Shown one piece after another: positions 1 to 64,000 of a DNA stretch of 64,000 nucleotides. The first letter of the stretch is position 1. Each line of letters opens with the position of its first letter. The stretch is taken from the NCBI GenBank assembly GCA_013816805.1, contig JACDDS010000005.1:124001-188000 (forward strand), given 5' to 3'. The position numbers were made by a program, and so were the translations under genes. Under the pieces are notes generated by a model. The model was not told the DNA's origin. It saw only the letters and a program-made list of their open reading frames with translations, and made no database searches. This DNA comes from Chitinophagales bacterium (lineage in GTDB: Bacteria; Bacteroidota; Bacteroidia; Chitinophagales; UBA10324).

Positions 1-147
1 ATTATTACAACATCCAGGTTTTCAAAAAACTTTACTGATAGTGGAACACCTGAATTGTGAATAGATAAATACATCTATTTATTGATAAGCGTCAGGTATT
101 AAGGACTCACAAGCCAAAGAATACAAATATTCAGACACAATAATTAT

Positions 148-1023
148 ATGAAAGTTGCAGTGATCGGTGCAAACGGACAACTTGGTACAGATGTTTGCGA
201 AGTATTTTCAATAGCACATAACGTTATTCCTCTTACTCATAACGATATTGAAATAGGGGAAATAGATAACGTGAAAAAAGTTTTAAGTGAAATTAAACCG
301 GATGCAGTAGTATGTACTGCAGCGGCACATAATGTTCCAAAATGTGAGCAGGAACCGGATATAGCCTTTCGCATAAATGGAATCGGATCTTTAAACCTTG
401 CAAAAGCTTCTCAGGATCTGGATTTTAAACTAGTTCAATACTCCACTGATTATGTTTTTGATGGAAGAAAAATGAAACCTTATACAGAAGCTGATCCCGT
501 ATTTCCACAAAGCGTATATGCGGTTACTAAATATACAGGTGAACAGTTCATTCAGAATTATTGCACTAAATATTTTGTGGTGCGTGTCTCTGGCATATAT
601 GGGAAAATACCCTGCCGTGCCAAAGGGGGAAATTTTATATCCACTATGGTAAAGCTTTCTAAAGAAAAACCGGAAGTGAGGGTGGTTAATGATGAGGTGT
701 TAACCCCTACCCCTACTAAAGAAATTGCAAAAAACACTTTATCACTTATTGAAACGGAAGCTTATAATTTATATCATATGACCTGTGAAGGTGAAGTTTC
801 CTGGTATGAATTTGCCCGAACTATTTTTGATGCACTTAATTTAAAAACTCCCTTATATGAGGCGAGCGTTAAAGATTTTCCGTTAGTAGTAAAACGTCCA
901 TTTTACTCTGTGCTCGACAATTATAATCTGCAGCGAATCGGATTAAACCAGATGCCCGGATGGAAGGAAGCACTCACTGAATTCTTAAAAAAAAATTACG
1001 TGGAACCTGTTTTCAGCAAGTAA
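148..1023 (+). CDS. rfbD: dTDP-4-dehydrorhamnose reductase-like (RmlD) SDR
   Basis: This 291-residue protein belongs to the extended short-chain dehydrogenases that reduce dTDP-4-keto-sugars, giving dTDP-rhamnose for surface polysaccharide. The N-terminus has the NAD(P)-binding GANGQLG motif (residues 7-13). STDYVFDG (99-106) and the catalytic pair Y124/K128 (YAVTK) are typical of RmlD. Length matches the family. A rhamnosyltransferase-type glycosyltransferase follows 26 bases downstream, which supports a polysaccharide role and cotranscription. Other RmlD-fold reductases with different sugar substrates cannot be excluded because no rfbA, rfbB or rfbC is visible. Confidence 0.85.
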   Translation: MKVAVIGANGQLGTDVCEVFSIAHNVIPLTHNDIEIGEIDNVKKVLSEIKPDAVVCTAAAHNVPKCEQEPDIAFRINGIGSLNLAKASQDLDFKLVQYSTDYVFDGRKMKPYTEADPVFPQSVYAVTKYTGEQFIQNYCTKYFVVRVSGIYGKIPCRAKGGNFISTMVKLSKEKPEVRVVNDEVLTPTPTKEIAKNTLSLIETEAYNLYHMTCEGEVSWYEFARTIFDALNLKTPLYEASVKDFPLVVKRPFYSVLDNYNLQRIGLNQMPGWKEALTEFLKKNYVEPVFSK

Positions 1024-1049
1024 TTGTTCATGCCGGTTTAATACTCCTT

Positions 1050-2165
1050 ATGAAAATAGCTATACTCGGTACTCGGGGAATACCTTCAGGATACAGCGGA
1101 TATGAAGCCTTTGCAGAGGAACTGGGGGTGAGATTGGTGAAGCGTGGACATGAGGTAACGGTATATGCTCATAAAAATATGTTTACGGAATTCCAGGAAG
1201 AATACCGTGGCATTAAGCTTCTATATATTCCTTCCATGCAGGGAAAAAATACTTCTCAATTTTCCCACTCCTTTATTTCTACGTGGAAGGTTATATTTTC
1301 CCGAACAGATGTGGTGTTATTCTGCAATGCTGCAAATGGGCCATTTGGATTATTGCTGAGTATGTTTGGAAAGAAAAACTGCATTAATGTAGACGGTCTG
1401 GAGTGGATGCGACCCAAATGGAGCAATGCCGGAAAAAAATATTTTTATTTCGGCGCCTGGTGCGCCACTAAATTTTTTAATGTAGTAATTACCGATGCAA
1501 AAGGAATGCAGGATTATTACAAAAAAGAATTTAATTGCAACTCCACCGACATCGCTTATGGTGCCGATCTTAAATATGCAGACAATCCGGATGCTGTCCG
1601 AAAGTTTGGTCTCGAGCCTTTTCAATATTATCTTATTGCATCACGTCTGGTTCCTGATAACAACGCTGATATTATTGTCAAAGCCTTCATGAAATCAGAT
1701 TCAAAACGCGTGCTGGCCATTGCAGGAGGTACGGTGTATAAAAATCCATTTGAAGAAGAGCTAAGAAGTATAGCTGATCCTAAACGTGTAAAATTTTTAG
1801 GACACATCAACGATAGTAACCTCATAAAAGAGCTTCATGCAAATGCTTATGCTTACACACATGGCCATGAATTTGGTGGAACTAATCCCGCACTGTTAAA
1901 AGGTCTTGCATACGGAAATTGTGTATTGGCAATGGATACGGTTTTTAACCGGGAGGTTCTGAAAGATGGTGAATACGGAATTCTTTGGAAAAAAAATGAA
2001 AATGATCTTGCAGAAAAAATTAACAGGATCGACTCAGACAACACCATCGCACAATCCTATCGTGATAAGTCACGCTCAAGAATTACTGAGCGTTATACCT
2101 GGGAGCACATTACGGATGAATATGAAGAGGTCTTCCGCAAATTACATCCTAAAAATAATTCCTGA
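1050..2165 (+). CDS. DUF1972 / GT4 family glycosyltransferase
   Basis: A 371-residue cytoplasmic glycosyltransferase. The start GTRGIPSGYSGYEAFAEEL (from residue 7) is the signature of the DUF1972 domain found in rhamnosyltransferases. The C-terminal half has the GT4 donor-binding layout, with HGHEFGGTNPALLKGLAYG matching the G-G-NPALLEA-type motif. It lies 26 bases after the RmlD-like gene and probably adds rhamnose or another deoxysugar to an exopolysaccharide or O-antigen. Family is secure; donor and acceptor are inferred. Confidence 0.85.
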   Translation: MKIAILGTRGIPSGYSGYEAFAEELGVRLVKRGHEVTVYAHKNMFTEFQEEYRGIKLLYIPSMQGKNTSQFSHSFISTWKVIFSRTDVVLFCNAANGPFGLLLSMFGKKNCINVDGLEWMRPKWSNAGKKYFYFGAWCATKFFNVVITDAKGMQDYYKKEFNCNSTDIAYGADLKYADNPDAVRKFGLEPFQYYLIASRLVPDNNADIIVKAFMKSDSKRVLAIAGGTVYKNPFEEELRSIADPKRVKFLGHINDSNLIKELHANAYAYTHGHEFGGTNPALLKGLAYGNCVLAMDTVFNREVLKDGEYGILWKKNENDLAEKINRIDSDNTIAQSYRDKSRSRITERYTWEHITDEYEEVFRKLHPKNNS

Positions 2166-2303
2166 AATAGGTATTGCTTTTTCTCTATCTACATTCAATT
2201 ATCTAAACCTGATTTTTTACTTGCTTTTATGCGTGAAATCTTTGAAAATTTATTTTGAAAATTTATACCGTAGTTTTCTGATGAAGCCGTAAGAAGTATT
2301 GGT

Positions 2304-2444
2304 TTACTTCTCTGGCAGTGCAGGGTTGCTCAGCTTCTCTTTTATCAGCTCAAAAAAATTCCGCCTGAAGATTGAAGGATGGTTTAGTATATCATTGTAG
2401 GCTGGACTTCCAGAAGTGTTCCGGACTATATTTAATATAGCAAT
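2304..2444 (-). pseudogene. C-terminal fragment of an unknown protein
   Basis: The minus strand reads 46 codons without a start codon, ending in a natural-looking charged tail (FELIKEKLSNPALPEK, then stop at 2304-2306). The residues before it (GSPAYNDILNHPSIFRRN) also look like real protein. It sits just downstream of, and separate from, the complete membrane protein gene ending at 2449. I read it as the surviving 3' end of a deleted gene in the polysaccharide region. The parent family is not recognised. Confidence 0.4.
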
Positions 2445-2448
2445 CTAA

Positions 2449-4068
2449 TTAAATACCCGCTTCCTTCCATTTATCCCCATCCTGGTAAATGATCACGTGG
2501 TTGGGATCAATATTCTTTAAATGTAAGTGGTACGACTGTCCATCAAAATGTACGGAATAAAAATCCGTATGATAGTCCGACGCACCAATTCCTTCCCGCC
2601 ACCACCAGTTGCCCCATTGATTGAATGTGACTGTAAGGTTGTTCGCGGAATCTGCTTTTACATGTACGCCATCAGTGTGTGTCATCATATTGTATTCAGA
2701 AATATCAGCCATCTTCCCTTTAAAAGGTTTTTTTCTTATCAACTCCAGCCCCTCTTTTAGCGCGGACGGTTCGTTGTATATGCGATACATATAAAGACCG
2801 CGATAATTATCCGGTATGTTTAAAACTATCACTTCAGCCTTATCATACCATCGGAAATCATTTAGTAAACTATAGTAAATCTGGTTATTTGTAACCCAAT
2901 ACGTATTGATCTGTATCAGGAAATACAATGAAATAGATAACATAACCGCTGAAGCAACGTAATATATTTTTCTCTTAAAAAACGAAAATATTAAGACAAG
3001 CATCATACAGAAGAACATAGATGCTAGATATCCATAGCGATCATTTTCGCCATATAAAAGTGAAACCATATACAGCGTAATAACCGGAGTGAGTGAAATA
3101 AAAAACATGGATGCGCATAAAGCAGTCAATCTTATACGATTGGGTAATCGCCGAAAGAAAAGAATTCCTGAAATACCTAGGCCAATAATTAAAGAGACAA
3201 AAAATGCAATCCCGGCATTACTTTCCAAAAAAGAAAATACCTTCATTTGAATTGTATAATTCCAGAATCTGAAAAAGAGCAGATACTTAATAAAATATTT
3301 GAAATATTTTGAAATAACCTCTTTATATGAAAAATTCAAATGAACCGGAGCACCGTAGTGACCAATCCATTCGTTTAATATCATTTTATTGGCTAAAAAA
3401 TAAAGCGCTATTAGCAAAATACACGGAATGATTAGCGATGCTCCGTGACCCAGTAATTTTTTATTTTTAAGGAAGGCCGGATTCCAAATCAGAATCATTA
3501 TGAAGATTAATGCCGGAGTAACCAACGATATCTCAAAAGTAAAAAGGGCCAGAAAAAATAAAATACAAATAACCCATACGTATTTTTTATTCTTTGATTC
3601 GAGAAAATTCAGCAATTGCCATAGGATCATAAGTATCAAAAATGATGAAAGCAAATAAAGCAGACAGACTTTCCATACCAATACTTCAGCATTATACGGT
3701 GACAACAGAAATAGCAATGCTCCGGTAACTGCTATACTTTTTGATTGTTGGCTTTCAAGTCTTAGGAGTAAGCGGTTAAAAATGAGGAATAATAAAAACG
3801 CATTCAGCGAATGAAGCAGCGAGAAGCAAGCATACCATCCAAAACCACTCGTTCCGAAAAGTGAATAGAGGATATAAAAAAATAATACTGAAAATTGTTG
3901 ATTGGCATGCCAGCCAAAAGTATTAATGAAACCGAAGATGGATTGGTCGTTAAATTTATCCTGCCAACCATAAAAATCCGTTACAAAACCTGCCTGCCTT
4001 GTGGGAAAAAAAATGATAAGTGCAATACACAGAAATATTAAAAAGACAGCAAGATTTTCTTTTTTCAT
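2449..4068 (-). CDS. Polytopic membrane protein, GT39/PMT-like
   Basis: A 539-residue protein with about ten to eleven hydrophobic segments between residues 5 and 400, then a soluble tail of about 130 residues probably outside the membrane. The arrangement resembles lipid-linked sugar transferases of the PMT/GT39 and O-antigen ligase type, and an acidic residue lies in the first external loop (TDFYGWQDKF). No signature firmly assigns a family. A 48-codon ORF ends 27 bases upstream on the same strand and may be cotranscribed. Glycosylation is inferred from topology and the neighbouring sugar genes. Confidence 0.7.
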   Translation of the reverse strand: MKKENLAVFLIFLCIALIIFFPTRQAGFVTDFYGWQDKFNDQSIFGFINTFGWHANQQFSVLFFYILYSLFGTSGFGWYACFSLLHSLNAFLLFLIFNRLLLRLESQQSKSIAVTGALLFLLSPYNAEVLVWKVCLLYLLSSFLILMILWQLLNFLESKNKKYVWVICILFFLALFTFEISLVTPALIFIMILIWNPAFLKNKKLLGHGASLIIPCILLIALYFLANKMILNEWIGHYGAPVHLNFSYKEVISKYFKYFIKYLLFFRFWNYTIQMKVFSFLESNAGIAFFVSLIIGLGISGILFFRRLPNRIRLTALCASMFFISLTPVITLYMVSLLYGENDRYGYLASMFFCMMLVLIFSFFKRKIYYVASAVMLSISLYFLIQINTYWVTNNQIYYSLLNDFRWYDKAEVIVLNIPDNYRGLYMYRIYNEPSALKEGLELIRKKPFKGKMADISEYNMMTHTDGVHVKADSANNLTVTFNQWGNWWWREGIGASDYHTDFYSVHFDGQSYHLHLKNIDPNHVIIYQDGDKWKEAGI

Positions 4069-4095
4069 TATGTAAAAATTAAATGATTTGAAGCA

Positions 4096-4242
4096 TTACC
4101 GGGAGAAAAATCTATTTATAATTCGCATTATCAACTTATCGGGAAGATTATATAACTCGATGGCCTTGGCGTTATTCAGTAATCTAAATTTGAAAAATAC
4201 AGCGGCTCCTTTTTTTAAGTAATTAAAACATCTTTTTAACAT
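4096..4242 (-). CDS. Small 48-aa ORF, possible glycosyltransferase tail
   Basis: It runs from an ATG at 4240-4242 to a TAA at 4096-4098, 27 bases before the next gene on the same strand. The residues (KKGAAVFFKFRLLNN, then AIELYNLPDKLIMR) look like real protein with a basic amphipathic C-terminus, reminiscent of the tail of family 2 glycosyltransferases. It could be a small membrane-associated protein or the remnant of a truncated gene. Start and expression are uncertain. Confidence 0.4.
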   Translation of the reverse strand: MLKRCFNYLKKGAAVFFKFRLLNNAKAIELYNLPDKLIMRIINRFFSR

Positions 4243-4296
4243 CTAATAAATATGATACTTTACCTTTAATATTTCATTTTTCTCTCAACGCTAATT

Positions 4297-5040
4297 ATGC
4301 AGGATATTAATGTTTCCAGGATGGCACTTTTGATTGATGGCGATAATGCCCAGCCTAGATTGATTGGGCTTATTTTGGAAGAAGCATCAAAATTTGGCAA
4401 GGTAACCATCCGTCGTGTGTATGGTGACTGGACTCAGCAAAACATGAATGGATGGAAAATTATCCTCAATGAATATGCGATTAACCCCATTCAAAAATTT
4501 TCATATACAACAGGAAAAAATTCAACAGATAGCGCCCTCATTATTGACGCCATGGATATACTGCACGGGAAGCTGGTAGATGGCTTTTGTATTGTTTCAA
4601 GTGATAGTGATTATACGGGACTCTCTAAAAGAATACGTGAAGATGGAACCTTTGTGCTTGGAGTAGGAGAGCAAAAAACCCCTAAAGCCTTTGTGCATTC
4701 ATGCGATAATTTCACTTTCGTAGAAACGCTGATTGCAGCAGAAGAGGAAGTGAAGCTTCCCGAAGAAAAACAAAAAACAAAGGCAGAAGAATTGCATAAA
4801 TCTGCTGCAAAGCTCGATCTGAATATCTTGAATAAAGCATTTAATATGGTGGTTGGGGATAATGAAACGGCATACCTTTCAGAGATCGGTCTGGGTCTAA
4901 GAAAGCTTGATTCAAGCTTTGACCATCGCACCTACGGTTTTAAATCGCTCGCAGAGCTATTCCGCTCGCTGAAGAAAGAATTTGAAGTAATTAATAATAA
5001 TGTAAACGGAATGAAAGTTTACCTTGTAAAGAGAAGGTAA
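4297..5040 (+). CDS. NYN domain RNase-like protein with LOTUS/OST-HTH domain
   Basis: A 247-residue protein. The N-terminal NYN (LabA/DUF88, PIN-like) domain shows the metal-binding acidic residues: LLIDGDNAQP (D14, D16), STDSALIIDAMD (D78, D84) and SSDSDYTGL (D103, D105). A lysine/glutamate-rich linker (about 150-168) leads to a C-terminal winged-helix domain (about 170-247) of the LOTUS/OST-HTH type, which binds RNA. NYN-LOTUS proteins are thought to be RNA nucleases or RNA-processing factors. A near-consensus promoter element TACCTTTA lies shortly upstream. Its stop codon abuts the stop of the convergent gene at 5041 with no gap. Confidence 0.85.
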   Translation: MQDINVSRMALLIDGDNAQPRLIGLILEEASKFGKVTIRRVYGDWTQQNMNGWKIILNEYAINPIQKFSYTTGKNSTDSALIIDAMDILHGKLVDGFCIVSSDSDYTGLSKRIREDGTFVLGVGEQKTPKAFVHSCDNFTFVETLIAAEEEVKLPEEKQKTKAEELHKSAAKLDLNILNKAFNMVVGDNETAYLSEIGLGLRKLDSSFDHRTYGFKSLAELFRSLKKEFEVINNNVNGMKVYLVKRR

Positions 5041-7095
5041 TTATTCTTTCAGCAATCGACCTTCCATAATCTCAGACCCTGATGTAATACGCACCATATA
5101 TATTCCAACCGGCAACGATTCAATACCAGTTGTAATATGATTATTAGCCTGAGGCACCTTTATACTCTTTACTTCCTGTCCTAATAAATTTAGAATCTGA
5201 ATTTTATCGTTTTCTGTAATCCTGGTATTTGGCGTCCATTCTATATTTATTCTACCAGATGAGGGATTAGGAAATATCTTTAGCGCTTGTGTTGGAATTT
5301 CCTTTATACCGGTGGGCAGCAAAGTAGAAAAAGTACGGACAGTTGTAAAACCCGATTGATTTATTCCTGAATCATCACACCATGACTGAATTTGCCACTC
5401 GTATACTGTATTTGGTACCAACCCTGTTAGCGTATCAATAAGCAGCTCACCACTTACAATTTTAGAAATCCACTCCGTGCTACCTTGTGGACGGTATTGA
5501 ATATTATATTTCACAGCATTTGTAGCCTGATTCCAAATAACCACAGCTGATATTGCAGTAGTATCAATAATTTTTAATGCTGAGTAGGATGGCCTTGAAC
5601 AGGGATTCCATAAAAAGCGAAATGCGCGATATATATTTTCTGCTTCATGATAGCGTAATTCCCATACTATATTGTTGTTTGAATCCACTTCAGTAATATT
5701 CGGGAAGTTATGAGTGCTGTTAAACAATCCCCAGTTAATTAATGTATTTCCATTTTCTAAACGCTGAACATTTCCTTTGGCGTTACTTGAAATTTCGTTT
5801 CCGTCAATGGGCGGATGCTTGTAAGACCAGACTAAAGTTGCTGTCTTATTTACTTCATCAAGAGCATATTCTTTTGCAAAAGAGGTATTTGGAATAAGGG
5901 TATTATTATTATCAAACATGGTAATATGACCATTAGGAATACGTCTCACATCGTGTTGCGTATTAAATTTTAACGAATCATTTATAAAAGTAAACTCATT
6001 GTATAAACCTCCCAATCTCCATATAAAATCTCCGGTACTCACGTCAATTTTATCAACCTGATCCATTGCACGCCAGGAAACAATTATATTACCATCAGTA
6101 TCCTGATCTATTGAATTAAGGTGAAAGGGCCGTACATTTTTATTACCAAGGCTTTCATTTATTGTTTCGAGTATGCTCATATGATCCCAAGTCCGCCATT
6201 CGAAAATGAGATTCTTGTTAGAGTCAAACTCCTGGATTACATTTCCAGTTACAGTTGCATTGGATTGATAGCTAGTATCATACACCGTTAAATCCATAAG
6301 CTGGGGATCAGTGGCCTGCATGAAATAATGACCATCCGCAAAAATCTGAAAATCATGATTTCCTGTTTTATAACCATTAATGGTAGTAAAAGAATCGATC
6401 TTCAAATAGTTAGAGTCGAACATATCGAAAAACCCTGTACCTGCACTATCATGAGCGGTAAGGTATCCATTGTGATTCACTTTCCAGTCCCATCCCACGT
6501 CGGGTGAACTTCTTTGAAAAACTGAATCACCATTACTTTGAATGATCCATAACTTTTGGTCAAAAGCATCATTGCTGAAAAACACCTGACCCGGTGCGGG
6601 ATTTGTATTTACCAGAATGTCGAAATCTGTGCCTAAGCCGCGATCCTTATGCTCTTCTTCAGAAGAAATGGAACGCGTTGCTGAATTTTCATCTTCTTTT
6701 ATGTTAACTGGAAAGTCTATGAGCTTTGCAGAATCAGGACGTATAGAAAAAATGAATGAATAATCTGGATAAATACTGCCATTCAGCTGGCGAACACCAG
6801 GTTTCATTTTTACAGTCACGGTTTCAGCATATGCAAAAGGCTGTACCGGATTTAAATTTATTGTTTTTTGATCGAGAGCTAATACTGCATTAATGTCATG
6901 CTTACCGCTAAAAGACCCGCTGACGGTAAAATACGAAGGCAATACAGATTGCACATCAATTAAATCTCCGGGCCGGATGACGATGTTCCGCGATGGATTA
7001 TGAAGGGAAGAGCCTGGGACAGGAGACAAAAACTGCATTTGAGCCTGGGTGATTATTACATTAAAAATCAATACAATTGTAAAATATAACTTCAT
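5041..7095 (-). CDS. Arylsulfotransferase-family protein, T9SS-exported
   Basis: A 684-residue protein with a signal peptide ending near residue 18 (ITQAQ). The middle (about 150-500) resembles the arylsulfotransferase (ASST) beta-propeller, with ASST-type phrases such as DIDVSTG/WRLGG, TMFDNNN and RLENGNTLINWG. A fibronectin III-like segment follows (about 500-600). The last 80 residues are a type A T9SS sorting domain (IFPNPSSGRI to GIYMVRI, ending GRLLKE). ASST enzymes move sulfate between phenolic compounds; activity here is inferred. It would be exported and anchored or released at the surface. Confidence 0.8.
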   Translation of the reverse strand: MKLYFTIVLIFNVIITQAQMQFLSPVPGSSLHNPSRNIVIRPGDLIDVQSVLPSYFTVSGSFSGKHDINAVLALDQKTINLNPVQPFAYAETVTVKMKPGVRQLNGSIYPDYSFIFSIRPDSAKLIDFPVNIKEDENSATRSISSEEEHKDRGLGTDFDILVNTNPAPGQVFFSNDAFDQKLWIIQSNGDSVFQRSSPDVGWDWKVNHNGYLTAHDSAGTGFFDMFDSNYLKIDSFTTINGYKTGNHDFQIFADGHYFMQATDPQLMDLTVYDTSYQSNATVTGNVIQEFDSNKNLIFEWRTWDHMSILETINESLGNKNVRPFHLNSIDQDTDGNIIVSWRAMDQVDKIDVSTGDFIWRLGGLYNEFTFINDSLKFNTQHDVRRIPNGHITMFDNNNTLIPNTSFAKEYALDEVNKTATLVWSYKHPPIDGNEISSNAKGNVQRLENGNTLINWGLFNSTHNFPNITEVDSNNNIVWELRYHEAENIYRAFRFLWNPCSRPSYSALKIIDTTAISAVVIWNQATNAVKYNIQYRPQGSTEWISKIVSGELLIDTLTGLVPNTVYEWQIQSWCDDSGINQSGFTTVRTFSTLLPTGIKEIPTQALKIFPNPSSGRINIEWTPNTRITENDKIQILNLLGQEVKSIKVPQANNHITTGIESLPVGIYMVRITSGSEIMEGRLLKE

Positions 7096-7566
7096 TGCTA
7101 GTTTGGTTTTTCAATTTTATTTAGCTCAGTTTTCGAATTGAGACGTTACAGAAGTGTTCTATTATTTCTTGTCCAAATAGTTTCATTTCCAGCTATTGAA
7201 TAGGTACTGCAAAGCGGATAAGTGATTAAAATTAAATAAGCCGGAACTGGAGTTTCGATACTTATATTTCTCAAAGATAAAGTAAAACCATTCATTCTAA
7301 TTCATATCCCTAAACAGATGAATCTGACATCAATGCATAAAGGTCCTATGGCAAACTTCAGAAGGATAATGGTTAGCAATATTATTGCTTAAAACGCAGG
7401 AACAAATGTTGTTTCCCGTCCAATAGCTGGAGAAAATATTCCGGAATTAGGGAGCCTGATTGTTGATGTCATTTTATCTATGTGGAAAAAGCTGTTATTA
7501 AAATTAATAATGACTATCGAAGTAATTGTTTTAAACCCTTACATTCATTCCATAAATTTTCCCACC
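7096..7566. other. 471-bp intergenic region, nothing recognised
   Basis: This lies between the divergent T9SS arylsulfotransferase and TonB receptor genes. It has several short open frames (for example a 49-codon minus-strand frame around 7140-7295 and a 24-codon plus-strand frame around 7320-7392). None has a recognisable protein pattern. No clear TAnnTTTG promoter was found for either gene. Confidence 0.4.
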
Positions 7567-10218
7567 ATGAAAAAAATACTGTTCATTTTAATAATACTTG
7601 TATGTACTGCACAGTGGCTGGTAGCGCAAACGCTTATTACCGGAAAGGTAACTGATGAAAACCGGGTCCCTCTCTTCGGTGTTACAGTGGCTGAAAAGGG
7701 AACCAATAACGGAACCTATAGTGATGCGGATGGTAATTACTCTATCACCATATCCAAATCATCTGCTGCTCTTCTGTATAGTTATGTGGGATACGCTGCC
7801 CAGGAAATTTTAGTTAATGGTGAAACACACCTCGATGTGCTTATGAATAACGCTGCCACAGAACTAGCTGCCATTGAAGTAGTAGGCAGTCGTTCCCTTA
7901 ACAGGTCAATTACCAATACGCCGGTGCCTGTGGACTACATTGATTTAAAGAGGATAACTAATGATATGGGTCAATTGGATGTAAATCAGTTGCTGCATTA
8001 TCTGGCCCCTTCATTTAATGCAAATAAACAGTCGGGCTCTGATGGTGCAGATCACGTAGACCCGGCCACACTGCGCGGTTTGGGACCTGATCAAACTCTG
8101 GTACTTATTAATGGAAAAAGACAGCATCAATCCTCGCTGGTCAATATATACGGAACCCGTGGTCGGGGAAACACAGGAACAGATTTGGATGCCATTCCTC
8201 TTTCATCTATCGATCATATTGAGATTCTGCGTGATGGCGCATCAGCGCAATACGGCTCCGATGCTATTGCAGGAGTAATTAACATTGTTTTGAAACAATC
8301 GACCGGGGAGTTTACAGGTAACATTAATGCGGGAGCTAACGTTGCAAAATACCGTCCGGATAACAAAAGTTTTGACGGAGGTCAAATCTCTTTAGGCGCC
8401 AATTATGGATTTGATATCCTGAATAAGGGATATTTAAATTTAACTGCGGATTACCTGAGAGTGGGTCATACAAACCGTGCAAACATTCCAGACGAATGGT
8501 ATCCCGGACATACTGATGTGCGTAATCAATTCGGGCAAGCAGCAGCAGACAATATTGGCGGAATGCTCAATTTAGAGATTCCTTTAAGTGATAAAACGGA
8601 TGTTTACGCCTTTGGAGGTTATAATTTTAGAAACACACATGCGTATGCCTTCACGCGAACACCTGATGATTCACGTAATGTAATAATTATTTATCCCAAT
8701 GGATTTGACCCGATCATTCAATCTAAAATAAGTGATGCAGCCGCTAATGCAGGTGTGCGAAGTAAATTAGGAAGCTGGAGGCTTGACCTGAGCAATGCTT
8801 TTGGGCGTAATAAATTTAATTTTTTTGGAGAACATACCCTTAATGCCTCACTGGAGGATGCCTCCCCTACTTCCTTTGATGATGGAGGCACCAAACTCTC
8901 CCAGAATACCACTACTCTTGATTTGAGCAGGTATTATACCGATATAATGAGTGGACTTAATATAGCTTTTGGTGGCGAGTTTCGCTATGAGAATTATCAA
9001 ATTTTTGCCGGTGAAGAAGGGTCATGGCAAACCTATGGCCCGGTAGTATTCAGTATTGATCCTGAAACCAACGATACCGCCTTTCGACCCGGAGGATCGC
9101 AGGGATTTCCTGGATTCCGGCCGGGAAATGAAGTAAATGAAAACCGCACCAATGAAGGTGCTTATGCCGAAGCCGAGTTAAATATTTCGCAGGACTTTAT
9201 GGTTGACGGTGCGCTGCGGGCTGAAAACTACAGTGATTTTGGAGGTACTATTAATGGTAAGATTGCCTCCCGGTTTGCAATCAGCGATAAATTTGCGGTC
9301 AGGGGCTCCATAAGTACTGGCTTTCGTGCTCCTTCACTAGCCCAAATATATTTCAATCAGACATTTACGAATGTTCAGAATGGGCAAATTTTCGATGCTG
9401 TTATTGCAAACAATGTGAGCGACATTACAAAAGCACTGGGAATACCTCCATTAAAACAGGAGAGGGCAATAACTGGCAGTCTTGGATTTACTCTAAATCC
9501 CCTTTCGGGCTTTTCCGCAACAGTCGATGGTTATTATGTAAAAATTAAAGACCGCATAGTGCTAACAGGCAATTTTTATAATGATGATGAAATAATAGGA
9601 ACTACTCTTAATGAATTAAATGTAACGGCAGCACAATTTTTTACCAATGCCGTTAATACTACCACTTATGGGGCTGATGTTATTTTAAATTATTCCTTAC
9701 CTATGGCCACTAACAACCGTCTTATTTTATCTTATGTCGGGAATGTAAATTTTATGAAGGTGGACAAAGTACAGACTAATGCTTTGTTGGAAGGAAAACA
9801 GGATTCTTATTTCGGACCTCGTGATAGTGCCTTCCTGGTAAATTCTGCCCCACCGTTTAAAATGAACCTCGGCGTCAGTTACGCTCACAGCAAATTCACT
9901 GCAGATGTTCACTTCAACTTATGGGCAGGGCTCAAATTTTATGATTACGATCCTAAACCTTATTGGTACAAAACCAAACCTACTATTGATCTGACACTGG
10001 GTTATAGGATTACAAACAATGTGTCTTTTAATATCGGTGCTGTGAATTTAACCAATGCATATCCGGTCTATTATGCAAAAGAAGAATCAAGTGCCAGCCC
10101 TGTAGGTGGCAAAATCGGTTACGATCCTTATGAAACGGAAAGTGGCGGTTCATGGGATGCAGTGCAAATGGGATTTAATGGAGCTTTTCTTTTTGCGAAG
10201 CTGGGATTAACTTTCTAG
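7567..10218 (+). CDS. TonB-dependent outer-membrane receptor with CarboxypepD_reg domain
   Basis: I place the start at 7567 because the signal peptide (MKKILFILIILVCTAQWLVAQ) begins there; an in-frame codon 87 bases upstream adds an unlikely leader. The 883-residue protein has a carboxypeptidase regulatory-like domain (about 22-105, ITGKVTDENRVPLFGVTV), a plug domain with the LRDGASAQYGSDAIAGVINI motif near 250, and a long beta-barrel ending in an aromatic residue (LGLTF). Such receptors import siderophores, vitamins or glycans using TonB energy. No SusD partner is adjacent, so substrate is unknown. Confidence 0.9.
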   Translation: MKKILFILIILVCTAQWLVAQTLITGKVTDENRVPLFGVTVAEKGTNNGTYSDADGNYSITISKSSAALLYSYVGYAAQEILVNGETHLDVLMNNAATELAAIEVVGSRSLNRSITNTPVPVDYIDLKRITNDMGQLDVNQLLHYLAPSFNANKQSGSDGADHVDPATLRGLGPDQTLVLINGKRQHQSSLVNIYGTRGRGNTGTDLDAIPLSSIDHIEILRDGASAQYGSDAIAGVINIVLKQSTGEFTGNINAGANVAKYRPDNKSFDGGQISLGANYGFDILNKGYLNLTADYLRVGHTNRANIPDEWYPGHTDVRNQFGQAAADNIGGMLNLEIPLSDKTDVYAFGGYNFRNTHAYAFTRTPDDSRNVIIIYPNGFDPIIQSKISDAAANAGVRSKLGSWRLDLSNAFGRNKFNFFGEHTLNASLEDASPTSFDDGGTKLSQNTTTLDLSRYYTDIMSGLNIAFGGEFRYENYQIFAGEEGSWQTYGPVVFSIDPETNDTAFRPGGSQGFPGFRPGNEVNENRTNEGAYAEAELNISQDFMVDGALRAENYSDFGGTINGKIASRFAISDKFAVRGSISTGFRAPSLAQIYFNQTFTNVQNGQIFDAVIANNVSDITKALGIPPLKQERAITGSLGFTLNPLSGFSATVDGYYVKIKDRIVLTGNFYNDDEIIGTTLNELNVTAAQFFTNAVNTTTYGADVILNYSLPMATNNRLILSYVGNVNFMKVDKVQTNALLEGKQDSYFGPRDSAFLVNSAPPFKMNLGVSYAHSKFTADVHFNLWAGLKFYDYDPKPYWYKTKPTIDLTLGYRITNNVSFNIGAVNLTNAYPVYYAKEESSASPVGGKIGYDPYETESGGSWDAVQMGFNGAFLFAKLGLTF

Positions 10219-10271
10219 GGTCTTATTAAAAATTAATTCTGAAGTCAGCAGCCTGATTATGATTTCAATAG

Positions 10272-10421
10272 ATCAGAAATGAAGTGAAACAATTTCAGGT
10301 AAGTCATCTGTTTAATTATATTCTTGTATCAACAGATAATCTGCCTTCAGGGACTTACGTCTATCGCATTATTACCTCACAGGGGATATCGGAAGGTAAA
10401 AAGCAGATTGTATTTAAGTAG
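10272..10421 (+). pseudogene. Orphan T9SS sorting-domain fragment
   Basis: The frame has no plausible start but translates to a typical end of a T9SS type A sorting domain: STDNLPSGTYVYRIITSQG, then EGKKQIVFK and stop. It sits 50 bases after the TonB receptor stop. The upstream, secreted part of the gene is missing, so this is best read as the 3' remnant of a deleted T9SS cargo gene. Confidence 0.65.
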
Positions 10422-10603
10422 TTTTAAATGGGTCAAATATAAATCACATCTTATGTAATTCATTTCATTTTAAATCTTATGCCATGAAAAACTGTATTCA
10501 TTTAACAGCTTTTTTTTTGTTAACTAAGGAAGCTATCCTTTGATTGATATAATTGGTGTGTATAAGTTTCGTATTCAAACCCTGCCCAACCTCGCTATTA
10601 TTG

Positions 10604-10611
10604 TAACTTTG
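10604..10611 (+). promoter_or_regulatory. Bacteroidota -7 promoter element for parA
   Basis: TAACTTTG matches the Bacteroidota consensus TAnnTTTG and lies 22 bases before the parA start codon. No clear TTG -33 element is visible at the usual distance. Confidence 0.6.
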
Positions 10612-10633
10612 AAGAGCGTAATTTGAGTGCATT

Positions 10634-11449
10634 ATGGGTAAAATAATTACAATAGCAAATCAGAAAGGAGGCGTTGGAAAAACTACCACTGCTATAAATC
10701 TTGCTTCTTCATTGGCAGTATTGGAATATAAAACTTTACTGATAGATGCAGACCCTCAGGCAAATGCGACATCTGGGATTGGCTTCGATCCAAAAAATAT
10801 TACCACAGGTATTTATGAGTGTCTTATTGGCGGTGCTAAAATCAGAGATTGCCTGTTAAAAACTCAGACTCCCCACCTTTACCTCCTGCCGGCGCACCTT
10901 GACCTAGTGGGCGCAGAGATTGAACTGATAAACCACCCTAACAGAGAAAAGATTCTTTACCAGGTACTGGCTGAAATTATCGATGATTTTGAATTTATGA
11001 TCATTGATTGCTCACCGTCACTAGGCTTAATCACTGTAAACGCCTTATCTGCTGCCAACTCTGTTTTAATTCCGGTACAGTGTGAATATTTTGCTTTGGA
11101 AGGATTAGGTAAATTATTGAATACGGTTAAAATTGTGCAAAGCCGTTTAAACCCTGATTTAGAAATTGAAGGAATTGTGCTTACCATGTACGACAGCCGT
11201 CTTCGTCTTTCTAACCAGGTGGTTGAAGAGGTGAAGCGCCATTTTGGAGATCTTGCTTTTGACACCATTATACACCGTAATACCCGGTTAGGAGAAGCAC
11301 CTAGTTTTGGAAAATCAGTTATCATGTATGATGCAGAAAGCAAAGGCGCTGTAAACTACCTGAATCTTGCAAGAGAAATTCTCCAGAAGAATAATAAAAC
11401 GCGTATGCCATCAAAGGAAAAACTGATTGACGTAGAAAATGACCAATAA
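10634..11449 (+). CDS. parA: Chromosome-partitioning ATPase ParA/Soj
   Basis: A 271-residue P-loop ATPase of the ParA/MinD superfamily. It has the deviant Walker A (QKGGVGKTTTAINLA, residues 8-22), Walker A' (DADPQANAT) and Walker B (IDCSPSLG). With ParB it segregates the chromosome origin. It overlaps parB by 11 bases, so the two are translationally coupled, and a TAnnTTTG promoter lies just upstream. No parS palindrome was found nearby. Confidence 0.95.
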   Translation: MGKIITIANQKGGVGKTTTAINLASSLAVLEYKTLLIDADPQANATSGIGFDPKNITTGIYECLIGGAKIRDCLLKTQTPHLYLLPAHLDLVGAEIELINHPNREKILYQVLAEIIDDFEFMIIDCSPSLGLITVNALSAANSVLIPVQCEYFALEGLGKLLNTVKIVQSRLNPDLEIEGIVLTMYDSRLRLSNQVVEEVKRHFGDLAFDTIIHRNTRLGEAPSFGKSVIMYDAESKGAVNYLNLAREILQKNNKTRMPSKEKLIDVENDQ

Positions 11450-12320
11450 AAAACCGGATCTGGGAAAGGGCATCAGGGCCTTGCTCGAAAATATGGATAC
11501 ATCCATAACACCTGAGGCTGCCTTTCTTGGAACTACCAGCAACATTCCTTTAGATCAAATTGAGGTTAACCCCTTTCAGCCCAGGCACGATTTCGATGAA
11601 TCAGCAATGCAGGATCTTGCTGACTCCATAAGAATTCACGGAGTTATTCAGCCCATTACAATAAGAAAAATTTCGGGCAAAAAATACCAATTGATTGCCG
11701 GTGAGCGCAGATTGCGCGCAGCAAAAACAGCAGGATTGAATGAAATTCCCTGTTTTATCCGTTCAGCCAATGATGAGCAGATGCTGGAAATGGCACTTAT
11801 TGAAAATACGCATCGGGAAGATCTGAATGCAATTGAAGTTGCCATCAATTACAAAAGGCTTATGGATGAATGCGAATTAAAACAGGAAGAATTAGCGGAG
11901 CGGGTAGGAAAAAACAGGTCAACAGTTACAAATTATCTTCGCCTGTTAAAGCTTCCCCCCGATATTCAAACCGCGATAAAGAATAAAACCATTTCTATGG
12001 CACATGCGCGGTCTATCATAAATATTGAAGATCCGCTGATACAATTAGAGATATATAAAGAAATGGTAAAAAAAGATCTGTCGGTTCGCGCAGTGGAAAA
12101 TTTGGCAAGGCAGTATGGAAATAATAAAAAGCTCTTTTCTAAAAAGCCTGCAACCCTTCCCTACCAATACCAGCGGCTTCAGGAAAGGCTTGCTTCAAAT
12201 CTTTCAACCAAGGTACAAGTCAGGCGCAGGCGATTGGGCAAAGGCGAAATAATCATCCATTTTTTCTCAGATACTGACCTTGAACGGCTTTCTGAATTCC
12301 TTGAATCACCTCGTAGTTAA
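11439..12320 (+). CDS. parB: Chromosome-partitioning protein ParB
   Basis: A 293-residue protein. The ParB/Sulfiredoxin-like CTPase domain begins near residue 35 (IPLDQIEVNPFQPRHDF), with the GERRLRAAK box and the ENTHREDLNAIE segment. A helix-turn-helix follows (KQEELAERVGKNRSTVTNYLRLL, about 145-170), and the C-terminus is a dimerisation domain. It binds parS and loads ParA. It overlaps parA by 11 bases. The order parA-parB-DUF5683-dapB-lepB is typical of Bacteroidota. Confidence 0.95.
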   Translation: MTNKKPDLGKGIRALLENMDTSITPEAAFLGTTSNIPLDQIEVNPFQPRHDFDESAMQDLADSIRIHGVIQPITIRKISGKKYQLIAGERRLRAAKTAGLNEIPCFIRSANDEQMLEMALIENTHREDLNAIEVAINYKRLMDECELKQEELAERVGKNRSTVTNYLRLLKLPPDIQTAIKNKTISMAHARSIINIEDPLIQLEIYKEMVKKDLSVRAVENLARQYGNNKKLFSKKPATLPYQYQRLQERLASNLSTKVQVRRRRLGKGEIIIHFFSDTDLERLSEFLESPRS

Positions 12321-12407
12321 AAGCTAACCTTTCTGCAGTTGGCTACAGGTTTGCAGCTCTAAAAATTCTTTCTGTTTCTTTACGTTAATTGCTGATGTAA
12401 AAATTAG

Positions 12408-13052
12408 GTGAATTTGGAATCCTCAAAAAGCATCGTATTTCTTCTTTTAAATCTATTAGCCATTATACTGATTACCTCCGGTGTTATGGCAGCTCAGGAT
12501 ACATTGCCAAGTGCAACCAAATCAGCAAAGTTGAAAAGTGAAAATTTTTTGCATTTTTTACCTGCTGAGCATTCTCCAAAAGTAGCAGGTATTGCATCCG
12601 CCATAGTTCCAGGATTGGGCCAGGCTTATAACAAAAAGTATTGGAAAGTTCCAATTGTATACGCTGGCCTAGCTACAGCGGGCTATTTCATTTATTATAA
12701 TTTTGCAATCTATTCCAATTTTAGAAAAGCATATCTGCTAAAGCTGGATGATGACAGTACTTCTGCGCTGCATTCTTTTAAGGTTTGGTATATCACTTCC
12801 ACAAACACTTTTTACCTGGATGGTTATCCAACTTCAAACTTGTATGAAGTTCAGAATAAATACCGCTATTATCTTGATATCTCTATACTGGTAGCCGCAG
12901 GTATTTACCTGCTGAACATTCTGGATGCTGTAGTAGATGCTCATCTTTATCATTTTGATGTTAGTAATGACCTTTCTCTCGACGTCAGGCCTTTTTATAA
13001 TCCTGTGACCATAAGAAAGGCAGGGGGTATTAACCTTACATTTACCTTTTAG
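12408..13052 (+). CDS. DUF5683 membrane protein
   Basis: A 214-residue protein beginning at a GTG codon. The first 30 residues form a signal peptide or membrane anchor (ending VMAAQD). The DUF5683 core is clear: SPKVAGIASAIVPGLGQAY, then a membrane segment (VPIVYAGLATAGYFIYYNF) and a second one near 165-180. The GLGQAYNKKYWK motif is shared with TM2-like proteins. The function is unknown. Its constant place between parB and dapB suggests an envelope housekeeping role. Confidence 0.85.
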   Translation: MNLESSKSIVFLLLNLLAIILITSGVMAAQDTLPSATKSAKLKSENFLHFLPAEHSPKVAGIASAIVPGLGQAYNKKYWKVPIVYAGLATAGYFIYYNFAIYSNFRKAYLLKLDDDSTSALHSFKVWYITSTNTFYLDGYPTSNLYEVQNKYRYYLDISILVAAGIYLLNILDAVVDAHLYHFDVSNDLSLDVRPFYNPVTIRKAGGINLTFTF

Positions 13053-13125
13053 CACAGTTAAAATTGTCTTCCTGGATACGGTAGTTAATGGGGCAGTAAC
13101 TGTTTGAACATACAATAGTTAAGAG

Positions 13126-13869
13126 ATGAAAATTGCACTTTTTGGATATGGAAAAATGGGGAAGATGATTGATGAAATTGTTTCCATGGAGAAAAAACAT
13201 ACAATAGTATCGAGAACCAATTCCCTTAATCATAAATCGCCTGAATCCGAAGATCTGAAAGATGCCGATGTAGCAATTGAATTTTCCAGCCCGGAGTCGG
13301 TACTGCAGAATACCCGGCATTGCCTGGAGCTTAATATCCCCCTTGTGATTGGCACTACCGGCTGGTACGATAGACTTAGCGAGGTAAAAGATGAATGCAT
13401 TAAAAAAAAAGGTTCTATAGTTTACGCCAGCAACTTCAGTATAGGCATGAACATTTTTTTTCAAATAAACCAAATCCTTGCCGGCTTAATGGGAGCGAGA
13501 CCTGAGTATGAACCATTTATCACAGAAATACATCACATTGAAAAAAGAGATTCACCGAGCGGAACTGCAATTTCGCTAGCAAAAGACATTCTTAAAAATA
13601 CTTCCTGTAAAACTAACTGGATTAACCGGAGAAATTCGGATAACGGTACAAAAAATGATAATCCTTTAGATTTAATAATTTTGTCGCGCCGTGAAGAAAA
13701 TATTATTGGTACACATAGTATTGAATACCGTTCTGGCGTTGATAAGATTGAAATAAAACATGAAGCATTTTCAAGAGAAGGTTTTGCAAAAGGAGCTCTC
13801 TACGCTGCCGAATGGATAAAAGATAAAAAGGGCTTTTATGAATTTAACGAATTGCTGCAGGTGTCTTAA
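13126..13869 (+). CDS. dapB: 4-hydroxy-tetrahydrodipicolinate reductase
   Basis: A 247-residue DapB, which reduces 4-hydroxy-tetrahydrodipicolinate in the diaminopimelate/lysine pathway. The NAD(P)-binding motif is FGYGKMG (residues 6-12). The catalytic loop EIHHIEKRDSPSGTA (about 138-152) contains the conserved His-His and the substrate-binding SPSGTA. Length is typical of the short Bacteroidota form. It lies between DUF5683 and lepB in a conserved cluster. Confidence 0.95.
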   Translation: MKIALFGYGKMGKMIDEIVSMEKKHTIVSRTNSLNHKSPESEDLKDADVAIEFSSPESVLQNTRHCLELNIPLVIGTTGWYDRLSEVKDECIKKKGSIVYASNFSIGMNIFFQINQILAGLMGARPEYEPFITEIHHIEKRDSPSGTAISLAKDILKNTSCKTNWINRRNSDNGTKNDNPLDLIILSRREENIIGTHSIEYRSGVDKIEIKHEAFSREGFAKGALYAAEWIKDKKGFYEFNELLQVS

Positions 13870-13987
13870 GAAATGGGTATCTGAAAATTCTTAATTTTTA
13901 TCATTTTAAAATAATTACAAAGTCTTCCCTTTAATTGATTCTACCTTACTCACATTTAAGCAGTTATTAACTAACATTTGATTTATT

Positions 13988-15097
13988 ATGAATTGGACGG
14001 TACAGAAAAAAAGAATTACAAAATCTAATACAAAACCAGCAAAATCTAAATTTCGTGAGTGGGTTGATGCTCTTGTTTTTGCTGTTATTGCTGCAAGCAT
14101 TATACGCACTTTTGTGGTTGAAGCATACACCATACCTACTCCTTCCATGGAGAAATCATTGTTGGTAGGTGACTTTCTTTTTGTAAGTAAAATGCACTAT
14201 GGTGCACGCATTCCGGAAACCCCTTTGTCTTTTCCATTTGCACATAACACAATGCCACTTTTCGGTGGCAATTCTTATCTCACATGGATTAAGCTTCCTT
14301 ATAACCGTCTGCCCGGATTCCAGTCGATAAAAAATAATGACATAGTCGTTTTTAACTGGCCACAGGAAGATTTCAGGCCGGTAGATAAACGTGAAAATTA
14401 TATTAAACGCTGCATAGCGATAAGCGGTGATACTTTAGAAGTAAGGAATGGAGAAGTCTTTCTAAATGGAAAAAAGAATATGATTTTTCCAGGGGAACAG
14501 GATGAATACCTGGTTACCACAGATGGTACGGCTATAAATGAAAAGATATTAAAGGACCTGCATATAACTGAAATGTATCCGTCCAACGAAACAGGTAAAT
14601 TTGGTTTTCATTTGACTCAGTCCAATATAGAAGATCTAAAAAAACTTCGTAATGTAAAATCCATCGACCCATATGTATTGCCCAAAGGTTTTCTGCCTGA
14701 AACTATCTTCCCTATGGATGCCAAGAATTTTCCATGGAACATTGATAACTATGGACCTATCTGGATTCCTAAAAAAGGTGTAACAGTTCCAATCAATACA
14801 AATAACATTGCCTTATATCAGCGATTAATTACAATTTATGAAGGTCATCAACTGGATATTAATAAAAACGGAACAATTATTATTGACGGGCATCCTGTTA
14901 CGTCATACACTTTTGCCATGAATTATTATTGGATGATGGGAGATAACCGGCACAACTCCCTTGATTCCCGCTATTGGGGTTTTGTGCCGGAAGACCATGT
15001 GGTGGGCAAAGCCTGGTTCATATGGATGAGCTGGGATAAAGATGGTTCGTTATTCACCAAGGTGCGCTGGGATCGGCTATTTAGAGGAATAAATTGA
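13988..15097 (+). CDS. lepB: Signal peptidase I
   Basis: A 369-residue type I signal peptidase, which cleaves signal peptides at the outer face of the inner membrane. A membrane helix (about 27-47) precedes the catalytic serine S53 in TPSMEKSLLVGD; the general base is K140 in YIKRCIAISGDTLEV. The later box is MMGDNRHNSLDSRYWGFVP. It is longer than the E. coli enzyme because of an insertion between the K box and the GDNRxxSxDSR box, a usual Bacteroidota feature. It is the last gene of the parA-lepB cluster. Confidence 0.95.
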   Translation: MNWTVQKKRITKSNTKPAKSKFREWVDALVFAVIAASIIRTFVVEAYTIPTPSMEKSLLVGDFLFVSKMHYGARIPETPLSFPFAHNTMPLFGGNSYLTWIKLPYNRLPGFQSIKNNDIVVFNWPQEDFRPVDKRENYIKRCIAISGDTLEVRNGEVFLNGKKNMIFPGEQDEYLVTTDGTAINEKILKDLHITEMYPSNETGKFGFHLTQSNIEDLKKLRNVKSIDPYVLPKGFLPETIFPMDAKNFPWNIDNYGPIWIPKKGVTVPINTNNIALYQRLITIYEGHQLDINKNGTIIIDGHPVTSYTFAMNYYWMMGDNRHNSLDSRYWGFVPEDHVVGKAWFIWMSWDKDGSLFTKVRWDRLFRGIN

Positions 15098-15151
15098 AAT
15101 GATTAAAAGTAAAAGAGAAGATGTACTTACTGCTTATCCTCCTCTTATACA

Positions 15152-16621
15152 TTATTTGATTATTTCAAACTTCGTGAAGTAATTTCCTGATGCAGCAGAA
15201 ATTTCGGCAATATATATTCCAGGATAAAAGGAAGATATATCCAAAACGGTTTGAAGTGCATTCCGACTTGAAATGGTCTTAACCTCCGATCCTGTATTCT
15301 TAAATATCCTTATTATTAGAGGCGATTCATTCATTGGAAGCGATATGGAAATAAATTGCTGAGCAGGGTTGGGATAGATGGTAATGCCTTCGGATGATAC
15401 AGTGCTATTGGTAATTCGGAAATCAGAATTGATATTCAAAATGTATTCACCGCGGGAATCCTGATTAGAACCTCTGATTCTGTTCTGTGAGGTATCTAAA
15501 TTTCCATTTGTATTTGTCCATTGCTTTACAGATCCATCCTCACGGGTCATCAGTTGAGTTAAATCTTCATTCTGAGAATTGATGATTCCGTTGGCTAAAG
15601 AATATTTGTAGGACACTGAATATTTTGCTTGATCGCTACCTTCAGCACAAAAGACCCCGTAATAATAAAAGGGAGTTTGATTTAAACCCGAAGCGTAATA
15701 TGGAATGGAATCTACTCTGTAAATATGCAATCCGTAAGGATTATTCTTTATTCTACCCACCATTAATTGATCTCCTGAGGCTGATGAAATTGCTAAATCT
15801 TTGCCTTTAAAATCATTGGTGTAAGCAAACTTACTGTCATCTCCAATAGGTGCACCCGAAGTCACTCTAGGTACTGAGCCTCCAATTGAACCATTTTCTG
15901 CTAGCATACTATAATCGAGTACTGTTTGGCTCGTATATGATTCATCAGCCTTCCAATAACCAATCAAGCTTACGAATGAAGAATCCACCTTTCTACACAT
16001 GTATTTCCGGATATTTGTTTCACTTCTGGCTACATTCCATAATTTTATTTCATCTAAAAAACCATTACTATTTCCTTCACCCGATGGACCAATAACTCTT
16101 CCAATATTTGAAGGAGCACTTGAATGCACCAGGTTTTTTGCTTCAGAAGACCCATCTGTGGGTGCCACTGCCTGATCTATTCCATTGAAATATATATGAA
16201 TATCGGTGGCAGACTTGCAAACTACTGCAATATGAGTCCACCTATCAAAGGGAATAGGCTGCACTGTTTCAACACCTCTCCTGAATTGAGAACCCGCTCC
16301 TTGGCCATTTCCAAATTCGAATCGTAATGTGCCTTGAGGCAAATAATAAACCCAAAATCCGCGGTAGGTAATTGAATCATTATCGCATGAAAAAAGTGTT
16401 GCAGAGTTAGTTAACGGATATCCCTGAAGATTAAACCAGGTTTCAAATGTGATAGGAAAATTAAGGTCATTATATACATCCCCAAGGTTGACAAAATTAC
16501 CAGGCATGCCATTAAATTGAAGGGCGATTCCAGAGCCGGCAAAATTGGATTGCGATTTACCAAAAAAAATTTGCGAAACAATTAAAAAAGGTAACAGGAA
16601 TACAAGCGTGGTCGTTTTCAT
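15152..16621 (-). CDS. LamG-domain protein with T9SS sorting domain
   Basis: A 489-residue secreted protein. A signal peptide covers about residues 1-23. A LamG/concanavalin-like jelly roll follows (about 30-215; FETWFNLQGYP, GFLDEIKLWNVARSE is the classic LamG ending), then an undefined region and a T9SS type A sorting domain (ITIYPNPAQQFISI to YFTKFEIIK). LamG domains bind glycans or surfaces. It is convergent with lepB, with 54 bases between them and no clear terminator. Confidence 0.8.
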   Translation of the reverse strand: MKTTTLVFLLPFLIVSQIFFGKSQSNFAGSGIALQFNGMPGNFVNLGDVYNDLNFPITFETWFNLQGYPLTNSATLFSCDNDSITYRGFWVYYLPQGTLRFEFGNGQGAGSQFRRGVETVQPIPFDRWTHIAVVCKSATDIHIYFNGIDQAVAPTDGSSEAKNLVHSSAPSNIGRVIGPSGEGNSNGFLDEIKLWNVARSETNIRKYMCRKVDSSFVSLIGYWKADESYTSQTVLDYSMLAENGSIGGSVPRVTSGAPIGDDSKFAYTNDFKGKDLAISSASGDQLMVGRIKNNPYGLHIYRVDSIPYYASGLNQTPFYYYGVFCAEGSDQAKYSVSYKYSLANGIINSQNEDLTQLMTREDGSVKQWTNTNGNLDTSQNRIRGSNQDSRGEYILNINSDFRITNSTVSSEGITIYPNPAQQFISISLPMNESPLIIRIFKNTGSEVKTISSRNALQTVLDISSFYPGIYIAEISAASGNYFTKFEIIK

Positions 16622-16733
16622 AGTTTAATTATATTTTAAAACATATGAAGTTATATAATTCAAAACATGGATATAAATAATTCCATTATCAATATTCACC
16701 TTCGTTGTTGAAATTAAATTTCGGTATTAATCA

Positions 16734-16766
16734 ACAAAAAAAAGGACGATTCATATGAATCGTCCC
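16734..16766 (-). terminator. Rho-independent terminator of the OmpA gene
   Basis: A perfect 22-base palindrome at 16744-16765 (half-site GGACGATTCAT) is followed on the minus strand by a run of eight T. It lies 20 bases after the stop of the OmpA gene. Confidence 0.85.
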
Positions 16767-16785
16767 TTTTTACCATTGTATTTTC

Positions 16786-18276
16786 TTACTGCTGGTTCAT
16801 CAACTTAATCTCTACCCGTCTGTTCTTAGCACGTCCTGCAGAAGTCTTGTTATCTGCAATTGGTGTTGTTTCGCCAAACCCATGAGAAGAGAGGCGATCT
16901 GAATTTACACCTTTGCCTATAAAGTAATTCTTAACAGATGCAGCACGACGATCTGAGAGATCCATATTCTTTACATCATTGCCTACGTTATCTGTGTGCC
17001 CGTCAATTTCCCACTTAGTATCAGGATATTGTTGCATAATTTCAGCAATAATATCCAATACAGGATATGATAGCTTGGTTATGATATCTTTTCCAGTTTG
17101 GAACTGTATTGATTTAGCACTCAGGTTAATCTTTTGAATTACTTCTGGTGGAGGAAGAGGGCAACCTGCATTGGAAGCTGGACCTGCCTGGTTAGGGCAA
17201 TGATCTTTTGTATCAGGAACTCCGTCACCATCTGTATCAGGACAGCCCTGGAACTGAGCTAAGCCTTTTTGTGTAGGGCAAGCATCTTGTTTATCAGGAA
17301 CGCCGTCACCATCTGTATCAGGGCAACCCTGGAATTCAGCTAATCCTTTTTGATCCGGGCACTGATCATCAATATCGGCTACCAAATCTGCATCTCTATC
17401 AGGGCATCCTTTCATGTCAACACTCCCAGCAGCGTTAGGGCACCGGTCATCTTTATCTGCAACGCCGTCTCCATCACTATCCGGGCAACCGCTTAAACTG
17501 GCTGGCCCTGCCTGATTTGGGCAAGCATCTGTTTTATCGGGAATACCATCACCATCAGCATCGGGGCATCCCATGGTAGAAGCAGGTCCTGGCTCAGTGG
17601 GACAAGCATCCGCATCATCCTCTATGCCATCCTTATCAGTGTCTTTCTTTCCAAAACGAACCGCTACCCCTGCGGAGTGGTTCAGATAACTTTGTTTTCC
17701 AATTACATCTTTATCTCCCCCAGCAATCCATTTATAGGAAGACTGAACGAAAAAACCTACGTCTTTCCAAAACCAAAAATTAAACCCAACACCGCCATCT
17801 ATGTGAGGCCTGACATCTTTATCGGTGTTATCCAAATAAGTTCCGCCGCCTCCAACAAAAATATATGGAGCAAACCATGAGTTTTCATGAATTATATAAC
17901 CATTGTCAAACTTGTATCTAAGGTTAAGATCACCATCAGCAAAGGCACGGGCTGATGTTGTATTTTCAAATAATTTTGTTATACGAGCGCCTCCTAACTG
18001 GAGGTCAAGAGCAAGTGAAGGATTTAATGATCTGGCTATAGTAAGCTTAGCGATGGCCGGAAGCGTATTCCAGTTCTCTGTTTTAAAAAAATCGCTGAAT
18101 CCTCCAGGTTCGCTTAATCCTCCTGCACCATCCGTTTTGTTAGCGGCATTAAAATCAATGACATTCGCTCCTCCATTAATCATCCAGGGGCGCTTACTAC
18201 TCTGTGCATACATGTTCTCTAAAATAAAACATGTCATCAGCACAGTCATACAAAGTATTTTGGAAACGTTTCTCAT
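16786..18276 (-). CDS. OmpA-family outer-membrane protein with TSP3 repeats
   Basis: I place the start at 18276, where a clean signal peptide begins (MRNVSKILCMTVL to ENMYAQ); an in-frame ATG 54 bases upstream adds a non-signal leader. The protein has an N-terminal beta-barrel (about 25-215), six thrombospondin type 3 calcium-binding repeats (D-D-DG-D-x-CP pattern, about 215-375) and a C-terminal OmpA domain (IQFQTGKD to EIKLMNQQ) with the peptidoglycan-binding WEIDGHTDNVG and RRVEIK boxes. It tethers the outer membrane to peptidoglycan. Confidence 0.92.
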   Translation of the reverse strand: MRNVSKILCMTVLMTCFILENMYAQSSKRPWMINGGANVIDFNAANKTDGAGGLSEPGGFSDFFKTENWNTLPAIAKLTIARSLNPSLALDLQLGGARITKLFENTTSARAFADGDLNLRYKFDNGYIIHENSWFAPYIFVGGGGTYLDNTDKDVRPHIDGGVGFNFWFWKDVGFFVQSSYKWIAGGDKDVIGKQSYLNHSAGVAVRFGKKDTDKDGIEDDADACPTEPGPASTMGCPDADGDGIPDKTDACPNQAGPASLSGCPDSDGDGVADKDDRCPNAAGSVDMKGCPDRDADLVADIDDQCPDQKGLAEFQGCPDTDGDGVPDKQDACPTQKGLAQFQGCPDTDGDGVPDTKDHCPNQAGPASNAGCPLPPPEVIQKINLSAKSIQFQTGKDIITKLSYPVLDIIAEIMQQYPDTKWEIDGHTDNVGNDVKNMDLSDRRAASVKNYFIGKGVNSDRLSSHGFGETTPIADNKTSAGRAKNRRVEIKLMNQQ

Positions 18277-18484
18277 GGTAAACTGTTTTAGTTGATGTGA
18301 TTGAGCGCTAATTAACGAAAATAATTTCATAGGTAGTTGGAATTTTTTTTAGTTATCAACACGTGATTTTAAATTGTTCAATTATAGAAATTGTAAAGCA
18401 ATATGATTACCAATTCATTTCAAACACCGGATGTTTTAATCAATAAATATTATGTTTTATGATTATTTTCTTTATGGTTGGACG

Positions 18485-18492
18485 CAAATGTA
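18485..18492 (-). promoter_or_regulatory. Bacteroidota -7 promoter element for the OmpA gene
   Basis: TACATTTG on the minus strand matches TAnnTTTG. It would give a leader of about 200 bases before the OmpA start at 18276, long for this group but common for abundant outer-membrane protein genes. Confidence 0.5.
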
Positions 18493-18583
18493 AAAAAATC
18501 AGGCTTCCTTAGTTAAAGCAGCGATTAAGTTTGATTGATCTTTCGTAAACAAGTAATCTGCCATATTTTATCTTTTTCGATAT

Positions 18584-20302
18584 TTGATTGAATATTTTTT
18601 CAATTTTCCTGTGAACAAAGCAATAAACTCAACAGTCAAACAACAAAATGCTGCCTCTTCACGGGCTGAGTTTAAACTAAGATATCCGTTAATATGGCTG
18701 ACTTTATCAGTTATTATCGTGTATGCCTCAACAATAAATTTTGGCTTCACGGAACTCGACGATTCAATATTTATTCGGGATTTCCAGGAGTACAATCAAA
18801 ACATTACTAATTTATTTACCTCCTTCCACAGGGGAGTTTTTGATCCAATCCAGGATACGTACTACAGGCCATTGTTCCTTGATTCAATTATTCTAAACTA
18901 TCAAATAAGCGGACAGCAGATAGCACCATACCATGTATTAAATATTTTATTTCACCTGATCACTGTGCTATTGCTTTTTGTCTTGCTTCAGAAAATTAAA
19001 TTAAACAGGCTCCATAGTTTTATTCTCGCGCTGTTCTTCGCCGTTCATCCTGTTTTGTCGCAAGCTGTTGCATGGATTCCCGGAAGAAACGATACCATGC
19101 TCGGTATCTTTGTGGTTGCATTCCTGGTTTTTACGATTAACTATTTTCTGAGGAGAAAACCAGGCAATCTGTTATTGTCTTTTTTCTTTTTATTAGGTGC
19201 GTTCTTTACTAAAGAAACGGCAATATTTGCTCCACCTGTTGCATTCATTCTCCTTCTATATTTGAATAAGAAGAAATGGTTAAGTAATGAAAATATTTTT
19301 CAGTACGCCACCTGGTTGCTTGCTTTTTTCATATGGTATAAAGTACGATCCGAAGCCACTATAAAAGAATCAGGTCTGCAGTCATCAATTGCGTTTGCTG
19401 AATTATTTAATCGCTTGCCCGTGATTATTCAGTATACAGGAAAAATTTTTCTTCCGTTTAACCTTAGTGTATTTCCTATACTGGTTGATACGGTAAATTA
19501 TTATGGATTTATTTCAATAGCATTGGCATCGATCGCTATTTATTTTTCACGAAAAAGAGATTGGGGAATTATACTGGCAGGTATTAGTGTATTTCTGCTT
19601 TTTTTAATACCTGCATTATTAGTTCCAAATACACTTAATGATCAAACCTTTGAGCACAGATTGTACTTACCTATTATTGGAATGCTAATGGTTTTATCCC
19701 AAACAGCACTATTTCAAAATATCCGGAAAGAAAAACATTTATTAGCAGGCAGCATTATGGTAATACTTCTTTTTGCCTTTCTCAATTACCGCCATCAGCA
19801 AAGCTTTAAAGATCCGGTATCATTCTGGGCACAGGCCGTAAAAACTTCCCCTCATTCTGCATACGCAACCATGATGCTCGGTGCCCGGATTGATAATGAT
19901 AGGAAAGATAAAACGGAATCAGGAATATTGATCCGGAAAGCTTATTCGCTAAATCCTAAAGAAAAGTATGTAAATTTTTATTATGGGCAAATGCTCCAAA
20001 ATGAAGATTCTGTACTTTCTTCTGAAAAATTTTTTCTGGAAGAAAAAAGAATTTCAGACTATTATGAATGTGATTTCTACCTCGCCCGTGTGGCATTCGA
20101 AAAAAAAGATTTAGAACTGGCGACCAACTTATTAGAAAATTATCTATCAAAAGACCCTTCCAACGAACAAGCAAATAATAACCTATTATTATTATATCTG
20201 GAAACGGGTAAAAATGAAAAGGCGAAGGATCAGGGGAAGCGAATCCAGGAATTAGGATTTCCTGTAACCCCGGAAATCCTTCAGCGATTAGAGAAACTTT
20301 AG
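18584..20302 (+). CDS. TMTC/PMT-like membrane protein with TPR tail
   Basis: A 572-residue protein with about ten membrane segments (residues about 30-400) and a C-terminal solenoid of tetratricopeptide repeats (about 420-570). The first loop has an acidic LDDSIFIRDF motif, and the second has FFAVHPVLSQAVAWIPGRND, both typical of protein O-mannosyltransferase-like TMTC proteins. It may transfer sugars from lipid carriers to exported proteins, but no substrate can be named. The frame opens at TTG (18584); a GTG at 18611 is an alternative start. Confidence 0.75.
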   Translation: MIEYFFNFPVNKAINSTVKQQNAASSRAEFKLRYPLIWLTLSVIIVYASTINFGFTELDDSIFIRDFQEYNQNITNLFTSFHRGVFDPIQDTYYRPLFLDSIILNYQISGQQIAPYHVLNILFHLITVLLLFVLLQKIKLNRLHSFILALFFAVHPVLSQAVAWIPGRNDTMLGIFVVAFLVFTINYFLRRKPGNLLLSFFFLLGAFFTKETAIFAPPVAFILLLYLNKKKWLSNENIFQYATWLLAFFIWYKVRSEATIKESGLQSSIAFAELFNRLPVIIQYTGKIFLPFNLSVFPILVDTVNYYGFISIALASIAIYFSRKRDWGIILAGISVFLLFLIPALLVPNTLNDQTFEHRLYLPIIGMLMVLSQTALFQNIRKEKHLLAGSIMVILLFAFLNYRHQQSFKDPVSFWAQAVKTSPHSAYATMMLGARIDNDRKDKTESGILIRKAYSLNPKEKYVNFYYGQMLQNEDSVLSSEKFFLEEKRISDYYECDFYLARVAFEKKDLELATNLLENYLSKDPSNEQANNNLLLLYLETGKNEKAKDQGKRIQELGFPVTPEILQRLEKL

Positions 20303-20342
20303 CTGTATAATTAACGGGACTATTTTATTCGGAAAGTATACA

Positions 20343-20370
20343 AGAAAAAAGCGCAGAAAATTCTGCGCTT
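20343..20370 (-). terminator. Rho-independent terminator of the T9SS hydrolase gene
   Basis: The hairpin AAGCGCAG...CTGCGCTT at 20349-20370 is followed on the minus strand by six T. It lies 27 bases after the stop of the gene ending at 20398. Confidence 0.8.
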
Positions 20371-20397
20371 AAATTCTAATTCCTGATCAGCTTATTA

Positions 20398-22581
20398 CTA
20401 TTCTTTCACAACTTTATAGGAAGCTTCGCCGGCAACTGTTTTTATCTTAATAAAATAAATACCGGCTGATAAGAGCTGGCTATTAATATCTATTGTTTGC
20501 TTTCCGGCAGATAACTGTGAGATATTCTGCTGTTGAACCTTTTTACCGAGGACATTATACAATTCAACTGTTAAGTCCGATTCTTTATCCAGGAAAAGAT
20601 TTATTGTGAGGTTATTCTTAAATGGATTTGGAGAAATTACTTGTTCCTGATCCTGTAAATTACCTGTTGCATAATTTCTTTGCAGCGCATTATCACAATA
20701 ATTTACTGCAAGAGTATTTCCGTTTTCATATATCTTAACACCCTTTACAGTTAAAGGCTTTGGAGTAGTTCCGTTATAGTTTTGTGTAATAGTTCCCGAC
20801 TGTACAACCACACCCTTATGAGTATTCGTCCAGCATAATACCGTATTATCAGGAATGTTTACAAAGCTCACAGCCCTGCGGATAGTAACGTCTGCTGTGG
20901 TAGAATTCGGCATATTCCGGGGAATAAAAGTACCGTCATTTAATGTATCAGGATGAATAAACAGCTTTACTTTCCAGGATGTTTTTGAATCGTGAATACT
21001 ATTATCTTCCCAATCTAAATTTCCATGAACAGTTCCGATACTGTCACCGCTCCAATATGGAGGATCGGGATTGTTAGCGCTTCCGGGATTTCCATCAATA
21101 GCTGCATTACTGAAGGCAGGAAAAGTAAGATTACTTGCAAATCGCTGTAACGGTTTCACAGCAAGCGGTGGCCATTCATTAGTTGGACCACCACTATGTC
21201 CCCTTAAATCGTAAAAGTACTGTCCCCCTTCATGGGTCTGGTCTACGGTTTTATAGAAACCTATTTTATCCTCCCAGCAAACATTATCGTCCTCTTTTCC
21301 ATTAAGCCCTTCTAACCATGGAAGGGAGATATTCTTGTAATACGTAAATACATTATTCATATTAGTTAAATCATAAATGTTCCAATAAACATTACCACCC
21401 GGATCTTTTGGTACATCAGTAGGCAGGTTCGTTTTGTTGTGATCTCCCCAATACGCATTTGTTGCTTCTCTTCCGGCACTTCCGGTATTGTATTTACAAA
21501 CCGGGTTATCATCATCAGGTGCATCGAGATTAAATTTACCATCAGTACAGCTTCCTGCAGCAAACATAGTGGGATTAAGTACCGAATTAATTAAGACTCC
21601 CGAACAACCTTGCGATTCACCTAGTAAATAACAACGGTTGGTATTGATAGTCTGCGGAAAGGTTTGCTGGATCCAGTCAAATTCCCAATGGATACGGTGA
21701 TACGTATAGGCTTTCACAGTTCCAGAGGTGGGTGGTGTAGATTTTTTAGTAATAGTATAGATATCTATCTTATTATCGTAACCCAGCCATCTGGTATTAT
21801 CGCCTGCAATATCAATAGTGAAAGCCGGGATCCAGTCATCAAAAGAAATTTTCCATGTGTTGTCCAGCTTGGTAGCCAGCGCATCTAAAATGAAGTTGCC
21901 ATTGCCTCCATGAAATTTTATAAAACAATCATTCATTCCGCCAACCGGTCCGCTCTTAATAATACCAAAGTGGAAAACAAGGCAACCTTCATTGGTCATT
22001 TCCGGATATGATCCAACCGCTACATTACTTCCGTAGTGAGCATAAACATCGATCATTTCATTATCCCGATCAGAATACGGAACTGTTTCATAATGATAGG
22101 CCCGTATGGGATCAAGATGCTGTTTGGTTGAATTCCTGGTAGCATTAGCCCCCGGCTTAACCACCCAATTAGGTTTTGTTTTTCCAAAATTACACCGTAC
22201 GGCAAAATATAATGGCTGATTATCTACCGTGCAATTCATCACGAACATATTCTGCGTTGGGGTTAAAAAGGTAAGGGGATTATCGTTTACTATTAAGTAA
22301 TGAAGCACTCCCTGAGGATCGCTAAACGATAGGCGGTAATCAAACCCAAAATCGTTCATAACCCTGCCTAAATAATTAGAAGTCCGGATATTGCTGGAAT
22401 CGATCGGAACCGTATTAGAATACACATAGTAAAAGCCGGTATCTGCAGCAGGAATATTCTCCCAGATGATAAAAATTTGGCCATCGTGGTAAGAAGCATT
22501 CAGGTTGGTAACGTAATCGGCCTTTACAAGAATAACATTGAAAAAAAGCAATAGAGGAATGAGGGGACGTTTAATTTTCAT
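20398..22581 (-). CDS. Secreted alpha/beta-hydrolase-like protein with T9SS sorting domain
   Basis: The start is set at 22581 because a signal peptide begins there (MKIKRPLIPLLLFF to VKADY); an upstream in-frame ATG only reads through a 24-bp tandem repeat. The protein is about 727 residues. It has a fibronectin-like N-terminal region, a central region with a nucleophile elbow (YLLGESQGCSG, a GxSxG motif) typical of serine esterases and peptidases, and a T9SS type A sorting domain (ISPNPFKNNLTI to ASYKVVKE). It may be a surface esterase or carbohydrate hydrolase; the catalytic Asp and His were not assigned. Confidence 0.7.
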   Translation of the reverse strand: MKIKRPLIPLLLFFNVILVKADYVTNLNASYHDGQIFIIWENIPAADTGFYYVYSNTVPIDSSNIRTSNYLGRVMNDFGFDYRLSFSDPQGVLHYLIVNDNPLTFLTPTQNMFVMNCTVDNQPLYFAVRCNFGKTKPNWVVKPGANATRNSTKQHLDPIRAYHYETVPYSDRDNEMIDVYAHYGSNVAVGSYPEMTNEGCLVFHFGIIKSGPVGGMNDCFIKFHGGNGNFILDALATKLDNTWKISFDDWIPAFTIDIAGDNTRWLGYDNKIDIYTITKKSTPPTSGTVKAYTYHRIHWEFDWIQQTFPQTINTNRCYLLGESQGCSGVLINSVLNPTMFAAGSCTDGKFNLDAPDDDNPVCKYNTGSAGREATNAYWGDHNKTNLPTDVPKDPGGNVYWNIYDLTNMNNVFTYYKNISLPWLEGLNGKEDDNVCWEDKIGFYKTVDQTHEGGQYFYDLRGHSGGPTNEWPPLAVKPLQRFASNLTFPAFSNAAIDGNPGSANNPDPPYWSGDSIGTVHGNLDWEDNSIHDSKTSWKVKLFIHPDTLNDGTFIPRNMPNSTTADVTIRRAVSFVNIPDNTVLCWTNTHKGVVVQSGTITQNYNGTTPKPLTVKGVKIYENGNTLAVNYCDNALQRNYATGNLQDQEQVISPNPFKNNLTINLFLDKESDLTVELYNVLGKKVQQQNISQLSAGKQTIDINSQLLSAGIYFIKIKTVAGEASYKVVKE

Positions 22582-22588
22582 AAAAAAT

Positions 22589-22635
22589 GGGAAGGTTAAA
22601 GTGAGGTATTTTGGGAAGGTTAAAGTGAGGTATTT
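22589..22635. repeat. 24-bp tandem duplication upstream of the hydrolase gene
   Basis: Two head-to-tail copies (22589-22612 and 22613-22635, identical over 23 bases) contain GGGAAGGTTAAAGTGAGGTA. They end eight bases before the start codon of the minus-strand gene, so they lie in its leader. Confidence 0.85.
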
Positions 22636-22741
22636 AATGGGCAAAGAAACGGTATTACAGGAAATTCAGCAAATCAAATCTCTTCTTATGATAGTGCGAA
22701 ACCTTGAAAAAGTGCTAAATCTTACCTGTATTTTAAGCTAC

Positions 22742-23779
22742 TTACGCAGTTGCAGATGCTTCTACCATGACAGATGCACGTGTAAATTCTTCTACCTTGC
22801 TTACCATTTCCTTGGATCCCATAAATACTGGAGATCGCTGATGAAGCTCTGTAGGCTCAATATCCAATATTCTTATTTGACCATTGGTAGCTTTTCCTCC
22901 TGCTTGTTCTACAATAAATGCCATGGGAAAGCATTCATATAGCAACCTTAATTTCCCCTTCGGTGAACTTCTGGTAGCAGGATACATAAAAATACCACCG
23001 TACATGAGGTTGCGATGGATGTCCCCAACAAGTGATCCGATATAGCGCAAGGAATAAGGACGATTGCTCAACCTGTCCTCAGATTGACAGAATGTAATAT
23101 ATTCCTTAATAGGCTGGTCAAATTTTAAAAAGTTTCCCTGATTTACGGAATATATTTTCCCTTTATCCGGGGTTTTAATATCCGGATGAGAAAGACAGAA
23201 TTCACCGATGGATGGATCAAGAGTAAAACCATTTACCCCGTTTCCCGTAGTGTAAACCATCATTGTGGAAGATCCGTAAATAATATACCCGGCTGCTACC
23301 TGACGCGAACCTCTTTGAAGAAAATCTTCGGAAGTACATGGCCCGAAAAATGACTGACGCCTGTATATACTGAAGATGGTTCCGATTGCAACGTTTACAT
23401 CAATATTTGAAGAGCCATCGAGCGGATCCAGTGTAACCACATATTTAGCATTCCGTGATTCCTCTCCTGTTATAGGTGTATATTTTTCAAGTTCCTCAGA
23501 AGCAAGCCCGCAACATTCACCGCTTACCTGTAACGCCGAAATAAATTGTTCGTTAGCAAAGATATCGAGCTTCTTTACCTCATCGCCGGTAGAATTGTTT
23601 ATTCCTGTTGTACCAAGGATATCTACGAGGCCGGCCTTATTCACTTCACGATTTACAATTTTAGCTGCAAATCCAATATCGCGCAGTAAGCCACTCAATT
23701 CACCCGATGCAAACGGAAAATCTTTTTCCCGTTGAAAAATGAATTCATCAAGCGTAATTACTTTACGAAGACTTTTCAT
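22742..23779 (-). CDS. fbp: Fructose-1,6-bisphosphatase class I
   Basis: A 345-residue cytoplasmic enzyme that dephosphorylates fructose 1,6-bisphosphate, the gluconeogenic step. The metal-binding motif [13 protein letters not shown] and the substrate-binding tract [12 protein letters not shown]...GGIFMYP are intact, and [22 protein letters not shown] is the conserved C-terminal block. Length is normal. Its leader holds a promoter-proximal terminator-like hairpin, so expression may be controlled after initiation. Confidence 0.95.
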
Positions 23780-23804
23780 GAGAAGAAAACAGTTTTAGAT
23801 CAAT

Positions 23805-23834
23805 AAAAAACGATTCCTTTGATTGAAGGAATCG
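23805..23834 (-). promoter_or_regulatory. Terminator-like hairpin in the fbp leader
   Basis: On the minus strand CGATTCCTT (23834-23826) pairs with AAGGAATCG (23819-23811), followed by six T (23810-23805). It lies between the TAnnTTTG promoter and the fbp start codon, 25 bases from the ATG. No minus-strand gene lies upstream whose transcript it could end, so an attenuator is possible. Confidence 0.6.
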
Positions 23835-23846
23835 CATCTGTTTAGG

Positions 23847-23854
23847 CAAATATA
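23847..23854 (-). promoter_or_regulatory. Bacteroidota -7 promoter element for fbp
   Basis: TATATTTG on the minus strand is an exact TAnnTTTG match. Transcription would start near 23841, giving a leader of about 62 bases that begins just before the terminator-like hairpin. Confidence 0.65.
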
Positions 23855-24081
23855 ACAAAAGAGTGATTTGATTGCTTAAAAAATATAGACCCGTAGAGTG
23901 GCTTCAAATCCATTTGTATAATTATGATCGCAGGAAAATTATTTTTTTTTATCCGGCTAAATTCCTTCCATTTGTAAAAATTATTCAAAATATTAAATGC
24001 TATAGCAATCTGAAATATGTTTGTCTCACAACAAGCATAATAAACCGGAATAAAAAAATTTTTATTATTAAAAGTGTTACT

Positions 24082-25668
24082 ATGAAATTTGTTTTTTACT
24101 GCAATTATCTTTTCTTATCCCTGCTATGTATCCATTCTGACGCTCAACCTTTAATATCCAAGCAGGTTACGAATGACTCATTCGGGATTATGCCGGGAAT
24201 TATCTCCCCTCTTTCTGACCAGCGTCATTTTTTGCTTACCGGACAAATGCTCGCGAAAGTCGATGATCATTTAAATCCGGTGTGGAGCACCTTTCTTACG
24301 GATAGCACACCCAATACAAGTGGACTTATTTTTTTAGAACATGGCATTCAGCTCACAGATGGTTCCATCATCGTTTGCGGATACGAGCTTCACGGGCGCT
24401 ATGGTTATGCTTTACTTATAAAAATTGATGATAATGGAAATATTATTTGGACTAAAACCTATAAGCGGGATGGTAAGAACACAGGAATGCAGCCTTTCTA
24501 TATTGATCAGCTTCCAAATAGCAACATAGTCATATTGGGACACTCCGGAGAAGGCCGTTCTCATGGAGATCGGTTAATGTGGCTTGAAACCGATACGGTA
24601 GGTACTATGCTTCAGTTTCGCGAGATTTATTCTACCGGTAAAAGCTATACGCCAGTTAATATATTTGCTCAACCCGATAACAGCAGTATAATTGCTGCGT
24701 ACTATGGCAATTTCCATGCTGAAGAAGGTACGGTTTTTCCCTATTTATTGCATCTTGATCAATATGGAAATGTGATTCAGTGGAGAGGGTATGGCTTTGA
24801 TTTTTCAGCTTCCATGACTGATTGTATTCAGCTCAATAACGGAGGGTTCCGAATGATTGGATTGACCACCCATGCTGCTTATCTAATGGAAGTGGATTCT
24901 TCGTTGAACTTTAAATGGATAAAGACATATCCGGACTCTCTTAAAAGCAATATTTTTCAATCAAATGGATTTCAGAGTCTACAAAATTTAACCGATGGCA
25001 GTTCGCTCATAGCTGGCAGCTATCCAATTGACTCGTTTACTTCTCTGCCTTTTTATATGAGAACTGATTCCAGTGGCAATGTTATATATGCACATGTACT
25101 AAATCCTGATTCCATTTCAACAGGGTACATCAATGGCTGCCTCGGATACGATCATCCCGTCCTGCTGTCAGAGGAATTATTTACCAATTTTGAAGGAAAT
25201 AAAGTGGTACTGTCAACTATTGATGCCTCTGGAGTTTCTGCATGTCCGTTTATTCCTGTTTCGATCAACCCTTCAGAATCCTCATTATCTTTTATACTTG
25301 ATTCTGCCCGAACTGAAATTTCTGTTACAGCCTCCTTGCTAAACAATACCTACAACAGCGTTTTGCTTGGAACGTATACTGATCTTTGCGAACAGGTCTT
25401 TACAAGCTCCAATTCAGTTGTTGCGAATAGTCATTTAAATTTATTTCCGAACCCTGCTACAGATGAGGTTACTATAGAAATACCGGACGGTGTTAATTAT
25501 ACAACGCTTTTCATCTATAATGCTTCGGGATTGAATCTTGTAAAGCAGATTATAACTCCAGCCTCCGGGCTGACTATAAATACTTCTTCTTTTTCATCGG
25601 GATTGTATGCAGTCATCCTTCGAAAAAATGATGGGAGCTTTATTTCTTCAAAATTTTTAAAAAAATAG
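24082..25668 (+). CDS. T9SS-exported protein of unknown function
   Basis: I choose 24082 as the start because a signal peptide begins there (MKFVFYCNYLFLSLLCIHSDAQ); the 70 in-frame codons upstream are AT-rich and unlike protein. The roughly 528-residue body has beta-propeller-like repeats (LTDGSIIVCGYE, KIDDNGNIIWTKTY, LDQYGNVIQWRGYGF), similar to proteins that report event lists. The C-terminus is a T9SS type A sorting domain (LNLFPNPATDEVTIEI to SSKFLKK). No catalytic motif was recognised. Confidence 0.75.
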   Translation: MKFVFYCNYLFLSLLCIHSDAQPLISKQVTNDSFGIMPGIISPLSDQRHFLLTGQMLAKVDDHLNPVWSTFLTDSTPNTSGLIFLEHGIQLTDGSIIVCGYELHGRYGYALLIKIDDNGNIIWTKTYKRDGKNTGMQPFYIDQLPNSNIVILGHSGEGRSHGDRLMWLETDTVGTMLQFREIYSTGKSYTPVNIFAQPDNSSIIAAYYGNFHAEEGTVFPYLLHLDQYGNVIQWRGYGFDFSASMTDCIQLNNGGFRMIGLTTHAAYLMEVDSSLNFKWIKTYPDSLKSNIFQSNGFQSLQNLTDGSSLIAGSYPIDSFTSLPFYMRTDSSGNVIYAHVLNPDSISTGYINGCLGYDHPVLLSEELFTNFEGNKVVLSTIDASGVSACPFIPVSINPSESSLSFILDSARTEISVTASLLNNTYNSVLLGTYTDLCEQVFTSSNSVVANSHLNLFPNPATDEVTIEIPDGVNYTTLFIYNASGLNLVKQIITPASGLTINTSSFSSGLYAVILRKNDGSFISSKFLKK

Positions 25669-25706
25669 TAGCGTCCTTGGAGCAATGGTTTAATATTCGG
25701 GATTTA

Positions 25707-25795
25707 TTATTGAAGCAGAACTACCTTATATCTATAATTTTTCCTGCATCCTCGATCTCAACTATAAAATACCTCTGATCATATTCGCGGTTTCA
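25707..25795 (-). pseudogene. Decayed T9SS sorting-domain tail
   Basis: On the minus strand EYDQRYFIVEIEDAGKIIDIR resembles the last strands of a sorting domain, ending at an early stop. Shifting by one base just before it would add the typical KVVLLQ ending and a stop at 25707-25709. The rest of the gene is absent. Very short, so tentative. Confidence 0.3.
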
Positions 25796-25888
25796 AAAGT
25801 ATGCTCGTTAGACGTAATTATTTAATGGGCCGGCCACCATAAATATGGGCAGTACCGGACTCCTCCTTAAATAATTATCTTCGCCGAT

Positions 25889-26836
25889 ATGAAAAATATC
25901 AGGATTTTGGCTGTTAAATCGGAAATTGGCGCAGGTACACGCGGGGCAAGTCTTGGATTTGATGCCATTAAAATTGCAGCTCTTGATTTTGGGAGCACAT
26001 TCTTTAAGCAATATCCCGAAGTAAAAATTGAAGACGAAAATGACATGATCCTCGAATCATCCCGCTCGCTGCATGCGCGGCGTGGAAAAGGAATAATAAC
26101 GGTGTGTGAACGCGTAAGCCAGGCGGTAGAGCAGACACTTCGTGAAGAAAATTTTCCTATTGTGATAGCAGGAGACCATTCAAGTGCTGCCGGCACCATT
26201 GCTGGTATTAAGGCCGCTAACCCACAGGCACGGATAGGCGTAATCTGGATAGACGCGCATTCTGATCTCCATTCTATTTATACTACTCCTTCCGGAAATA
26301 TGCACGGCATGCCACTCGCTATTTCTCTAGCTGAAGACAACCTTACTCAAAGAATAAACAATCCCGATCCGGGAACCGTAGAATTATGGGATCAGTTAAA
26401 AAATCTGAATGGCATATCGCCTAAAATACGATATGAAAACCTGGTCTTCGTTTCTGTACGCGATACAGAACCGCAGGAAGACTATATTATTCGTCAGCAC
26501 AAAATGAAGATTTTTTCAACTGATGAGATTAATAATTTTGGTATAGATAAAATTGCCAGAGAAATTTTGACAGCTGTGGAACCGTGCGATGTAGTCTACA
26601 TTTCTTTTGATGTAGACTCAATGGATCCAACCATTTCACGGGGCACCGGAACACCGGCTCCTAATGGTATCACAGAGAAACAGGCAGCTGCATTGCTTCA
26701 AAGATTAATGCAAAGTCCCAAGGTCTGTTGTTTCGAAATTACAGAAGTGAATCCCACCCTTGATAAAGAAAATTTAATGGCTGAAAATGTATTTGAGATT
26801 TTATTAAAGGTGACCAATCAGCTCATGAATGATTAA
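25889..26836 (+). CDS. Arginase/agmatinase/formiminoglutamase family enzyme
   Basis: A 315-residue manganese-dependent ureohydrolase. All metal-binding blocks are present: AGDHSSAAG, WIDAHSDLHS and SFDVDSMDPTISRGTGTPAPNG. The substrate-loop NMHGMP and the GAGTRGASLGFDAIK start resemble arginases. Arginase would yield ornithine and urea; agmatinase or formiminoglutamase activity cannot be excluded. It lies 39 bases before argS, so both arginine-related genes may be cotranscribed. Confidence 0.85.
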   Translation: MKNIRILAVKSEIGAGTRGASLGFDAIKIAALDFGSTFFKQYPEVKIEDENDMILESSRSLHARRGKGIITVCERVSQAVEQTLREENFPIVIAGDHSSAAGTIAGIKAANPQARIGVIWIDAHSDLHSIYTTPSGNMHGMPLAISLAEDNLTQRINNPDPGTVELWDQLKNLNGISPKIRYENLVFVSVRDTEPQEDYIIRQHKMKIFSTDEINNFGIDKIAREILTAVEPCDVVYISFDVDSMDPTISRGTGTPAPNGITEKQAAALLQRLMQSPKVCCFEITEVNPTLDKENLMAENVFEILLKVTNQLMND

Positions 26837-26875
26837 ATGAATTCTAAGGACAGATTGCATTCAGCTCATATTTAG

Positions 26876-28654
26876 ATGGAACCTATTTTAAAGGAAAAAA
26901 CTGCTCAAGCAGTTCAGAAATTATATAATCAGGATATTTCCCCTCAGGAGGTTTTGGTTAACCTGCCTCCAAAAGACTTTCCATATGATTTTACGGTTGT
27001 CGTTTTTCCATTTTCAAAAATTTCGAAAAAATCTCCTGATCAAACAGCAAAAGAAATCGGTGAAGAATTAAAATCATCCATGAACCAATTGGCATCTTAT
27101 GAAGCCATTAAAGGGTTTTTAAATCTAAGGTTGAAAGATGAATATTGGATTGAATTCTTAGTAAATAATTCGCGAAATAATTCCTTTGGTTCTTCGCCAC
27201 TCAACGGAGAAAAAATAATGATTGAATACTGTGGCCCCAATACTAACAAGCCGCTGCATTTCGGGCATCTAAGGAATATTTTTCTTGGTTATTCCATGAG
27301 CCGGATTCTAAAAGCAGCGGGCTATGAGGTGGTTAAAGTAAATATCTATAACGACCGTGGTGTTCACATCTGCAAATCAATGCTTGCCTACCAGAAATAT
27401 GGTAACCACGAAACTCCGGAAAGCAGTGGTGAAAAGGGTGATCACCTTGTAGGCGAATACTATGTTCGTTTCGAAAAAGAGCTTAAAGAACAAGTTGCCT
27501 CCTTAATAAAAGAAGATTTTTCCCAAGATGGGGCAAAAAAAATGGCGCCGCTAAATATTGAAATCAGGGAAATGCTTTTAAAATGGGAAAATGGCGATGC
27601 AGAGGTAAGGACCTTATGGCAAACCATGAATCAATGGGTTTACCAGGGATTTGAACAAACCTACAAAGCATTGGGTGTCGATTTCGATGATTATTATTAT
27701 GAATCAGAAACGTACCTGGCAGGAAAGGAAGTGGTAGAAGAAGGCCTGATGAAAGAGCTATTTTTTAAAAAACCGGACGGCTCAGTTTGGGTTGATTTAA
27801 CCGCAGATGGACTGGATGAGAAGTTGCTGTTGCGCGCCGATGGAACTTCAGTGTATATAACCCAGGATCTCGGAACGGCAGATATGCGCTATAGTAAGTA
27901 CAAGATCGGCAACATGATCTACACCGTAGCAAATGAGCAGGATTATCATTTTAAGGTTTTAAAACTAGTTTGCAAAAAATTAAGAAGACCTTATGCTGAC
28001 AGTATTTATCACCTTTCTTATGGATTGGTCGATCTTCCCACCGGCAGGATGAAGACACGGGAAGGCACTGTAGTAGATGCAGATGATACTGTAGAAGAGA
28101 TGATTACTACTGCAGAGGAAAAAACAAAAGAGGTAGGGAAAATTGAAAACTTTTCAGAAGAAGAATTAAAGCAACTCTATAGAATACTTGGATTAGGTGC
28201 ATTAAAATTTTTTCTTTTAAAGGTGGACCCAAAAAAGAAAATGATTTTCAGCCCGGAAGAATCTATAGACTTTCATGGGTTTACAGGTCCCTTTATACAA
28301 TACACTTATGCGCGCATAAAATCAGTATTGAGAAAAGCAGCTTCGATGAGTCTTTCACCCGAGTCTTTTTCAGATTTAAAAACGCTTCAACCGCAGGAGC
28401 GGCAGCTTATTTTGCAATTGCAACAATATCCTTCAGTGGTAAAAGAGGCAGCAAACAAATACGAGCCCTCCATTATAGCAAACTACCTATACCATTTAGC
28501 TAAAAGCTATAACGGGTTTTATGCCGAATTACCAATTCTCAATGCAGAGGATGATACTGCCCGTGCCTTCCGTTTGAATTTATCATCATTCATTGCCTCT
28601 GTCATTTCAAAGGGAATGTTTCTCCTGGGAATTGATGTTCCTGAAAGGATGTGA
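26876..28654 (+). CDS. argS: Arginyl-tRNA synthetase
   Basis: A 592-residue class I synthetase that charges tRNA-Arg. It has the N-terminal Arg-specific domain (about 1-110), the ATP-binding HIGH box as HFGH (in NKPLHFGHLRN) and a KMSKS-position segment GRMKTREGTVV, which lacks the canonical lysine signature, as many ArgRS do. The C-terminal DALR anticodon-binding domain ends SKGMFLLGIDVPERM. It follows the arginase-family gene by 39 bases. Confidence 0.97.
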   Translation: MEPILKEKTAQAVQKLYNQDISPQEVLVNLPPKDFPYDFTVVVFPFSKISKKSPDQTAKEIGEELKSSMNQLASYEAIKGFLNLRLKDEYWIEFLVNNSRNNSFGSSPLNGEKIMIEYCGPNTNKPLHFGHLRNIFLGYSMSRILKAAGYEVVKVNIYNDRGVHICKSMLAYQKYGNHETPESSGEKGDHLVGEYYVRFEKELKEQVASLIKEDFSQDGAKKMAPLNIEIREMLLKWENGDAEVRTLWQTMNQWVYQGFEQTYKALGVDFDDYYYESETYLAGKEVVEEGLMKELFFKKPDGSVWVDLTADGLDEKLLLRADGTSVYITQDLGTADMRYSKYKIGNMIYTVANEQDYHFKVLKLVCKKLRRPYADSIYHLSYGLVDLPTGRMKTREGTVVDADDTVEEMITTAEEKTKEVGKIENFSEEELKQLYRILGLGALKFFLLKVDPKKKMIFSPEESIDFHGFTGPFIQYTYARIKSVLRKAASMSLSPESFSDLKTLQPQERQLILQLQQYPSVVKEAANKYEPSIIANYLYHLAKSYNGFYAELPILNAEDDTARAFRLNLSSFIASVISKGMFLLGIDVPERM

Positions 28655-28758
28655 GGTATAACTTCCTGTGTTAATAAAATTAAAGTCGTTTCAAATACAT
28701 TCAGAATTAAGGCACTTATATTGTTATCAGATTAAATCCTTACTCTTAAAAATCAGCC

Positions 28759-28917
28759 ATGAGAATTATTACACTCTTTTTGCTCTTTTCAATTTTTCTT
28801 AGTTCCTGTTCCGTAGTTTCAGGAATTTTTAATGCAGGTATGGGCTTTGGAATTTTTATTGTGATCCTGGTGCTTGTGCTTATAGTCTGGCTCTTCATGC
28901 GATCCAATAAAAGATAA
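28759..28917 (+). CDS. Small lipoprotein with one membrane helix (52 aa)
   Basis: A 52-residue ORF. A lipoprotein signal peptide ends in a lipobox (FLSSC, Cys 17). A short glycine-rich stretch (GIFNAGMGFG) and a strongly hydrophobic helix (about 30-46) follow, then a basic end (RSNKR). Similar tiny proteins are widespread in Bacteroidota and are often wrongly named phosphatidate cytidylyltransferase. No enzyme activity is plausible at this size. It lies about 100 bases after argS. Confidence 0.75.
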   Translation: MRIITLFLLFSIFLSSCSVVSGIFNAGMGFGIFIVILVLVLIVWLFMRSNKR

Positions 28918-28960
28918 TGATCCGCAAGAATTAGAACAGATCGTGACTTAAGGTATAAGA

Positions 28961-29720
28961 TTACAGGAAAGCACTGCCCGAAGCTTCAATTCTCTGACCG
29001 TTAATCCAACGCGACTCTTCGGAACATAAAAAAGCAATGATGCCTCCAATGTCATCCGCTTCCCCTACTCTTCCCAAAGCGGTCTGAGAGGCAATAAAAT
29101 TTTTTATTTGCGGGTTGCTCCTTATAACCGCATTATTGAAGTCTGTTTCAATGGCTCCCGGCGCTAGTACATTCACTCTTATCCCTCTGGAGCCTACTTC
29201 TTTTGCAAGATATTTAGTAAAAATCTCTATAGCACCCTTCATAGATGCGTAAATAGAATAACCGGCATTAGAATATCGGGTAGTACCACTTGAAATATTA
29301 ATTATACTGCCGTTGTCAGTAATGAAGGGCAAAGATTTTTGAGTTAAGAAATAAACACCTTTAAAATGGACGTTCATTAAGCTGTCAAAATCATCCTCTG
29401 TTGCCTGTGCAAAAGGTATAGTGGCACCAAATCCTGCATTATTAATAAGGAAATCAAACTTGTCCTTTTTCCACTTCTCTTTTATAGTTTGTCGAAAGGT
29501 TTTGTATGAAATTGTCAAAAGACTTTACGTTTGATACATCCAGTTGAAATGCCATCGCTTTCTGCCCCATTTTTTCTATTTCAGCAACTGTTAAAACTGC
29601 TTCTTCTTTTTTGGTATGATAAGTTATGATGACGTCATTACCTTTTTCAGCCAAGCGTAATGCAGCATTTTTTCCAAGGCCACGGCTTCCCCCGGTTACT
29701 AAAGCTATTTTCGGTTCCAT
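28961..29720 (-). pseudogene. Short-chain dehydrogenase/reductase, frameshifted
   Basis: Two overlapping frames together make one complete SDR of about 253 residues. The N-terminal part (start 29720) has the nucleotide motif TGGSRGLG; the C-terminal part has NNAGFG, the catalytic S and YSIYASMKGA (YxxxK) and the usual ERRWINGQ-like ending. The frames meet at about 29486-29492. Removing one T from the run at 29488-29490 (an A on the coding strand) would join them as NLSTTIKEKWKKDKFDF. It is either a recent pseudogene or a sequencing error. Confidence 0.8.
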
Positions 29721-29845
29721 ATTTCTAATGGATTTTAGCAAAGATGCAAACAATGTTTTTTTGGAAAAATCACATAACAGAAGAAAGGGTATTTTAATTT
29801 TTTTTTATAGTTTTACCCTATTCACCAAATAAAAAGGAGGTATTC

Positions 29846-29890
29846 ATGCATTCTAAAAATAAGTCGTGGACACCTTCGGTTACTAAGTAG
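29846..29890 (+). CDS. 14-codon ORF with a strong Shine-Dalgarno sequence
   Basis: The ORF encodes MHSKNKSWTPSVTK. AAGGAGG at 29834-29840 lies five bases before the ATG; such strong ribosome-binding sites are rare in Bacteroidota. A near-consensus promoter element TAGTTTTA lies upstream, and an 11-bp hairpin terminator begins 31 bases after the stop. It could be a small peptide gene, a leader peptide or part of a small RNA. Confidence 0.4.
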   Translation: MHSKNKSWTPSVTK

Positions 29891-29920
29891 CCGAATGTTC
29901 ATTGAATGACCAATGGTCAG

Positions 29921-29950
29921 AAACCGTCTCAGAAATGAGGCGGTTTTTTT
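29921..29950 (+). terminator. Strong intrinsic terminator with GAAA tetraloop
   Basis: AAACCGTCTCA pairs with TGAGGCGGTTT (one G-T wobble) around a GAAA loop, followed by a T run. It ends the transcript carrying the 14-codon ORF. Confidence 0.9.
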
Positions 29951-30083
29951 ATTTACAGGTAACGCAGTTCGAGTTTGGGATAGCTAACAATTGTTATGGC
30001 TTAATATCTTTATTATCTTCATTATCTTCCCCAGAAACCTATTTCGTACTGTATCTTTACAAAATCTTAATTCCGGCTTATAT

Positions 30084-30143
30084 ATGGTTAGACTCCAAAA
30101 TGGCGATCATATTCAGGTCTTACCATTTGTTATAAGCAAATAA
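30084..30143 (+). CDS. 19-codon ORF before a terminator
   Basis: The ORF encodes MVRLQNGDHIQVLPFVISK. A near-consensus promoter element TATCTTTA lies about 30 bases upstream and a terminator begins 18 bases after the stop, defining a possible transcript of about 130 bases. Coding capacity is uncertain; it may be an RNA gene. Confidence 0.3.
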   Translation: MVRLQNGDHIQVLPFVISK

Positions 30144-30160
30144 AGTATCGTCTTCTCTAT

Positions 30161-30194
30161 AAGCCTGTGTAGAAATTCTATGCAGGTTTTTTTT
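30161..30194 (+). terminator. Intrinsic terminator
   Basis: CCTGTGTAG (30164-30172) pairs with CTATGCAGG (30178-30186), with two G-T wobbles, followed by eight T. Confidence 0.8.
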
Positions 30195-30611
30195 CCATTT
30201 AAAGATCCCGCTTCAATTTCCATTGTTTTTCAAGCATAACAGCCTTTAAATCTAATAGCCCTATAAATTCTAATATATCGAATATTATCTAATCCATTTA
30301 TTATCAACATCCTGTGGCTTTACTCCTGTTTGAAAGTCAACGAATATTGTGGCAGGTATTACCATAAGTGTGTATTCCTATCGCCAATTTCAAAATCATT
30401 GAAGGAATTCATCAGCTTAAATTCTTTTTCTAAATCAGTATTGCCCAATAATCAGATCATAAAAAGCAGGAGATCAGTGGGATGCTGATTTTGTTTAGAC
30501 GGCATGGTTTATTAGTCCCATATTTCAGGACCGATGGCCCAATTGTTGAGAAATTTGTGCGCAGATGATTCCGCGACTGTCTTGCAGAGTCGTAAATTTT
30601 ACCTATTCCAT

Positions 30612-31811
30612 ATGAACTTTACTTCAACTCATAATCCTTTTGCGAGTTTTTGGATGGCGGGTTTTGAATGTGCCGATCACTTAAATGCCTTTGGGAACCG
30701 CATAGATTTATTGAAATTAACGGATCACCTGTCATTAATTAATGAAGACTACCAAAGGCTTTCGCAATTTAATATCAAGTCAGTGCGCGAAGGAATTCGC
30801 TGGAGCCAGATAGAAAAACAACCTTATCATTATGATTGGAGCGAGGTGGCTCAAATGATTAAGTTTGGTAAACAAAATAATATTCAACAAATCTGGGATC
30901 TGTGTCATTTCGGTTTCCCTGATGACTTAACCCCGCTTCATCCAATGTTTCCGCGGCGTTTTGCTGCTATGTGCAGGGCATTTATTGAATTTTATCGCTC
31001 GGTTGATAGCGAAAGCACACTTATAATAACCCCCATCAATGAAGTAAGCTTTCTATCATGGCTTGGAGGAGATGTGAGAGGTACATCACCTTATTGTGTT
31101 GACCAAGGGTGGGAAGTTAAATATCAGCTGGTAAAAGCGTATATAGAAGGTATAGAAGCTTTAAAAGAGGCTGATAATAACGTTCGGGTTTTTCTAACCG
31201 AACCATTGGTAAATGTTGTCCCACCTATTAATGCTTCATCTGAACAAATTCAGGAGGCATTAAAAGAGTATGAAAACCAATTCCAGGTATTCGATATGGT
31301 TGCAGGTTATATATGTCCCGAATTAAGAGGCAAACCGGAATATCTTGACATACTGGGACTTAATTATTATTCAAATAACCAATGGGTTTTTGGAAGAAGA
31401 GATAACCTATCATGGAAAAATGGATTAGATGATCCACGCTGGCGACCACTCAATGAAATGCTCCAGGAAGTGCACAGTCGTTATGGTCTTCCTTTAGTTT
31501 TGTCTGAAACGAGTTACCCTGGTGAAGAAAAACCACTGTGGTTAACTTCTATCGCAAAAGAATGTGCTGTTGCTATAGATAATCAAATTCCATTATGGGG
31601 GATATGCTATTATCCTGTAATTGACCGGCCCGACTGGGACCATTTAACTCCATACTGCAGATCCGGTTTGTGGGATACCGAGTTTGTTACTGGAAATGAT
31701 ACTCCTCAACGGATACTACATCAATCAACTGCAGAGGCTTTAATAAAAAGTCAATTAATGATTGAAAAGAGTAGCAAAAAAAATCAATTGCAATTAGCTT
31801 CTGCAATCTGA
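30612..31811 (+). CDS. GH1-like glycoside hydrolase
   Basis: A TIM-barrel protein of the clan A retaining glycosidases, related to family 1 beta-glycosidases. The acid/base glutamate is E144 in TPINEV and the nucleophile is E299 in VLSETSYPG, matching the TxNEP and TENG positions of GH1. REGIRWSQIE resembles the GH1 RxSxxW region. I choose 30612 (MNFTSTHNPF) as the start because the 26 in-frame codons before it do not look like protein. No signal peptide, so probably cytoplasmic. Substrate unknown. Confidence 0.8.
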   Translation: MNFTSTHNPFASFWMAGFECADHLNAFGNRIDLLKLTDHLSLINEDYQRLSQFNIKSVREGIRWSQIEKQPYHYDWSEVAQMIKFGKQNNIQQIWDLCHFGFPDDLTPLHPMFPRRFAAMCRAFIEFYRSVDSESTLIITPINEVSFLSWLGGDVRGTSPYCVDQGWEVKYQLVKAYIEGIEALKEADNNVRVFLTEPLVNVVPPINASSEQIQEALKEYENQFQVFDMVAGYICPELRGKPEYLDILGLNYYSNNQWVFGRRDNLSWKNGLDDPRWRPLNEMLQEVHSRYGLPLVLSETSYPGEEKPLWLTSIAKECAVAIDNQIPLWGICYYPVIDRPDWDHLTPYCRSGLWDTEFVTGNDTPQRILHQSTAEALIKSQLMIEKSSKKNQLQLASAI

Positions 31812-31884
31812 GATCACAGTTTTTGATCATTCTACTCCCGAAATGTATTTCCCTTGAACTTATACCGCTGGATTTCCGGATATA

Positions 31885-33120
31885 CTATTCATATCGAAGG
31901 GCATCGATGGGGTCCAGGTTGGATGCTTTAACGGCAGGATAAATCCCTGACCCCAGGCCCACAATAAAGCAGAATATAAGTCCCATGATAATCCAAAACC
32001 AGGGCATCACAAAGCTTCCTCCAATTAAAAGAGAAACTCCGTTACCGGCCAGTGTACCTAAGATAATTCCAACGATGCCACCAATTTGACAGATAACAAT
32101 TGCTTCCATTACAAATTGCCGGCGGATCACCTTTTTGGTAGCACCCAAAGCCTTGCTTACGCCAATTTCACGGGTACGTTCTGTAACAGAAACGAGCATA
32201 ATATTCATTAATCCGGTAGCAGCGCCAATAAGAGTAATAATACCAATCACCAGGGCAGCAAAAGTGAGATAGGCTAACTGACTGTTAAGCTGTTCGATGA
32301 TGGCATCACTTTTAACGCATGCAAAGTTATCGGGTTCGTCCAAACGCTGACGGCGAATATTCCGCATGAGGCCTGTTGCCTCGTCTACACCTGCCTGCAC
32401 CTGGTTTACGGAGCTAACAGCCACAGCTATACCATAAGATTGATCGTAACCTATATTGTTATGAACTGCGTTTAATAAGGGAATCATTGCTGTATTATCA
32501 CTGCTTGAAACACGGCTCGATCCCTTGGATCTCAGAACCCCTATCACCTTGTACCGTCTTCCGTTCATTGATACAAACTCATTAACAGGATTGCTGCTCG
32601 GTGCAAAAATTTTATCCCGGACATTTTCACCGATCACTACAACGGGGTCGCCGTTCCGGGCTTCCTGTGGCGTAAAAAATCTACCGTCTCCCATTTCATA
32701 ACCTGATACATAAAGATAATTCTCATCAACCCCAACCACTCTTACATTTTGATTAGTTTTTTTTGATTCATATTTCAATACCCCCATACCCGTCACAAAT
32801 CCGGAAAGTGAAACCCTTCCCGGAAAGTTAAATCGCTCCTTAAACATTACAGCCTGTTCATAGGTAATGTTAGGACTGGGTTTTTCCTCTTCATCGCCAC
32901 CATCACCAAATACATCTAATCCGCGCTGTCGAATGGAAAAGGTATTGGCCCCCATGATTGACCACGTGCTGGCTAAAGAGCTTTTCAAGCTTTCGATCGA
33001 GGTGAGAATTCCTACCAAAGCCATTATGCCAAAAGCAATAATGAGCAATGTAAGTATGGTACGCAATGAATTGCTGCGAATAGCACGCATGGCAATTCTG
33101 ATATTTTCAGCGTAGTTCAA
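31885..33120 (-). CDS. ABC transporter permease, MacB/FtsX type
   Basis: A 411-residue permease. It has an N-terminal membrane helix (about 17-40), a periplasmic MacB-type domain (about 45-280) and three C-terminal helices of the FtsX domain (about 290-400) with the RTREIGVSKALGATKKVIRRQF signature. MacB-type proteins move lipoproteins, peptides or toxins from the periplasm outward. No ATPase gene is adjacent in the window, so its partner must lie elsewhere. It is divergent from the aconitase gene. Confidence 0.9.
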   Translation of the reverse strand: MNYAENIRIAMRAIRSNSLRTILTLLIIAFGIMALVGILTSIESLKSSLASTWSIMGANTFSIRQRGLDVFGDGGDEEEKPSPNITYEQAVMFKERFNFPGRVSLSGFVTGMGVLKYESKKTNQNVRVVGVDENYLYVSGYEMGDGRFFTPQEARNGDPVVVIGENVRDKIFAPSSNPVNEFVSMNGRRYKVIGVLRSKGSSRVSSSDNTAMIPLLNAVHNNIGYDQSYGIAVAVSSVNQVQAGVDEATGLMRNIRRQRLDEPDNFACVKSDAIIEQLNSQLAYLTFAALVIGIITLIGAATGLMNIMLVSVTERTREIGVSKALGATKKVIRRQFVMEAIVICQIGGIVGIILGTLAGNGVSLLIGGSFVMPWFWIIMGLIFCFIVGLGSGIYPAVKASNLDPIDALRYE

Positions 33121-33202
33121 TCAATTTTTTTGTTTAATAAATGAACGCTAAAAATAACGAATTCTTCCGCTTCAGCGTTAAAGAAGAACAAGTCATTCTT
33201 TT

Positions 33203-33210
33203 TACATTTG
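33203..33210 (+). promoter_or_regulatory. Bacteroidota -7 promoter element for aconitase
   Basis: TACATTTG is an exact TAnnTTTG match, 60 bases before the aconitase start codon. No clear -33 TTG. Confidence 0.6.
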
Positions 33211-33270
33211 CATTAAACCGATCTGTTATTTTGTGATTATTGAACTGTTATAAAAATTAAATTTCCGAAA

Positions 33271-35550
33271 ATGGCATTTGATGTAGAGATGATAACGGCG
33301 CTGTATGGACAGCTTGAAGAGCGGCTTGCAAAGGTACGCTTGCTGCTGAACAGACCTATGACCTTGACAGAGAAAATACTATACTCGCACCTATCATATG
33401 CTTTTCCTTTCTCACTTTACGGAAGAGGAAAATCATACGTTGAATTTGCTCCCGACCGTGTAGCCATGCAGGATGCTACTGCCCAAATGGCTTTATTGCA
33501 ATTTATGACTGCCGGAAAAGATAAAACAGCGGTTCCCACTACCGTGCATTGCGATCATTTGATCCAGGCTAAGGTGGGAGCACAACAGGATCTTCAGACT
33601 GCTCTTGAAGTAAATAAGGAAGTATACGATTTTCTTGCTTCCGTCTCCAACCGTTATGGTATTGGTTTTTGGAAACCGGGCGCAGGTATCATTCACCAGG
33701 TGGTATTGGAAAACTACGCTTTTCCCGGAGGTATGATGATAGGCACAGATTCACATACACCAAATGCGGGTGGATTAGGGATGATTGCGATTGGCGTTGG
33801 TGGTGCAGATGCGGTAGATGTGATGAGCGGCATGGGTTGGGAACTAAAATTTCCAAATCTTATCGGCGTACGCTTAACCGGAAAGATGAGTGGCTGGACT
33901 TCAGCCAAAGATGTTATTCTTAAAGTGGCGGGTGTGTTAACTGTCAAAGGAGGCACCGGTGCTATACTGGAATATTTTGGTTCCGGTGCAGAAGCTATTT
34001 CATGTACAGGCAAGGGTACTATTTGTAATATGGGTGCAGAAATCGGGGCCACCACTTCGGTATTTGCTTATGATACTAAAATGGAATCGTACCTGCGGGC
34101 AACCAATAGAAGTGAAATTGCAGATCTTGCCAATACTGTTTCGGAACACTTGCGTGCAGATCAGGACGTTTTGGTGAATCCTGAAAAATATTATGACCAG
34201 GTGATCGATATTAACCTGGATGAACTAGAGCCGCACATAAATGGACCTTACACACCTGATCTGGCTTGGCCACTTTCACAGTTCAAGGATGCTGTAATTA
34301 AAAATGAATGGCCTGAAAAATTAGAGGTAGCACTTATAGGTTCCTGTACCAATTCCTCTTATGAAGATATGACCCGCGCAGCTTCCATTGCAAGGCAGGC
34401 ATCTGAAAAAAATCTGAAAGCGAAATCAGAATTTACTATTACGCCCGGTTCTGAGCAAATTCGGTACACCATTGCAAGGGATGGATTGCTGGAAAACTTT
34501 GAGCAAATGGGCGGAATGGTGCTGGCGAATGCCTGTGGTCCATGCATTGGACAATGGGCCAGGCATATGGCGGATCCTGCAAAAAAGAATTCTATACTTA
34601 CTTCCTACAATAGAAATTTTGCCAAACGGAATGATGGTAATACGAGTACCCATGCTTTCGTGGCATCTCCTGAGATAGTGACGGCTTTTGCCCTTGCAGG
34701 ATCACTTTTTTTTAATCCTCTTACAGATACTTTGACAAATGAAAAAGGAGAATCCATAAAATTAGAGGAACCGGAGGGAATTGAGTTGCCATTAAATGGA
34801 TTTGCTGTAGAAGATGCAGGCTTTGTGCCTCCTGCTGAGGATGGAAACCTGGTAAAGGTTATTATTAGTCCTACCTCAGATCGTCTTCAATTGCTGGAAT
34901 CATTTCCTGCATGGGAAGGAGCAGATTTACAAGCATTGCGTTTACTGATTAAAGCGAAAGGCAAATGCACTACTGACCATATTTCAATGGCGGGCCCCTG
35001 GTTAAAATACCGTGGACACCTCGATAATATATCGAATAACATGCTCATAGGTGCACTTAACTATTTTAATGATAAAGCAGATAACGTTAAGAGTCAGCTT
35101 ACAGGGGAATACGACTCTGTACCTGCTGTTCAGCGTGCGTATAAGGCTGCTGGTATTGGAACCATTGTGGTAGGTGATGAAAATTATGGCGAAGGCTCAT
35201 CCCGTGAACATGCCGCGATGGAACCGCGTCACCTCGGTGTTCGGGCAGTAGTTGTTAAATCTTTTGCACGTATTCATGAAACTAATCTAAAAAAGCAGGG
35301 CATGCTCGCACTTACTTTTTCAGATAAAAGCCATTACGATAAAATTCTTGAAGATGACCTGATAGATATTGAAGGTCTTACCACATTTGCTCCTGACCTT
35401 CCATTAACATTGGTGTTGCATCATGCCGATCAAACTTCAGAATCATTTCCAGTTCACCATACTTACAATGCAATTCAGATTGGCTGGTTTAAGGCTGGCA
35501 GTGCACTTAATTTAATTAAAGAGGCTAGTAATAAGGAATTGGTTAGCTGA
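33271..35550 (+). CDS. acnA: Aconitate hydratase
   Basis: A 759-residue [4Fe-4S] enzyme that interconverts citrate and isocitrate in the TCA cycle. The cluster cysteines are in [10 protein letters not shown] and [10 protein letters not shown]. The substrate-binding [11 protein letters not shown] and the swivel-domain [19 protein letters not shown] and [11 protein letters not shown] blocks are intact. The length and motifs match the mitochondrial-type aconitase common in Bacteroidota rather than the longer IRP-type. It has its own promoter. Confidence 0.95.
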
Positions 35551-35688
35551 TCTGTTTGCTGTTTAGGTAAGATTACATTCAATATTGAATTGAATTAAGA
35601 GTAATGCTTAAACATCAATGTAAATTTACACGGGATACAGACCCTTATTATTTAAAATAAAATTATTTTTACTGATAAGACCAGAATT

Positions 35689-36627
35689 TTGAGAAAGTCA
35701 TTATCCATTTCTTCCTTATATTTTATTTTATTCCTGTTACTAAGCCCAGCAGCGTTTGCTCAACGGAGCTCGTTGGGATTATCGTTAGGTGCTACCTCTT
35801 TTTTTGGTGATCTGGGAGGAGCAAATAATTATGGGAAACCTCTGTACCATGATTTTAATGCGCCCCTTCTGAAGCCGGCGGCCACAATAACCTATTTATT
35901 CAGCGCGAATTCCCACATTGCGTTTCGCGGTTCGTTTTCTTTTACACAGGTTTCAGGAAACGATAATTTACTCGACTCCTCAGTTTTATTTTCACCGGAA
36001 TGGTTTCGATGGTATCGTAATCTCAGCTTTCGGTCAAATATCATGGAGGCAAGTGTTATTGCTGAAGTAAATATTCTTGATTATCGTCCGGGAGCAGTAC
36101 GTGGTGAGCGGTGGACCCCGTATATCTTTGCAGGAATTGGAGTGTTTCATTTTAATCCACAGGCAAATTACGGTGGTACCTGGGTAGACCTTCAGCCCCT
36201 TCATACTGAAGGAGAAGGCTTTCTGAAGTATCCTGATCGTAAAAATTATAAATTAACTCAACCAGTAATTCCGGTAGGTGTTGGAATAAAATATAATTTA
36301 TCAGAGCTATGGACTTTTGGTTTTGAAATCGGAACACACGTCACCTTTACTGATTATATAGATGATGTAAGCAAAACATATATTTCCAGGCAGGATTTCG
36401 ATGCATTTTTTGCAGACAGCCCGGATGCTTCTGCACTTGCTTATGCACTATCCGTACGATCCGGTGAACATGATCCGGAAGGGGTGCACGGCAATATTAC
36501 TGCACCCGACCAACAACGTGGGAATGCAGGGCATAACGATCAATATGTAACTGCCCAGATAACTATTGCTTATGTGTTTCCTTTAAACGGCTGGTTTAAA
36601 TATTATTACCACCAATACTTCCGGTGA
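35689..36627 (+). CDS. DUF6089 outer-membrane beta-barrel protein
   Basis: A 312-residue protein starting at TTG, with a signal peptide ending near residue 25 (AAFAQRS). SFFGDLGGANNYG and the following beta strands with aromatic endings match the Bacteroidota DUF6089 family of outer-membrane barrels. YTPYIFAGIGVFHFNPQ is the usual central motif. The function is unknown. Confidence 0.8.
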   Translation: MRKSLSISSLYFILFLLLSPAAFAQRSSLGLSLGATSFFGDLGGANNYGKPLYHDFNAPLLKPAATITYLFSANSHIAFRGSFSFTQVSGNDNLLDSSVLFSPEWFRWYRNLSFRSNIMEASVIAEVNILDYRPGAVRGERWTPYIFAGIGVFHFNPQANYGGTWVDLQPLHTEGEGFLKYPDRKNYKLTQPVIPVGVGIKYNLSELWTFGFEIGTHVTFTDYIDDVSKTYISRQDFDAFFADSPDASALAYALSVRSGEHDPEGVHGNITAPDQQRGNAGHNDQYVTAQITIAYVFPLNGWFKYYYHQYFR

Positions 36628-36683
36628 AATAAAGTAATAATTTGTGATAAGGGATGACTTAGCCTTTCTTATCTTCATTAAAC

Positions 36684-37193
36684 CTATTCTTCCAGTTCGG
36701 GAAAGTATTTTTTAGGATATTCAAAAAATTTAAGCGTTCCCTTTTTTTCATCCGCTTCATCCCATTTATCTAAATTAAATTCAATTACACAAAAGCTACA
36801 GGTAGGCATATTATCGATTGATTCACCGGAAAAATAATTTGCTAATTGAGTAATGCCTGGGTTATGTCCGAATAAAACAACTCTTGAATATTTTTCAGAC
36901 ATTTCTTTTATAAAACTTATCCATTCTTCCAACTCCGCCAGATACAATCCGGTTGATTTTAAAATTTTTCTTTTTTTATAGCCAAGTATTTTAGCAAACT
37001 CTTTAGCAGTTGCAAAGGCCCGCACAGCCGAGCTTGAAATTAAAATTTCGGGATCAATATTTTTATCTTTAAACACCTTTGCCATAAAGGGCGCATCGTG
37101 TTCGCCTCTTTTATTTAAAGTACGATCGTGGTCATCAGCAGAATTGTCTTTCCAGCTCGATTTAGCATGGCGCACTAAGACTATTGTCTTCAT
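36684..37193 (-). CDS. sixA: SixA-type phosphohistidine phosphatase
   Basis: A 169-residue histidine phosphatase. The catalytic VRHAKSSW motif begins at residue 6, and the second histidine is in VVLFGHNPGITQLANY. SixA in E. coli removes phosphate from histidine phosphotransfer proteins; the substrate here is unknown. It lies 38 bases after an HD/Pycsar-like gene on the same strand. Confidence 0.85.
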   Translation of the reverse strand: MKTIVLVRHAKSSWKDNSADDHDRTLNKRGEHDAPFMAKVFKDKNIDPEILISSSAVRAFATAKEFAKILGYKKRKILKSTGLYLAELEEWISFIKEMSEKYSRVVLFGHNPGITQLANYFSGESIDNMPTCSFCVIEFNLDKWDEADEKKGTLKFFEYPKKYFPELEE

Positions 37194-37230
37194 TAATATT
37201 TAATATTTGATGGATGATAATTGGACTTAA

Positions 37231-38463
37231 TTACGGTCCCGGTATTATTCCCAGGTAATCTATGTAATACCAATATGCGACCGCATATGCAACTATAGAG
37301 ATGATGAGACCAAACATAAAAAAAGAATAAGCAAAGCGAAGATATTTATACTTCCTTCCCAAAACTTTTCCAAGATTATAAAGGTCGCGGATCATACTGT
37401 TATAGAGATAATCAGTATCATTCATTAACTCATTAATTCCCCATTCAAAATCCTGCTCTTTCATGTTATGGAAGTTGCCAAAAAAAAGAAGGTTGGCATG
37501 CTTCTTAATTATTTGATCCCGGCTTGATATACCACTTGTCAAACGGGGCCGTGTGGAAAGAATGGCAAACACAATTGTTCCCAGGCAAACTATTAAAAGC
37601 ACTGCTGTTGGAATTATCAGGTATTTATGATCTTCAAACTTTGAAAAAAGGTTAGATACGGTGAAACCGAGAATAATGGAATTCACGCTAATCATTATGT
37701 TGGCTTTGGTATCTGCCATTCCACTGAGTTCCATGTGGTTCCTTATGGTTGTGCGAAACATGGTCTCTACACCGCGATCAGGTTTTTTTGTTTCTGCTGC
37801 CTGTTGTTTCATTTTTTTCTTTTCTTCATCTTTTGCCTCTTTCTCCTTTATTTCCCGCAGCATCTTTTGCAGCTCCACCATATGCATGTTTTTTCTTTTC
37901 TGATAGGTTAACTGACCATAGGCAGTATGGTATTTATGATGAGAAAGAAACTGCACTTCTGATTCAATCCATTCTGCATCTGAAATAAATTTGCCCTTCA
38001 CCATTTCCGATTCATGGCGCAGGAAATCTGCGGTTTCGAAATAATTTTTTTGGGCAATGCCCGAAAGATCTGCGTCGCACAAGACACTTTGAAGCAGGCC
38101 CGCAGGGTTTTGAGGATACCTTGTTGCTTCAATACATTGCTTGATAATTTCAATTTTCTCAGCAGGGTACGAATGCTCTCTTAAGAAACGCTCCGCAATC
38201 TCCAGGCTGGCCTTCTCATGATCATCATAAGTTTCTACAAATCCGCAGTCATGGAACCAGGCTGAAAGCAGTACCAGTTCCGTTTCTTCCTTTGAAAGAT
38301 CACAGCCTTGTGCAATATCGGTTGTAGCCTCCACCACCTCAACAGTATGATTATAATTATGGTAGAGATAGCTTGCAGGAAGTTTTTCAAGAAGTAATTG
38401 GAATACATGTTCTCCTGCCTGCTGTAGTATTGCTGATGATTTTTTTAAGCTTTTATCGCCCAC
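37231..38463 (-). CDS. HD-domain phosphohydrolase fused to Pycsar effector-like membrane domain
   Basis: A 410-residue protein starting at GTG. The N-terminal HD domain has H39, H71-D72 (WFHDCGF) and D130/D132 (CDADL). A lysine-rich charged linker (about 203-232) follows. The C-terminal half has three membrane segments and the phrase ADTKANIMISVNSIILGF, which matches the Pycsar effector membrane family (DUF5706, PF18967). Pycsar effectors respond to cyclic pyrimidine nucleotides. No cyclase gene is adjacent, so a housekeeping signalling role is also possible. A TAnnTTTG promoter lies just upstream. Confidence 0.8.
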   Translation of the reverse strand: MGDKSLKKSSAILQQAGEHVFQLLLEKLPASYLYHNYNHTVEVVEATTDIAQGCDLSKEETELVLLSAWFHDCGFVETYDDHEKASLEIAERFLREHSYPAEKIEIIKQCIEATRYPQNPAGLLQSVLCDADLSGIAQKNYFETADFLRHESEMVKGKFISDAEWIESEVQFLSHHKYHTAYGQLTYQKRKNMHMVELQKMLREIKEKEAKDEEKKKMKQQAAETKKPDRGVETMFRTTIRNHMELSGMADTKANIMISVNSIILGFTVSNLFSKFEDHKYLIIPTAVLLIVCLGTIVFAILSTRPRLTSGISSRDQIIKKHANLLFFGNFHNMKEQDFEWGINELMNDTDYLYNSMIRDLYNLGKVLGRKYKYLRFAYSFFMFGLIISIVAYAVAYWYYIDYLGIIPGP

Positions 38464-38482
38464 AAATGAATTTTAAGATGGG

Positions 38483-38490
38483 CAAAGCTA
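38483..38490 (-). promoter_or_regulatory. Bacteroidota -7 promoter element for the HD/Pycsar gene
   Basis: TAGCTTTG on the minus strand matches TAnnTTTG and lies 19 bases from the GTG start, giving a very short leader. Confidence 0.5.
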
Positions 38491-38655
38491 AAAATTTTAA
38501 GAAGAAGGCAGATATTCCCCAATACCTGTGTAATGTAATTAGCCTCTTTCGGTTTCAGGCAGGTGAACAGTTTATAATAAAATATGCTTAATTAGTATGC
38601 ACCAACTTTTTTCGAATATTGAATACCGATTTATTGTTTTACATTTTATTCATTA

Positions 38656-38700
38656 GATAGAAAGAGCACTCAATCTTAACTTAAGCGCTCTTTTTCTATC
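38656..38700. terminator. Terminator-like hairpin after the T9SS propeller gene
   Basis: The arms GATAGAAAGAGC and GCTCTTTTTCTATC pair around a loop of about 19 bases. It lies 11 bases beyond the stop at 38712 and could act on either strand. Confidence 0.65.
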
Positions 38701-38711
38701 GTAGCTCTTTA

Positions 38712-40604
38712 TTAATGGGTAATGATTTTGATGATTTTAATTTCCGACCCGGCTCTTATTTCTGCAAAAACTACATTAGAGACAATATTATTCAATTGTA
38801 TTTCCTGCACTATTGAATTGGTTTCAAAATAATTTTTTTGAAAAACTGTTCTTCCTAAGATGTCGGACAATCTTATCTGAATATTATTCGATTTGAATGG
38901 TATCTGCAGATTAATTAAAAAATTTCCATTATTTGGATTAGGTGAAACAGATACTATAAAATCCGTTGAAACTTCGGCTTCTGCCTCCCTGCAGTTGATT
39001 ACATTCACGGTAGTATCATCATTTGCAAAACATCCACCGCTTTCTGCAAGTACCGTATAGGTTCCTTCAGCATCGGTAGTGATATTAGGAATGATGGGAC
39101 TTTGCGTGGATGAAGAAAAATTATTTGGACCCGACCACTTGTAGGAAGCATTAACAAATGGAACTGGCACTGCATTTAACTGGAGTGCGCTTCCCTGACA
39201 TACCGAACCTGGAGCAGTGGCAGTAACTTTAAAAGGAGGGTTACAATACCCGATTTTTGCAACATAAGGATCATAGAACCCATCGGCACGTAAAGTCATT
39301 GATCCGAAGGTGGTGCTTTGTGTAAATCTGCCGCAAATAAACACATCTCCGTTCGGAACTACATCTACTCCTCTTCCTCTGTCATGGCTGGTGCCTCCTG
39401 CAGGAAAAGTAGTTATATACTTACCCGTCGTATCATATTTACAAACAAAGACATCTCTTTTTCCGGCACTTGTAAATTTATCGGTTTCAAAAGTTGCCGT
39501 TCCCTCAAATCCGCCAATCCAGTAAATATTTCCAAAAAGATCAGCAACAGCTCCGCGGTCGACATCCTCACCCTTTGATCCTACAACGCGTACCCATCGT
39601 TCGCCGCCATTCTTACTTATCTTTGCTAAAAACGGATCGAGACTTCCAAATACTGAAACGGTTACGCCTCTAAAGGTAAAGGGCGCCGTAACATATCCAA
39701 CCAGATAAGGATCGCCATTATAATCAACTGCAACACCCTCGGCGTCATCAAAGGCGGGACTCGCAAATTGATATGCCCAAATGGTATTCCCTCTTGTATC
39801 AAACTTTACAAGATAATCATCGGCTTTACCATCTGTACAGGTTAAAGTGAAAGAACCGAAATGTATGGTGTTCTGAAAATATCCACCGGCATAGACACAG
39901 TTTCCAATTGAATCATATTTTATGCCTTGCATAGTTTGTATGCCTTTACCGCCAAAAGCTTCTACCCAGAGCAATGAGCCTTGAGGCGAGTACTTTGCAA
40001 AGAATATATCAGTATCACCTTGTGACACGAGTACAGTATTACCAAAGTAAGCAGTGCCGAAGAAGACTCCGGATATGTACACATTTCCTTTTTTATCAGT
40101 AGTAACAGCACGGGCCTCATCAAAGCCTGTACCTCCGCCCGAAGCTCCCCAAAGGATTTTTCCCTTGTTATCTGCCTTTATTACAAACGCATCTTCTGCA
40201 CCACGAGAGATAAGGTTGCTAACCCCGGCTTTCACGGTATCGGAAAAATAACCTACCATGAAAAGATTACCACTTTTATCAATTGTTATATCGTTTCCCA
40301 CATCGTCACCTGTACCTCCAAACTGGTTCATCCATTTTACATTTTTGTCGTTATCAAATTTTCCATAATAAACATCTTGTAATCCCCTTGATACCATTAG
40401 AAAACTGTCCCATTTAAATGTTTCAACGAATGACCCAACTACAAAGGCATTTGTCTTTTTATCGCAAGCTATTCCATTGGCTGCGTCGAATGAGATGCTG
40501 CCTCCTGATGTAATCCAGGAATAGGTTTGTATCTGCGCAAAAGTTTGGTTCATATATCCAATACAAATTATAAGAATGGAGGTGTAGAATTTTATCAGAT
40601 TCAT
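38712..40604 (-). CDS. SBBP-repeat beta-propeller protein with T9SS sorting domain
   Basis: I choose 40604 as the start because the signal peptide begins there (MNLIKFYTSILIICIGYMNQTFAQ); 44 in-frame codons upstream look non-coding. The protein has repeated SBBP-type blades (GTGDDVGNDITIDKSGNLFM, AFDDAEGVAVDYNGDPYLVGY), an Ig/PKD-like segment (SVCQGSALQLNA) and a T9SS type A sorting domain (VSPNPNNGNFLI to IIKIITH). It would be exported to the surface. Its role is unknown. Confidence 0.8.
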   Translation of the reverse strand: MNLIKFYTSILIICIGYMNQTFAQIQTYSWITSGGSISFDAANGIACDKKTNAFVVGSFVETFKWDSFLMVSRGLQDVYYGKFDNDKNVKWMNQFGGTGDDVGNDITIDKSGNLFMVGYFSDTVKAGVSNLISRGAEDAFVIKADNKGKILWGASGGGTGFDEARAVTTDKKGNVYISGVFFGTAYFGNTVLVSQGDTDIFFAKYSPQGSLLWVEAFGGKGIQTMQGIKYDSIGNCVYAGGYFQNTIHFGSFTLTCTDGKADDYLVKFDTRGNTIWAYQFASPAFDDAEGVAVDYNGDPYLVGYVTAPFTFRGVTVSVFGSLDPFLAKISKNGGERWVRVVGSKGEDVDRGAVADLFGNIYWIGGFEGTATFETDKFTSAGKRDVFVCKYDTTGKYITTFPAGGTSHDRGRGVDVVPNGDVFICGRFTQSTTFGSMTLRADGFYDPYVAKIGYCNPPFKVTATAPGSVCQGSALQLNAVPVPFVNASYKWSGPNNFSSSTQSPIIPNITTDAEGTYTVLAESGGCFANDDTTVNVINCREAEAEVSTDFIVSVSPNPNNGNFLINLQIPFKSNNIQIRLSDILGRTVFQKNYFETNSIVQEIQLNNIVSNVVFAEIRAGSEIKIIKIITH

Positions 40605-40723
40605 ATTGTATTTTTTTGTTGAAAAAAATCTTTCGGGATGATTATCTATAAAAATAGTTAATATTTTTTTCAACACAATTAAATTGAGAATGCGTTTGTC
40701 GTTTTGCGATTCGATAATTCTTA

Positions 40724-42157
40724 CTAGAAATACCATTCACAAACAATTATTCCGCATATCACACAGACTGCATCCACCATTAACATAGTACCTATTGTAT
40801 AGCGGGTATTCTTAACATTGACAGACCCGAAGTAAAGTGCTACTACATAAAAAGTGGTTTCAGCGGCTCCTTGAAACAGGCAGCTTAACCTGCCTGTTAA
40901 TGTGTCGGGCCCATATGTTTTCATAGCATCGAGCATAAACCCCCGTGATCCGCCCGCACTAAACGGTCTCATAAGAGCAACTGGTATCGCATCTATAATT
41001 TGCTGATCAATGTACAGCAGTTTTAATAAGAAAGATACACCCTGCATTACAATATCCATCAGCCCTGAGTTTCGAAAAATGCTTAATGCTACCAGCATCG
41101 CTACCATATATGGAAGAACCCGGATGCCGGTTGTAAACCCATCTTTGGCACCGTAAATAAAAGAGTCAAAAATGTTTGTGTCTTTCTCTCTGAAAATTTT
41201 CTCATGCTTAAATGAATAGACAACAATAGCCAGTATAATAAAAAGCAAAACACCATTGCTTAAGTTTCCTGTAAAATGAAACTTACTGATACCATTTAAT
41301 TGGCTGATAAAAAAAAGCAAGCCACCGATTACTACGCTGATAATTAATACCGCCCCTATTATTACTGGATTAATCAGGTTGATGCGCTGGCGCAGGCCTA
41401 CAAAAAATAATGCTGCTATTGTTCCGGCAAAAGAAGTAATGATAGTAGGCAGCATAATGTCAGCAGGGTTTGCAGCATTCATTGCAGCGCGATATCCGAT
41501 AATTGAAGAAGGAATTAATGTGAGGCCGGCAGCATGCAAGCACAGGAACATGATCTGGCTATTACTTGCCCGGTCCGGGATTTTATTAGTTTCCTGCATA
41601 CTTTCCATTGCTTTTAACCCGAACGGTGTAGCTGCATTATCCAGGCCCAAAAAGTTTGCAGCGAAGTTCATGGTCATGTATCCATAGGCAGGATCGTTTT
41701 CCGGAAGATCCGGAAAAATTCTTCCAAAGAGAGGTGATAAGATACGAGCCATTTTTTCAGTTGCTTTTGAATCGCTCAATAAATTCATAAGCCCGCAAAA
41801 AAAAGTAAGGTAACCTATAAGCGGCAGCCAGATATCCAGTATGGTATTTTTGCAGGTTGTAAAAATGCCGTCTGATTTTTGGGTGCCTTCACTAACCTCA
41901 ATTACTCCTGCATTCGAAAGACGGTATAAAAAATTACCTTTTAAAAATCCTGATTCATTTTTAGCTTTAATACTATCGAAGAATAGAGATTCGGTTAGTT
42001 TAAATTCCTGGGAATCCCGTTCAGCCACTATAACAGGTTCACCCTGCTTTCCATTAACAATGCCGGAAAGAGAATATATCTGACCGGTGAGTAAAAGAAA
42101 AAAGGCCCAGGCAATACTGCAAACAATAATAAATGTCCAAAACCTGCTTAATGCCAT
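40724..42157 (-). CDS. Nucleoside-recognition (SpmA/SpmB fusion) membrane protein
   Basis: A 477-residue protein with about ten membrane helices and two Gate/nucleoside-recognition domains. The first has LGLDNAATPFGLKAMESMQE; the second has IPVALMRPFSAGGSRGFMLDAM and CLFQGAAETTFYVVALYFGS. These features match SpmA and SpmB fused in one chain, as is usual in Bacteroidota. It is probably a transporter; the substrate is unknown. Residues about 30-95 form a soluble insertion near the N-terminus. Confidence 0.85.
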   Translation of the reverse strand: MALSRFWTFIIVCSIAWAFFLLLTGQIYSLSGIVNGKQGEPVIVAERDSQEFKLTESLFFDSIKAKNESGFLKGNFLYRLSNAGVIEVSEGTQKSDGIFTTCKNTILDIWLPLIGYLTFFCGLMNLLSDSKATEKMARILSPLFGRIFPDLPENDPAYGYMTMNFAANFLGLDNAATPFGLKAMESMQETNKIPDRASNSQIMFLCLHAAGLTLIPSSIIGYRAAMNAANPADIMLPTIITSFAGTIAALFFVGLRQRINLINPVIIGAVLIISVVIGGLLFFISQLNGISKFHFTGNLSNGVLLFIILAIVVYSFKHEKIFREKDTNIFDSFIYGAKDGFTTGIRVLPYMVAMLVALSIFRNSGLMDIVMQGVSFLLKLLYIDQQIIDAIPVALMRPFSAGGSRGFMLDAMKTYGPDTLTGRLSCLFQGAAETTFYVVALYFGSVNVKNTRYTIGTMLMVDAVCVICGIIVCEWYF

Positions 42158-42400
42158 AAGTGCAATATCGGAGATTTTTTAAGTGAGAGTAAAATTTATA
42201 ATAAATCATTCTATTTATGAACCCATATCTCTGGTTTTTAAAGTGGCCTTTTTAGGTACTCCTTAGGGTGAAAACAATTATCCGTGTATTGCTACCTTTA
42301 TCTTAATATAAAATATAGAATTATTGAAAGGGATTAAGTGTGTATAGATATTATTTCTATGCCGAAATTATAGTCTTGCACAACGTGATTTTCATTTAAT

Positions 42401-44209
42401 ATGAAATTGATTTTAAAATCGAAGCATGTTTTAATGTTTTGCATTGCGGCCTACGCAGTTTCAAACTTTTACCAACAAGCCATTTGCGGCAGGGTCATGC
42501 AAACCATCACCTGGGATAAATTCGGGTATTATCTATACCTGCCTGCATTTTTTTATGATGACCCCGCCAGGATTAATCATTTAGACTACTTAGAGAAAAC
42601 TTATAATACCGGCGGAAACTACCAGGCCATGAAAGCTCCGAATGGCAATTACATTATGAAGTACTCCTGCGGCCAGGCAATCATGTATCTGCCAGCTTTT
42701 ACTTGTGCACATATAGCAGCCATATTTTTAAGTTATCCTGTTGATGGGCTTTCCCCTCCGTACCAGATAGCTATAGATATTGAAAGTGTACTGGCAGGAA
42801 TTTTAGGATTGGTATTACTAAGAAAAATTCTCAGAAGGTTTTATCCGGATACCATTGTTGCTATAACCCTTATTGTTGTAGCACTTGCTTCCAACTATTA
42901 CCAGTACGTTTGTTTTGACAGTGCATTTCAGCATATTTACCTCTTTGCACTTTATGCCATAATTATTTTGTTAACTATTGAATGGCACAAGCAACCTTCT
43001 TATTCAAAATCTATTTTTCTGGGTTTGTGCTGCGGCTTAGCGGTACTTACACGTCCTACAGAAATAGTGTGCGTACTCATTCCCGTGTTATATACAATAC
43101 ATTCCAGCAAATCCACATCCCATCGTTTTTCTGTCTTAATGGCAAACTGGAAAATGGTTTTTTTATTTTTTGTTACTGCATTTCTTGTTGGAAGTGTGCA
43201 ACTGATATACTGGAAAAAGTACGCTGGTTCATGGCTGTATTTTAGCTATGGAGAAGGCCAGACTTTTTCGTGGCTGCATCCGCATGTGCTAAGTGTTCTT
43301 TTCAGCTATAAGGTAGGTTGGTTTATTTATACGCCGGTGATGATATTTGCTGTAATCGGTTTTATTACTCTTTACAAAAATCACCTGAATTTATTTTGGT
43401 GGGTATTGATTTTTATGGTTGCCTATTTTTATCCAGTAGCTGCCTGGGACAACTGGACGTATGGCGGCAGCTTTTCCATGCGTGCCATGATTGAATCTTA
43501 CCCAATGCTCTCTTTCTCTATTGCATCTTTAATTGAATTTGTGTTTGAAATAAATATCCTCCTGTTCTTCACTTCCTTTTTTCTAGCAGGATGTATCTGG
43601 TTAAACGGCATGTTCTCTTACCAGTTCTACCTCTCCGACAAGGGTTTTTTTGGCGGAGAAACAACTTCGTTCAGATATTATTGGCGAATATTCGGCAAGA
43701 CTACTATGAACAGAAATGATAAAAAACTTATGGATACAGATGAAGAGATGCCGGAAAAATACGAAAGTGAGCTAAAGGAAATTTATTTTAATGATTTAGA
43801 AAACGAGAATCTGCGAACAGATACTGTAAAAGCCTTTTCCGGAAAACATTCTATAATGCTTACTGAAACTAATCAATCTTCTCCGGATATAATGGTTCCA
43901 ATTTCTTCAGCGCAACATGCCTGGTACCGGGTAAAGGCTAAAGTCTATGCCGAAGAAATGGAGTGGAATACCTGGATGCAAGCTCAAATGATTGTAAGTT
44001 TAAAAAATAATGATAAAGAGGTAAAATCAAAAATGATTCGTGTATACCGTATTATAGATCCAGGAAAGTGGGAAGATGTTTTTATTGATATTGATGGCTC
44101 TATTCCTAAACCTTATAATTTCTTGCAAGTTACATTCTGGAATGCAAACAGCGGGAAAACTATTTACATTGATGATTTGAGCGTTTCAGAATATAATAAT
44201 GAAAAATAG
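42401..44209 (+). CDS. Membrane glycosyltransferase-like protein
   Basis: A 602-residue protein with about ten membrane segments (residues 8-430) and a soluble C-terminal domain (about 430-600) resembling a carbohydrate-binding jelly roll (SGKHSIMLTETNQ...YIDDLSVSE). The membrane part (LTRPTEIVCVLIP, YKVGWFIYTPVM) is like the GT39/GT83-type proteins that use lipid-linked sugars. No sure catalytic motif was seen. No neighbouring gene reveals the substrate. Confidence 0.6.
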   Translation: MKLILKSKHVLMFCIAAYAVSNFYQQAICGRVMQTITWDKFGYYLYLPAFFYDDPARINHLDYLEKTYNTGGNYQAMKAPNGNYIMKYSCGQAIMYLPAFTCAHIAAIFLSYPVDGLSPPYQIAIDIESVLAGILGLVLLRKILRRFYPDTIVAITLIVVALASNYYQYVCFDSAFQHIYLFALYAIIILLTIEWHKQPSYSKSIFLGLCCGLAVLTRPTEIVCVLIPVLYTIHSSKSTSHRFSVLMANWKMVFLFFVTAFLVGSVQLIYWKKYAGSWLYFSYGEGQTFSWLHPHVLSVLFSYKVGWFIYTPVMIFAVIGFITLYKNHLNLFWWVLIFMVAYFYPVAAWDNWTYGGSFSMRAMIESYPMLSFSIASLIEFVFEINILLFFTSFFLAGCIWLNGMFSYQFYLSDKGFFGGETTSFRYYWRIFGKTTMNRNDKKLMDTDEEMPEKYESELKEIYFNDLENENLRTDTVKAFSGKHSIMLTETNQSSPDIMVPISSAQHAWYRVKAKVYAEEMEWNTWMQAQMIVSLKNNDKEVKSKMIRVYRIIDPGKWEDVFIDIDGSIPKPYNFLQVTFWNANSGKTIYIDDLSVSEYNNEK

Positions 44210-44238
44210 ATTATTTCAAAACAATTCCGGTTATCCAG

Positions 44239-44271
44239 AAAAAAACCCGCCGTCCTAAAGTTCTGGCGGGT
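44239..44271 (-). terminator. Rho-independent terminator of tmRNA
   Basis: ACCCGCC (44245-44251) and GGCGGGT (44265-44271) form the stem; on the minus strand a run of T follows. It starts six bases after the mature 3' end of ssrA. Confidence 0.9.
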
Positions 44272-44276
44272 GAAAG

Positions 44277-44644
44277 TGGAGCTGGAGGGATTTGAACCCT
44301 CGTCCAGACAAGGCCATCATAAGTTTTCTACATGCTTATTCTTTCGTTTATTTTCGAAGAGCGACAGGCGAAAGAAAGCCAATCATCTCTCTTATTTTCT
44401 ATTTATATCTCGCAGTGAACAAGAAACCAGGTCACCACCAGCCCGACTTTATGATGTTCCGTTGCAGCTTGTCAGGCGCAATCCGCAGGGAACAAACAGC
44501 TGAATCCTACATTGAGGATTAGGCAGCCATTGCGTAATTAGAGTTGCCAACTATGGCGTCGGGAGTTAAAGATTAGTGAGCTTGGCTCCCAATGCTCAGC
44601 ATGCTTGCTTACAAAGAACGATGCTGTCAATTCCGGTCAGCCCC
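44277..44644 (-). ncRNA. ssrA: Transfer-messenger RNA (tmRNA)
   Basis: The minus strand starts GGGGCTGACCGGAATTGACA and ends GGTTCAAATCCCTCCAGCTCCA, so the acceptor stem and T arm pair as in one-piece tmRNA; CCA is not encoded. The tag reading frame follows ATAGTT with resume codon GGC (44548-44546) and encodes GNSNYAMAA, stop TAA at 44519-44521. Bacteroidota tags usually end ALAA, so AMAA is a small variation. tmRNA with SmpB rescues stalled ribosomes and tags proteins for degradation. A near-consensus promoter and a clear terminator flank it. Confidence 0.97.
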
Positions 44645-44648
44645 GGTA

Positions 44649-44656
44649 AAAAGTTA
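44649..44656 (-). promoter_or_regulatory. Near-consensus -7 promoter element for tmRNA
   Basis: TAACTTTT on the minus strand differs from TAnnTTTG at the last base and lies four bases before the tmRNA 5' end. Confidence 0.5.
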
Positions 44657-44761
44657 GCTGCAATATTAAGCCTATTTAACGGAATAAGTTAACAGAAAAT
44701 TTGCTACAGATTAAATAGAATACGAAGAATAATTTAAAGATAATACCATGAGATGGCTTCC

Positions 44762-44789
44762 TTTGATGTGAATTAACATTCTACATTTG
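44762..44789 (+). promoter_or_regulatory. Promoter with TTTG and TACATTTG elements
   Basis: TTTG at 44762-44765, a 16-base spacer and TACATTTG at 44782-44789. Transcription would start only about five bases before the ATG at 44800, so the mRNA would be nearly leaderless. Confidence 0.65.
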
Positions 44790-44799
44790 CGTATATTCT

Positions 44800-46002
44800 A
44801 TGAGCGAGTTTAAAATTGCCCTTATTCGCGAAGGTAAAACCCCCCCGGACAATCGCGTTGCCTTCAGCCCTGTGCAGTGCCAATGGTTAATGAATAAATA
44901 CCCGGGTTTGGAAATTATGGTTCAGCCTTCTTCCTACAGATGTTTTAAAGACGAAGAATATGAGCAGGAAGGAATAAGAATAACAGAAGATATCTCTGAC
45001 GCCGGTCTATTGATGGGTATTAAAGAAGTTCCTGCCGAATTCTTAATTCCCAATAAAAAATATTGCTTCTTTTCACACACTATTAAAAAACAGCCTCACA
45101 ATCGCGAATTGCTCAAAGAGGTAATTAGAAAAAAAATACAGCTTATCGATTATGAATGTCTTACCTGGGAAAACAATGAGCGCATATTAGGCTTCGGTCA
45201 TTTTGCCGGAGTGGTGGGAACTCATAACGCTTTTCTCACCTATGGAAAACGTTATAATCGCTTTAATTTAAAACCTGCCCACCTATGCGAAAGCTATAAT
45301 GAATTGCTGGAACAGTATAAAAATGTAATGCTTCCTTCTATGAAGATTGCGGTTGCCGGTACAGGCCGTGTTGCAAAGGGAGTTTATGAGCTGCTGGAAA
45401 AATTAAACCTCAGGATGACTAGTGTCCAAAACTATCTAACTCAGGAATTTAATGAGCCCGTATACGTAGTTTTAAACTCTTCACAACTCTATGAAAGTAA
45501 AAATGGAAAACCCTTTAATAAAAATGAATTCCATCACCAACCTGAAAACTATGTATCCGCTTTTTTTCCTTTTTCAAAAGTGACCAACCTGTTTATAAAT
45601 GCCATTTACTGGAACCCGAATGCTCCTGTCTTTTTTTCTAAAGCAGAAATGCGTCATCCTGATTTCAGAGTAAAAATAATAGCTGATATTACTTGTGATA
45701 TCAATGGATCTGTTCCTGCTACCATTCGTGACTGCACGATTGAAAACCCGGTCTTTGGATATAATCCTTATTCCGAAAGAGAAGATGTTCCGCACCAGCC
45801 ACAGGTAATTGATATAATGGCTGTAAGCAATTTGCCTAATGAATTACCGCGTGAATCCTCCGTTGAATTTGGTGATAAGCTTATTGAATATCTATTCGAT
45901 GATCTGTTATTAAAAGAAAGTGAGATTATAGATCGGGCCACCATAGCGCGGAATGGTGCTTTAGCTGATAAATTCAGCTATCTGAGTGATTATATCAGTT
46001 AA
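44800..46002 (+). CDS. Saccharopine dehydrogenase (LYS1)-like NAD(P) oxidoreductase
   Basis: A 400-residue protein with the alanine dehydrogenase/PNT N-terminal fold (KIALIREGKTPPDNRVAFSP, residues about 5-24) and a Rossmann domain (MKIAVAGTGRVAKG, near 185-198). The layout matches LYS1-type saccharopine dehydrogenases that cleave saccharopine to lysine and 2-oxoglutarate. Bacteria rarely make lysine by this route and dapB is present here, so it may instead degrade lysine or act on another amino acid. Function is therefore uncertain. Confidence 0.75.
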   Translation: MSEFKIALIREGKTPPDNRVAFSPVQCQWLMNKYPGLEIMVQPSSYRCFKDEEYEQEGIRITEDISDAGLLMGIKEVPAEFLIPNKKYCFFSHTIKKQPHNRELLKEVIRKKIQLIDYECLTWENNERILGFGHFAGVVGTHNAFLTYGKRYNRFNLKPAHLCESYNELLEQYKNVMLPSMKIAVAGTGRVAKGVYELLEKLNLRMTSVQNYLTQEFNEPVYVVLNSSQLYESKNGKPFNKNEFHHQPENYVSAFFPFSKVTNLFINAIYWNPNAPVFFSKAEMRHPDFRVKIIADITCDINGSVPATIRDCTIENPVFGYNPYSEREDVPHQPQVIDIMAVSNLPNELPRESSVEFGDKLIEYLFDDLLLKESEIIDRATIARNGALADKFSYLSDYIS

Positions 46003-46153
46003 GAATTCTCTTTCGAATCAGGAGCTGTTTTGTCTTTACTTTCCACTCATAATATGCCAAAAATAAAAATATGCTTTAGTGGAATGTTCTGTTTATCAAT
46101 TGTTTTTTAGGGATGGAACGGAGTTTGTATTAATGGAAGCAAATAATTTTATT

Positions 46154-47479
46154 ATGAAATCAGTGAGAATTTTTTTAATGATAATAGGTTTATCCGCAGG
46201 AGCAACCTTTATCAGTGAAAAGTCTTCAGCACAAGTAGCTGTTAGCTTCCAGGTTTTCTATGATCAGTTAAGTCCCTATGGCCAGTGGATCCAGAACCCT
46301 AACTACGGATATGTGTGGGTGCCGGGTGTTGGTTCCGGATTTACTCCATACTCTACCGATGGACATTGGGTGTTTACTAATTATGGATGGACATGGGTAT
46401 CTGATTATCCGTGGGGCTGGGCGCCTTTTCACTACGGCAGATGGTATGCTGATCCTGTTTATGGATGGTTATGGGTACCTGCAAATGACTGGGGACCGGC
46501 TTGGGTGGTATGGAGAAGATCCCCTGGATATTTCGGATGGTCTCCTTTGGAGCCGGGAATAAATATAAATGTTGCCTTTGGTGGAGGTTACAGGATACCG
46601 CGTGAAAGATGGGTCTTTGTTCCTGACAGGTATATTAACAGCCCTGAGATCGGCAGGTATTATGCACCCCGCGATAAAAATGAAACTTTCATTCAAAATT
46701 CAACCGTTATAAATAAAACGTATGTGGACAATAGCACGCACGTTACGTATGTATCCGGGCCAGATAGAAATGACGTTCAAAGGGCAACCGGCAGAACTAT
46801 ACAGCCTGTTGCTGTTAAGGAGACGGATAAGCCCGGCCAACAATTAAGTAATGATCAGCTCAGAATTTATCGTCCACAAATTCAGAAATCAACTGGCAAT
46901 CAAACTCCTGCTCCAAAAAAACTGGTTAACATCCAGGATGTAAAACCTGTTTCTGAAAGAGGTCAGAAGCAAGAAGGCAATAATGTAAATGACAACAGGC
47001 AATTGGAAAATGGTAAGAGTATTGATTATGGAAAAAACATAGATAATTCCACGCCGGTTAACAATGGAACAAATGATGACAGGGGAAAGAGTATAGATAA
47101 TAGCAAGGAGATAAATAAGGAAAAGAATATTAATGAAGAACGAAATAATAACCCCCGCAATCCTCCTGATGCGGAAAAAAAGCAACTACCAGCTCCGCGC
47201 GAAAATTCAGCTCCTGCTACGTCGCCGTCAAATGGTAATAATGATCCCCGGACTCCAGTAAATAACAATCCCCGTCCGGTTATGCCATCTACCCAGGATC
47301 AAACTCCGGTCGCCTTGCCTCCATACAATAGTAACGAGGTGCGCCCTGATGGTGTAAATCAAAACGAAAATAATACAGTTATTGCCCCGGCAGATAATAC
47401 CAGCAAGGCGCCTGTATTGCCACCTAAGCCTCTGACCCGAAAAGAAAAGAGAAGGGAAAAGCCAAAAAATAATCCTTAA
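46154..47479 (+). CDS. DUF6600 secreted protein with low-complexity tail
   Basis: I place the start at 46154, where the signal peptide begins (MKSVRIFLMIIGLSAG to SSAQ). The mature protein has a tryptophan- and glycine-rich DUF6600 module (YGQWIQNPNYGYVWVP, PWGWAPFHYGRW, YGWLWVPANDWGPAWV; about 35-130). After about residue 200 it is a long disordered tail rich in N, P, K and D with imprecise repeats of NNG/DNSKEI and a basic end (RKEKRREKPKNNP). Probably periplasmic or surface; function unknown. Confidence 0.8.
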   Translation: MKSVRIFLMIIGLSAGATFISEKSSAQVAVSFQVFYDQLSPYGQWIQNPNYGYVWVPGVGSGFTPYSTDGHWVFTNYGWTWVSDYPWGWAPFHYGRWYADPVYGWLWVPANDWGPAWVVWRRSPGYFGWSPLEPGININVAFGGGYRIPRERWVFVPDRYINSPEIGRYYAPRDKNETFIQNSTVINKTYVDNSTHVTYVSGPDRNDVQRATGRTIQPVAVKETDKPGQQLSNDQLRIYRPQIQKSTGNQTPAPKKLVNIQDVKPVSERGQKQEGNNVNDNRQLENGKSIDYGKNIDNSTPVNNGTNDDRGKSIDNSKEINKEKNINEERNNNPRNPPDAEKKQLPAPRENSAPATSPSNGNNDPRTPVNNNPRPVMPSTQDQTPVALPPYNSNEVRPDGVNQNENNTVIAPADNTSKAPVLPPKPLTRKEKRREKPKNNP

Positions 47480-47497
47480 AATTTAATTTTCAACCTT

Positions 47498-47540
47498 AAA
47501 AAATCTCTTCATCTGAGCAGATGAGGAGATTTTTTTTTTA
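47498..47540 (+). terminator. Rho-independent terminator of the DUF6600 gene
   Basis: AAATCTC...TCATCTG pairs with CAGATGA...GAGATTT around a short loop, followed by a T run. It starts 19 bases after the stop. Confidence 0.9.
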
Positions 47541-47669
47541 GACTTCAATTATTTTTTCAAGATTTATAAGGTTGCGCCTTTATTGAAAACTTTTACCGGC
47601 ATAGTCAACAGTAATAGATTCTCTATGTTTATTTACGTTCGAATAAAAAGTTAAAACTGTAGTTTATTT

Positions 47670-48986
47670 ATGGCTGACAAAAACACTGTTTTGATTATTG
47701 GAGCGGGTGCCGCAGGTCTTACTGCGGCACGCGAGCTGTGCAGGAAGGGAAATAAGGTTACCATTTTAGAAGCCCGTAACCGTGCTGGTGGAAGAATAGA
47801 AACTGTGCAAAATGATACATTTTCCACTCCCACTGAATTAGGCGCAGAATTTATACATGGTGATTTGCCTTCTACAATGAGATTATTAAAAGAGGCGAAT
47901 ATTTCGTACTACCCTATAACAGGAAAAATATTTCAATCTAAGCAGGGGAAATTTGAGCGGCAAGATGACTTTATTGAAGACTGGAAGATGTTTGAAAAGA
48001 GCCTAAAGAAATTAAAGCGCGATATAACTGTATCAGATTTTCTTGAAAAATATTTAGATGAGGAAAAGCACAAGGCTCTAAAAAATTCAGTGCAGCGGTT
48101 TGTGGAAGGGTATGATGCCGCGGATATCAGCAGAGCCAGCACTTTTGCTTTGCGCGAGGAGTGGTTAAGCGATGATGATAATTCACAATACAGAGTGAAA
48201 GGTGGATATAAAAAAATTATTGATTTCCTTGCTAATGAAAGTCTTTCAGCCGGATGTACCATTCATTTTAGTTCTGTAGTAAAAACAATTAATTGGGAGC
48301 ATGGCAAAGTTTCTATTGTAACAAGTAAAAATGAAGAATACACTGCGCGAAAAGTAATTATAACAGTTCCATTAGGAATTCTTCAGCAGAATATTTCTTC
48401 ACCCGATGCCATCATTTTTAATCCTGAAGTGCCTAAAAAAATAAAGGCCGCCCGATCAATAGGATATGGCTCTGTAATTAAAATTCTATTGCAGTTCAGA
48501 ACGATATTCTGGCAAGAAGATGACTTTAAAAAGCCCGCAGGTAAAAATTTAAAGGATATGGGTTTCCTTTTTTCAGATGCAACTATTCCTACCTGGTGGA
48601 CACAGCTTCCTTTAAAATCACCTTTGCTTACTGGCTGGTTAGCGGGTCCGAATTCAGAAAAATATAAGGATTCGGAAGATAAAATAATTCTGGATCTGGC
48701 AATAGATTCACTCGCTTTTATCTTTATGGCAAACCGTGATAAGATTAAAGATAACCTTGAAGGATGGCAAGTAGCAAACTGGTTAGCTGATCCTTTTTCA
48801 AAAGGCGCTTACGCTTATGCAACCTTGAATACCAATAAAGCGAGGAAAGAACTTGTGAAGCCAGTTAAAAATACCTTATTTTTTGCAGGCGAAGCGCTCT
48901 ATGAAGGAGCCGAAATAGGAACCGCAGAGGCTGCTTTTACAAGCGGATTAAACGTTGCGGAGCAAGTATTAAAGAAAAGAATTTAA
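47670..48986 (+). CDS. FAD-dependent amine oxidase-like protein
   Basis: A 438-residue flavoenzyme. The FAD motif IIGAGAAGLTAARELCRKG and LEARNRAGGRI occur at residues about 9-45. The C-terminal FAGEALYEGAEIGTAEAAFTSG binds the flavin. The overall order matches monoamine and polyamine oxidases. No signal peptide. Substrate unknown. It is convergent with the DUF3078 gene. Confidence 0.88.
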   Translation: MADKNTVLIIGAGAAGLTAARELCRKGNKVTILEARNRAGGRIETVQNDTFSTPTELGAEFIHGDLPSTMRLLKEANISYYPITGKIFQSKQGKFERQDDFIEDWKMFEKSLKKLKRDITVSDFLEKYLDEEKHKALKNSVQRFVEGYDAADISRASTFALREEWLSDDDNSQYRVKGGYKKIIDFLANESLSAGCTIHFSSVVKTINWEHGKVSIVTSKNEEYTARKVIITVPLGILQQNISSPDAIIFNPEVPKKIKAARSIGYGSVIKILLQFRTIFWQEDDFKKPAGKNLKDMGFLFSDATIPTWWTQLPLKSPLLTGWLAGPNSEKYKDSEDKIILDLAIDSLAFIFMANRDKIKDNLEGWQVANWLADPFSKGAYAYATLNTNKARKELVKPVKNTLFFAGEALYEGAEIGTAEAAFTSGLNVAEQVLKKRI

Positions 48987-48997
48987 CGTCACAGAAT

Positions 48998-49942
48998 TTA
49001 TTTCTGGTCTCCAAACTTATAAGTCAAGCCAACTCCAAATCCCTCTTTAACCTGAGTTCTTGGGCCTGCTGTGCCTTTCTGTGATCCATCCTCATTATAG
49101 TCTTTAATAATTACATCATTATCGTAAATTATATTCGTAAAAAATGAAGCGGTAATCCATTTGTTCACTTTCATATTCAGATAGAGATCATAATTTATGT
49201 CTGTATTTTTTTGGTAAGAATTAAAAAGAGAGAGCTTGGTTGCAAGATTCACATTTTTCATAATATCTTTTTGCAAAGCGGCAGTAAACAGTGCACCAAA
49301 TTCTGCACGGGATTTATCTCCGTGTGAAATAAGATTACCGTCCGAATCGTAAATTGCCGGATCGGTTCCATACAGGCTGGCACCGTGTATTACCAGATCA
49401 GCAACCTCCTGGTTCCATACAAAAGTAAATTTGGCCGTGGCAGGTGAAAGATAAAAGGAAAGATAGCTTACAGGTTTCCACTCCACACCGATAGAAGCAA
49501 GCACATAAGCAGGGGCCATAAAATCAGATGTAACCGTATCAAACGCTGGATTGTAACCGGGAGCAAACTGAGTTTGAAAATTGATCAGCCCGGTCAGGTA
49601 TACATTTTTAGCTATCTCATGACCATATTTCGTTTGCAGCTCAAGGTGGTCGGTATTTTTTCTCAACTTCTTTTCATACTGCTGTTTAATAACTCCATAG
49701 TTTGCATTCAGGTAATTTTCCCATAGGTTTTTTCCACTCTTATAATTGATATATCCATTCGCAATAATGGTCAGCGCAAAGGAATTAACACCTCCGGCTG
49801 CCCAATGGCTAAAGGCCGATTGATTCAAAAGCAATGAACCAAATCCGCCTTTCTTCCAGGAAGTATCAACAGAGCTATTTTGAGAAAATGCAAATGCCGA
49901 AATGAAAACCAAAAGAAAAACACAGACAGCTAATTTTTTCAT
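48998..49942 (-). CDS. DUF3078 outer-membrane protein
   Basis: The start is set at 49942, where the signal peptide begins (MKKLAVCVFLLVFISAFAFSQ); eight in-frame codons upstream are probably not translated. The mature protein is beta-rich, with WKKGGFGSLLLNQSAFSHWAAGGVNS near the N-terminus, which is diagnostic of the Bacteroidota DUF3078 family, and ends in an aromatic strand (GLTYKFG). Probably an outer-membrane barrel of unknown function. Confidence 0.85.
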   Translation of the reverse strand: MKKLAVCVFLLVFISAFAFSQNSSVDTSWKKGGFGSLLLNQSAFSHWAAGGVNSFALTIIANGYINYKSGKNLWENYLNANYGVIKQQYEKKLRKNTDHLELQTKYGHEIAKNVYLTGLINFQTQFAPGYNPAFDTVTSDFMAPAYVLASIGVEWKPVSYLSFYLSPATAKFTFVWNQEVADLVIHGASLYGTDPAIYDSDGNLISHGDKSRAEFGALFTAALQKDIMKNVNLATKLSLFNSYQKNTDINYDLYLNMKVNKWITASFFTNIIYDNDVIIKDYNEDGSQKGTAGPRTQVKEGFGVGLTYKFGDQK

Positions 49943-49970
49943 AAAATGATTTATTTCAAAAGTCAACCAA

Positions 49971-50384
49971 TTATTTTTTTAAGAGATCCCGGATCTCCAT
50001 AAGCAGCTTTTCTTCAGTAGAAGGCGCAGGCGGAACAGCTGCAGGAACTTCAGCCTGTTTTTTATGAATGGAATTCAGTGCTTTAATGATGATAAATAAG
50101 GCAAAACCGATTATCAAAAATTCAATAGTGGCCTGAATAAACATTCCCCAGTTTATGGTATTGGCAGGTGTTTTCACTGATCCGTCAGGGTTCAATACAG
50201 CGGCTTTCAGAACAACTTTCTGATCAGAAAAATTCATGCCACCGGTTATAAAACCGAGAACCGGCATTAAAATATCATTTACCAGGCTGTTGACAATTCT
50301 GCCAAAGGCAGCACCTATAATAATACCAACAGCTAAATCAATCACATTTCCCCTTAAAATAAATGCCCTGAATTCTTTTAACAT
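49971..50384 (-). CDS. mscL: Large-conductance mechanosensitive channel
   Basis: A 137-residue channel that opens under hypo-osmotic stress. The first helix begins with FILRGNVIDLAVGIIIGAAFG, the signature of MscL TM1. TM2 is near 84-105 and the charged cytoplasmic helix closes the protein (EEKLLMEIRDLLKK). Length is normal. It has its own promoter 18 bases before the ATG. Confidence 0.97.
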   Translation of the reverse strand: MLKEFRAFILRGNVIDLAVGIIIGAAFGRIVNSLVNDILMPVLGFITGGMNFSDQKVVLKAAVLNPDGSVKTPANTINWGMFIQATIEFLIIGFALFIIIKALNSIHKKQAEVPAAVPPAPSTEEKLLMEIRDLLKK

Positions 50385-50401
50385 ATGTGGTTATATTTCG
50401 A

Positions 50402-50409
50402 CAAATATA
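50402..50409 (-). promoter_or_regulatory. Bacteroidota -7 promoter element for mscL
   Basis: TATATTTG on the minus strand matches TAnnTTTG, 18 bases upstream of the mscL start codon. Confidence 0.6.
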
Positions 50410-50462
50410 CTAGTTATCAGATACTATTGAATTTATCTATGGCATGGGAATAATAAGATTTG

Positions 50463-50753
50463 CTATTCATACCTGAGCAGGCAATTCTTTAAATGCATGA
50501 TCTCCTGCTGCAAATTTTCAACGCGCTTTAACAGATGTGTTATGGCTTCAATTCCTTCTATATTAATTGCCAGGTCGTAATGCAGCCGAACCATTTTCTC
50601 CAATTTTTTAAGCTCTTCCGCCGGAATAAAAATCGATCCGTCCTGCACCGTAGCCGTTATTAGTTCATATTTCTGCAAAGAAGTGATGAAGGAAAGATCA
50701 ATTTGATGATTACTACAAAATTGATCTGCACGAATTAAATCTGTGGAAGACAT
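50463..50753 (-). CDS. cbpM: Chaperone modulator CbpM
   Basis: A 96-residue protein of the MerR-like CbpM family that regulates the CbpA co-chaperone. The N-terminus looks like a winged helix, then VRLHYDLAINIEGIEAITHLL is the conserved block and the C-terminus forms a coiled coil. It lies 15 bases after cbpA on the same strand, the expected partner arrangement. Confidence 0.85.
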   Translation of the reverse strand: MSSTDLIRADQFCSNHQIDLSFITSLQKYELITATVQDGSIFIPAEELKKLEKMVRLHYDLAINIEGIEAITHLLKRVENLQQEIMHLKNCLLRYE

Positions 50754-50768
50754 GCTCTAACAATTTTA

Positions 50769-51647
50769 TTATGATTTAGCTAATTCTACAAATAAGGCTT
50801 TTTGGTTTTCCGTTAAATTGGTAGGAATTTTTACGGAGTAGGTTATATATAAATCACCAAATTGTCCGTCTTTTTTATAGATGGGAAATCCCTTCCCTTT
50901 AAGCTTTATTTTTTCCCCGATTTGTGTTTCGGGCTTCACTCTCAATTTTACTTTTCCATCCAATGTATCTACAGTTATTTCACCACCCAGCACAGCCGTG
51001 TAAAGGTTCAGATCGACAGTAGTATAAAGATCATTCCCTGATCTTCTGAATTTTTGATCATTGGAAATTAAAAATTTGATATACAAGTCTCCACTGGGAC
51101 CACCGTTTATTCCAGGCGCACCGTATCCGCTAATCCTGATTACCTGACCGTTTTCTATTCCTGCAGGAACTGTAATGCGAATGTTTTTTGCGTTTACTGT
51201 TAAAGTTTGCGAATGCGTTTTATAGGCGTCAACCAGGTTAAGCTGTACTTCCGCATTGTAATCCTGGCCCCTGAATTTTACCTGCCTGTTTCTGTTAGAA
51301 TTACCAAACATGGACTCGAAAAAATCTGAAAAACCTCCCTCGTTTCCGCTATCTGCATAAGTATATTCACTCCTGTTTGCTGATTGCCTGTTTGATTGAC
51401 GAGATTTTTCATATTGCTCAGCATGCTGCCAGTCACTGCCATACTCATCATACTTCTGTCGCTTGCCCGGGTCACTCAACACTTCATTAGCTTCATTTAT
51501 CTCCTGAAACTTTTTCTTAGCGTCTTTATTATCAGCATTCAGATCGGGATGGAATTTTCTTGCAAGCTTTCTGTATGCACTCTTTATTTCTTCCGGCTTT
51601 GCATTCTTATCTACGCCTAAAGTTTTATAATAATCTATAAATGCCAT
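50769..51647 (-). CDS. cbpA: DnaJ-class co-chaperone CbpA
   Basis: A 292-residue Hsp40. The J domain (residues 1-70) has the HPD motif in KFHPDLN. A short glycine- and serine-rich linker with FSDFFESMFG follows, then the two C-terminal substrate-binding domains (AEVQLNLVDAYKTHSQTLTV, PTNLTENQKALFVELAKS). It lacks the zinc-binding region of DnaJ, as CbpA does. It probably forms an operon with cbpM. Confidence 0.92.
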   Translation of the reverse strand: MAFIDYYKTLGVDKNAKPEEIKSAYRKLARKFHPDLNADNKDAKKKFQEINEANEVLSDPGKRQKYDEYGSDWQHAEQYEKSRQSNRQSANRSEYTYADSGNEGGFSDFFESMFGNSNRNRQVKFRGQDYNAEVQLNLVDAYKTHSQTLTVNAKNIRITVPAGIENGQVIRISGYGAPGINGGPSGDLYIKFLISNDQKFRRSGNDLYTTVDLNLYTAVLGGEITVDTLDGKVKLRVKPETQIGEKIKLKGKGFPIYKKDGQFGDLYITYSVKIPTNLTENQKALFVELAKS

Positions 51648-51703
51648 TAATAAATTTTTAAAAATTACTTAATGCATAATTTTTTTGACAATTAAGTTAT
51701 GGG

Positions 51704-52609
51704 TCACATTGCTTCAGATAGCAATTGCTTATGAATAGACATACCTGCAGCAATGCCTTCAGCACATGCTTCCGAAACCATCATAACATCCACCGTACTA
51801 TCACCCGCCGAAAAGATGCCGCGAATGCTGGTTTCCTGTTTTTTATTTGTACAAACCACACCCTTCGGAGTAAGCTTACACTTCAGATTTACAGGAATAT
51901 CACTGCGTAATCTTTTATGTGAATCGAAAAACAATACATCACATTTCACTTCTTGATTATTTTCTAAAATAATGGCTTGCAATAATTTTCCTTTTCCTTT
52001 CAGGGCTATAATTTTTTCCCTGAAACAGGTAATATTATTATTGTCAAGCAGCTGCTGGTATTCACCATTCAATTTTTTTCCTTCATAAAACAGTATTACC
52101 CTGTCACTCCAGCTCGTGAGTGCATATGCGTAGTTTACTCCCTTTTTGCCGGCACCAATTACGCCCACAATTTTTCCCTTCTGCTCATATCCATCGCAAT
52201 AGGGACAATGTAATACAGAGGACCCGTAGAATTTTTTAATTTCAGGAATAGAAGGCAGAATGTCCCTTACTCCTGTTGCAAGAAGTATTTTACTCGCGGT
52301 GTATTTTTTCATTAAGGCATCTTCAATTTCAAAAAATTGTGGTCCCTGTATTACCCGTGTGGCTTTAGCGTATTGGATCTTTACATCATATTTCATTACA
52401 TCTTTCTGAAGCTGCTTCAGATAAACAGCGGGTTTTATACCATCAAAACCAGGCAGGGCATGAATGCCTGAAGAAGCTGCATTCCGGTAATCCTGAGAGT
52501 CCAAAACCATCACTTTTCTTCTGCAACGCGCCAAAATTAATGCTGCGCTTAAACCTGCCGGGCCTCCTCCAATTATAATTACATCCCACTCAGCTTGTTT
52601 CCCTTTCAT
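51704..52609 (-). CDS. Thioredoxin reductase-like FAD/NAD(P) oxidoreductase
   Basis: A 301-residue two-domain flavoprotein. The FAD motif is IIGGGPAGLSAALILAR (about 12-28). The redox-active pair C135/C138 is HCPYCDG, as in a branch of thioredoxin reductase-like enzymes. The NAD(P) motif VIGAGKKGVNYA is near 150. FSAGDSTVDVMMVSEACAEG closes the flavin site. The partner could be a thioredoxin elsewhere. No neighbour shows the substrate. Confidence 0.85.
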   Translation of the reverse strand: MKGKQAEWDVIIIGGGPAGLSAALILARCRRKVMVLDSQDYRNAASSGIHALPGFDGIKPAVYLKQLQKDVMKYDVKIQYAKATRVIQGPQFFEIEDALMKKYTASKILLATGVRDILPSIPEIKKFYGSSVLHCPYCDGYEQKGKIVGVIGAGKKGVNYAYALTSWSDRVILFYEGKKLNGEYQQLLDNNNITCFREKIIALKGKGKLLQAIILENNQEVKCDVLFFDSHKRLRSDIPVNLKCKLTPKGVVCTNKKQETSIRGIFSAGDSTVDVMMVSEACAEGIAAGMSIHKQLLSEAM

Positions 52610-52751
52610 AGTATGTTCTAATGGCAGGCGAAGTTAAATAGAATAAGAGTTCAAAGATGGATTTTGATGCATATTCACCCGGGGGATTCCTTAATAATAA
52701 ACAAGCCCCACAACTGAAAATCAAATTATGGCTGCTAACCATACATAAAGC

Positions 52752-52784
52752 AAGAAGCACTGCAGATAATCAGCAGTGCTTCTT
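52752..52784 (-). terminator. Terminator-like hairpin after the lipocalin gene
   Basis: A perfect 12-bp stem, AAGAAGCACTGC with GCAGTGCTTCTT, lies 16 bases after the stop. No strong T run follows on the minus strand, so its strength is uncertain. Confidence 0.45.
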
Positions 52785-52800
52785 AAAAAAAGAGATAAAA

Positions 52801-53262
52801 TTATTGTTTATTAAACGTAATGGTATAGGTATAGTTGATTCCGTTAGTAACCTCAGAATAAGAAGCTTTTAATGTGTTATCATCTAATTGAATTATAGAA
52901 TAACTGGTGGTGTTATCTAAGGTTAAAACGGTTTCATCGCTGTTAAATGACCAAACTCCGGTAGTGGTTTGAGGATCGATTTGATTACATTTTAATCCAT
53001 CTTCATCTATTGTATAAGTCTTATTAGTGCTGAAAGTGTAAATATCATCTTTGTTGCAATCTGCAAGCTGCGAATAAAAATCTGTGATTACAGTGCCATT
53101 TACATCAATACCCGGACTTACAGTTAAGGCAACAACCTTCCATGATTTATTGGTTAACCTCTCGGTATTGGATACCTTATCTTTTTTACAACCTACAGAA
53201 AAAATGATAAGGAGGACAAAAAGAAAAGGCGAGATGCTGTTTAAGGTAAATTTTGATTTCAT
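52801..53262 (-). CDS. Lipocalin-like lipoprotein
   Basis: A 153-residue lipoprotein. The signal peptide ends at a lipobox (IFSVGC, Cys 25) followed by KKDK. The mature part resembles Bacteroidota lipocalin-like domains: LTNKSWKVVALTVSPG, YTFSTNKTYTIDEDG, GVWSFNSDETVLTL. The barrel may bind a small hydrophobic ligand. A TAnnTTTG promoter lies 52 bases upstream and a hairpin follows the stop. Confidence 0.8.
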   Translation of the reverse strand: MKSKFTLNSISPFLFVLLIIFSVGCKKDKVSNTERLTNKSWKVVALTVSPGIDVNGTVITDFYSQLADCNKDDIYTFSTNKTYTIDEDGLKCNQIDPQTTTGVWSFNSDETVLTLDNTTSYSIIQLDDNTLKASYSEVTNGINYTYTITFNKQ

Positions 53263-53313
53263 GTGAGCAGTCTTTAATAATTGTTTAGGAGTGAATTTTG
53301 GTTAAAAAGTCGT

Positions 53314-53321
53314 CAAAGGTA
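53314..53321 (-). promoter_or_regulatory. Bacteroidota -7 promoter element for the lipocalin gene
   Basis: TACCTTTG on the minus strand matches TAnnTTTG, about 52 bases before the start codon. Confidence 0.6.
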
Positions 53322-53502
53322 TAATAATATGATTTTAGAATAAAAAAAACTTCTTCTTTTTATTTAGAGCTATACGATAATGTTTATTCTTTCTATAGGT
53401 ATTTTTCATCGTTAAAAGGATAATATTCTACAGCATGTTGCTGAATAATAATATTTTGAAAAACAGGAAAAACCGGACAGTTGAAACCTTTAAAATTACC
53501 AC

Positions 53503-54096
53503 ATGGGAAAATCGAGATTGGAAGCATTCAGTGATGGCGTACTTGCTATTATAATTACAATAATGGTGTTGGAAATGAAAGTGCCGCATACGGGAGATCT
53601 TGCTTCCCTGAAACCGGTAGTGCCGGTATTTATCAGTTACATATTAAGCTTTATCAATATCGGGATTTACTGGAACAATCACCACCATATGCTCCATGCC
53701 GCTGATCAGGTAAATGGCAAGGTATTATGGGCAAACACTCACTTGCTCTTCTGGCTTTCACTGATACCCTTTGTTTCAGGATGGATGGGTGAAAACCATT
53801 TTACTATGTGGCCTGTTGCTCTATATGGCGTAATATTATTTATGGCCGGTATAGCTTATTATATACTGGCACATTCGCTTATAGATCTTCATGGAAAAAC
53901 TTCAACGCTAGCAACGGCTATAGGTAAGGATCGCAAAGGAATTGTATCGGTAGTAATCTATGGTATAGGCATCCCTCTTTCTTTTATAAATGCATGGATT
54001 GGCCTGGGGCTCTATGCTTTGGTAGCTGCTATTTGGTTGATCCCGGACCGCAGGATTGAAAAGAAATTGCTCCATGAAAGGGAAAACAGGGAGTGA
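53503..54096 (+). CDS. TMEM175-family potassium channel-like protein
   Basis: A 197-residue six-helix membrane protein. The signature RLEAFSDGVLAIIITI (residues 5-20) matches the FSD motif of TMEM175 channels, and YWNNHHHMLH is the conserved second-helix region. Bacterial members form leak potassium channels. Four single-domain chains would make the pore. No neighbour reveals its role. Confidence 0.85.
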   Translation: MGKSRLEAFSDGVLAIIITIMVLEMKVPHTGDLASLKPVVPVFISYILSFINIGIYWNNHHHMLHAADQVNGKVLWANTHLLFWLSLIPFVSGWMGENHFTMWPVALYGVILFMAGIAYYILAHSLIDLHGKTSTLATAIGKDRKGIVSVVIYGIGIPLSFINAWIGLGLYALVAAIWLIPDRRIEKKLLHERENRE

Positions 54097-54302
54097 AATT
54101 TCCATGATCACGGGTAATACACCGAACCAAATTGATTATCACAATAGCATTGTTCTGCTATCTAAAGTTGGCATAATAATATTAGCTCTTGTTTTCACGG
54201 GATCAAGTTTGCAGTTTTGCCTGCCAATGTTTAGTATGGATCTATTATAGTACAGCACCTGTTCTACCATTCATTCAGTCTACCTAAAATGAAAGTTTTG
54301 AA

Positions 54303-54791
54303 ATGAAAAAAATTATTTTGCTGATAGAGAAAAAGTTTGAGGTTTTTACCGAAAGGATTTCGTTCTTCCTGGGGCATCCGCTTTGTTTCTTTGCCGCTAT
54401 TGTAATTGTAGTGGCATGGATAAGCATCGATTTTATGCAATCGAGCTCTCTTCACAGCCTCATCAACGATCTTATTTTTTCATTTACGTTTTTAATGGTA
54501 TTCATACTTCAAAAAATGCAGAATAAGTTTTCGACCGTAATCAATATTAAGCTCAATGAACTGGTTGCCTCACATGAAAATGCAAGCAACAGGCTAATAA
54601 AAGCGGAAGACATGACGGAGACGGAGCTGCGCAAACTGGCATCTTACTATGAAAAGCTTTCTTCCACGTTAGGTAAAGCGGAACCTCTTAGTGCAGCCAG
54701 CAGCATAGAGCATGTGATAGAGGAAATGGGAGAGGAAATAGAGGAGCTGGAAGAGGCAAAAAAAGAAGTTCTTGAAAAGGAGAAAAAGTAA
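54303..54791 (+). CDS. Low-affinity iron permease family protein
   Basis: A 162-residue protein with two membrane segments (about 27-45 and 54-70), then FILQKMQNKFSTVINIKLNELVASHENASNRL, which is the conserved block of the low-affinity iron permease (FET4-like, PF04120) family, and a glutamate-rich coiled-coil tail. Bacterial members have unclear function. Two further short genes follow closely on the same strand. Confidence 0.75.
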   Translation: MKKIILLIEKKFEVFTERISFFLGHPLCFFAAIVIVVAWISIDFMQSSSLHSLINDLIFSFTFLMVFILQKMQNKFSTVINIKLNELVASHENASNRLIKAEDMTETELRKLASYYEKLSSTLGKAEPLSAASSIEHVIEEMGEEIEELEEAKKEVLEKEKK

Positions 54792-54811
54792 TCTATTTTG
54801 GTATCAGAAAG

Positions 54812-55270
54812 TTGTCTCCTTTTACTTTTATGTTTAGTTTAAAAAATGCATCCCTTGCAGGCTTATTAATCGCCATTGTTGCGCTGGCAGTGCTTATAAC
54901 CTGTAAATTAATTTTGGCAGATGGTATCGTTGCAATAGTAGTGCAGGCGATCGCTGTATTGTTAATGATCTGGGCTCGTTTGACTTTTGGTTTTCGGAGC
55001 TTTCACGCTTCTGCTGATCCAACTTCAGGAGGTTTAGTAACAACCGGACCTTATAAATATCTCAGGCATCCGATTTATGCCGCGGTCATCTATTTTACCT
55101 GTGCCGGAATTTCATCTCACTTGTCTATTCTTAGCGTAATGATGGGAATTGCAGTAGTTGCTGGTCTAAGTATCAGGATGGTTGCGGAAGAGCAATTGGT
55201 AGCGAAACAATATCCGGATTATAAAAGCTATTCCGCTAAAACTAAAAGAGTTATTCCTTTTATTCTCTGA
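54812..55270 (+). CDS. Isoprenylcysteine carboxyl methyltransferase-like membrane protein
   Basis: A 152-residue protein with about four membrane helices. It has the ICMT/PEMT-like motifs GPYKYLRHPIYAAVI and EEQLVAKQYPDYKSYSAKTKRVIPFI. In bacteria such proteins methylate lipids or small molecules. The frame opens at TTG (54812); an ATG at 54830 is the alternative start. It lies 20 bases after the iron permease-like gene and 20 before the cupin gene. Confidence 0.8.
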   Translation: MSPFTFMFSLKNASLAGLLIAIVALAVLITCKLILADGIVAIVVQAIAVLLMIWARLTFGFRSFHASADPTSGGLVTTGPYKYLRHPIYAAVIYFTCAGISSHLSILSVMMGIAVVAGLSIRMVAEEQLVAKQYPDYKSYSAKTKRVIPFIL

Positions 55271-55290
55271 ATTTTTTTAAAAGTTATCGC

Positions 55291-55701
55291 TTGGATACAT
55301 CAGAAAATCAAAATATCATTTTCCCAAAAGGTGAAAGAGCACCCGCAGATTATTTTAACGGCATTGCATGGGTGAATATATTGGTTTCAAAAGATGAAAC
55401 GGGAACCTACGCAGTGGGCAATGTCTTATTCGAGCCCGGTAGCAGAAATAACTGGCATACTCATGCTACAGGGCAAATTCTCCTTATAACCGATGGCAAA
55501 GGCTGGTACCAGGAAAGGAATAAGCCGGCCAGGTCACTTGCTAAAGGCGACGTGGTAGTCATTCCTTCAAAAGTTGAACACTGGCATGGTGCAACGCGCG
55601 ACAGCAGTTTCACCCATATTATTATAACCAATAACAGTGCAGAAGGCGCAGTGAAATGGCTGGACCCGGTAAGAGATGAAGAATATAATAACCTTAAATA
55701 A
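55291..55701 (+). CDS. Cupin-domain protein
   Basis: A 136-residue single-domain cupin starting at TTG. The metal-binding motif GSRNNWHTHATGQILLITDGKG is the first cupin box and VVIPSKVEHWHGATRD the second, which gives three histidines and one glutamine or glutamate ligand. It resembles the (R)-mandelonitrile-lyase/carboxymuconolactone-associated cupins. Substrate unknown. Confidence 0.85.
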   Translation: MDTSENQNIIFPKGERAPADYFNGIAWVNILVSKDETGTYAVGNVLFEPGSRNNWHTHATGQILLITDGKGWYQERNKPARSLAKGDVVVIPSKVEHWHGATRDSSFTHIIITNNSAEGAVKWLDPVRDEEYNNLK

Positions 55702-55962
55702 ATAGTTATAAAAAACATTATTTACACTCTTTTTATAACGGTAAATAGTACCCTGCTGATAGCTTCATACTTGTTTCAATCAGGAAGGAAGACAAGCCAC
55801 CTTAACCAGCTTTCCAAAGTCCGTAATGGTATGTATGGCATATTTTGTACCCACCGCTTGACTACATCACCGGGTGCCAATGAAGCAGATCAGTAATTAA
55901 CTAAAAAAATCAACCACAAAAGGTTTGGAGGTCTGCCAACCGTTCATCAGATTTGAGGTGCT
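55702..55962. other. 261-bp intergenic region before the RM gene
   Basis: It contains an AT-rich inverted repeat (GTTATAAAAA at 55705 and TTTTTATAAC ending near 55739) right after the cupin stop. No promoter or gene was recognised in the rest. Confidence 0.4.
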
Positions 55963-58900
55963 ATGTCCCGCCAGCTAATTCAGCAGTATTATACCAAGCT
56001 CGATAAGATCATTCAGTATGGAGGCATACGCAATGAAACTGCCATCCGCGGTGCGTTTCACGATCTTTTAAATCATTATGCGGAGAAGAGAAATCTGCTG
56101 GTGGTGGAAGAATGTCCGGTGCAGGGAACGAAAGGAAAAAATGTAATTCCCGATGGTGTTTTAAAAAATGCTTTCCGTCTCGACCTTGGCATCTGGGAAA
56201 GCAAGGATGAAGCGGATACACTCAACGATGAGATCGATAAGAAGCACAAAAGAGGTTATCCTTTTTATAATGCATTGTTCGAAGACAGCCGCACAGCGGT
56301 GCTCTTTCAATATGGAGAAAAAGTTCGGGAAGCAAATATCCGCGAGCCGGACGAGCTTGATAAGCTTCTTGACACCTTCCTCAATTACCGGAATGAATAC
56401 ATAGCAGATTTTGAGAAGGCGCTGGAACAATTCCGACACGACATCCCTACGATTGTAGAAACCCTGCGTGAAAAGATTGATACAGCCAGCAAGCTGAATA
56501 AAAATTTCCTTGCTGCACAAACTTCTTTTCTGGAACTCTGTAAAGCAGAGATCAATCCTGACATCACACTTGCGGACATCCGTGAGATGATGATCCAGCA
56601 CATTCTAACGAGCGACATCTTCAACAAAGTTTTTGACGATCCCGGCTTTCACAGCCATAACACGATTGCTGCCGAGCTGGAAAAACTTACCGGCATTTTG
56701 TTTTCTTATTCTGAAAAGAAGAACCTGCTGATGAGCATCGAGCATTACTACGATGCCATCAACTCTGCCGCGGCGAGCATCACCGACCATCACGAGAAGC
56801 AGAAGTTTTTGAAATCGCTCTATGAAAATTTCTACAAAGTCTATAATCCCAAAGCGGCTGATCGTCTCGGCGTGGTGTACACGCCCAATGAGATTGTGAA
56901 GTTCATGATCGAGAGCACTGACTATTTGCTCAACAGGCATTTCGGAAAAACACTCGCTGATAAAAACGTGGAGATACTCGATCCTGCTACAGGCACGGGC
57001 ACCTTCATCTGCGACATCATCGAGCACATACCCAAGCAGCAGCTGCTATACAAATACAAGAATGAGCTGCACGCCAATGAAGTGGCCATTCTTCCTTACT
57101 ATATCAGCAATCTCAACATCGAGTACACCTTTAAGCAGAAAATGGGCATGTACGAGGAGTTCACCAATCTCTGTTTTGTTGATACGCTCGACAACACGGC
57201 AGCCCTTGCGTATGCAGGCAAGCAACATTCGATGTTTGGACTGAGCAGTGAAAACACCAACCGCATCAAGCGCCAGAATGGAAAAAAAATTTCAGTCATC
57301 ATCGGCAATCCGCCTTACAATGCCAATCAGAAAAATGAAAATGAGAATAACAAGAACCGCGAGTATCCTGACATTGACAAGCGAATAAAAAATACCTACA
57401 TCGAAAATAGCACAGCGCAGAAGACCAAGATGTATGACATGTATGCTCGCTTTTATCGATGGGCTATGGATCGGATTGATCAAAATGGAGTTATTGCCTT
57501 TATAAGTAACCGAGGCTTTATTGATAAGCGTGGATATGATGGATTCAGAAAAGCTATTCAAGAGGATTTCGAAGCAGCTTATATTATTGATACAAAGAGT
57601 GACGTAAATGATAATCCTAAAATTGCTGGTACAACTCACAATGTCTTTGGAATTAGAACGGGCGTAGCGATAATGTTTTTAGTAAAAAGAGTAAGTAAAA
57701 AAGCTACTTGTACTATCAACTACATAAGCTTAAGTGATGAAGCAAGGAAAGAAGAAAAGTGGCAGTGGTTTCATGATAATCGAATAGAAAATCTTCCATT
57801 TGAAAGAATTTCTCCGGACAAGAGCAACAACTGGGTAAACATTGCTGAGAACAATTGGGACGAAATGATTCCAATTTGCTCAAAGGAAGTAAAGACAGGG
57901 AAGAGTAAGCAAGCGATATTTGATTTCTATTCACTTGGCGTTGTAACAGCGCGCGATGAATGGGTTTATGACTTTAATGAAACGACTTTAGAAAGAAAAA
58001 TTAGATTTCTAATCGACTCATACAACAAAGATGTTGCGCGCCATTATGGAAAGATAGAAAAGGGAAAAGTCAAAGACGTGGTTGACTACTCAATAAAATG
58101 GACTCGAGCGATAAAGAATGATTTAATAAAAGGCAAGAGATACAAGATTGATAATGAAAAAATCATTGACTCGAACTACCGACCCTTTGTAAAGATGAAA
58201 ATGTATTTCAGCCGAGAACTTAATGAAATGCAGAATCGAGTTCGAGAAATTTTGCCAGCAGGAACAGGGGATAATTTTTTTATTGCGTTAATGGGAAATG
58301 ACTCTCCCAAACCATTCATAGTTTTTTCTGCAGACAAAATTTTTGATTACAACGGATTAAGTCCTGCGGCAAATGGGACGAAGTGTCTTCCTCTCTACCG
58401 CTACGATTTCACCGGCAACCGAATAGAAAACGTCACCGATTGGGGCTTGGAGCAATTTAGAGAACATTATCTCAACCATGATTCAAATGATTTAAGGATT
58501 AACATGATTAAGAATAAACAAAATCAGGGTAGTCATGAAAATCCAATAAATCATGGTTCAGACATGATTAAGAATAAAGACAATCAGGGTGATCATGGAA
58601 ATCCAATGAATCATGGTTCAGACAGCATCACAAAAGAATCCATCTTCCATTACTGCTATGCCGTGCTTCACAATCCTGCTTACAGAAAAAAGTATGAGCT
58701 CAATCTCAAGCGCGAGTTTCCGCGCATTCCTTTTTACGATGACTTCTGGAAATGGAGTGCATGGGGAAAGCAGTTGATGGACCTGCACATCAACTATGAA
58801 ACAACAACGCCTTATCCCCTGAAAGAAATCACAAGTGACACGAAAGCGGAGCAAAAGAAAAAAGTAAAAGAGCTTTTTGCTAAAGTGGAAGAACCGCAAT

Positions 58901-59217
58901 CGCTCTACGCGCATAAGCCTAAAATAAAAGTGAAGCTGAAAGCCGATAAAGAATCAGGCACGATTGAGATTGATGAACTCACAATTCTCACAGGTATTCC
59001 AAAAGAAGCCTGGGAATACAAGCTCGGCAACCGCACGGCCCTCGAATGGATTCTCGATCAGTACAAAGAGAAAAAAACAAAAGACCCAACCATCGCTGAG
59101 AAGTTCAACACGTATCGCTTCGCTGATTATAAGGAAAAGGTGATTGAGTTGCTAAAAAGAGTTTGTACTGTTAGTGTGGAGACAGTGAAGATTATTGCAA
59201 AAATGTCTGAACCATGA
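55963..59217 (+). CDS. Single-chain restriction-modification enzyme (type IIG / type ISP-like)
   Basis: A 1084-residue protein that both cuts and methylates DNA. The N-terminal PD-(D/E)XK nuclease has D64 (VIPDG), D74 and E79-S-K81 (DLGIWESK). A helical spacer (about 130-300) leads to an N6-adenine methyltransferase with motif I DPATGTGTF (340-348) and motif IV NPPY (449-452). The C-terminus (about 560-1084) is a type ISP-like specificity domain (YRYDFTGNRIENVTDWGL). It lacks the helicase of true type ISP enzymes. The 57.4-58.4 kb part is much more AT-rich than both sides, and two 60-bp repeats lie within the gene. Confidence 0.85.
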   Translation: MSRQLIQQYYTKLDKIIQYGGIRNETAIRGAFHDLLNHYAEKRNLLVVEECPVQGTKGKNVIPDGVLKNAFRLDLGIWESKDEADTLNDEIDKKHKRGYPFYNALFEDSRTAVLFQYGEKVREANIREPDELDKLLDTFLNYRNEYIADFEKALEQFRHDIPTIVETLREKIDTASKLNKNFLAAQTSFLELCKAEINPDITLADIREMMIQHILTSDIFNKVFDDPGFHSHNTIAAELEKLTGILFSYSEKKNLLMSIEHYYDAINSAAASITDHHEKQKFLKSLYENFYKVYNPKAADRLGVVYTPNEIVKFMIESTDYLLNRHFGKTLADKNVEILDPATGTGTFICDIIEHIPKQQLLYKYKNELHANEVAILPYYISNLNIEYTFKQKMGMYEEFTNLCFVDTLDNTAALAYAGKQHSMFGLSSENTNRIKRQNGKKISVIIGNPPYNANQKNENENNKNREYPDIDKRIKNTYIENSTAQKTKMYDMYARFYRWAMDRIDQNGVIAFISNRGFIDKRGYDGFRKAIQEDFEAAYIIDTKSDVNDNPKIAGTTHNVFGIRTGVAIMFLVKRVSKKATCTINYISLSDEARKEEKWQWFHDNRIENLPFERISPDKSNNWVNIAENNWDEMIPICSKEVKTGKSKQAIFDFYSLGVVTARDEWVYDFNETTLERKIRFLIDSYNKDVARHYGKIEKGKVKDVVDYSIKWTRAIKNDLIKGKRYKIDNEKIIDSNYRPFVKMKMYFSRELNEMQNRVREILPAGTGDNFFIALMGNDSPKPFIVFSADKIFDYNGLSPAANGTKCLPLYRYDFTGNRIENVTDWGLEQFREHYLNHDSNDLRINMIKNKQNQGSHENPINHGSDMIKNKDNQGDHGNPMNHGSDSITKESIFHYCYAVLHNPAYRKKYELNLKREFPRIPFYDDFWKWSAWGKQLMDLHINYETTTPYPLKEITSDTKAEQKKKVKELFAKVEEPQSLYAHKPKIKVKLKADKESGTIEIDELTILTGIPKEAWEYKLGNRTALEWILDQYKEKKTKDPTIAEKFNTYRFADYKEKVIELLKRVCTVSVETVKIIAKMSEP
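58474..58623. repeat. Repeat element inside the RM gene with 60-bp tandem copies
   Basis: A left end, AACCATGATTCAAATGATTT, starts at 58474. Two tandem 60-bp units follow (58501-58560 and 58561-58620, 53 of 60 bases identical), each running into GGTTCAGAC (58555-58563, 58615-58623). They keep the reading frame and add an N-, H-, G- and D-rich low-complexity stretch to the protein. The ends match the element at 59205. Confidence 0.85.
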
Positions 59218-59321
59218 TTTGAAGGATGAAAAGATTACCATGATTAAAAAAGACTGAAGGTTGGACACATGCTGGTAAAAAAATCAAGTAATCCTCTAAT
59301 CCTTTCCATTAAGGTTCAGAC
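59205..59321. repeat. 117-bp inverted-repeat element at the RM stop codon
   Basis: GTCTGAACC (59205-59213) and GGTTCAGAC (59313-59321) are perfect 9-bp inverted ends; with gaps ignored, 19 of the outer 25 positions match. The left end supplies the last codons (S-E-P) and stop of the RM gene. It has no gene, and resembles a MITE-like or REP-like repeat. Confidence 0.75.
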
Positions 59322-59323
59322 AA
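59291..59323. repeat. 33-bp direct repeat, left copy flanking the GxxExxY gene
   Basis: This stretch (the right end of the 117-bp element plus two bases) is repeated at 59747-59779 with 30 of 33 bases identical. The two copies lie 456 bases apart and bracket the GxxExxY gene. Confidence 0.85.
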
Positions 59324-59370
59324 TGATTGAAAAGAATTGAAGTAGTATCTTGATTAAAAAATAAATAATC

Positions 59371-59798
59371 ATGAAATATGAAGACTTAACCCGAAGATTA
59401 TTCGAGCGGCAATGAAAGTTCATTCTTCATTGGGAAATGGTTTTCAGGAGGTTATTTATCAGCGGGCAATGGAAATTGAAATGCCCTTTGAGGAACTTCA
59501 ATTCGAGCGGGAGAAAGAAATACCGATCTATTACCGAGATATTCAAATAGTTACACGCCGTGTGGATTTTTTTGTAGAGGGTTTAATTATGGTTGAATTG
59601 AAAGCGCTAACTCATCTGGAAGATGTTCACCTGGCACAGGCAATGAATTATCTTGAAGCATATCAAATGGAAATTGGTTTACTGATAAATTTCGGAGCAA
59701 AAAGTCTCGACTTTAAGCGGGTACACAACAACAAGCTAATCAACTCATCCTCTAATCCATTCAATCAAGGTTCAGACAAAGGAGAGTTACTACGGTAA
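59371..59798 (+). pseudogene. GxxExxY-family PD-(D/E)XK protein, frameshifted at the 5' end
   Basis: The frame from 59412 encodes 128 residues with the GxxExxY motif (G10-F-Q-E13-V-I-Y16) and a nuclease-like D52...E62-L-K64. The family normally begins MKYEDLT...IIxAAMxVH. That start exists at 59371 but is one base out of frame: MKYEDLTRR reads into a stop, while the next frame gives IIRAAMKVHSS. One missing base near 59396-59400 explains it. Translation could restart at 59412. The C-terminal 15 or so codons read through a repeat end. Confidence 0.7.
59747..59779. repeat. 33-bp direct repeat, right copy inside the GxxExxY 3' end
   Basis: Copy of 59291-59323 with three mismatches. It forms the last in-frame codons (SSSNPFNQGSDK) of the GxxExxY gene. 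Confidence 0.85.
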
Positions 59799-60036
59799 GG
59801 ATAGAGCATGTGAAATTGTCCAGAAGATGATAAATAAAACAAATGAAGTCGTGAAAGCCGACATCTTTATTTGAAACTAAACCTGCTACTTGGGACTGCG
59901 CGGTATTGACAAGTCAAATATTCGGAGGCGCTGGGGCGGTTCTGTTCCATTTAAACAGAACAGTCCAAAGGATTTTATATCTCACTACATCGCTTAGACC
60001 ATTGAGAATTTGTATTTGTAAAGAATGGAATAATGT

Positions 60037-60375
60037 ATGATAACTTTCAGCTACACAGTTAGGTATCACTACAAACGGAATCCTTATAAAGCGGAACGCT
60101 ATCAATATGAAATTCGCGATTGTACGTTCAAGAGAGCGATAATTCAGCAAGAAGAACTGCTTGAAAACATGTCTAAGAAATACAAGCAGAAGATCAGAAA
60201 AGTGTTACCTGAAACACAACAAGAAGGAATTTACGAATTCAAGCAATATAATCGCTTATCGTGTAAGCCCAACGGATATGTGAGAACAATAATGGGCTGG
60301 GTAATTTCCGATACTTACAGCGACGCCTACTTAAGTATATGCTACCATTACGATCCATTGATGGAACATGTGTAG
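60037..60375 (+). CDS. Hypothetical 112-aa protein in the accessory region
   Basis: An orphan ORF of normal codon structure. The translation (TVRYHYKRNPYKAERYQYEI, MGWVISDTYSDAYLSICYHY) is rich in Tyr, Lys and Arg and has no signal peptide, membrane helix or recognised motif. It lies among the RM, GxxExxY and zinc-finger genes and may be accessory. The start at 60037 is the first ATG. Function unknown. Confidence 0.5.
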   Translation: MITFSYTVRYHYKRNPYKAERYQYEIRDCTFKRAIIQQEELLENMSKKYKQKIRKVLPETQQEGIYEFKQYNRLSCKPNGYVRTIMGWVISDTYSDAYLSICYHYDPLMEHV

Positions 60376-60608
60376 ATTTTTTCTGATAACCTTCCCCGTA
60401 TTTTCAATAAAAATTTTCCAATTAGATGGTTCTTCTCCTCGCCCAAAACATAACTTAAATTTTATAAAATACTATTTATAACAGACCTAACAACTATAAG
60501 GATTTTATTCTGCACCTGAATTTGACAACTTAAGAAGTATGGATTGTACGATTATGTTAAAATTTTACAGCACTTGCTTCTTTTCACAGGTATTTGAGCG
60601 AAATATTT

Positions 60609-61586
60609 TTACATTGATATACCTTTTTCAGCACTTCTTCTGGTTTTCCAGCGTCGTACCGGAGCACATCGGGGACACCATCTACCATTAATAATAGCGT
60701 TAGGCTTTGCCAGCCATTCATGGTTTTGTTCACATTTCCATCGGAGTTTGGTTTTGTTATTTGTATACGTTGAGGATAGACAAAGACCACCTCTTTTTTT
60801 TGCCAGATCCTGCATATCATGTATGGTATGCTTCTTCTTGCCTGCGCAGTATGGGCACCAGGATTGGTTAAAAATGATATTTACCGGTTTCGCTTCCCAC
60901 GTATGCCCGTTCCTGCATTGCCATTTCAGCGGAGTATGTGCTCGGCTATACTTTAAAGAGAGACAAACGCCGCCCCTGTCTTTAGCAACGCGCTGCATTT
61001 CAGCGATAGAATGATTATGTCTTCCGGCACAATAGGGGCACCATGTTCCTCTCTTAACGGCAATGGGTATAGCATCCCAGATATGACCGTCTTCGCATTG
61101 CCAAGTGATTTTGGTGTCGTTGGTTACAAATACTGATGACAGTAGTTTTCCTCCTCTTTGCCTCGCAATCTCCTGATATACCTTAATATCAGTTCTGCGT
61201 TTGTCTGCCGCAACCCGATCAGCACATCGTTTGCACCACCTACCCTTCTGTATTTGCTTCGGAGTTGTGCTCCAGTAGTGTCCCCGTTCGCATTTAAAGT
61301 GTAACTTGGTTGTGAAGGTTATATAACGGTTTGACAGGCAAGTTCCGCCCCTGCTTTCCGCAACGGCTTTTAAGTATTGTAATTTTTCCTGCTTCCACTC
61401 GTCTTTAGCGCATTGACTACACCAACCACCTTGCCTTACAATTTCAAAGGTTCTTAAAAAAACATGTCCGTTTTCGCATCTCCACGTGAGTGCTGTTGTT
61501 GGATTAACATATTCCTGGCTCAGACATTTTCCACCTAAGGCCTGAGCATAGAATTTCATATCACTAATATCATAGAGATGTGCCAT
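60609..61586 (-). CDS. Protein of five tandem treble-clef zinc-finger modules
   Basis: A 325-residue protein consisting of five near-equal modules of about 60 residues. Each has C-x3-H in CENGH-type text and W-C-x2-C: C37/H41/C56/C59, C99/H103/C118/C121, C164/H168/C183/C186, C224/H228/C244/C247 and C285/H289/C304/C307. Modules start with RGG-x-CLS-type text. The fold resembles the zinc-ribbon/treble-clef repeats annotated PF14311 (DUF4379). Such proteins are usually small parts of mobile or restriction islands. The cell role is unknown; DNA or RNA binding is an inference. Confidence 0.75.
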   Translation of the reverse strand: MAHLYDISDMKFYAQALGGKCLSQEYVNPTTALTWRCENGHVFLRTFEIVRQGGWCSQCAKDEWKQEKLQYLKAVAESRGGTCLSNRYITFTTKLHFKCERGHYWSTTPKQIQKGRWCKRCADRVAADKRRTDIKVYQEIARQRGGKLLSSVFVTNDTKITWQCEDGHIWDAIPIAVKRGTWCPYCAGRHNHSIAEMQRVAKDRGGVCLSLKYSRAHTPLKWQCRNGHTWEAKPVNIIFNQSWCPYCAGKKKHTIHDMQDLAKKRGGLCLSSTYTNNKTKLRWKCEQNHEWLAKPNAIINGRWCPRCAPVRRWKTRRSAEKGISM

Positions 61587-62152
61587 TATCAGAATCCTTT
61601 TCTAATTCTTTATCAGGCTTCGTGCTTTTCTTAACGTGGGTTTCATTTTGCTTGTTCACTCTGGATTTTTCTATTTCCTTATGCGAGCTAGAAACCTATT
61701 GTATATTGATTATCACGCTCTAAAGTCTAGGTAATTTTATCGGCAGTTCGGGAAGGTATTTAGCCATTATGTAATCACTGTTAAAACCTTCAGTAAATCT
61801 TATCGTCCCGCTCCATGATTAGAATGTTTCTTCGCGTGTGTTCAAGATAAGCATAAATAGAATTTAAGTCCATGGAGAATATTTTTCTTATCAGCCTGAG
61901 AAAAAACGTATTCTCCCTTCATCACGTAACCTTTGCAGTGTTGTTTTGCTTTTGATGCGGAGTTTTCCATTGCCTCGGAAGCTGAAACCCAGCGATCTTC
62001 TTTGATCTCGTGTTTTTCTTTGAGCATTATTATCTAAATTAAGTTTCGTGAGGCGAAGAGAATTGAGAAATCCTCATTGAGTGTGGATGATACAAGACGA
62101 GGGTTTGTAATAGTTATCCTTTATCCTAACGTGGTACCATTGTGGTACCCAA
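61587..62152. other. 566-bp gene-poor stretch
   Basis: It holds the tentative 61-codon ORF at 61842-62027, and two copies of GGTACC 11 bases apart (62133, 62144) near the tRNA-like remnant. No integrase gene was found. The rest shows no clear gene or signal. Confidence 0.35.
61842..62027 (-). CDS. Tentative 61-aa hypothetical ORF
   Basis: A short open frame with a charged, Ala/Ser/Lys-rich middle (RWVSASEAMENSASKAKQHC) and no recognised domain. It could be a small helical protein or chance. Included because this part of the region is otherwise empty. Confidence 0.2.
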   Translation of the reverse strand: MLKEKHEIKEDRWVSASEAMENSASKAKQHCKGYVMKGEYVFSQADKKNILHGLKFYLCLS

Positions 62153-62185
62153 ATAAAAAAAAGCCGAACATTTCTATCCGGCTTT
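62153..62185 (-). terminator. Intrinsic terminator after the tRNA 3'-end copy
   Basis: On the minus strand AAAGCCG pairs with CGGCTTT (62160-62166 with 62179-62185) followed by a T run. It lies just after the tRNA-like remnant, so it may be the original tRNA terminator. Confidence 0.8.
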
Positions 62186-62191
62186 CCTCTC

Positions 62192-62219
62192 TGTTGCGGA
62201 GGCAGGACTCGAACCTGCG
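62192..62219 (-). repeat. Exact 28-bp copy of the initiator tRNA 3' end
   Basis: Identical to 62554-62581, which is the T arm and acceptor 3' side of the tRNA-fMet gene. Beyond it the match decays, but GCTCATA (anticodon region) recurs at 62238-62244 with a GC-rich palindrome between. It marks the far edge of the GIY-YIG cassette. Confidence 0.9.
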
Positions 62220-62255
62220 TCCGCCTCTGGCGGATATGAGCACATCCCTGAATAT

Positions 62256-62513
62256 TTAATCTTGGTATTTCTTCCGTATTAATGAGTGAATAAATTCCCG
62301 CCCAACACCCGATTTTAAAAATTTTTCTCTTTGCATTGCGTGCTTTTTATTGTCATATTCTTCTGTTATTAAAACTTCCCATGGTCTATATCTTATCGCC
62401 CAATCTTTGGTGCCCAGTTCATTATGTGATTTTAGTCTTGCCATTAAATCTGAAGTGAAACCTGTATAGGTTTTGTGATACTGCCTCGAAAAAAGAACAT
62501 ATACTGTAAACAC
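62256..62513 (-). CDS. GIY-YIG family endonuclease (about 85 aa)
   Basis: A small GIY-YIG nuclease of the UPF0213-like, single-domain type. FTVYVLFSRQYHKTYTGFTS is the GIY-YIG region (the YIG position reads YTG), followed by the R and H of ARLKSHN and the catalytic-type E of AMQREKFLKSG. Start codon is uncertain: GTG at 62513 fits the family; TTG at 62522 is possible. It lies between the tRNA-fMet gene and a copy of that tRNA's 3' end. Cleavage of the tRNA locus would explain the arrangement but is inferred. Confidence 0.8.
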   Translation of the reverse strand: MFTVYVLFSRQYHKTYTGFTSDLMARLKSHNELGTKDWAIRYRPWEVLITEEYDNKKHAMQREKFLKSGVGREFIHSLIRKKYQD

Positions 62514-62523
62514 AATCCACAAT

Positions 62524-62552
62524 AAAAAATCCTTCGGGAAAATCGAAGGATT
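62524..62552 (-). terminator. Intrinsic terminator of tRNA-fMet
   Basis: AATCCTTCG and CGAAGGATT (62528-62536 with 62544-62552) form a 9-bp stem followed on the minus strand by T residues. It starts four bases after the tRNA 3' end and overlaps the leader of the GIY-YIG gene. Confidence 0.85.
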
Positions 62553-62555
62553 TTG

Positions 62556-62627
<72 letters not shown>

Positions 62628-62683
62628 ATATAAGGGTGCAAAGGTAAGGTGAAAGTTTCAGTTTGCAACCGTTTGATAATATT

Positions 62684-63853
62684 TTATGTGTTAAGTATCT
62701 CTCTTGCAATTACCATCTTCTGGATCTCTGAGGTGCCCTCCCCTATTGTACACAGTTTGGAATCACGGTAAAATTTTTCTACCGGAAAGTCTTTGGTATA
62801 GCCATAGCCACCAAAAATTTGCACGGCATCGTTTGCAATTTTAACGCAGATTTCAGAGGCATAATATTTTGCCATGGCTGCTTCCTTGGTCATTTTTTCA
62901 CCGCGGTTTTTTAAATCAGCGGCATGATGGGTAAGCAATTCGGCCGCATTGATCTGCGTAACCATATCTGCAAGCTTGAAGCTGATGCCCTGGAAGTTTG
63001 AAATAGGCTGATCGAACTGGTAACGCTCTTTCGAATATTTTAAAGATGCCTCATAAGCTCCCATGGCGATGCCCAGTGCCAGGGAGGCGATGGATATCCT
63101 GCCTCCGTCCAGTACTTTCATAGCCTGCCTGAAGCCTTCCCCTGTTTTACCAAGCATATTTTCCTTTGGCACCCGCACATTATCAAAAATTACCTCCGCC
63201 GTTTCAGAGGCACGCATTCCCAGCTTATTCTCTTTTTTTCCACCCTGCAGACCCGGTGTTCCCCGTTCTACCACAAAGGCAGTGCTGTTATTTGATGTTC
63301 TCGGCTCACCGGTTCTTGCAATTACCACGTATACATCACCGGATCTTCCATGAGTGATCCAGGACTTGGTTCCATTAATTATCCAGTCATCACCATCTGG
63401 CCGGGCAGTACATTTCATATTTCCGGCATCACTTCCCGTATTTGGTTCCGTTAATGCCCATGCTCCCAGTGCTTCTCCCGATGCAAGACGCGGAAGGTAT
63501 TTAGTTTTTTGTTCTGCATTCCCGAACGTTAATATATGACCGGTGCAAAGTGAATTATGCGCAGCCAGCGACAGACCGATGGATCCGCACACCTTTGATA
63601 CTTCCGAAATAACAGTAATATACTCATGGTATCCCAATCCCGCACCTCCATATTCCTCCGGCACCAGAACTCCCATAAGGCCTGTTTCACCAAACTTCAT
63701 AAAAAGCTCTCTTGGAAAAGTCTGGGCTTCATCCCATTCCATCAAATGAGGCCTTATCTCTTTCTCACAAAAATCACGCACAGTTTGTCCAATCATCAAT
63801 TGACTATCGTTCAGTTCAAAGCTTATACCTGGTGCTGCTGCAGCTTCATGCAT
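62684..63853 (-). CDS. Acyl-CoA dehydrogenase
   Basis: A 389-residue flavoenzyme of fatty-acid or amino-acid beta-oxidation. It has the [18 protein letters not shown] and [16 protein letters not shown]/substrate blocks, and the C-terminal [34 protein letters not shown] with its conserved Glu. Length is typical. It has its own promoter and starts 26 bases from a helix-hairpin-helix gene to its right on the same strand. Chain-length preference is not visible. Confidence 0.95.
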
Positions 63854-63867
63854 ATTAAAGTTTTTTT

Positions 63868-63875
63868 CAAAAATA
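63868..63875 (-). promoter_or_regulatory. Bacteroidota -7 promoter element for acyl-CoA dehydrogenase
   Basis: TATTTTTG on the minus strand matches TAnnTTTG, 15 bases before the start codon. Confidence 0.5.
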
Positions 63876-63900
63876 AAAAGAATCCTTTAGAGGTGCAGGG

Positions 63901-64000
63901 TTATAGTTCAATATATGGAATAATCTTATAGTATAAATCATCAGAAACTGCATCTACATTTTTCAGCTGCTCAAGTGAGGTAAAAGCTCCATGCTCCTGG
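63901..64000 (-). CDS. Helix-hairpin-helix protein (3' end only)
   Basis: The gene runs off the window edge. The 32 visible codons (FTSLEQLKNVDAVSDDLY, then KIIPYIEL and stop at 63901-63903) resemble the final helix-hairpin-helix of ComEA-type DNA-binding proteins. The start lies beyond 64000. Confidence 0.7.
   Translation of the reverse strand, partial: QEHGAFTSLEQLKNVDAVSDDLYYKIIPYIEL

Follow-up and report, generated by a model that had tools for sequence, protein, structure and literature searches.

The window, that is the whole 64,000-nucleotide stretch that was analysed, contains a single-chain restriction-modification (RM) gene and a gene of the GxxExxY nuclease family on the same strand, with complete or partial copies of a palindromic sequence inside the RM gene, at its end and at the 3' end of the nuclease gene (Table 1). 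Adjoining this locus on the reverse strand is a gene for a 325-amino acid protein with repeated DUF4379 treble-clef zinc fingers (60609-61586). A small ORF (62256-62522), which we take to resemble a GIY-YIG endonuclease, is located beside a tRNA-Met gene (62555-62627).

Table 1. Features of the restriction-modification and GxxExxY locus in window coordinates
Feature	Position	Strand	Details
RM gene, type ISP / DrdV-like, single-chain	55963..59217	+	1084 codons, open frame
Complete palindromic element, type A, TATCTCAACCATGATT..AATCATGGTTCAGACA	58468..58564	+	Inverted repeats I4/I5; end motif as in dispersed copies
In-frame insert relative to DrdV, 48 codons	58477..58620	+	Residues 839-886, in specificity-domain linker
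Second 60-bp unit, tandem duplication of the element's right part	58565..58624 (TRF register 58562-58621)	+	Junctions share ACA
Second complete palindrome, TGTCTGAACC..GGTTCAGACA	59204..59322	+	Inverted repeat I1; folding z -2.6
GxxExxY-family nuclease gene (TIGR04256 / PDDEXK_3)	59412..59798	+	Pfam and TIGR04256 match
Right half of element at 3' end of GxxExxY gene, closing the nuclease unit	59738..59779	+	Direct repeat D4, inverted repeat I2

The restriction-modification gene and its insert

The RM gene product matched the Pfam families ISP_coupler, N6_Mtase, Eco57I and Type_ISP_C, the coupler, N6-methyltransferase and ISP C-terminal specificity domains of type ISP enzymes thus being present in a single chain, and PADLOC assigned the gene to REase_MTase_IIG. 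Its nearest solved relative was PDB 7lo5, titled a DrdV-DNA complex, and DrdV is presumably classed as type IIL. The window protein shares its domain order with DrdV-like or type ISP enzymes and resembles them along most of its length, whereas DrdV lacks the 48-residue insert. The 7lo5 alignment ended at query residue 838 and restarted at 887, while the chain residues on either side of the gap, 840 and 841, are contiguous, indicating a clean insertion, and the tandem array lies inside the Type_ISP_C match (residues 651-1063). These results agree with the first-pass annotation, which had described an N/H/G/D-rich in-frame insert between two conserved specificity blocks of a gene whose frame is otherwise open. 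No stretch of the viral contigs was matched by the RM protein.

Homologues at E<=1e-100 were found in 11 of 298 genomes of the order, the window's own included. Eight homologues were aligned, five being full-length members of the same subfamily (L192-L195 and L197) and three plasmid-borne (the best 3 of 161 plasmid records with a match), while a partial gene (L196) and distant genes (L198-L201) were excluded. The linker from TDWGLEQF to IFHY was 21 residues long in four of the eight and 22, 27, 47 and 65 in the others, compared with 69 in the window. The insert sequence was absent from all eight and from 7lo5, and the long linkers of L192 and L193 consisted of unrelated sequence. As linker length differs among homologues, the place of insertion tolerates length change, and the location of the insert in such a linker suggests that the enzyme is probably still active.

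Tandem Repeats Finder reported the array at 58502-58624 (period 60, 2.0 copies, 90% matches, no indels) with a score of 204, second highest among the ten tandem-repeat rows in the window. The highest score (250) belonged to two 81-bp copies at 17193-17352. The presence of two 60-bp units in frame in the RM gene, as previously noted, was borne out by this program and by the 1084-codon ORF. Direct comparison of 58502-58561 with 58562-58621 gave 54 identical positions of 60, so that the high likeness of the units held while the earlier count of 53 did not. The six differences fall in four codons, all of which change the residue, giving no sign of constraint on the peptide and indicating that the duplication is not recent. 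The interval 58501-58620 given in the first-pass annotation describes the tandem part adequately and falls short of the whole element, which starts near 58468.

Unit 1 and the bases before it form an imperfect palindrome (58468-58564) terminating in GGTTCAGACA and read in the RM frame as YLNHDSND..NPINHGSD, and unit 2 repeats its right part; the sequence is not a MINISATELLITE. Folded as single-stranded DNA, the element had a z score of -3.8 compared with -0.4 for the tandem stretch alone. The left end of the second palindrome reads TCT GAA CCA TGA and supplies the last residues of the RM protein, SEP, and the stop codon. A Methylase_S gene at another locus (L211) is likewise ended by a palindrome. 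At up to three mismatches the end motif occurred nine times in the window, whereas 100 shuffles averaged 0.76 occurrences and never exceeded 3. The 16-bp end motif at up to two mismatches had five copies in the window's own genome, all at this locus and in both orientations, against one for the reversed control. An RNA element was considered and rejected, the one Rfam match reaching 23.6 bits (E 0.045) where the gathering score is 86.

Dispersed copies and in-frame insertions

The motif at one mismatch gave 85 matches, compared with 3 for the reversed motif, and was present in 24 of 99 genomes including the window's own. No second genome of the window's genus was among those returned. A paired-end scan of named assemblies returned at least 120 stretches, and 102 of the 120 listed had a GATT interior. 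The pattern consisted of 9+9 fixed bases with 31 spacings and was run over 257 billion bases, for which an estimated 116 or so chance matches were expected; the pattern alone therefore proves little and the evidence rests on the GATT interior. Organisms named for 80 of the 120 listed stretches included Bacteroidota, Leptospiraceae, Nitrospirae, Planctomycetes, Poribacteria, Thiotrichaceae, Ignavibacteria and Patescibacteria. The element is about 95-135 bp long with ends (A)ATTGTCTGAAC..GTTCAGACAAT(T) and arms in which GATT recurs about every 9 bp. Among 110 distinct elements GATT/GATG spacings of 9 bp were found 329 times, of 8 bp 116 times and of 10 bp 48 times, and the ends extended to AAT immediately followed by TGTCTGAAC. 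No target duplication of at least 5 bp was found in these 110 elements, and one of 4 bp was found in three compared with 0.69 expected. A second kind of element with TGTCTGAAC ends and the interior GAAAA..GTCATTTCGA or similar..GAAATCT was seen in other phyla (L091, L094, L097, L098, L137 and L141). In viral contigs there were four stretches with paired ends, of which only L190 was GATT-like.

Most ORFs flanking the dispersed elements belonged to ordinary families. The commonest family was PDDEXK_3, with six among the 150 of 183 flanking ORFs that were scanned, while among the distal ORFs of these loci (150 of 211 scanned) it was outside the top 25. A GxxExxY gene was located within 500 bp of the element in seven of the 120 listed loci and farther off in one more, the other 113 of the 120 having none within 500 bp. 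Among the families recurring at elements, seven of eight GxxExxY members were 0-208 bp away, and GxxExxY was the only small gene family recurring right beside elements, together with two families of longer proteins, one of them TIR-like. At loci L067-L186, TIR_2 and Lcl_C were found beside elements in 3 and 4 of 150 ORFs, and the TIR-like family was present in eight of the 120 listed loci. RM genes as general targets of the element were considered and rejected, as Methylase_S appeared just twice among the same 150 (of 183) flanking ORFs, and the link to RM systems is through GxxExxY neighbourhoods and the in-frame cases. Motif and GxxExxY gene co-occurred across the 99 genomes to a moderate degree only (21 of 24 genomes with the motif compared with 43 of 75 without, Fisher p 0.007). 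One genome (G059) had 16 motif matches, neither of its two GxxExxY genes being close to one.

Copies of the element were found both between genes and in frame within them. Beyond the window three further in-frame copies were identified, in the HsdM genes of G080 and G040 and in a DNA methylase gene of G371. The two HsdM genes are orthologous, each with N6_Mtase and HsdM_N matches, and carry their inserts at two different sites, A and B. Where G080 has INSLNYDS..SSDSFTK at site A, a 93%-identical orthologue (L219) has LNGGTSPFTK, and at site B the G080 gene is empty while that of G040 has the insert. The net gain was 36 codons in G080 and 34 in G040 for palindromes of 121 and 127 bp, so that the target has lost 13 and 25 bp, respectively; in the window, 157 bp of element account for a gain of 144, again a loss of 13 bp of target. 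The G040 gene (L223) has a different in-frame insert, LTPGPSPNGEGG, at site A, where its G080 orthologue has the type-A palindrome, and judged from these sequences site A is a shared permissive site for different repeats. The G371 gene, with a match to N6_N4_Mtase, can be read as a type III Mod. All four in-frame host genes seen (window, G080, G040 and G371) thus encode DNA methyltransferases, and a GxxExxY gene lies within 3 kb of each.

A profile of three insert peptides matched 13 places at E<=0.01 in 11 of 395 genomes of the phylum, four of the 13 being in frames longer than 500 codons, namely two in the window gene, one in the G080 HsdM and one in the 935-codon frame of G371. The intact end TGTCTGAACCATGATT has a single stop-free frame, TGT CTG AAC CAT GAT or CLNHD, which is used by all four in-frame copies. 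Such a copy within a gene can accordingly persist in no other frame, and its net effect on length must be a multiple of three. Of the 110 elements, 12 were fully open in frame 0, 10 were so in frame 2 and none in frame 1, since other ends differ. A scan of 143 intervals for spanning ORFs found six, of which the window and L020 alone had the GATT interior and the other four look like chance. The in-frame copy of L013 lies outside the spanning-ORF pattern and was found from reading the locus sequence.

The GxxExxY nuclease and its repeats

The window GxxExxY protein scored 117.7 bits against TIGR04256, for which the curated cut-off is 35, and is a member of that family. Compared with A5, the usual N-terminal residues are encoded upstream but one base out of frame, and this copy may therefore be decayed or N-terminally shortened. 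The protein had no PADLOC match at E<=0.001, and the family had no sequence relative in the PDB at E<=1. A structure model was built from the L147 protein with a seven-row alignment (mean pLDDT 88.0, pTM 0.83; the other four models ranged from 68.3 to 48.4) and shows a PD-(D/E)XK fold. Foldseek matched the model best to 4ic1 (SSO0001), LHK-Exo, lambda exonuclease and MGME1, with no match reaching E<=0.001, and VIA-align gave 4ic1 a Z of 9.5 over 102 residues at 4.1 A, followed by SwaI at 8.0. We take 4ic1 to be a Cas4 protein, and the conserved AQALNYLEAY of GxxExxY resembles the QxxxY motif of RecB/Cas4 nucleases. On the model, GxxExxY is predicted to be a Cas4-like nuclease of the PD-(D/E)XK group.

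Other settings of the gene were also observed. At L006 (C9; 1462-1872 and 1913-3340), the window's own genome has a second GxxExxY gene just downstream of an HsdR-like gene (match to EcoEI_R_C), with an apparent diverged copy of the tail of the HsdR-like gene on its other side. An in-frame fusion with GxxExxY ahead of a RecQ helicase is encoded by 883-codon frames of G321 (L337) and G347 (L338), the former matching TIGR04256 and TIGR01389 and the latter read from sequence, and a third 883-codon frame is found in G331. The sole viral GxxExxY locus found (L304, an IMG/VR contig, 1495-1923) is located between an N6_Mtase gene, the last residues of which are supplied by TIR-like sequence, and a Methylase_S gene.

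GxxExxY genes were found in 64 of the 99 genomes among the matches listed. For the flank analysis 119 loci were assembled (2, plus 6 from the motif search, 1 from the L219 search, and 30 and 80 from the GxxExxY search of the 99 genomes), comprising 121 genes, 117 of them with enough flanking sequence and one entered twice (L053 and L227). The 300 bases upstream of each gene were aligned locally to the reverse complement of the 300 bases downstream and compared with 100 Markov shuffles. Seventy-two of 117 genes scored beyond all 100 shuffles (71 of 116 without the double entry; 70 of 110 without the seven loci from the motif and L219 searches), and 45 of 117 showed no such repeat. A score of at least 45 was reached by 62 of 117 own pairs compared with 12 of 581 mismatched pairs. 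Under the same test 5 of 173 control ORFs passed, these being from the paired-end-scan loci of other organisms, as did 1 of 21 ORFs beside GxxExxY genes. A second sample was made up of two named plasmids and the top-scoring loci from another 30 genomes of the phylum; inverted repeats were found at 24 of its 33 genes, or at 24 of 31 without the plasmids. The GxxExxY genes of both samples were located with a single profile grown from the window's own gene. Among seven genes beside the type-A motif, L018 and L028 passed the strictest flank cut while L019, L021, L030, L033 and L223 did not. GxxExxY units with ends like those of the gene-less elements were found at L018, L033, L063 and in the window, and one-gene units are about 460-580 bp long in the window, L018 and L033. 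In the 150 of 224 neighbouring ORFs scanned, Methylase_S was the commonest family (6), with HSDR_N (3), ResIII (3), EcoR124_C (2) and N6_Mtase (2) also present among mostly ordinary families, a count that stands without a matching control set.

The arms were first inspected and then sorted by regular expressions into six types: A, TGTCTGAACC; B, TCTGAATC; C, CACAAAG/CGCAGAG; D, CACATAG; E, ACGGATT; and F, CACGAATT. On a tree of 107 columns for the 66 genes that were typed and had at most 2 of 100 shuffles reaching their score, repeat type required seven changes (the least possible being five) compared with 33.8 when shuffled, and none of 200 shuffles was as low. Host family required 38 changes (least 14) compared with 45.0 on the same tree, again with none of 200 shuffles as low. 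When the second sample was added with a slightly wider type C pattern (91 genes), repeat type took 10 changes compared with 40.4. The nuclease tree is matched much more closely by repeat type than by host family, and several arm types can be found in one genome (e.g. G013, G074, G080, G092 and G098). As the types were set after the arms had been seen, a label-free test was added, in which arm similarity rose with protein similarity (r 0.22; 96 genes, 4545 pairs) and none of 999 permutations gave as high a value.

Origin of the repeat and comparison with known systems

We consider the window repeat, with a probability of roughly 0.8, to be a dispersed palindrome inserted in frame and then partially duplicated, the element belonging to the neighbouring GxxExxY nuclease. 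It is probably a hairpin-like mobile sequence that landed in the gene with the reading frame kept. A small palindromic element would have been inserted in frame into the RM gene, its right part would then have been duplicated in tandem across a 3-bp match (ACA), and the inserted copy would add a flexible N/H/S/D-rich loop to the host protein. The nuclease may recognise and cut its own palindrome, perhaps as a hairpin or cruciform, with resection and repair pasting copies at the cost of small target losses. Cutting followed by resection and repair would account better than classical transposition for the 13-25 bp of lost target and the lack of target duplication. Across the family, similar repeats accompany related nucleases, so that nuclease and repeats behave as one unit and the gene-less palindromes as derived copies. 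Alongside the observed anatomy, dispersal, in-frame survival, nuclease-repeat linkage and co-variation, we infer that the palindromes are mobilised by GxxExxY. More tentatively, and with somewhat greater doubt than belief, GxxExxY genes and their clade-specific, 9-bp periodic inverted repeats might constitute a large class of minimal mobile elements that has gone unrecognised and is moved by a Cas4-like PD-(D/E)XK nuclease rather than a transposase, with gene-less palindromes as progeny and peptides added to host proteins.

The first-pass annotation had proposed that slippage of the array could alter domain spacing as in type I HsdS subunits. A slippage-prone in-frame repeat that tunes DNA-recognition spacing and so switches specificity would be in keeping with a unit length that is a multiple of three, the position of the array within the specificity domain and the varied linker lengths of the eight homologues. 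Such an array has become very unlikely, as there are just two copies, 10% diverged and so without recent homogenisation, the longer linkers of L192 and L193 are unrelated sequence, and the unit is half of a dispersed palindrome rather than a free-standing minisatellite. It is harder still to credit that the loop is a low-complexity feature of this lineage which was duplicated locally by chance and has no relation to mobile sequence: the site is a permissive linker in homologues, as this would predict, but the 16-bp end motif recurs five times at the locus in both orientations and also in other genomes, and orthologous HsdM genes have the same peptide family at different sites.

Other accounts accept the palindromes as dispersed and assign GxxExxY a different part. 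The palindromes could be spread by a transposase acting in trans, by short-repeat recombination or by hairpin replication errors, with GxxExxY a passenger or a domesticated binder. The 113 of 120 listed stretches without a GxxExxY gene within 500 bp, the missing target duplications and the nuclease-like rather than transposase-like nature of GxxExxY are consistent with this. We nevertheless regard it as rather unlikely, given the much closer agreement of the nuclease tree with repeat type than with host family, the inverted flanking arms of 72 of 117 GxxExxY genes and the lack of any other small family among those recurring right beside elements. Methylase_S as the commonest neighbour family of GxxExxY genes and the methyltransferase identity of all four in-frame hosts could instead reflect a defence or counter-defence module at RM loci, the methyltransferase inserts being by-products. 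This is improbable in view of the mostly ordinary families beside both GxxExxY genes and dispersed copies and the lack of a PADLOC match at E<=0.001 for the window protein.

With the element as a mobile palindrome, a presumed minisatellite becomes the trace of a dispersed element, and GxxExxY, a protein family named only for a motif, gains a testable role. If GxxExxY nucleases do mobilise their palindromes, these units would be among the smallest self-moving elements known, with a restriction-enzyme-like nuclease doing the work of a transposase. On the wider proposal, gene-less progeny of such units would make up much of the dispersed palindromic DNA of Bacteroidota and of several further phyla, and the elements would repeatedly add peptides to host proteins, including RM-system DNA methyltransferases. 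In-frame copies amount to natural loop insertions in RM enzymes and make insert tolerance directly measurable. An association of GxxExxY with repeats was not found in those parts of the open-access literature that were covered, subscription journals and preprints being outside this scope, and it may have been described elsewhere. A literature search by sequence words of the element gave nothing useful.

Rickettsia palindromic elements (RPE) occur in different hosts from the window element and presumably differ from it in sequence. They are palindromes of 105-146 bp that occur in intergenic DNA as well as in frame within protein-coding genes, and an RPE-bearing guanylate kinase was made and was active with a changed substrate affinity (PMC2229807; PMC10969869). 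The window element has a cognate nuclease gene beside it, whereas the RPE passages of these sources mention none (PMC2229807; PMC10969869). The four in-frame hosts seen for window-type elements were all DNA methyltransferases, unlike those of RPE. Bacterial MITEs such as Correia and ERIC are described as short, with inverted ends and many copies, some of their ORFs fusing in frame (PMC2229807). Window-type elements are likewise short with terminal inverted repeats and no gene of their own (as in the 102 of 120 listed stretches with a GATT interior), and have a gene-carrying partner with the same ends, the putative mobiliser GxxExxY. They depart from MITEs in the absence of target duplication among the 110 elements and in that no IS transposase partner was seen for them.

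The REP/RAYT system has a gene between two inverted palindromes with which it co-evolves, together with dispersed gene-less palindromes (PMC2817692). GxxExxY genes are similarly found between inverted palindromes (72 of 117 compared with 5 of 173 controls, and so not all genes), and palindrome and nuclease gene co-vary. RAYTs are IS200/IS605-related tyrosine transposases, whereas GxxExxY is a predicted PD-(D/E)XK nuclease and thus not a RAYT. The GxxExxY palindromes are also longer than REP, have 9-bp periodic motifs and occur in assemblies of several phyla. By analogy, the GxxExxY unit resembles REP/RAYT with a Cas4-like nuclease in the place of the transposase, and GxxExxY may work as a RAYT does.
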